Virus record (IMG/VR): IMGVR_UViG_3300025671_000680
Span: 1 to 20,726 of that record
Strand: one strand, 5' to 3'
Length of the DNA: 20,726 nt
DNA from: a virus
Part shown: positions 1-20,726 of the stretch, piece after piece
Numbering within the stretch: position 1 is the first letter of the stretch
Layout: each line of letters begins with the position of its first letter
Made by a program: the position numbers and the translations under genes
Notes under the pieces: model-generated
The model's input: only the letters and a program-made list of their open reading frames with translations
The model's database searches: none
Told to the model about the DNA's origin: nothing

Positions 1-295
1 TCCCCTTGTTGCGCTTTGAGATCGCAGCAGCCTTGCGACGTGCATCGGCCTTCGAGCTTGCTCCCCAGGCCTGCAGCGACAGCAGCAAGCGAGTAGGCTT
101 TCCGTTTTTGCGCTCTGGGCCGGGCATGTTGCCCATGCGCGCCAGAAACGAGGCGCGGCGCGGGTTGTCGCCAGCCTTGACCGGCGCTTTTAGGTCGCTG
201 CCTGGGTTCTCGCGCTCGTAGGACCGGCGGCCCTTTTCGTTGAGGCCGCCCGCCGGGTTCTTGCCGGCCTTACGCGTCCAGGCTGCGGATTTCAT
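1..295 (-). CDS. DUF6321-like small basic phage protein (3' part cut by window edge)
   Basis: The frame opens with an ATG that overlaps the portal stop as ATGA, and it runs off the left edge after about 98 residues. The start MKSAAWTRKAGKNPAGGLNE and the following GRRSYERENPGSDLKAPVK match the highly conserved N-terminal signature I know from DUF6321-type proteins, found next to portal and scaffold genes in many podoviruses. A later segment, SFLARMGNMPGPERKNGKPT, also fits. The protein is lysine- and arginine-rich with no membrane segment. Its biochemical function is not known. Position just downstream of the portal suggests a virion or assembly role, which is inference. The plus-strand frame over the same bases is a GC-rich shadow. 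Confidence 0.85.
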   Translation of the reverse strand, partial: MKSAAWTRKAGKNPAGGLNEKGRRSYERENPGSDLKAPVKAGDNPRRASFLARMGNMPGPERKNGKPTRLLLSLQAWGASSKADARRKAAAISKRNKG

Positions 296-1830
296 GCCGG
301 CGGCGCCTCGGCTTGCTGTTGCTGCATGGCAGCCTCAGCCGCCTCCTGCATCTGCGCCATCATCGCGGCGCGCTCGTCTTGCGTCGTGAGCACGCGAGCC
401 GGCACCCCGAGACGGTCAGCAATGAACGCCAGCGTGCGCTCTTGGTCGATTGCCATAGCGCCCATTGGCCCGAGCTGCTGCGCGATTTGCGCGAACTGCA
501 GGATGCTCTCGAGCTCCTCGCTATTCTGCGCCTTCGCGAGCGGCGAGACAGGCACGACCTTGACCGCTTGACCATCGACGCGCAGCGGCATGTCGATCAG
601 GTTTTCCTGGTCCATAACTTTCAAGATGCGACCGACAAGCGGCAGCATGCACTCTGTCATCATGCGGCCGAACGCCGCCCCCATATTCGCCGCCAGCTCC
701 GACATGCGCGCGCCGATTTCGGTCGCGCTGCGCGCGCTCATGGTGTCGGGCGGGAGGCTGTCGTCGAGCAGGACGCGCTTGATAGCCAGTGTCAGATCCT
801 GAATCACGAGCTGCGTTAGGTTCACGTCGCCAGCGCGAGGCACAGGCGCAAGGCTGGGGCCGGATGGCCCACCGTTGCGCGCGACAGGGATGATAGCGCC
901 AGGCTCGATGTTGATATTCTGCGGGTTCAGCACTCCGTCATCGGCGGCTGTGTACATGCCTGCAATGTTGATGCTGGCGTTTTGCAGCAGCATGCGCTTC
1001 GTCGCGTTAAGCGTTTTGATGTCGGGCAGCGCAGTGACCAGCACGCCCCGCCCCATCGTCTCGCCGGCCGCGACCATGTAGCGCGACACGATCCAGGGCG
1101 AGCTGTTCAGCTCGCGATAAACCAGCTCCTCGCGCTGGTCCGGCCAGATCAGGTGGTAGCAGTAGTAGTCCTCGTCCGGCATGTAGACTGTCGCCTCGAT
1201 CAGGTCTACTTCCTCAACCGGGTTCTCGACAAGCAACTGCTGCAGACGGTCCGGCAGCACAGCGTCAGGCCACTCCTGCTGCAGAGCTTCCACCTTGATA
1301 CGGTGCTTGCGGTACACGTTGTCGATCTGGCCGTGCGGACCGGCCTCGAGCGCGACAAGAAATTGCGGCACAGCCTCAAACCGCACAGGCGTCATCTCGT
1401 CGCCTGCGGATACTTTCATCACAGCCGTGCCGACTGCCAGGTCCAGCAAGAACTCGCTCATCGCCAGGTCGAAGTTAGTGCGACGCAGGACGGCAAACAT
1501 ACGCTCGTTGTAAATGTCGAGCGCTACTTGCAGGTCGTCGCGCTTGTCCTCTGGGATGTCGTCGCCGGCCACGAGTCGGCACCAATTACGGTACGGCGGA
1601 AAGATTGTGCTCTGCAGGCGGTTGGCGAAGCGCTGCGTCGAGCTGATCGCCGTGCTGTCGAACACGCGATCCATCTTGCTTTGGCCTGGCGAGCGGCCCT
1701 CGTAATAGCTGTAGAGGTTGCGCTGCGGAAGCGCGAACTCGTAGCACTCCTCGTAGATCGAGCGCCACTGCTCCTTGCGCGCCTGCGCGCGCTCGTAGCG
1801 CCGCAGCAGCTGGTCTACCGGTATCGGCAT
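292..1830 (-). CDS. Portal protein / head-to-tail connector (T7 gp8 / BPP-1 type)
   Basis: A 512-residue protein, close to the roughly 500-560 residues usual for T7-type connectors. Portal proteins form a dodecameric ring at one capsid vertex, dock the terminase and gate DNA passage. Recognisable family features are the N-terminal helical segment with RRYERAQARKEQWRSIYEEC, then FDSTAISSTQRFANRLQSTI, which resembles the conserved DSTA..A...LA..L..-type motif of the Head-tail_con family, and a stem-like central region around residues 270-300 (LPDIKTLNATKRMLLQNASI). The C-terminal tail is glutamine-, alanine- and methionine-rich (about 489-512), as is common in this family. The gene begins immediately after the stop of the 85-residue gene and ends in an ATGA overlap with the DUF6321-like gene, so it sits in a tight operon. 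Confidence 0.93.
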   Translation of the reverse strand: MPIPVDQLLRRYERAQARKEQWRSIYEECYEFALPQRNLYSYYEGRSPGQSKMDRVFDSTAISSTQRFANRLQSTIFPPYRNWCRLVAGDDIPEDKRDDLQVALDIYNERMFAVLRRTNFDLAMSEFLLDLAVGTAVMKVSAGDEMTPVRFEAVPQFLVALEAGPHGQIDNVYRKHRIKVEALQQEWPDAVLPDRLQQLLVENPVEEVDLIEATVYMPDEDYYCYHLIWPDQREELVYRELNSSPWIVSRYMVAAGETMGRGVLVTALPDIKTLNATKRMLLQNASINIAGMYTAADDGVLNPQNINIEPGAIIPVARNGGPSGPSLAPVPRAGDVNLTQLVIQDLTLAIKRVLLDDSLPPDTMSARSATEIGARMSELAANMGAAFGRMMTECMLPLVGRILKVMDQENLIDMPLRVDGQAVKVVPVSPLAKAQNSEELESILQFAQIAQQLGPMGAMAIDQERTLAFIADRLGVPARVLTTQDERAAMMAQMQEAAEAAMQQQQAEAPPA

Positions 1831-2088
1831 CTAGCCTAGGGTTGACTTGAGGCCGAGCTGCGCGTCCGCACGATCCGGCGAAAGAAGCAGCCGCATGCCA
1901 GTGCCGCCCCGCGCTCTGCGGGACGACCGACGCGCGCGGTCAGCCGCTGCCGTTTTCTGCATTTCGGTTTTCTGCTGCGCCTCAGCGCGCTGCTCTTGCT
2001 TGACGACGATCTCCTCTTGCCGCTTCTGGCTCTCGGCGATTGCCGGATCCGGCGGCGGCGGTTTCGGTTTCTTTAGGACTGCACCCAT
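1831..2088 (-). CDS. Small charged phage protein upstream of portal, function unknown
   Basis: An 85-residue protein opening MGAVLKKPKPPPPDPAIAE, with a charged, glutamine-rich helical middle and the C-terminus TGMRLLLSPDRADAQLG. Small proteins with a proline-rich N-terminus and a RLLLSP-like tail occur beside the portal gene in T7-like and marine podoviruses. I do not know a named function and infer a structural or assembly role from position only. It ends directly before the portal start. Its N-terminal 107 bases lie inside the 3' end of the GNAT-like gene in another frame. The family-like C-terminus and exact junction with the portal argue that this frame is translated. Confidence 0.7.
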   Translation of the reverse strand: MGAVLKKPKPPPPDPAIAESQKRQEEIVVKQEQRAEAQQKTEMQKTAAADRARRSSRRARGGTGMRLLLSPDRADAQLGLKSTLG

Positions 2089-2563
2089 CGTCGTATAGCC
2101 TCGCCATCAGGTAGTAGTCGTCGCCAGTCGGCCCGTATCGGCGCATGACGCCTTCTTCCTCGAATTTAAGCCACTCAGCAAACCGGACGGCTGACGAGAA
2201 TGATACCTGCACGCTCACCTGGCACCGGTGCAGCGCCATAGCGGTACCAACCTCGTCGAAATACTGGCGCGCAATCCGAGCCACAGATACCGCGTGGGTG
2301 CCAACGTGGCGGTCGCGCAGCATCCAGGCCTCGGCGTTGCCTTTGCAGTAGACGACCAAGCCCCAAGCCGCCCACACAATCCCATCGTACAGCGCGGCGT
2401 AGGCAGGCCCGGACGCCAGCTGCGACTCGAACTGCCGCATCATGGAGGGGTCGGCGTCGAATAAGCGCTGCTGCAGCGGGTGCAGGCGCATGCCCCGTAT
2501 ATGCCGCATCTCGGCCCTAACACAGATGGCACCGCGCGGCAGGCGCGGCTTGAAGCCGTCCAT
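1982..2563 (-). CDS. GNAT-like phage protein (T7 gp13-like internal virion protein A type)
   Basis: A 193-residue protein. Residues about 60-160 look like a degenerate GNAT acetyltransferase fold: a strand rich in W/V (GIVWAAWGLVVY), a helix after the AEAWML segment, and a terminal part VRFAEWLKFEEEGVMRRYGP, resembling the ..WA..LGF..EG.M..YGPDG.D...  pattern of phage gp13-like (DUF2833-type) proteins. In T7 this class helps virion morphogenesis, and acetyltransferase activity is not established for it. The ATG at 2563 is preceded by GAGG at useful spacing. The last 35 or so residues (after MARLYDDG) are read through the beginning of the next gene in another frame and are Arg/Ala/Glu-rich. 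This tail may be a recent extension after loss of an ancestral stop. Confidence 0.75.
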   Translation of the reverse strand: MDGFKPRLPRGAICVRAEMRHIRGMRLHPLQQRLFDADPSMMRQFESQLASGPAYAALYDGIVWAAWGLVVYCKGNAEAWMLRDRHVGTHAVSVARIARQYFDEVGTAMALHRCQVSVQVSFSSAVRFAEWLKFEEEGVMRRYGPTGDDYYLMARLYDDGCSPKETETAAAGSGNRREPEAARGDRRQARAAR

Positions 2564-2587
2564 CAGCGCGCCTCACACGCGCGGGCG

Positions 2588-2827
2588 TCAGGTTTCATCA
2601 GCCGCATCGTACTCGTAGAAAACAATCAGCTTGCTCGCGCTCAAGTGTTCGGCCTCAACCGCCCTACAGTCCGGGCACGGCAGTTCGTCGACGGCATGGA
2701 CGTTCGCATTGAAGATCGCGTACCAGTGCAGCCGACACGCCCGACACCTGAGCAGCGCAACACGCGAGCCGTCGTCATGGCTGTGTTGCCGTTTCTGCGC
2801 GAATGGGACGACGCGCAGGTCACTCAT
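2588..2827 (-). CDS. Small zinc-ribbon-like protein
   Basis: A 79-residue protein starting MSDLRVVPFAQKRQHSH. Two cysteine pairs, CRAC (28-31) and CPDC (51-54), about 20 residues apart, can bind one zinc ion in a zinc-ribbon fold. I chose the internal ATG at 2827 because it makes an ATGAGTGA overlap with the upstream gene. The longer frame adds 33 Arg/Gly-rich residues that merely shadow that gene. The function is unknown. Such ribbons often bind nucleic acid or mediate protein contacts, but nothing here shows which. Confidence 0.65.
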   Translation of the reverse strand: MSDLRVVPFAQKRQHSHDDGSRVALLRCRACRLHWYAIFNANVHAVDELPCPDCRAVEAEHLSASKLIVFYEYDAADET

Positions 2828-3155
2828 TGGTGATCGCGATGTTCTTCTGGTGCGCCCGCGCCATCGCAAGCAGCGGCTCTTTCCACTGGGCCCAGAACCG
2901 CAGCGCGTCCCTCCCGTCCATGGCAAAAATCTGCTCGTCGGTGAACGCGGCCCATTCCTCAGTCCGGTGCACCTGGCAGCCGATTTTGATATGGGCGTCG
3001 GTCACCATCACCGGCCATGTTGAGCCGAAGATGAAAACAGGCGGAATCGTCGCTTTCTGGTCTTGGCCGAGGTCGGCATCCGCGACGCATGTCCGATGCG
3101 ACGACCCCGTGGTGAAAACGACCGCGCCGTTTGCGAGGTCAACGATCTGTCTCAT
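2820..3155 (-). CDS. Hypothetical phage protein, 111 aa
   Basis: The protein starts MRQIVDLANGAVVFTTGSSH and ends RAHQKNIAITNE. Composition is balanced, with hydrophobic strands (VVFTTG, PPVFIFG, WPVMVTD) followed by a helical, tryptophan-containing second half (RFWAQWKEPLLAMARAH). There are no membrane segments and no catalytic motif that I recognise. It is flanked by overlaps on both sides (17 bases with the 31-residue frame, 8 bases with the zinc-ribbon gene), which supports translation as part of the terminase-portal operon. I do not recognise the family. Confidence 0.65.
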   Translation of the reverse strand: MRQIVDLANGAVVFTTGSSHRTCVADADLGQDQKATIPPVFIFGSTWPVMVTDAHIKIGCQVHRTEEWAAFTDEQIFAMDGRDALRFWAQWKEPLLAMARAHQKNIAITNE

Positions 3156-3234
3156 CGACGCCCCACGACCTGCGGTTCATTACGTCAAACTTCGTAAACT
3201 CACTCACTCGCCCTCGCAACTGCGTTTTAGCCAT
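3139..3234 (-). CDS. Possible very small protein (31 aa)
   Basis: A short frame MAKTQLRGRVSEFTKFDVMN... begins after GAGG placed 4-5 bases before the ATG and ends overlapping the next gene by 17 bases, as other genes here do. It is basic and has no recognisable domain. The same frame extends upstream to 3330, but that part has no well-spaced ribosome binding site and is Trp/Leu/Gly-rich. A second tiny frame at 3204-3287 (27 residues) starts one base after GGAGG, which is too close. This could be a leader for the next gene or nothing. Confidence 0.35.
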   Translation of the reverse strand: MAKTQLRGRVSEFTKFDVMNRRSWGVDETDR

Positions 3235-3316
3235 GCCGCCTCGCAAAAAAGTTTGAAAAAGCCAACAGGGGTAGTTAAGATTTGCATACCTCCACTGTAG
3301 TAATCCTCCCATACCT

Positions 3317-3350
3317 CGCCGGCGGCCCACAAAGTCGCCGGCGTTTTCTT
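3317..3350 (+). terminator. Terminator-like hairpin, plus-strand orientation
   Basis: CGGCGGC-type GC-rich arms, CGCCGGCG at 3317-3324 and again at 3336-3343, form an 8-bp perfect stem with an 11-base loop. On the plus strand the stem is followed by TTTTCTT (3344-3350), as in an intrinsic terminator. On the minus strand, which carries the genes here, no T-run follows. It sits just after the large-terminase stop codon. It may stop antisense transcription, or act as a 3'-end stabilising hairpin of the minus-strand message. Confidence 0.4.
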
Positions 3351-4914
3351 AGAGCACCCGGAAATCCATTTTGGCGCGCATCGGTTGCTGCGGCCGAACG
3401 TAGGCGCCACGGACGAGACGCCTGTGCTCGCCGCCGCCCAGCAGAAGATAGCCGAAGGCGTCGCCGACATGGCTGTGCTGATCCTTATGCGGCGCATCGC
3501 GGAACCTGTCAGTACCGCCGCTAATGCCGACGCGCTTGAAGTGATAACCGCCAGCCAGTGACTTGCGCAGGCGGCGGCAATCTTGGTGCACCAGCAGGCC
3601 AGGCTTGCCGTTGACGAGGCGCTGCATCGGTGCTGCCGCGCTTTCACGCCGCACCTGGAAGTCGTTGCTGGCCGTTGGCTGCGCGTGCAGGCCCAGGCTG
3701 CGCAGGTGGTCGAAGCTCGTCACCTCGAAGATCTGGTCGCGAGCGCCGCCTGCGGGGTCGCCCCATACCTCCGGCTTGCAACCGGAAAAGCGCGTGTTCA
3801 GCTCGTAGAGAAGGTGCTGCGCAAAGCGCTCGAGGCCCATGTCCTCCGTGACCAGCTCGTGCAAAATATGCCAGGCGCCAGCTGCAGTGCGCTGGCCGAA
3901 AACGGCTGCAGGCGTCAGACCGAAGTCGAGGCCGACGTGGACCGACGCAGACCTGTCTACCTCGATGCTGTCAGAAACCATCGTCACGTCGTCGTACTCC
4001 GGCCAGACGGGCCGGCCCTCCTTGACGAAAACGTACTGCCCCGCGACGTAGCAGGAGATCCAGTCTAGATCCTTGCCACCCAGCTGCTGCTCGTAGTAGC
4101 CCGGCGCCAGGTTGTTGATGTTCTCGGCCTTTGGATTGACCTGCCACCACCTGCCGGCGCCAGGGACGGCATCCGGTGCGTCAGCCTCGACCTGCACCAT
4201 GCCGGCCGGCTGCTTGAAGAAAGTCCACTTGTACCGGCCGCCAATGGGCTCCTTCTCCGCCAGGCGGTACCACCAATGGTCGTCGTCCATCGGGTTCGTG
4301 TCGGCCCAGATGCCGCGCCACGGAGCGCCGCCGTTCGCCTTGGTAGGGTAGCGGCCTACACGATGCGTGAGCCCCTGGACAACAGCCAGCGGCAGTTCGC
4401 GCGCCTCGTTGATCCAAGCCCCCGTCAGCTCGAGCGACAGCAGCTTGCGCACGTCCTTCGGCTTGTCGAGCGCAAGAAAAATAACTTCGCAGTCGAGGCC
4501 AGGCACGCCGTCGCGCGGCGGCAACTGCAGGTGATGCGTGATCGGCGGCGACCAGCGCAGCGGCCCCCAGCGGTTCTCGGGGAAAAGATCTGTCCACGTC
4601 TTGAGCGTAGTGGTGCGCAGCTCCGGATAGCTGTTGCGCACCACAACGAAGCGGGAGTAGCGCGTGTTGTCTAGCGGGCTTGGCGGCTGTTTCGCCGCAC
4701 GCAACAGCACCTCAGCGGCGCACGCGTAGCTCTTGCCGCTGCCGACCGGTCCGAGCAGGCCGCGAAAGAAGCTGTCGTCCTGCAGGAAGCGCCAGGTCGT
4801 AGCCGACTGCGAGAAGTCCAGGTCAAGGCTCTCGAGCGGATCGGCCTCAGCAACGCGCTTGCGGCGAGGGCTGCGATCAGTATTCGACCTAGCCACGCCG
4901 CACCCCGATCCCAT
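3349..4914 (-). CDS. terL: Terminase large subunit
   Basis: A 521-residue packaging motor with N-terminal ATPase and C-terminal RNase H-like nuclease. The Walker A motif GPVGSGKS is at residues 55-62. The hydrophobic strand CEVIFLALD (142-150) and TGAWINEAREL (164-174) supply the acidic ATPase residues, with Glu170 the likely catalytic carboxylate, and TNP (206-208) fits the coupling motif. The nuclease acidic residues are likely Asp330 (GLDFG), Asp386 (WGDPAGG) and Asp485 (HVGDAFGYL). It would bind the small terminase and dock on the portal. The ATG at 4914 overlaps the XRE gene by 26 bases. A GTG at 4896 would give an 8-base overlap like those elsewhere in this operon, so the true start may be six codons later. 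Confidence 0.95.
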   Translation of the reverse strand: MGSGCGVARSNTDRSPRRKRVAEADPLESLDLDFSQSATTWRFLQDDSFFRGLLGPVGSGKSYACAAEVLLRAAKQPPSPLDNTRYSRFVVVRNSYPELRTTTLKTWTDLFPENRWGPLRWSPPITHHLQLPPRDGVPGLDCEVIFLALDKPKDVRKLLSLELTGAWINEARELPLAVVQGLTHRVGRYPTKANGGAPWRGIWADTNPMDDDHWWYRLAEKEPIGGRYKWTFFKQPAGMVQVEADAPDAVPGAGRWWQVNPKAENINNLAPGYYEQQLGGKDLDWISCYVAGQYVFVKEGRPVWPEYDDVTMVSDSIEVDRSASVHVGLDFGLTPAAVFGQRTAAGAWHILHELVTEDMGLERFAQHLLYELNTRFSGCKPEVWGDPAGGARDQIFEVTSFDHLRSLGLHAQPTASNDFQVRRESAAAPMQRLVNGKPGLLVHQDCRRLRKSLAGGYHFKRVGISGGTDRFRDAPHKDQHSHVGDAFGYLLLGGGEHRRLVRGAYVRPQQPMRAKMDFRVL

Positions 4915-5122
4915 CCGCCGGCACCACTTCTAGCTCGTGGTCGAGCGCCAACAGCAGCGCCTGCACCGTAGCTACGTTAGCCGCGCGCTGGTTGAGCTCG
5001 ATGCGCAAAACTGTAAGCGGGTGCACGTCAGCCTGCGCCGCCAGCTCGTTGCGGCTCCAGCCGCGCTCCTCCCGCAGCTCCCGTACCACGGCGCCGAGCC
5101 AGCTAATCGGTACTGGCGTCAT
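4889..5122 (-). CDS. XRE-family helix-turn-helix protein between the terminase genes
   Basis: A 77-residue protein starting MTPVPISWLGAVVRELREER. It has the typical Cro/CI helix-turn-helix: VRELREERGWSRNELAAQADVHPLTV..IE (about 12-45), with a short tail VQALLLALDHELEVVP that matches the end of small XRE proteins. The internal ATG at 5122 was preferred because it overlaps the small-terminase stop by 20 bases; the longer frame adds only shadow residues. It may be a transcriptional regulator, or it may help recognise DNA during packaging, given its place between the two terminase genes. The second option is inference. Confidence 0.8.
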   Translation of the reverse strand: MTPVPISWLGAVVRELREERGWSRNELAAQADVHPLTVLRIELNQRAANVATVQALLLALDHELEVVPADGIGVRRG

Positions 5123-5507
5123 CGTCCACAACCTCGTAGCCCACGACCTCCGGCCCACGCAGGTTAATGCCGATCAGAGCCGGCCTGCGGCTATCCGCCT
5201 GCGGCTCGAGCAGCTGGTGGTGCTTAGCCAGCAGGCGAAGCGCTGCGTGCTTGTCGTGCAGCTCGACCTCGATGCTGTTGCCAAATTGGTTGGGAGTGAC
5301 GCGCACCTTTTTGATAGCCTTGCGCGCGCGAACATCGAGCGCATCAGACGCCAGAAACGTCACGCGCCCCAAGGCGTCCCAGCTCAGCACATCAGTGATC
5401 TCAGCCGCCGCTATCGCGCGCAGCTCGTCCAGCACCACCTGGCGCTGCGCCTCGTCGTCAGATGCCAGCGCAGCTCGCGCCTTGCGCACGGTCAGCTTGT
5501 CACTCAT
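5103..5507 (-). CDS. terS: Terminase small subunit
   Basis: A 134-residue protein starting MSDKLTVRKARAALASDDE. The segment AIKKVRVTPNQFGNSIEVEL followed by HDKHAALRLLAKHHQLLEP is the recognisable C-terminal signature of Terminase_2-type small subunits, which bind the packaging site and stimulate the large subunit. The N-terminal half is helical (AQRQVVLDELRAIAAAEITD). The start at 5507 gives an ATGAGTGA overlap with the upstream gene. An in-frame upstream extension to 5591 is low-complexity shadow. The large subunit follows one gene later, consistent with this role. Confidence 0.88.
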   Translation of the reverse strand: MSDKLTVRKARAALASDDEAQRQVVLDELRAIAAAEITDVLSWDALGRVTFLASDALDVRARKAIKKVRVTPNQFGNSIEVELHDKHAALRLLAKHHQLLEPQADSRRPALIGINLRGPEVVGYEVVDDDASTD

Positions 5508-5781
5508 GCGCCAGCTCGCGCGCCAGGTCCAGGTAGGCCGCCGCGTCGCAGTAGTCATCGGGGTTGAAGCCGCCGAGCTGCGTGCGCGCAACCTTGAGCA
5601 GAGCCATCATCAATGCCACGTCGGCTGGCGTCAGCTCTGCCCCAGGCTCGCGCCTGATGCGCAAATAGGCGTTCCACAGAGCCGCGATGTTGGCGTGGTT
5701 CAGCTCGTAGTCGCCATGCTGTTTCGCGCGGTCGCCAGTGATGAGGCCTAGCGCTGCCTCGAGCGTGCGGCCGACCGTCAT
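5500..5781 (-). CDS. DUF6378-like phage protein
   Basis: A 93-residue protein: MTVGRTLEAALGLITGDRAK, QHGDYELNHANIAALWNAYL, then ADVALMMALLKVARTQ and FNPDDYCDAAAYLDLARELA. This pattern (TGDR..QHGD...N...IA.LW..YL, ALMM.LLK.AR, DDY.D..GY) is one I know from DUF6378-type proteins common in phages of proteobacteria and actinobacteria. It is all-helical with conserved Asp/His residues, somewhat reminiscent of MazG-like nucleotide hydrolases, but no activity is established to my knowledge. It overlaps both neighbours (ATGA upstream, ATGAGTGA downstream). Confidence 0.85.
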   Translation of the reverse strand: MTVGRTLEAALGLITGDRAKQHGDYELNHANIAALWNAYLRIRREPGAELTPADVALMMALLKVARTQLGGFNPDDYCDAAAYLDLARELAHE

Positions 5782-6038
5782 AGCGGCAACAGCTCCCGGT
5801 GGCAGGCGCCGCAGTGCACGCCGCCCCCGACGCGCCGGCCCCGCGTCTGCGCGCCGCAGAAGTCGCAGGTACGATGTTGCTCCCAAAAACGCGCAACTAT
5901 TTCCTGCGGCGGCCCCCCAGCAGACGCGCGGGGGCGGGGGGGCCGGGGGGCGGCCCCGGCCGCGAGCGCTCGATGGCCCCGGGCGGGGTCGTCGCGGCGG
6001 CTTTCGGGCTCGACGCCGGCGTCATCGGAGGCTTGCAT
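5778..6038 (-). CDS. Small Cys4 zinc-binding protein with Pro/Ala-rich N-terminus
   Basis: An 86-residue protein starting MQASDDAGVEPESRRDDPAR. The N-terminal half is disordered-looking and Pro/Ala/Arg-rich. The C-terminal half has FWEQHRTCDFCGAQTRG and VHCGACHRELLPL, giving CxxC pairs at 58-61 and 76-79 that can bind zinc. The start has an AGGGTGAGAG sequence directly upstream, similar to the plus-strand early ribosome binding sites. It ends in an ATGA overlap. The function is unknown. The Pro-rich linker is encoded by the very long G/C runs at 5930-5953. Confidence 0.6.
   Translation of the reverse strand: MQASDDAGVEPESRRDDPARGHRALAAGAAPRPPRPRASAGGPPQEIVARFWEQHRTCDFCGAQTRGRRVGGGVHCGACHRELLPL
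5930..5953 (+). repeat. Long homopolymeric G tracts (possible G-quadruplex)
   Basis: Plus-strand runs of 5, 7 and 6 guanines (5930-5934, 5936-5942, 5945-5950), followed by GG, are separated by only one or two cytosines. The longer runs can be split, so a four-stack quadruplex is possible on this strand, which is the template for the minus-strand gene. The bases code for the proline-rich linker of the Cys4 protein. Such runs are also prone to length changes and sequencing error. Confidence 0.55.
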
Positions 6039-6067
6039 ATCTCTCACCCTGGTTTGAGTTTTGTATT

Positions 6068-6733
6068 TTACAGCAAGCCGGCCCATTTCGCGACCTGCAT
6101 CAGCGTCGATGGCGGCGAGCGCCGGGCCTCGAGCGCCGCCTGGCACGCCGCGATGGTGTACTCGCGGATCTCCGCTGGGCTGCGGCCGGCGACGACCAGG
6201 AGCGCGGCAGCTGCGAGCTGTGGCTCGAGGAGCCGGTGCTGGCCGGCGGCCGCAGCGCCGGCGACGAAGGCGCCAGCCACGCGTTTCTGCAACTCCGTGT
6301 CGATCCCCCGGACCCCCTCTTCGTTATCGCCAGCAGCATTGTCGTCGTCCGGCTCGGCTATCACAGCCGGCACCGGCGCGTAAATCTCCTCGCGGCTCGG
6401 CACCGGCGTCTCGGCGCCCTGGTAGAGCACCTGCCACCTCGGCGTCAGCCCGCGTCCTTTGCGCTTGATATGCCTCGGGTACGGCTTGTAGGCGAGCTTT
6501 CTGATGTAGCCCATATTCCGCAGCGCCGGCATGTAGCGCTCGACTGTTGCGCGGTGACAGCCTACATGCCGCGCCAGCGTCAGATAGCTGGGCCACGCAA
6601 TGCCGGCCGCATTGGTGTGGAGGCACAACGCCGCCAGGATCCGCAGCTGCGTCAGCGTCAGCGCTTCGTCTTGCACTGCGCGCGCCGGCAGCACGGAGTA
6701 GAGCCTGGTCGCTGGCTTCTCGGCGTCACTCAT
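6068..6733 (-). CDS. Winged-helix protein, replication-initiator (O-like) or regulator
   Basis: A 221-residue protein. Residues about 20-85 form a winged helix-turn-helix: ALTLTQLRILAALCLHTN, AWPSYLTLARHVGCHRATVE, RYMPALRNMGYIRKL. This arrangement, WPS...LA...G..R.TV.R....L...G.I, is typical of phage lambda O-type replication proteins and related DnaD/RepA-like initiators. A charged linker (120-150) leads to a helical C-terminus (AAALLVVAGRSPAEIREYTI). Its place two genes downstream of the primase-helicase and the iteron-like cluster suggests origin binding, but a transcription factor role is also possible. It starts with an ATGAGTGA overlap. Confidence 0.65.
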   Translation of the reverse strand: MSDAEKPATRLYSVLPARAVQDEALTLTQLRILAALCLHTNAAGIAWPSYLTLARHVGCHRATVERYMPALRNMGYIRKLAYKPYPRHIKRKGRGLTPRWQVLYQGAETPVPSREEIYAPVPAVIAEPDDDNAAGDNEEGVRGIDTELQKRVAGAFVAGAAAAGQHRLLEPQLAAAALLVVAGRSPAEIREYTIAACQAALEARRSPPSTLMQVAKWAGLL

Positions 6734-6878
6734 CGGCTAGCACCTCGCCGGAGCCCAGGCACACGTCGCACTCGACGCGCTCATCCCGCGTCTCACTAAC
6801 GCGGAACAGCACATAGCCGCGACCGGCGCACTCGCTGCATGCCTCATAGCCTGCCGGCTCCTCAGAACGGTATGTCAT
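6726..6878 (-). CDS. DnaJ-type zinc-finger small protein (50 aa)
   Basis: A 50-residue protein with two CxxCxGxG repeats, CSECAGRG (14-21) and CDVCLGSG (37-44), joined by a short beta-hairpin region. This is half of the DnaJ cysteine-rich domain, a format common in small phage proteins. It would bind one zinc ion and may contact proteins or nucleic acid. The start ATG overlaps the upstream gene by 17 bases. The longer open frame upstream is a shadow of that gene. Confidence 0.65.
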   Translation of the reverse strand: MTYRSEEPAGYEACSECAGRGYVLFRVSETRDERVECDVCLGSGEVLADE

Positions 6879-7365
6879 CAGATGGCAACTCGCGGACGCG
6901 ATGCCCTTCCGGGCCGGGTGAACCAAACACCTTGAATGTCTCGAGCACGATTGCAGGCAGGTGCTGGATCGCCGTGTCCACATGCACGCGGACAGCGCCC
7001 TCTGGCAGGTCTGGCAGGCTGGCACCTGGCTGGTACAGAGCCACCGCAAAGCCATCCGGGTGCATACCGACGAACACCGCCTCGCCAGGCGGCAGCTGCC
7101 CCGTGCCCCGCGCGGCCGCGTCGAGGGCTATCCATGCGCGCCGCATGCCGCCGGCCGCCGCGCTGATGCCGGCCTGGTCGCCCGCCGCCAGTGCAGCGTT
7201 CAGCCGCTCGAGCTGCTGGTTGAACTTGGCGGCCAGATCTTGTCCTGCCGCGAGGCACAGCCTGTCAGCCGTGCCCCAGGCCGTCTCGATGCGATGCGCT
7301 ACCCGGTCTAGCTCACGCACCGCGACCTCAGCCGGCGGCGCAAATGGATCTTCATCTTGCCTCAT
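6862..7365 (-). CDS. Hypothetical phage protein, 167 aa
   Basis: The protein starts MRQDEDPFAPPAEVAVRELD with GGGGT seven to eleven bases upstream; a start 14 codons earlier is less likely. The first half is a long helical segment (RVAHRIETAWGTADRLCLAA to AGISAAAGGMRRAWIALDAA). The second half is a beta-rich domain (EAVFVGMHPDGFAVALYQPG, VRVHVDTAIQHLPAIVLETF). I do not recognise the family. Placement between the replication helicase and an O-like winged-helix gene suggests a replication or regulatory accessory role. Confidence 0.65.
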   Translation of the reverse strand: MRQDEDPFAPPAEVAVRELDRVAHRIETAWGTADRLCLAAGQDLAAKFNQQLERLNAALAAGDQAGISAAAGGMRRAWIALDAAARGTGQLPPGEAVFVGMHPDGFAVALYQPGASLPDLPEGAVRVHVDTAIQHLPAIVLETFKVFGSPGPEGHRVRELPSDDIPF

Positions 7366-7568
7366 ATGCTTACCCCACAGACAAAACGCGGACAGGGCTC
7401 CGGACAAGCGGACAACCCCCTAGAGGGGGTTTGTCCGTCCGCTTTTCCGCAGCTAGCCGTGCTTGTCCGCCCGCTTCTGTTGCTTCTGCTAAAACCCATG
7501 TTTTCTGCGGCTTTCAGCCCGGCGGACATGTCCGGACACACCCCTAAAACTTGTCCGCAGCGCCTCAT
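7362..7568 (-). CDS. Possible small protein read through the CGGACA repeats
   Basis: This 68-residue frame (MRRCGQVLGVCPDMSAGLKA...) starts in an ATGA overlap with the primase-helicase stop and ends in an ATGA overlap with the next start. Without it there would be a 196-bp gap in an otherwise continuous operon. The protein has six cysteines and no recognisable domain. It is read through an iteron-like cluster, so the frame may be open by chance. Exact coupling at both ends is its only real support. Confidence 0.4.
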   Translation of the reverse strand: MRRCGQVLGVCPDMSAGLKAAENMGFSRSNRSGRTSTASCGKADGQTPSRGLSACPEPCPRFVCGVSI

Positions 7569-7620
7569 TCGGCACCCCTGCCGGACAACCCTCCGGACAA
7601 CCCTCCGGACAACTGTCCGG
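7389..7620. repeat. Cluster of CGGACA motifs (iteron- or operator-like)
   Basis: Thirteen copies of CGGACA or its complement occur in 232 bp: 7389, 7401, 7409, 7432, 7463 (as TTGTCCG), 7523, 7529, 7533, 7551, 7582, 7594, 7606 and 7614 (positions approximate to one base). Fewer than one would be expected by chance. The copies at 7409-7437 form a near-perfect 13-bp inverted repeat (CGGACAACCCCCT against its complement, one bulged T). TGTCCGGACA at 7529-7538 is a 10-bp palindrome. The last copies are a 12-bp direct repeat (CCGGACAACCCT) coding the LSGGLSGG tail of the helicase. Confidence 0.8.
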
Positions 7621-9433
7621 CACGCTGACCGCGAACTACCACCTGCTTGTTACGCTCTAGAGTTGCTATGCCGCGCCGCCAGGCTCGCTGCTGCGACTCG
7701 CCGCTACCGCCGCCCAGAGCTGCCAGCTCGTCCGCCACGGCGCGCCACTCCTCGAGCGTGCAGCTCGCCCCAGGCCAGCCCGGAGCGTCGTCGCGACCCC
7801 ATCGCACGACTGCCAGCGCCAGCGCCTGCAGCAGCTTGTCTTGCGTCGTGCTGCCGCCTGGCGCAGCTGCCAGGACCGGCACCAGGCTGGCCTCCAGGTC
7901 GTCTAGGCAGTGCACCTGAAACTCGACGCGCTGGAGCTCGAACCACATGGGCAGCAGCTCCTCTGCGTCCTTCTGCTTGTGGTGCAACACCTCGGCGTGC
8001 ATCTCGTGCTTGCGCACCTGCAGGCTTGTATCGAGCGCGCCGTGCAGTGCTGAGCTGCCACGCAGCCCCCGCGCCGCGTCCTTGCCCTGGTGCGCGACGA
8101 CCAGCTGTGTCGCGTCTAGGTGCAGGCGCACCTGGTCGATGGCGCGGATGGCGGCTCCCATGTCTTCGGCGCTGTTCTCGTCGCCGCGCAGGCATCTCGC
8201 GAGCGTGTCGTACACGACGGCCTTGACGTCGCGCCCTTGGCGCAGGGCATCGACTGTCTGGATCAGCGCGTCGGCGCCGCCGTCGTCCAGCGGCACTGCC
8301 TCCTCGACGAGCAGGAACTGCGCGTCTGCGATCTGCAAGTTATGGTGCTTGTGCCAGGCCGCCGCCCGCGCCCGCAGGCCCGCAACACCTTCACCCGCGA
8401 TGTAGACAACCAGGCCTGGGTCTACATCTCGCCCGTTCCAGCTGCGCGCGTGGGCGATGTGCAGCATCAGGTCGAGCGCCAGGAACGTCTTAAAGCTGCC
8501 CGGCGGCCCCCAGATGGCTGCCGTCGCGCGCGCTGGCAAGATGCCTGGCACAAGCCATTGCGCCGGCGGTCGCTGCATGAGCTGCTCAAGGGACAGCGCG
8601 CGCAGCGGCAGGCTGCTGGTGATGTCGGCTGCGTTCACCTCGGCGGTCGCGCAGAGCTGCAGCAGCTGCTCGCGCGTGCCACCTGCAACTATCCAGTCGT
8701 GCGCGTCGCCCTTTTCGGGCAAACCTGGCAGACGCACGAGCCGCACTTCGGCCGCAACGCCGGCCAGTGTCTGCATCACCTGCGCCGCGTGCGCCTCGCC
8801 GGCCACGTCGTTGTCGGGCAGGACAAAGCAGCGCCTGCCTGCGAAATACTGCGCCAGCTCTGGCTTCCATGCTTTCGCGCCGCCAGGGTTCGTCGTCGCG
8901 AGCACGCCGAGCTGCTCGAGCGCGGCGCATGCCTTCTCGCCCTCCGCTATAAACAGGTCCGCGTCCGCCTGCGCGACGATCTTGTTAAGCCGCCACGGAA
9001 TAGGCCGGTAGCTCGGGTCTGCGGTCGGCTTGCGCCCATCCGCCAGCGCCTGGGAAAAGGTCTTGGTGCCGTCCGCCAGGTCGCGACGCGTGACCCGCAG
9101 GTGCACGCTGCCGTCGGCGCGTAAGTAGTCATAGGTCGTGACGCGCGGCGCAACGGGCAGCGGCCGCAGCGTCCAGGCTGCAGCGTCTGCCTCGTCGATC
9201 TCGGCGCCAAACTCGTCGCGCAGCCACTCTGCGGGGTTCGCCTTCGGGAAGTGGTGGCGGATCAGATCCGCGACACCACCGCCGACGTTTAACTCGTGGT
9301 CAAACCAGGTGCCGGCCTGCACGTCGATCTTGCGGGCGTTTTGGCTGCCCCAAAAAATCTCGCGCTCAGTGCGCCTGGAAGGCTCACCCCAAAAGTGCTT
9401 GGCGACGGGCAGCGCATAGTGCTGCCAGTCCAT
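7565..9433 (-). CDS. Toprim primase-like / RepA-type AAA helicase fusion
   Basis: A 622-residue protein starting MDWQHYALPVAKHFWGEPSR. The N-terminal part (1-100) resembles the DNA-binding part of phage primases. A Toprim domain follows, with DLFIAEGEK (159-167) and CFVLPDNDVAG (202-212). A RecA-like ATPase of the RepA/AAA_25 type then has Walker A GPPGSFKT (309-316), Walker B VVYDTLARC around Asp409, and VVAHQGKDAARGLRGSSALH typical of hexameric RepA-like helicases. It would unwind phage DNA and possibly prime it. The classical zinc-binding cysteines of DnaG are absent from the N-terminus. The start is 3 bases after the upstream stop. The C-terminal GQLSGGLSGGLSG is encoded by CGGACA repeats. 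Confidence 0.9.
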   Translation of the reverse strand: MDWQHYALPVAKHFWGEPSRRTEREIFWGSQNARKIDVQAGTWFDHELNVGGGVADLIRHHFPKANPAEWLRDEFGAEIDEADAAAWTLRPLPVAPRVTTYDYLRADGSVHLRVTRRDLADGTKTFSQALADGRKPTADPSYRPIPWRLNKIVAQADADLFIAEGEKACAALEQLGVLATTNPGGAKAWKPELAQYFAGRRCFVLPDNDVAGEAHAAQVMQTLAGVAAEVRLVRLPGLPEKGDAHDWIVAGGTREQLLQLCATAEVNAADITSSLPLRALSLEQLMQRPPAQWLVPGILPARATAAIWGPPGSFKTFLALDLMLHIAHARSWNGRDVDPGLVVYIAGEGVAGLRARAAAWHKHHNLQIADAQFLLVEEAVPLDDGGADALIQTVDALRQGRDVKAVVYDTLARCLRGDENSAEDMGAAIRAIDQVRLHLDATQLVVAHQGKDAARGLRGSSALHGALDTSLQVRKHEMHAEVLHHKQKDAEELLPMWFELQRVEFQVHCLDDLEASLVPVLAAAPGGSTTQDKLLQALALAVVRWGRDDAPGWPGASCTLEEWRAVADELAALGGGSGESQQRAWRRGIATLERNKQVVVRGQRAGQLSGGLSGGLSGRGAE

Positions 9434-9435
9434 CG

Positions 9436-9966
9436 CTAGAAAATCTCGCCGGCTCCAGCGTCGCCACCTGCCGGCGCCGCGCAGCGCCAACGCTTGAGGT
9501 TGCTTTTCCAGTCAAGCCAGCCGCGTATTTCCTCCGGCTTGCTCGGCGCGTCTACCCAGGCCTCGACCGCCAGCACTGGCATGTGGTTGTTGTTTTTGCC
9601 CGATTTAATGACTTCCTTGACGCTGGCGACGACGACCTTGCCGGCGTTATCCTTCGCGCCCTTTAACACGTCGCGCTGCAGGCCTTGGATCGCGTTGCGG
9701 TTCATCTGACCGATGCTGCGCCAGTGCACCCAGCAGTCGCTTGGCGCGCCGTCAGCTGCCGCCAGCCACACGTCAACCTGAAACGCCGGCTTGTAATCTT
9801 CGCCGGGCCGCTGGATGCTCGTGCCCGCCACTGCTGCCCACACGAAGTCGCTGTTGCCTTGCGCAAGCATCCCCCAGCCCGTCTTTAGGCTGCCCCAGTC
9901 AATCGTTAGCCGCTTGAGCTCAATGTCGCTCTGCTCGCGCTCGCCTTCGCCTGCATATTCAAACAT
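9436..9966 (-). CDS. Phage protein of unknown function beside primase and nuclease
   Basis: A 176-residue protein starting MFEYAGEGEREQSDIELKRL, with GAGGAG well placed before the ATG. It is rich in aromatic and beta-strand residues (FVWAAVAGTS, FQVDVWLAAADG, CWVHWRSIGQMNRNAI, GKVVVASVKEVI, MPVLAVEAWVD) and ends in a low-complexity Gly/Ala tail. A single-stranded-DNA-binding protein or recombination cofactor would fit both the fold-like pattern and the position between a helicase and a Holliday-resolvase-like nuclease, but this is inference. It overlaps the nuclease gene by 8 bases. Confidence 0.7.
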   Translation of the reverse strand: MFEYAGEGEREQSDIELKRLTIDWGSLKTGWGMLAQGNSDFVWAAVAGTSIQRPGEDYKPAFQVDVWLAAADGAPSDCWVHWRSIGQMNRNAIQGLQRDVLKGAKDNAGKVVVASVKEVIKSGKNNNHMPVLAVEAWVDAPSKPEEIRGWLDWKSNLKRWRCAAPAGGDAGAGEIF

Positions 9967-10321
9967 CTGTAGTCTCCTCGCTTGGGTTCGCCGGATATCT
10001 CTGCGGAAGGCCAGCCCACCGGCACAGGCTGGCGAAAGTGTCGAAGGGCATGACGACCAGGCTGTCGCGCTGATCGTCGCGCACGAACAGCAGGTCGCTT
10101 CCGCCGCCTTGCTCGAGCGCCTGGTACAGGCTGCTGTAGCTGCGCTTGCGTCGCTTGCACTCGGCTGTCATCCCAGCCAGCTGCAGGTCGCCCTTGAAGC
10201 CTTGGGCGGCGCCGCTCAGCGGCACGCGCTTGCACTCGATGCCGATAGCCCGGATCTGCTGCCGTATCTCGCGCTCGAACGCGCTGCCTTTCCTGCGCGC
10301 GCCGGCGCCGCTAACGCTCAC
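9959..10321 (-). CDS. PD-(D/E)XK nuclease, Holliday-junction-resolvase-like
   Basis: A 120-residue protein with a GTG start overlapping the previous stop (GTGA). The order RKGSAFEREI, ECKRVPLSGAAQGFKGD, GMTAECKRRKRSYSSLYQAL, SDLLFVRDDQRDSLVVMP closely follows Hjc-type and related phage resolvases. The likely catalytic residues are Glu16 or Glu18, Asp45, Glu54 and Lys56 (the ECK element). In a phage it could debranch replication or packaging intermediates. Its position in the replication block, before the helicase, supports this. Exact substrate specificity cannot be read from sequence. Confidence 0.8.
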   Translation of the reverse strand: MSVSGAGARRKGSAFEREIRQQIRAIGIECKRVPLSGAAQGFKGDLQLAGMTAECKRRKRSYSSLYQALEQGGGSDLLFVRDDQRDSLVVMPFDTFASLCRWAGLPQRYPANPSEETTDV

Positions 10322-10524
10322 TGGTAGCCTGCGCTTCTGATCACTGCGTCAGCCGCCCTGGCGCGACTGCGCTCGCGGAGGCCTCGCTCCAGCAGCTCCT
10401 CAGCAAGGCTGCTCTGACTGCGGCGCTCGAACGCTGCAGCCGCTGCCAAAGCCTCGCAGCAGGCAGTCGATAAGTGCAGGTGCTTGCCGATCAGGGCCCG
10501 TAAGGGCTTGTTTTTAATAGCCAT
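10318..10524 (-). CDS. Ribbon-helix-helix-like small DNA-binding protein
   Basis: A 68-residue protein: basic start MAIKNKPLRALIGKHLHLST, then CEALAAAAAFERRSQSSLAE and ELLERGLRERSRARA. A short N-terminal strand (KHLHLS) followed by two helices separated by a SQSSLAEELL turn fits Arc/CopG-type ribbon-helix-helix proteins. It is the first gene of the leftward operon and borders the divergent control region with TACC-GGTA inverted repeats, so it may repress its own promoter. GGGGCAGA precedes the ATG. The fold assignment is moderate because the ribbon is short. Confidence 0.6.
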   Translation of the reverse strand: MAIKNKPLRALIGKHLHLSTACCEALAAAAAFERRSQSSLAEELLERGLRERSRARAADAVIRSAGYQ

Positions 10525-10636
10525 TCTGCCCCGACATTTTTATTAAAAAAAAGTACCGTTAGGGTATTGCAAAGGTACCGCCACGGTATTACGTTGCAAG
10601 GGTAAGTTTGCAGTACCCAAACGGTGGAGGAGAGAT
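10525..10636. promoter_or_regulatory. Divergent control region with repeated TACC-N-GGTA operators
   Basis: This 112-bp, AT-richer gap separates leftward replication genes from rightward early genes. It holds three 13-bp inverted-repeat sites: TACCGTTAGGGTA (10554-10566), TACCGCCACGGTA (10576-10588, perfect), and the weaker TACCCAAACGGTG (10614-10626), which touches the ardA ribosome binding site. A direct repeat TTGCAARGGTA recurs at 10567 and 10594. A run of A/T (10539-10552) lies next to the leftward start. No consensus -35/-10 pair at ideal spacing is clear on either strand. Confidence 0.6.
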
Positions 10637-11116
10637 ATGGAAGCCAGACTCTGGGTAACGACCTACGCGAAGTACAATGCCGGCACGCTGATCGGGAAGT
10701 GGTTTGATCTTGACGAGTACGCGAGCCGGGACGAGTTCCTGGCGGCTGCGACGGCTTATGTCGCAGAAGCGGACCCCGAGCTGATGTTCTGCGACTACGA
10801 AGGGTTCCCGGCTGCCTGGTACTGCGAAAGCAGTGCGCCGCCGGACGAGCTGTGGGACTGGCTGGAAATGAGCGATGAGGATAAGGCGCTCGCCAAGCTG
10901 CTCGCAGAAGTCGGCATCAACATGGAGCCAGGCGACGCGATGATCTTCGAAGGAAGCGCCGAGAACTACGCGGCCGAGCTAGTGGCCGATTGCTACGACC
11001 TGCCAGAGATTGCTGAGCGGTACTTCGACTACGAGGCCTTCGCTCGCGACTTGGTGCTAGGGGGCGACATAGTTGAGCTGGCGCCTGATGTTTGGCTAAC
11101 AAACCCGAACGGCTAG
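10637..11116 (+). CDS. ardA: ArdA antirestriction protein
   Basis: A 159-residue protein near the usual 160-170 of ArdA. The N-terminus EARLWVTTYAKYNAGTLIGK with WFDLDEYASRDEFLAAA, then DPELMFCDYEGFPAAWYCES, is the standard ArdA signature. It is strongly acidic, as expected for a protein that mimics B-form DNA and blocks type I restriction enzymes (and sometimes modification). As first gene of the rightward block it would be made early after entry and protect incoming phage DNA. It has a strong GGAGGAGAG site and directly borders the operator cluster, so its expression is probably controlled from there. Confidence 0.93.
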   Translation: MEARLWVTTYAKYNAGTLIGKWFDLDEYASRDEFLAAATAYVAEADPELMFCDYEGFPAAWYCESSAPPDELWDWLEMSDEDKALAKLLAEVGINMEPGDAMIFEGSAENYAAELVADCYDLPEIAERYFDYEAFARDLVLGGDIVELAPDVWLTNPNG

Positions 11117-11126
11117 GAGGAGAGAT

Positions 11127-11402
11127 ATGAGCTACGAAAAAGGCGTGACCGAAAAGTACGGCTGGATCATTGACAAGGATTGCTGCGACGAAGCTGCCGG
11201 AGCGACCGGCGTAACAGGCCCAGTTGGCGGGCTCACAGTGGCACCCGGCGAGGGTGAAAAGTTCGAGCTGTACGACGACGACGAGAACCTGATGGCAAAG
11301 GGACGGATCGTTGGCGACTTTACCGGCTTCGAGCCCCTCGATGATATTGGAATGGGGTACTGGGGCTGCACGTTGATTTCTTATGGTGGGGAATACCTAT
11401 GA
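11127..11402 (+). CDS. Small acidic phage protein following ardA
   Basis: A 91-residue protein starting MSYEKGVTEKYGWIIDKDCC. By hand count it carries about three acidic residues for each basic one. The segment KFELYDDDENLMAKGRIVGD followed by FEPLDDIGMGYWGCTLISY resembles a widespread small phage/plasmid family with LYDDDGxLxxxG and FxPLDxFGMPxAGCTxIxY, for which I know no function. The ribosome binding site and start context are identical over 14 bases (GGAGGAGAGATATG) to ardA, and overlap the ardA stop. Acidity and position make a second anti-defence protein possible, but that is inference. Confidence 0.75.
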   Translation: MSYEKGVTEKYGWIIDKDCCDEAAGATGVTGPVGGLTVAPGEGEKFELYDDDENLMAKGRIVGDFTGFEPLDDIGMGYWGCTLISYGGEYL

Positions 11403-11572
11403 GCTACGAAACATGCAGGTGCGGCAGCGGAGAGGTTGCTCGCTGGGTAAAGGACGCTCGCGGGATACCAGTCGCCAAATGCTGCCGCGACTGCGAGGCC
11501 GACAAGCTAAAGGGCTACAGACGCGAGATATTTACGGACCCGAACTACTGGACTGACGAGCCAGTCGAGTAG
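11399..11572 (+). CDS. Small cysteine-rich protein (57 aa)
   Basis: The start overlaps the upstream stop as ATGA. The product is MSYETCRCGSGEVARWVKDA followed by RGIPVAKCCRDCEAD and KLKGYRREIFTDPNY. Cysteines 6, 8, 28, 29 and 32 can bind a metal ion; CxC and CCxxC spacing resembles small zinc proteins. The CCRDCE..KL.GYR.EI...PNY pattern is one I recall in small phage proteins of proteobacteria, without assigned function. The first 13 bases match the start of the upstream gene. It is probably co-translated with it. Confidence 0.65.
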   Translation: MSYETCRCGSGEVARWVKDARGIPVAKCCRDCEADKLKGYRREIFTDPNYWTDEPVE

Positions 11573-11615
11573 TGGCTTGATTATGCAGAACTCAATAGGT
11601 ACATAAGGCATAGAT

Positions 11616-12221
11616 ATGCAGTCTGTAATCAGGAGCATGGTGAAGGAGGTGGCCGGGCTCAGCGTGACGCTGGGCCTGGCGACGCCGTGGTTCGCTGACA
11701 ATCTGCAGCTGGTTGTTCGCGGCAGGTCGAGCCTGGCCGGCAAGCGCTGCGGGAAGCCGTGGGCGCAGATCTCGCCGGACAGTGGATCCTGGTGGTGGAC
11801 GCCGTTAGATGCGGCGCGGGTGCGGGCGGGCGCCGAGCGGCTGCGGCCAGGCCGCAAGCGGGATCGCTGGTTACGCCGGGCTGTCGCGCTCGAGGCCGGC
11901 GCAAGCATCCGGGGCGAGTACGACAGCATCGCCTGCGACCCGGAGATCGGCGACCTGATGGGTGACGCGCGCGACACGTTAGCGCCGCTGGCGATGGTCG
12001 TGTGCCACGAGCTCGCGCACGCCGTCGATTACGCTGGGGAGCCCGTCAAGGTCACGACCGGCGGGCACAAGAAGGCCTGGCAACAGATCTACAGAGAGCT
12101 ACGCAACGCGTATGTGGCGAGCGGCGCCTATAAGCCGACCGTGGCAGCCAATGTGGTGCCGCTCGCAAGAAAAAAGGACATGCGGCTGGTAGGGCTGCCG
12201 CTGTTCGATCAAGCAGCATAG
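11616..12221 (+). CDS. SprT-like zinc metalloprotease-like protein
   Basis: A 201-residue protein. The zinc site is HELAH (131-135) within VVCHELAHAVDYAG, with a likely third ligand His151 in GGHKKAWQQIYRELR, matching SprT-like domains (HExxH ... H(G)xxF/W). Glu132 would be the catalytic base. SprT/Spartan proteins cut DNA-crosslinked proteins in cells; what the phage homologue cuts is not known. The N-terminal 90 residues (QLVVRGRSSLAGKRCGKPWA...) are not recognised. AAGG lies upstream of the ATG at 11616; a second ATG at 11637 is possible. It lies in the early rightward block ahead of the recombinases. Confidence 0.78.
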   Translation: MQSVIRSMVKEVAGLSVTLGLATPWFADNLQLVVRGRSSLAGKRCGKPWAQISPDSGSWWWTPLDAARVRAGAERLRPGRKRDRWLRRAVALEAGASIRGEYDSIACDPEIGDLMGDARDTLAPLAMVVCHELAHAVDYAGEPVKVTTGGHKKAWQQIYRELRNAYVASGAYKPTVAANVVPLARKKDMRLVGLPLFDQAA

Positions 12222-12232
12222 GAGGAGGAACC

Positions 12233-12958
12233 ATGGCAGAGGCAGGCAAAGCACATCGCGGCAAATACGTCGCGTATTACCGCGTCAGCACGAAGCGACA
12301 AGGCGCCAGCGGGCTCGGGCTCGCGGCGCAGCGCCAAATGGTAGAGGCGCACCTTAACGGCGGCGCCTGGGAGCTGATAGCCGAGTTTACGGAAGCCGAA
12401 AGCGGCAAGCGCACCGACAGGCGCCGGCCTGAGTTGCGCAAGGCGCTCGAGCTGTGCAGGTCGCAGCGCGCGACGCTGATCGTAGCCAAGATGGACAGGC
12501 TGTCGCGTAACCTGCCGTTTTTGACAAGGCTGCTCGAGGCGGACGTCAAGCTGATCGTTTGCGACATCCCCGAGATGGGGTCGCCAAGCCAAAACCGCTT
12601 CCTGCTGCAACTAATGGCTAACATCGCCGAGCTCGAGGGCGCGCAAATAAGCGAGCGCACGACGGCCGCGCTTGCAGCTGCCAAGCGGCGCGGGACGCGG
12701 CTCGGCACGCCGGACCCGGCAGCGGCCGCCAAGAAGGCCGGCATCGCTGTGGCGAAGGACGCGGACGCTTACGCCCGAGAAGTGGGCCCGGTTCTCGACC
12801 AGCTTGAGCAATACGGCTGCGAGACGCTGCAGCAGCTCGCTGACGGTTTGAAAGCAAGAGGCGTAAGGACTGCGCGGGGCGGCGACACATGGAGCCTCAG
12901 CTCTGTGCGCAACACGCGGCTGCGCTATCGCAAACTGCAAAAGAAAGGGCGTGCGTGA
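12233..12958 (+). CDS. Serine recombinase (resolvase/invertase family)
   Basis: A 241-residue protein with the resolvase catalytic domain: YYRVSTKRQ with nucleophile Ser19 and Arg17, AAQRQMVEAHL, and TLIVAKMDRLSRN (82-93) holding the conserved Asp/Arg residues. The long helix that crosses DNA is LLQLMANIAELEGAQISERT. The C-terminal 80 residues (LQQLADGLKARGVRTARGGDTWS) look like a small DNA-binding helix-turn-helix. It is too short to be a large serine integrase. It may resolve phage dimers, invert a segment or act in integration. A strong GGAGGAGG site precedes the start. The stop overlaps the next ATG by one base. Confidence 0.92.
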   Translation: MAEAGKAHRGKYVAYYRVSTKRQGASGLGLAAQRQMVEAHLNGGAWELIAEFTEAESGKRTDRRRPELRKALELCRSQRATLIVAKMDRLSRNLPFLTRLLEADVKLIVCDIPEMGSPSQNRFLLQLMANIAELEGAQISERTTAALAAAKRRGTRLGTPDPAAAAKKAGIAVAKDADAYAREVGPVLDQLEQYGCETLQQLADGLKARGVRTARGGDTWSLSSVRNTRLRYRKLQKKGRA

Positions 12959-13578
12959 TGCATATTAGTAATGGTGTTGCCGACCGCAGGAGCGCGTGGG
13001 CGTCGTACCTGCAGAGCCGGGTCAGCGAGTATGTGGACACACACTGCGCTTATGTGAAAGTTGACCCGGCCGACCTGGGCGCGCTGCGCTCGCTGGACGC
13101 GACCAATAACGCTCGCATGCGTATGCTCGCGAGTTTCGTAGAGAGTACCTACTTGACGCACTGTGGCGCTCCGGTCAAAGCCCTGCTGAGTGGCGAGCGC
13201 TCGGCCCTTTATTGGGTGGTGGGCAACTGGCTGCGCTGGGTGCTGGCCGACGCGGACGAGCCACCGACCGTCGGCGACTTGGTTGCATTTTCCGTGCAGT
13301 TTGACACGCCGGCGACCGCCGCGCGGATCGTGCCGAGGCTGCGAGCGGCGGGCCTGGTAACGACGCAGCCCGGGCCTGGATCTCGCAAGCATGTGCTGCC
13401 GTCGCGCACCTGCGTGCGAAATGGCGCTGTAACGCACATAACATGGAACATGAACATGTTGACAGCCAGCCGGGCGCTGCAGAGCAATGACTACCTTGCC
13501 ACCTGGTCGAAGGCGAGCCCGGAGGCGAAGCAGCTGCTCGATGAGTGTGTAGCGCGATACCAGCACCTATTTGGCTAG
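12958..13578 (+). CDS. Unknown protein with possible winged-helix region
   Basis: A 206-residue protein starting MHISNGVADRRSAWASYLQS at a TGATG junction with the serine-recombinase stop. The N-terminal 100 residues are helical. Residues about 125-155 (FDTPATAARIVPRLRAAGLV, TTQPGPGSRKHVLPS) look like the recognition helix and wing of a winged helix-turn-helix. Such a protein could be a transcription factor or recombination-directionality factor for one of the flanking recombinases. I do not recognise a family. The tandem 25-bp repeats begin 10 bases after its stop and are a natural binding-site candidate. Confidence 0.65.
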   Translation: MHISNGVADRRSAWASYLQSRVSEYVDTHCAYVKVDPADLGALRSLDATNNARMRMLASFVESTYLTHCGAPVKALLSGERSALYWVVGNWLRWVLADADEPPTVGDLVAFSVQFDTPATAARIVPRLRAAGLVTTQPGPGSRKHVLPSRTCVRNGAVTHITWNMNMLTASRALQSNDYLATWSKASPEAKQLLDECVARYQHLFG

Positions 13579-13587
13579 GGCGCAGAA

Positions 13588-13680
13588 ATGCTGAGCAAAA
13601 CTGCACGCAGAATTGCTGAGCAAAACTGCACGCAGAATTGCTGAGCAAAACTGCACGCAGAATTGCTGAGCAACACTGCG
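13588..13680 (+). repeat. Tandem 25-bp direct repeats with internal palindromes
   Basis: Three perfect head-to-tail copies of a 25-bp unit lie at 13591-13615, 13616-13640 and 13641-13665, followed by a 15-bp partial copy with one mismatch. Each unit contains the 10-bp inverted repeat CTGCACGCAG, and each junction forms the perfect 11-bp palindrome TTGCTGAGCAA (13613, 13638, 13663; a one-mismatch version at 13588). They lie between a possible winged-helix gene and the integrase. They could be integrase arm-type sites, excisionase sites or operators. Confidence 0.9.
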
Positions 13681-13715
13681 ATAGCTTTTGTGCGGAACCT
13701 GAGTACAAGAGAGGT

Positions 13716-14825
13716 ATGAAGTTGAAACTGCCATATCTGGTCGAGGAGCAAGCAGGCGGTCGGACCTATCACTATGTGCGCAAGGGCAAAGGCCCGCGCG
13801 TCGCCATCACCGCGCAGCCTGGGACGGCTGAGTTTGGACGCCAGTACGCAGACGCGCTAAACGCGCTGTCGCATGGTCAGGCGCAGGTCAGCGCGCCGCG
13901 CTTCCAGTGGCGACACCTTGTTAGTGCTTACCTAAACTCTGCTGCGGTCCAGCGGCTGCATCCCGAGACGCGCCGGGTGAGGCGCCGCGTGCTCGAGCAG
14001 TTCCTGCACGACTGGGCCGCCAAGGACTACCGCAAGCTCGAGGCGCTGGACGTGATCGAGGTTCTGGAGCAGAAGGCGCGGCGACCGGAAGCTGCGATCA
14101 CGCGCCTAAAGGCTATACGCGCAGTGCTTAATTACGCTGTCAGGCGCGAGCTGGTTGCAACGAATGTCGCGTTGAGCGAGAAGGTCGCCGCCTATGCGCG
14201 AGAGGAGCTGCGGCGCGACAGCGGCGGGCATAAGGCCTGGACGCGCGAGCTGATTGCTCGCTTTTACAAGCACTATGAGCTGGGCGAGCGTGAGCACTTG
14301 CTGATGACCCTCCTGCTGTACACAGGCTGCCGCATCAGTGACGCAGCGATGCTGGGGCCGCAGCACGAGCGCGCCGGGTTCCTGGTCTGGAACGAGACGA
14401 AGGGTCGCGGCCGCTACGCGAAAGACGCGACTGCCGTGCCGATCCTGCCGCCCTTGCGCGCGGCTATCGACGCCGCGCCGACCGGCGACATGGTGTACAT
14501 GGTGACGGAGCTCGGCTTGAGCTATTCCGTCAAAGGCCTGGCGCAGTGGTTCGTCAAGCGTTGCCGCGAGGCCGGCATACCGGCCGGCTACACAGCGCAT
14601 GGCGTGCGCAAGGCAGCAGCGACGATGATCGCGGAGGCCGGCGCTAGCGAGGACGAGCTGATGAGCATGTTCGGCTGGCAGTCCAGCAAGCAGGCGCGCG
14701 TCTACACGCGCACAGCAAACAGGCAGCGTCTAGCAGCGAGCGCTGCGCGCCGGCTGTACCAAGAAACATTGCAGGAACAGGGCGCCCCTAGCCCTGCCCC
14801 TAACCGCAAGGTATATAATGAGTAA
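13716..14825 (+). CDS. int: Tyrosine recombinase / phage integrase
   Basis: A 369-residue integrase. Catalytic residues are Arg206 (TGCRISDA), probable Lys229 or Lys236 in the beta-hairpin, His295 and Arg298 (HGVRKAAAT), Trp321 in the usual H/W position, and nucleophile Tyr330 (RVYTRTANR). The N-terminal 60 residues are a likely arm-binding domain, followed by a core-binding domain at about 65-165. The ATG at 13716, preceded by AGAGAGG, was chosen. The longer frame starting at 13638 runs through the 25-bp repeats and is unlikely. It would insert the phage into the host chromosome; the attP site is not identified but should be close. Its 3' end contains a consensus -10 box. Confidence 0.93.
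   Translation: MKLKLPYLVEEQAGGRTYHYVRKGKGPRVAITAQPGTAEFGRQYADALNALSHGQAQVSAPRFQWRHLVSAYLNSAAVQRLHPETRRVRRRVLEQFLHDWAAKDYRKLEALDVIEVLEQKARRPEAAITRLKAIRAVLNYAVRRELVATNVALSEKVAAYAREELRRDSGGHKAWTRELIARFYKHYELGEREHLLMTLLLYTGCRISDAAMLGPQHERAGFLVWNETKGRGRYAKDATAVPILPPLRAAIDAAPTGDMVYMVTELGLSYSVKGLAQWFVKRCREAGIPAGYTAHGVRKAAATMIAEAGASEDELMSMFGWQSSKQARVYTRTANRQRLAASAARRLYQETLQEQGAPSPAPNRKVYNE
14814..14819 (+). promoter_or_regulatory. Consensus -10 box inside the 3' end of int
   Basis: TATAAT lies in the codons for the last residues of the integrase, in an otherwise GC-rich gene. Transcription starting about seven bases later would begin at about 14826, exactly where the 5' hairpin of the structured element starts. 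No good -35 box is visible at 17 bases (GCCCTG at 14791), so the promoter may be weak or need an activator. The evidence is a consensus match and position only. Confidence 0.4.
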
Positions 14826-14955
14826 CCCCAGGCAGCTTGTGGGCTGCGGGGCGTCGATGGAGGCCGGGACCGGGCTCACCTTTGTGAGCACTGCCAACGG
14901 TTTACCAATTTCGTCCCGCCCTAATCCACAGGCTGCCTCAACCTAGGAGGCAGCA
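14826..14955 (+). ncRNA. Structured RNA leader with mutually exclusive helices (riboswitch-like)
   Basis: A 13-bp outer helix pairs 14830-14842 (AGGCAGCTTGTGG) with 14926-14938 (CCACAGGCTGCCT), including one G-U. Inside are an 8-bp helix with one bulge (14862-14870 with 14913-14920) and a perfect 6-bp hairpin (14874-14879 with 14884-14889, loop CTTT). The 3' arm of the outer helix overlaps the 5' arm of a perfect 8-bp hairpin (14932-14939 with 14947-14954) that buries the GGAGG at 14946-14950 before a GTG start. The 5' arm can also form a CCCC/GGGG-closed hairpin (14826-14851). So two alternative folds would expose or hide the ribosome binding site. I recognise no known family; an attP site with inverted repeats is the main alternative. 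Confidence 0.5.
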
Positions 14956-15105
14956 GTGAGCACAGTATTTCAGCGAGTTTTAGCTCTACATCTTGAGACA
15001 GCGACAGGCCAGCGCATTACACCTACACAGGTGTTGCCCTCGGCAGCCGTTTGGCTCCTCGTCATGGCCGCGCTCGTGGCTGCCTATTTCGTAGGTGCAG
15101 CATGA
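14956..15105 (+). CDS. 49-residue small membrane protein
   Basis: A GTG start five bases after GGAGG opens a 49-codon frame: cytoplasmic-looking STVFQRVLALHLETATGQR, then one hydrophobic segment (about residues 28-49: PSAAVWLLVMAALVAAYFVG). The stop overlaps the exonuclease start as ATGA. One C-terminal membrane span is predicted. The function is unknown; single-span phage proteins of this size can be superinfection-exclusion, toxin-like or regulatory proteins, and none of these is shown here. Its translation start lies in the competing hairpin of the upstream structured element, so expression may be switched at translation, and the coupled exonuclease with it. Confidence 0.6.
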   Translation: MSTVFQRVLALHLETATGQRITPTQVLPSAAVWLLVMAALVAAYFVGAA

Positions 15106-16100
15106 CTGGTGAAGCTCTCGGCAAGCTCAGCGACGACGCACTACTGAGCTGCTCACAGCTCCCGGCAATCGCTGGTCGCTCGCCGTATGCGACGCCCAAC
15201 GACGTGTTGATACGCGCAAGCCAGGTCCGCCAGGCGCGCGCCAATAACCTGCCAGACCCGCCGCGAGAGTCGGCGGGCGAGGCAGCGGCCTGGGGCAACA
15301 AACTCGAAAAGACGATTTTGCAAGAGGCGGCCGACCGGCTTGGCCTGGACGTGCAGCTGGCGGTCACTGAGGCGGTGAGGCATGCAGAGCTCCCGCTGCA
15401 GGGCAGCCTCGACGGCATCTTGTGGGGCGACGGCCGCGTCGTGGAGCACGACCCGACCGCCGGCATATACGTCGTCGGCGCTGACCGCATCGCACTGCAG
15501 GGGCCAGGCGTCCTCGAGGCAAAAGCTACGCGCGTGCGCCCACTGGACGAGCCGGCCGATTACCGTGGGCCTATTCAAGTGCAAGGCCTGATGATGTGCT
15601 GCGGGTACACCTGGGGCGCAATCGCGACGCTGTATCAGGGGTCTGAGCTGCGGATTTACTTGGTAGGCCCGGACTTCGCGACCCAGGAGAAGATCCGCCA
15701 GGACTGTTTGGACTTCGAGGAGCGACTCGGGGTGTGGGCGCGCGATGGCGTAATGGACTACTACCCAGTGTTTTCTCCGAACGACGCGCAGCAGACCTTT
15801 GCTCGGGCTGAGGACGACCTGCCGGCCGTCGAGCTGGACAGCGAGCTGAGCCAGCTTGCGCTTGATCTGCTCGCCGCCCGCGCCGCCATCAAGCAGATGC
15901 AGGATCTCGCCAAAGCCTGCCAGACGCGCATAATGGACGCGATGGGTTTGCATACCCAGGCCATCGCGCGCGACGAGGCCGGCGAGGTTGTCGCGACTGT
16001 GAGCTGGGGCATGCAGGCCGCGCGCAAGGGCTACACGGTCGCCGCAAAGCCGCCGGCGCGTGCCGCTAGTCTCAAGGTCGAGGAGGTTAGCAATGAATGA
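15102..16100 (+). CDS. YqaJ-type viral exonuclease (lambda Exo-like recombinase nuclease)
   Basis: A 332-residue PD-(D/E)XK exonuclease. Signatures are the N-terminal SQLPAIAGRSPYATPNDVL, WGNKLEKTI with Glu69, QGSLDGIL with Asp104, VLEAKAT with Glu139 and Lys141, and PIQVQGLMMCCG (157-168), which fits the YqaJ Q.Q...  motif. Such enzymes digest one strand of double-stranded ends and hand the other to an annealing protein (RecT or Beta). No annealase is recognisable in this window. A helical C-terminus (LALDLLAARAAIKQMQDLAK) follows. The start is coupled to the 49-residue membrane gene (ATGA), and the last 8 bases overlap the LexA-like gene. Confidence 0.88.
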   Translation: MTGEALGKLSDDALLSCSQLPAIAGRSPYATPNDVLIRASQVRQARANNLPDPPRESAGEAAAWGNKLEKTILQEAADRLGLDVQLAVTEAVRHAELPLQGSLDGILWGDGRVVEHDPTAGIYVVGADRIALQGPGVLEAKATRVRPLDEPADYRGPIQVQGLMMCCGYTWGAIATLYQGSELRIYLVGPDFATQEKIRQDCLDFEERLGVWARDGVMDYYPVFSPNDAQQTFARAEDDLPAVELDSELSQLALDLLAARAAIKQMQDLAKACQTRIMDAMGLHTQAIARDEAGEVVATVSWGMQAARKGYTVAAKPPARAASLKVEEVSNE

Positions 16101-16308
16101 GAAGCTAGGGCTGACGCAGCGGCAGGCCGAGGCGCTCGAGTTTTTGCGTGCCTTCTTTGCGGAGCGCGGGTACAGCCCCAGTTACGCAGAGATTGGGAGA
16201 GCCTGCGGCTGCAACCTCAGCGGCGTGCAGCGCATCGTGCAGGCGCTTGAGGACCGTGGGCATGTGAGCCGCCGGCGCGGAGCCTGGCGGAGCATCAGCC
16301 TGCTCTGA
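16093..16308 (+). CDS. LexA-like DNA-binding domain protein (no peptidase domain)
   Basis: A 71-residue protein: LTQRQAEALEFLRAFFAERG, YSPSYAEIGRACGCNLSGVQ, RIVQALEDRGHVSRRRGAWR. This is the winged helix-turn-helix of LexA (LT.RQ...L.FI......GYSPS..EI........S.V......LE..G.I.R). The C-terminal autoproteolytic domain of LexA is absent, so it cannot self-cleave. It may compete with host LexA or regulate phage genes; that is inference. The internal ATG at 16093 was chosen over an upstream one at 16060 because of the 8-base overlap with the exonuclease gene. Its 3' end converges with, and overlaps, the endolysin gene by 14 bases. Confidence 0.82.
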   Translation: MNEKLGLTQRQAEALEFLRAFFAERGYSPSYAEIGRACGCNLSGVQRIVQALEDRGHVSRRRGAWRSISLL

Positions 16309-16726
16309 TCCTATCGGCCATCCGCGCCGCGCGTCCCGGTGTCTGCCGGGCGAAGCGGCTGTCTAGCAGCTCGTCCGCAGCCGTTTCGTAGTCGCCCGCC
16401 TCGAGCGCCGCCAGGTGCTTCTTGAAGCCGAGATACTTGGGCAGCCCAAGCTGGAACACAAGCTGCACGACGGCCTCGCGGACATTGGCGCTGGCGCTTG
16501 AGAACCACGGCAGGGCGCGGTCGCACTCGCCGGCGCAACGCTCGATGTCGCGGCGCAGCAGGTAGAGCGCTTCTTCTTCGTCGATGCCTACGCCGTGTGC
16601 TTCGTGGATGCACCGGCCGATGCCGACGGTCACCAGGCCCAGGCTGTCGAGGTAGGCGAAGCGGCGGTAGCCTTCCTCGCGCCGCAGGTCTGCCGCGATG
16701 CGCTCGGTGTTAAGTATGACAGTCAC
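16295..16726 (-). CDS. Endolysin, T4-type lysozyme (GH24)
   Basis: A 143-residue muramidase. The catalytic triad spacing matches T4 lysozyme: Glu18 (REEGYRRFAYLD), Asp27 (LDSLG) and Thr33 (LVTVGIG), nine and six residues apart as in T4. The C-terminus TPGRAARMADRIRAG fits the family's NRA.R... end. There is no signal peptide, so export depends on the holin encoded just upstream. It has a GTG start in a GTGA overlap with the holin stop. It cleaves the MurNAc-GlcNAc bond of peptidoglycan at the end of infection. Confidence 0.93.
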   Translation of the reverse strand: MTVILNTERIAADLRREEGYRRFAYLDSLGLVTVGIGRCIHEAHGVGIDEEEALYLLRRDIERCAGECDRALPWFSSASANVREAVVQLVFQLGLPKYLGFKKHLAALEAGDYETAADELLDSRFARQTPGRAARMADRIRAG

Positions 16727-17115
16727 TTGCCGACGCCAGCCTTGCGCTCATATGTGCGCATGCCTGCGAGGCCCAGCATGCCAAGCAGCAGCGGCATCAT
16801 CACGCTCATATCGGCCTGCGGCACGTCTACACCGAAACCCTGCGCCAGCGGCGAGACAAGGAAGTTGACAGCCAGCCCAGCGACGCATGCGTAACCTGTT
16901 GCCGGCCGCCAGCCGCTCTGGAACCAGCTGCCCCTCGCGTCTGCCTCATTCACCTTGATCTGCGCCAGAGCGATCTCTTGCGCATGCCGGTCAGCCATGG
17001 TCGCCAGCTCGAAGGCCAGGCGCTCGCGCTGGTCTTTGTCGGCGATAAACTTGTCCAGCAGTCCCGTCACCGGGCCGATAAGCGCTTCAATCATCTTGCT
17101 CTGCTCCATCGACAT
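16723..17115 (-). CDS. Holin of the 3TM/GTA type
   Basis: A 130-residue protein whose middle and end match the GTA_holin_3TM family: GSWFQSGWRPATGYACVAG, then hydrophobic LAVNFLVSPLAQGF (81-94) and MMPLLLGMLGLAGMRTYERK (106-125). The N-terminal part is an amphipathic, charged helical region (LLDKFIADKDQRERLAFELA). It would form holes in the inner membrane and release the lysozyme. Three candidate starts lie close together: 17115, 17109 (Met3) and 17094 (Met8). The last gives the usual 8-base overlap with the upstream gene and has GGAG before it. Confidence 0.85.
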   Translation of the reverse strand: MSMEQSKMIEALIGPVTGLLDKFIADKDQRERLAFELATMADRHAQEIALAQIKVNEADARGSWFQSGWRPATGYACVAGLAVNFLVSPLAQGFGVDVPQADMSVMMPLLLGMLGLAGMRTYERKAGVGK

Positions 17116-17308
17116 TAAACGTGTAGATCAGCGCGGTCTGCGTGACGCGAGCTGCGACTGCGCGCATTGCCTCGCGGAGCAGCTCCTCGGGCTCCGAGCC
17201 ATCAGGCAGCTCAGCCCACACCTCGGCCAGGCGGGCGAGCGCGTCGGCGTACTGCCAGAGCAACGAGTTAGTCGCGTCGGCCGGCGACTGCGCCAGTTCG
17301 TCCGTCAC
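17087..17308 (-). CDS. Small acidic protein in the lysis cassette, unknown
   Basis: A 73-residue protein starting MTDELAQSPADATNSLLWQY from a GTG that overlaps the nuclease stop (GTGA). It is helical and acidic (ARLAEVWAELPDGSEPEELL, REAMRAVAARVTQTALIY) with no membrane segment. No family is recognised. It may be a small accessory of the lysis or tail module. It overlaps the holin gene by 8-29 bases depending on the holin start. Confidence 0.65.
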   Translation of the reverse strand: MTDELAQSPADATNSLLWQYADALARLAEVWAELPDGSEPEELLREAMRAVAARVTQTALIYTFNVDGAEQDD

Positions 17309-17628
17309 TTCAGCAGCTCTTTCATCGCCGCGCTGGCGCCCTTCCAGCGGATGCCCTCGTCGCTCGTGTAAGCGAGCAGCACGCGTAAGCGCTTCTGCAG
17401 AGGGCTACGAACGCGCGATATCGCGTAGGTATTGGAGCGCCCAGCCAGCCGGCGCCGGCTGTCGGTCTTAACGTCTACCAGCGCGACATAGCCGCGCGGG
17501 TGCACCGCCACCAGGTCCACCGGCCCGGAGAGCGCGAAGATCGGCGCGAACACCCACCAGCCCCGCCGGCTGAGATGCAGCGCGCAGATCGCCTCTGAGA
17601 TCTGCCCGCGCTGGTGCTTGCCGTTCAT
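17305..17628 (-). CDS. PD-(D/E)XK endonuclease-like protein
   Basis: A 107-residue protein. The order GQISEAICALHLSRRGWWVF, GPVDLVAVHPRGYVALVDVK fits a small PD-(D/E)XK nuclease of the kind related to Holliday resolvases and group I intron-encoded endonucleases: Glu12, Asp38, Asp52 and Lys54 (DVK). A basic segment, KTDSRRRLAGRSNTYAISRV, follows and could bind DNA. ATGA and GTGA overlaps at its ends tie it to the lysis operon. The substrate is unknown. Its place between a coiled-coil membrane protein and the holin is unusual for a nuclease. Confidence 0.75.
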   Translation of the reverse strand: MNGKHQRGQISEAICALHLSRRGWWVFAPIFALSGPVDLVAVHPRGYVALVDVKTDSRRRLAGRSNTYAISRVRSPLQKRLRVLLAYTSDEGIRWKGASAAMKELLK

Positions 17629-17975
17629 AATGTTGCAACCGGCGGGTGGCGGCCGTTGTGCATATGCTTCAGGGCCTCTACGTCGCGCGCGACGGTCGCG
17701 AGGCGCGCCTGTAGATCTGCTGTTTCTCGATGCCGCCGCTCCATAGTGGCCGGGTCCATCATGCTAGACAGCACGTCCACGCGTTGCGCGTGCATGCCCA
17801 TCTCGCCCTCGTGCCGGTCGGTGCGGCTGTCCAGCCGGCGCAGTCGCGCCTCAATGTCGGCCAGGTGTTCGGCGATCTGCTTGATCTGCTGTTTAGCGAC
17901 AGTCGTCGCGCCGACGACGCTGACCAGGATGCCGGCCAGCGTGATAATCAGGCGTAGATCGACAGCACCGTCCAA
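17625..17975 (-). CDS. Membrane-anchored coiled-coil protein
   Basis: A 116-residue protein with one N-terminal membrane span (LRLIITLAGILVSVVGATTV, about 7-26), then a long heptad-like helix (AKQQIKQIAEHLADIEARLR, RLDSRTDRHEGEMGMHAQRV). This layout fits i-spanin- or DUF2730-like small phage membrane proteins next to lysis genes, but no outer-membrane partner lipoprotein was seen. The start is a TTG 6 bases from the previous stop with no clear ribosome binding site, so the true start is uncertain. Its stop overlaps the nuclease start (ATGA). Confidence 0.6.
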   Translation of the reverse strand: MDGAVDLRLIITLAGILVSVVGATTVAKQQIKQIAEHLADIEARLRRLDSRTDRHEGEMGMHAQRVDVLSSMMDPATMERRHRETADLQARLATVARDVEALKHMHNGRHPPVATL

Positions 17976-17981
17976 CAGCTA

Positions 17982-18323
17982 TCACGCAGGCTTCGTCGGC
18001 CAGACTACATCGGCGGGGCTTGCGAAAGTCTGCGGCACATCGCGCAGAGCTTGTCTGTAGGCCGCTTCGCTCGCCGACATGGTACGATCTGAGACTGCCC
18101 ACCAGTCCGTTTTTCCAAGCAAATCGTCACGCTCGCTGCGGATGTCCGCCCAAGTCAGCGCCGGTTGTGGTTCGCTCGCAAACACCCCATTCGCGTAAAA
18201 GTGGGTGTCGCTAATAATGGTGTCATCGCAGTCCACCCATTGTAGTGAAGAATGGACCGGAAAGATTTGGTCGTCAGCGACGACTTGAGCGACACGCCCG
18301 CTTGCTTCGACTAGAGCCTTCAT
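17982..18323 (-). CDS. Tail fibre assembly chaperone, second copy (APC type)
   Basis: A 113-residue protein starting MKALVEASGRVAQVVADDQI with a C-terminal ERDDLLGKTDWWAVSD followed by AAYRQALRDVPQTFASPADV and VWPTKPA. That tail is the Phage_tail_APC signature (R..LL...DW........YRQALRD.P........WP..P). Such proteins help fold and trimerise fibres. It starts at the ATG that overlaps the glycine-rich fibre stop (TAATG), with GGGAG upstream. A TTG five codons earlier is less likely. It is a paralogue of the gene at 19141-19512, sharing the C-terminal signature but not the N-terminus. Confidence 0.82.
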   Translation of the reverse strand: MKALVEASGRVAQVVADDQIFPVHSSLQWVDCDDTIISDTHFYANGVFASEPQPALTWADIRSERDDLLGKTDWWAVSDRTMSASEAAYRQALRDVPQTFASPADVVWPTKPA

Positions 18324-19138
18324 TATTGATACTCCCAAACGATAACAATGCCGGAGCCGCCTGCGCCGCCGCTAGGATTGCCGTCGTCTGCATAAGCCCC
18401 ACCACCGCCACCACCAGAATTAGCTTCTGCTGCCTCTCCGTCTGACGCGATTGCGCCGCGTCCGCCACCTTCGCCAGCACCGACTCCCGTGATGCTGTCC
18501 CAGGCTACGCCAGGAGCGATACCATTTCCGCCAGCCGCGCCTCGAAGATTTCTATCTCCACCAGAACCGGAACCACCGGCACCGCCTCGAACATTTACAG
18601 CTACAGCACCACCTTGCCCCCCGGCACCGCCAGTCGCTGAACAGTGTGCTCCAAAAGAGGATGTGCCGCCCTGTGAACCGGAACCACCAGCACCACCCCC
18701 GGCGCCGAAGGCACCAATAGTCACGGTTTCACTGGAAATGGCTGAGACGTCTATGAGCTTTGCGGAGTACCCACCCTGTCCGCCGCCAGCGCCAACTTGG
18801 ATGCCCGCCGTACTCGTAGCTGCACCGCCGCCACCACCACCGCCGCGAACCTCAACTTTTACTCGCGCAATGCCAGCAGGTTTCGTCCAAGTGCCGCTGG
18901 CAGTGAAAACCTGAACAGATGCTAGGTTGCCCGTGGCAGCAAGAGCCGCACGTTGCGCCGCCGCTGTGGCCGTCGAGGACATGACTGAGGAGAGGGCCGT
19001 GAGCGTGGCGCTTTCCGTTTGCGCACTGAGTGCCGTCCGCGCCGCGCTGGCAGTGGTCGCTCCCGTGCCGCCATCGGCAATGTCGATGCCGCCGGCAAGG
19101 GACTGGGCGAGGTCTGCTAGATCACGATTGAGTGTCAT
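18323..19138 (-). CDS. Glycine-rich tail fibre protein
   Basis: A 271-residue protein starting MTLNRDLADLAQSLAGGIDI, then IADGGTGATTASAARTALSA, a GGTGATTA..A...L element common where tail fibres join. The central and C-terminal part is glycine-rich (GGGGGGGAATST, GAGGGAGGSGSQGG, GAGGSGSGGDRN) and ends SGIVIVWEYQ, as in phage adhesin tips with polyglycine-II packing. These tips bind host receptors and vary strongly. The ATG at 19138 follows the previous stop after two bases. A chaperone gene follows it immediately. The receptor cannot be inferred. Confidence 0.87.
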   Translation of the reverse strand: MTLNRDLADLAQSLAGGIDIADGGTGATTASAARTALSAQTESATLTALSSVMSSTATAAAQRAALAATGNLASVQVFTASGTWTKPAGIARVKVEVRGGGGGGGAATSTAGIQVGAGGGQGGYSAKLIDVSAISSETVTIGAFGAGGGAGGSGSQGGTSSFGAHCSATGGAGGQGGAVAVNVRGGAGGSGSGGDRNLRGAAGGNGIAPGVAWDSITGVGAGEGGGRGAIASDGEAAEANSGGGGGGAYADDGNPSGGAGGSGIVIVWEYQ

Positions 19139-19140
19139 GG

Positions 19141-19512
19141 TTAAGCTCCTGGCTTCGTCGGCCAAGCCGGGTTGGCGGGGTCAGAAGTGTTGGCAGGCAG
19201 ATCGCGGAGGGCTTGGCGATAGGTTGCCCAAGCGGCGGGGACTGCCTCGCCGGCTTCTTGCGCCTTGACCACCACCCAGTCAGTATCCATCAGCATGTTG
19301 TCACGCACTCGCCGCAGCGCGTCAAAAGCTACCTCTCGATTTGCTACTGTTTCATCGTATGCTGCGTAAGCAGCCTGTAATGCAGGCTGATCTACGCCGT
19401 CGATGTGAAGGATGTTGTCTGCGTCTATGTAGCGCGGCAGCGAAGCATCAATGTTTGCATCGCGCAGAAAAATTCGCATCACTACCGGTCCGTTGAGTTG
19501 TACACTTGCCAT
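19141..19512 (-). CDS. Tail fibre assembly chaperone, first copy (APC type)
   Basis: A 123-residue protein starting MASVQLNGPVVMRIFLRDAN with AGGAGA before the ATG. A helical middle (AYAAYDETVANREVAFDALR) is followed by the APC-type end: RVRDNMLMDTDWVVVKA, AAWATYRQALRDLPANTSDP, AWPTKPGA. It lies immediately downstream of the long fibre gene and before the glycine-rich fibre, so each of the two fibres is followed by its own chaperone. Only the C-terminal APC region is shared with the second copy. Confidence 0.82.
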   Translation of the reverse strand: MASVQLNGPVVMRIFLRDANIDASLPRYIDADNILHIDGVDQPALQAAYAAYDETVANREVAFDALRRVRDNMLMDTDWVVVKAQEAGEAVPAAWATYRQALRDLPANTSDPANPAWPTKPGA

Positions 19513-19520
19513 GTTTTCTC

Positions 19521-20726
19521 CTATTCGTCGAAGTAAATCAGCATCACGTTGCCGGGATCGGCCCAGCCCCCGCCGGTATGATCGTGAAGTTGCCAGAACC
19601 TAATAACGTCACTAACGCTAAGTGAGTCGATGCCGCTTACCACTCCGCCTCGCGCAGAACTTGCGTATTGGGTGAGGCCGACATCCGAAGGGCTTCCGTT
19701 GTCACTCGCGCCTTGTGCAAAAAGTCGCGTACCCCCGCCAAGAGACACGCTATTTTTTTCGACGTATGTGCGAACGTAATACGTTCCATTCCCGTATGAG
19801 TTTCCACCGCCAAGCGTTCCGTTCCACACCATCATGTACTTCCCGGCCTTCTTGATGGTAATCGCATTGCCAGTCGTCGTCCCATCCACGATTGCTTTGT
19901 TTTCATATACTGGCGTGGACATAGAAATCTGCGCCCATGTGTTGTCGGCAACGCTGGACACATAGGGCATCTTGCATGCGAACACGACTGCGCCTTGGAT
20001 GACCGCGCCCGCGCCACCATAAGTCGATGCTTCTCTCGGCTTCAGCACACCGGAACTGTCAAGGATGATGCGCTGCTCACCAGCCGTCGCCGTCGAGATT
20101 TCGTTGTCTGCCGAGAAGTAGAGACCTGTGTCAGTGTCGCCAGTATTAGTTATTGCTGGCGCCGAGTTGCTGCCGTCCGCAGCCGAAATCGGGGAGCTTG
20201 CACTGAGAGTAGTGAACGAACCGGCGGCTGCGCTTGACCCGCCGATCACCGCGCCGTCGATAGTGCCGCCATTCAAGTCTATTGTGCTAATCGTGCCGAG
20301 CGACGTGATGTCTGTATTCGCGCCAAGCAGCGCGTACTTCGCATCGCTCGCAGCCTTGCTGTAATAGTCTCCCGGTGCAGCCGCACCGTGGGCGATCACT
20401 TCGAGCTTGTCACCCGCAGTCAGCGCCGCCAGCCCGGTGATTGACGATCCGCTCGTCGCAGTGTAGTCGCCGTCGTTGAGCATCACGCCGTTGAGAAACA
20501 CCATGATGAACCCAGCGTCATAGGCGAGGGTGTTAGCGTTGTCGTCGCCGCCGGTCACTGAAGTCTCGCCGCCGGACGCGGTGTACTCGAACCGCTGGTA
20601 GACAGAGCTGATCGTCGATCCCGTCGCGACCCAACCGCTGCCGCTATAAACTTTCATCTCGCTAGCGGTGGTGTCGAAGTACAGCGCCCCGGTAATCAGA
20701 GCATCGCCGTCGTTGTCGAGCGCCGG
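19521..20726 (-). CDS. Tail fibre protein (5' end beyond window)
   Basis: The frame is open to the window edge: codons upstream of the first visible ATG (20657) read NDGDALITGALYFDTTASEM, a conserved N-terminal fibre element, so that ATG is not the real start. About 401 residues are visible. Further features are FVFLNGVML-like baseplate-adjacent segments (IMVFLNGVMLNDGDYTATSG), LDLNGGTIDGAVIGG-type repeats, and the NTGDTDTGLYFSADNEIS...  unit common in fibre shafts. The C-terminal 150 residues (ADNTWAQISMSTPVYENKA..AGKYMMVWNGT) resemble a C1q/TNF-like jelly-roll tip that would bind the host. The trimerising function is inferred from family. Confidence 0.88.
   Translation of the reverse strand, partial: PALDNDGDALITGALYFDTTASEMKVYSGSGWVATGSTISSVYQRFEYTASGGETSVTGGDDNANTLAYDAGFIMVFLNGVMLNDGDYTATSGSSITGLAALTAGDKLEVIAHGAAAPGDYYSKAASDAKYALLGANTDITSLGTISTIDLNGGTIDGAVIGGSSAAAGSFTTLSASSPISAADGSNSAPAITNTGDTDTGLYFSADNEISTATAGEQRIILDSSGVLKPREASTYGGAGAVIQGAVVFACKMPYVSSVADNTWAQISMSTPVYENKAIVDGTTTGNAITIKKAGKYMMVWNGTLGGGNSYGNGTYYVRTYVEKNSVSLGGGTRLFAQGASDNGSPSDVGLTQYASSARGGVVSGIDSLSVSDVIRFWQLHDHTGGGWADPGNVMLIYFDE

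Follow-up and report, generated by a model that had tools for sequence, protein, structure and literature searches.

The P4 alpha protein carries a primase, an SF3-type helicase and a winged helix that binds iterons on one polypeptide, and the iterons in question are the type I iterons of ori and crr. In RSF1010 the replication functions are divided among RepA, RepB′ and RepC, with the initiator (RepC) and the primase as separate proteins. The SaPI Rep protein binds an origin that lies directly downstream of its own gene, and does so via its C-terminal domain (PMC7581432). PICI origins also lie immediately 3′ of rep, an organisation stated to be known from no other bacterial replicon (PMC6092414), and the SCCmec protein Cch2 is an initiator helicase that binds direct repeats downstream of its own operon (PMC7581432).

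We analysed a 20.7-kb IMG/VR virus record (its entire length is referred to as the window), which encodes terminase, portal, integrase, recombination genes and a replication module. At the 3′ end of its primase-helicase (PH) gene lies a dense array of CGGACA hexamers. From sequence comparisons and structural models, we conclude that this array is probably a phage replication origin, and that it is probably recognised by the PH through the protein's own C-terminal winged helix.

Like SaPI and PICI origins, the array consists of iterons immediately 3′ of the gene for an initiator-helicase, and the iteron sequence is specific to the lineage. Recognition by the C-terminal domain, which has been reported for SaPI Rep, would also apply to PH, judging by covariation. 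The placement of iterons around an AT-rich stretch is seen only in part; the gap in the window has a GC content of 0.55. However, the PH helicase core has a RecA fold (RSF1010 RepA/Twinkle/DnaB-like, AAA_25) and is fused to a TOPRIM domain, unlike the SaPI-type (non-RecA) initiator helicase, and PH arrays occur on ordinary phages, prophages and some plasmids. The 3′ iteron organisation that was published as unique to PICIs (PMC6092414) is therefore not unique to them, and extends to RecA-type helicases.

P4 alpha resembles PH in uniting primase, helicase and a C-terminal winged helix in one protein, but differs in having an SF3 rather than a RepA-type (RecA-fold) helicase. RSF1010 RepA (1g8y, 1olo) is the solved structure closest to the PH helicase core, whereas the three functions that are separate in RSF1010 are apparently fused in PH. 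Cch2 belongs to another helicase family, and a separate complex, CCPol-MP, does the priming. As in lambda O-type systems, a phage iteron array is found at a replication gene, and the window also encodes an O-like protein; however, the iterons are 3′ of PH, other genes and more than 0.6 kb separate them from the O-like gene, and most loci with an array lack that gene. We found no earlier description of arrays 3′ of RepA/Twinkle-type PHs in the mainly open-access literature.

The CGGACA array and the primase-helicase

The array (positions 7389-7619) consists of exactly 13 copies of CGGACA/TGTCCG, eight on the plus strand (7389, 7401, 7409, 7523, 7533, 7582, 7594 and 7606) and five on the minus strand (7432, 7464, 7529, 7552 and 7614). 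The whole window contains 19 copies and whole-window shuffles average 10.9, corresponding to about 0.12 expected per 232 bp, so that an earlier note on this DNA, which had counted thirteen motifs where about 0.1 was expected, was accurate. A hexamer scan of the window gave nothing approaching this density, whether for a different hexamer or in a different 232-bp stretch. The copies form two blocks, one distal to the PH gene (7389-7469, five copies) and one proximal to it (7523-7619, eight copies), the latter overlapping the 3′ coding tail. The gap between the blocks (7470-7522) has a GC content of 0.55 versus 0.64 for the window, and the 30-mer with the lowest GC content in the intergenic region (0.37, at 7475) falls within it; the gap is a candidate unwinding element. 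The near-perfect hairpin with CGGACA ends that the same note described at 7409-7437 is also real, as its arms (7409-7420 and 7426-7437) are 92% complementary and the strand folds with z = -5.5. The population variants L003-L007 (99.8% identical) have no SNPs within the array, which is uninformative because only about one would be expected. GC skew had been proposed as a check on an origin, but the array is unmarked in it: the cumulative minimum, near 10.3 kb, is away from the array and coincides with a switch in gene direction. We rejected skew as origin evidence, since it tracks gene direction.

Four copies (7582, 7594, 7606 and 7614) lie within the final codons of the PH gene and nine are intergenic. 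A 12-bp repeat (TRF, 7576-7613) codes for LSGGLSGGLSG in the PH tail. The claim that the array reaches into this coding tail is thus correct, but its extension to the start of the next gene is not borne out. That gene (6862-7365, minus strand) encodes a 167-aa protein of no family, whose homologues are directly downstream of the array in 35 of 104 loci. Its start is most likely the ATG at 7365, preceded by GGGG at a distance of a few bases, and not the TTG at 7407, which means that the array does not truly extend into the gene. A 68-aa frame at 7362-7568, which had also been placed under the array, is unsupported.

The PH gene (7565-9490, minus strand) encodes 641 aa from the listed TTG, although an ATG near residue 20 is the likelier start. 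The protein comprises a TOPRIM domain, a RepA/RecA-fold helicase and a predicted C-terminal winged helix. AAA_25 is its sole Pfam match, at the RecA-fold core (residues 305-472, positions 8075-8578, E 3.1e-37). A phmmer search of the window PH against the PDB gave no match. A profile search matched the core to RSF1010 RepA (1g8y, E 6.7e-15), and VIA aligned it with 1olo (Z 23.6, 207 residues, 2.1 Å); the nearest structures are RSF1010 RepA, DnaB and Twinkle. The AlphaFold model (mean pLDDT 86.9) contains a confident C-terminal wHTH, with helices at 549-564, 579-588 and 597-613, and strands at 576-578 and 617-620/628-631. This domain (residues 549-620, positions 7631-7846) is the candidate iteron-binding domain, based on the model and on covariation. 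Its relationships are generic: Pfam gave nothing above the curated cut-off, or stray families only, for the C-terminal domains tested; Foldseek returned winged-helix matches with E 0.02 or worse and no specific relative; and VIA gave generic winged-helix matches with Z up to 7.0. Primase, helicase and winged helix thus appear, from sequence and model, to be joined in one polypeptide. Residues 622-641 (7568-7627), which include the iteron-encoded LSGGLSGGLSG, have pLDDT below 50 and are predicted to be disordered beyond the last folded domain. The suggestion that the iterons, rather than the needs of the protein, shaped this tail gains support from this, and from the presence of at least two copies inside the PH coding tail in 27 of 104 relatives with arrays.

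Arrays at the same position in relatives

Homologous loci were collected from IMG/VR and GTDB genome scans via conserved helicase motifs, which limits their reach, and yielded 155 non-redundant PH loci with enough 3′ sequence. We scored an array where a hexamer at the PH 3′ end had at least six copies and exceeded its count in every one of 40 dinucleotide shuffles. By this measure, 104 of the 155 relatives carry a significant array at the 3′ end of the PH gene, while at least six copies were seen in only 8 of 463 control windows and at 20 of 622 other ORF ends. In 101 of the 155 loci, no hexamer cluster within 2.5 kb on either side is stronger than the one at the PH 3′ end. The position is kept while the hexamer changes with lineage, and includes CGGACA, GGGACA, GGTACA, GGTAAC, GGGTCA, GGTTCA, CGGATA, GTTGCA and others. 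The earlier view that iterons beside a replication gene mark an origin is supported by this pattern.

The nearest contigs belong to the window's own population (99.8%). Much more distant are the PHs of the isolate phages Idiomarinaceae 1N2-2, Alteromonas XX1924 and Salicola CGphi29, which are 27-28% identical to that of the window and have arrays in the same place, with 11 copies of GGTACA, 12 of GGTTCA and 6 of GGGACA, respectively. Hosts or bins of array-bearing loci include Alphaproteobacteria, Lysobacter, Rhodobacteraceae, Aerococcus and Solobacterium. Named isolates with arrays include Rhizobium phages 16-3 and RHph_Y3_1 and Roseobacter CRP-406, and arrays are also found in plasmids of Caenibius, Methylobacterium and K. 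pneumoniae (pKp_Goe_795-4). Arrays are in two blocks in 57 of the 104 loci, and the gap is AT-richer in 82%. Gene ends with an array show deeper AT-rich dips than those without (p ~1e-13), but the AT-rich minimum falls within the array span in only 53 of 104 loci and within the largest gap in 25. The genes downstream of the array vary by lineage, and PH is the only neighbour common to all.

No significant 3′ array was detected in 51 of the 155 relatives by exact hexamer counting, which overlooks degenerate arrays; a few have clusters elsewhere. Records without a 3′ array include Nocardia NTR1, Gordonia NHagos, Mycobacterium KayaCho, Caulobacter GB2A, Kosakonia Kc166B, Pantoea AAM37 and the plasmids pPNAP03 and p2_510. 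In some loci (L334, at +850 to +1052 after the helicase stop, L147 and L202) the strongest hexamer cluster is further downstream, one example being the six copies of CGGACA in Vibrio phage 1.210, and L217 (-206 to -80 of the helicase stop), L246 and L060 have strong clusters away from the helicase 3′ end. Separately, an exact scan for three TTGTCCG at 12-bp spacing, which hit 34 IMG/VR contigs, was discarded, as beyond the window's population it found only repeats without PH.

A family A polymerase was present in none of 21 array-bearing records tested, many of which are fragments; this fits use of the host polymerase. The actinophages NTR1, NHagos and KayaCho (L332, L340 and L335), which have no 3′ array, carry a related PH, and in NTR1 and NHagos a DNA polymerase gene adjoins it. 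These actinophages suggest that PHs of the self-initiator form occur where a phage depends on its host for a polymerase.

Covariation and the reader of the hexamer

If PH itself reads the array, the hexamer would be expected to follow the DNA-binding domain of PH. We compared motif similarity with the similarity of C-terminal domains, accounting for similarity in the N-terminal part and in the AAA core, and obtained partial correlations of 0.27 (94 loci), 0.40 (50 loci) and 0.36 (44 loci), with 0 of 300 permutations for each, although Mantel permutations remove phylogeny only in part. The 14 columns with the best association in the largest family all fall in the C-terminal region, between residues 636 and 671 of the PH of locus L251. 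In the modelled wHTH they occupy or adjoin helix 62-69 and loop 70-76, i.e. the HTH helix and the loop that follows it. Particular residues at these positions accompany particular hexamers. AERTVRNM.NPSY (or AERTI, KERTI) occurs with AGGGTCA in ten loci, SEASAKQY.KPSV with GGTAAC, SEASAKVYIKPSAT with GGGAAC, KQ(H/A).KPSE with GGTAC, KQH.KPSE with CGGTACT, and AKRQLQPT/AKKQLQPS with CGGATA. Such loci provide dozens of natural protein-DNA specificity pairs for the study of initiator-origin co-evolution, for example GGTAAC versus GGGAAC in closely related proteins. A small HTH gene just upstream of PH, present in 40 of 50 loci of the largest family, does not covary with the motif (r -0.03 versus 0.47 for the C-terminus).

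The earlier note had favoured another binder, the 221-aa O-like HTH_36 protein (6068-6733, minus strand), which matches phage replication-initiation families and could bind the origin and recruit PH, as in lambda O-type systems. Of the 31 GGACA-type loci, 14 encode it, and in the small clade of the window itself (n = 13) it is inseparable from PH, as the motif tracks the O-like protein at 0.38 versus 0.36 for the PH C-terminus. However, among the 73 array loci that have 2.3 kb or more of downstream sequence, just 14 contain it and the other 59 do not; the GGACA-type loci L063, L212, L222, L256 and L011 are among those that lack it. In the wider families, moreover, the motif follows the PH C-terminus. 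This protein is therefore not supported as the general binder, and we consider such a role unlikely. Since PH carries a primase half, and T7-type primases read trinucleotides, the array might instead contain recognition or single-strand initiation sites for the N-terminal TOPRIM primase. This is very unlikely, because motif similarity does not correlate with the N-terminal part once the C-terminus is controlled for (r is negative), and the copies are tightly clustered in both orientations.

An operator, or a regulatory or packaging site of another kind with no part in replication initiation, could be imagined from the location of the array between two co-directional genes and from its strong hairpin. 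It is, however, improbable: no promoter- or terminator-like match was found at the array, the downstream genes differ by lineage while PH is the constant neighbour, and the association with a replication gene extends across phages, prophages and plasmids. Finally, a 12-bp tandem repeat in coding sequence makes up part of the array, as might result from chance or from low-complexity coding sequence, but an explanation on these lines is hardly credible given that 9 of the 13 copies are non-coding, that they occur in both orientations with irregular spacing, and that 104 of 155 relatives have an array in the same place.

We thus favour an origin read by PH. Copies of PH would bind the CGGACA hexamers via their own C-terminal winged helix (residues ~549-620) and assemble on the two iteron blocks, and an AT-richer stretch between or beside the blocks would be opened. 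PH would then load as RepA-type hexamers, with the TOPRIM domain priming and a host polymerase relied upon for synthesis. Somewhat less firmly, we propose that a large superfamily of phage and prophage RepA/Twinkle-type PHs are self-contained initiators, in which the C-terminal winged helix is exchangeable and reads an array of hexamers, specific to the lineage, directly behind its own gene, and that these form a hyper-diversified specificity code that can be read from sequence. Origins and initiators could then be predicted in a very large set of phages.

Other features of the window

Between the 167-aa and O-like genes, positions 6726-7055 encode a protein of 109 aa whose zinc motif, CXXCXGXG, is of the DnaJ type (PF00684, below cut-off). 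At 13581-13679, a 25-bp unit (CGCAGAATTGCTGAGCAAAACTGCA) is repeated in tandem in four near-perfect copies, which are directly upstream of, or overlap, the annotated start of the tyrosine integrase, whose real start is probably the ATG near 13717; the repeats are possibly integrase arm sites or operators. An AT-rich divergent intergenic region at 10530-10640 has the lowest GC content of the window and a 22-bp repeat (10549-10590). Gene direction and GC skew switch there, and it is a probable promoter or regulatory region.
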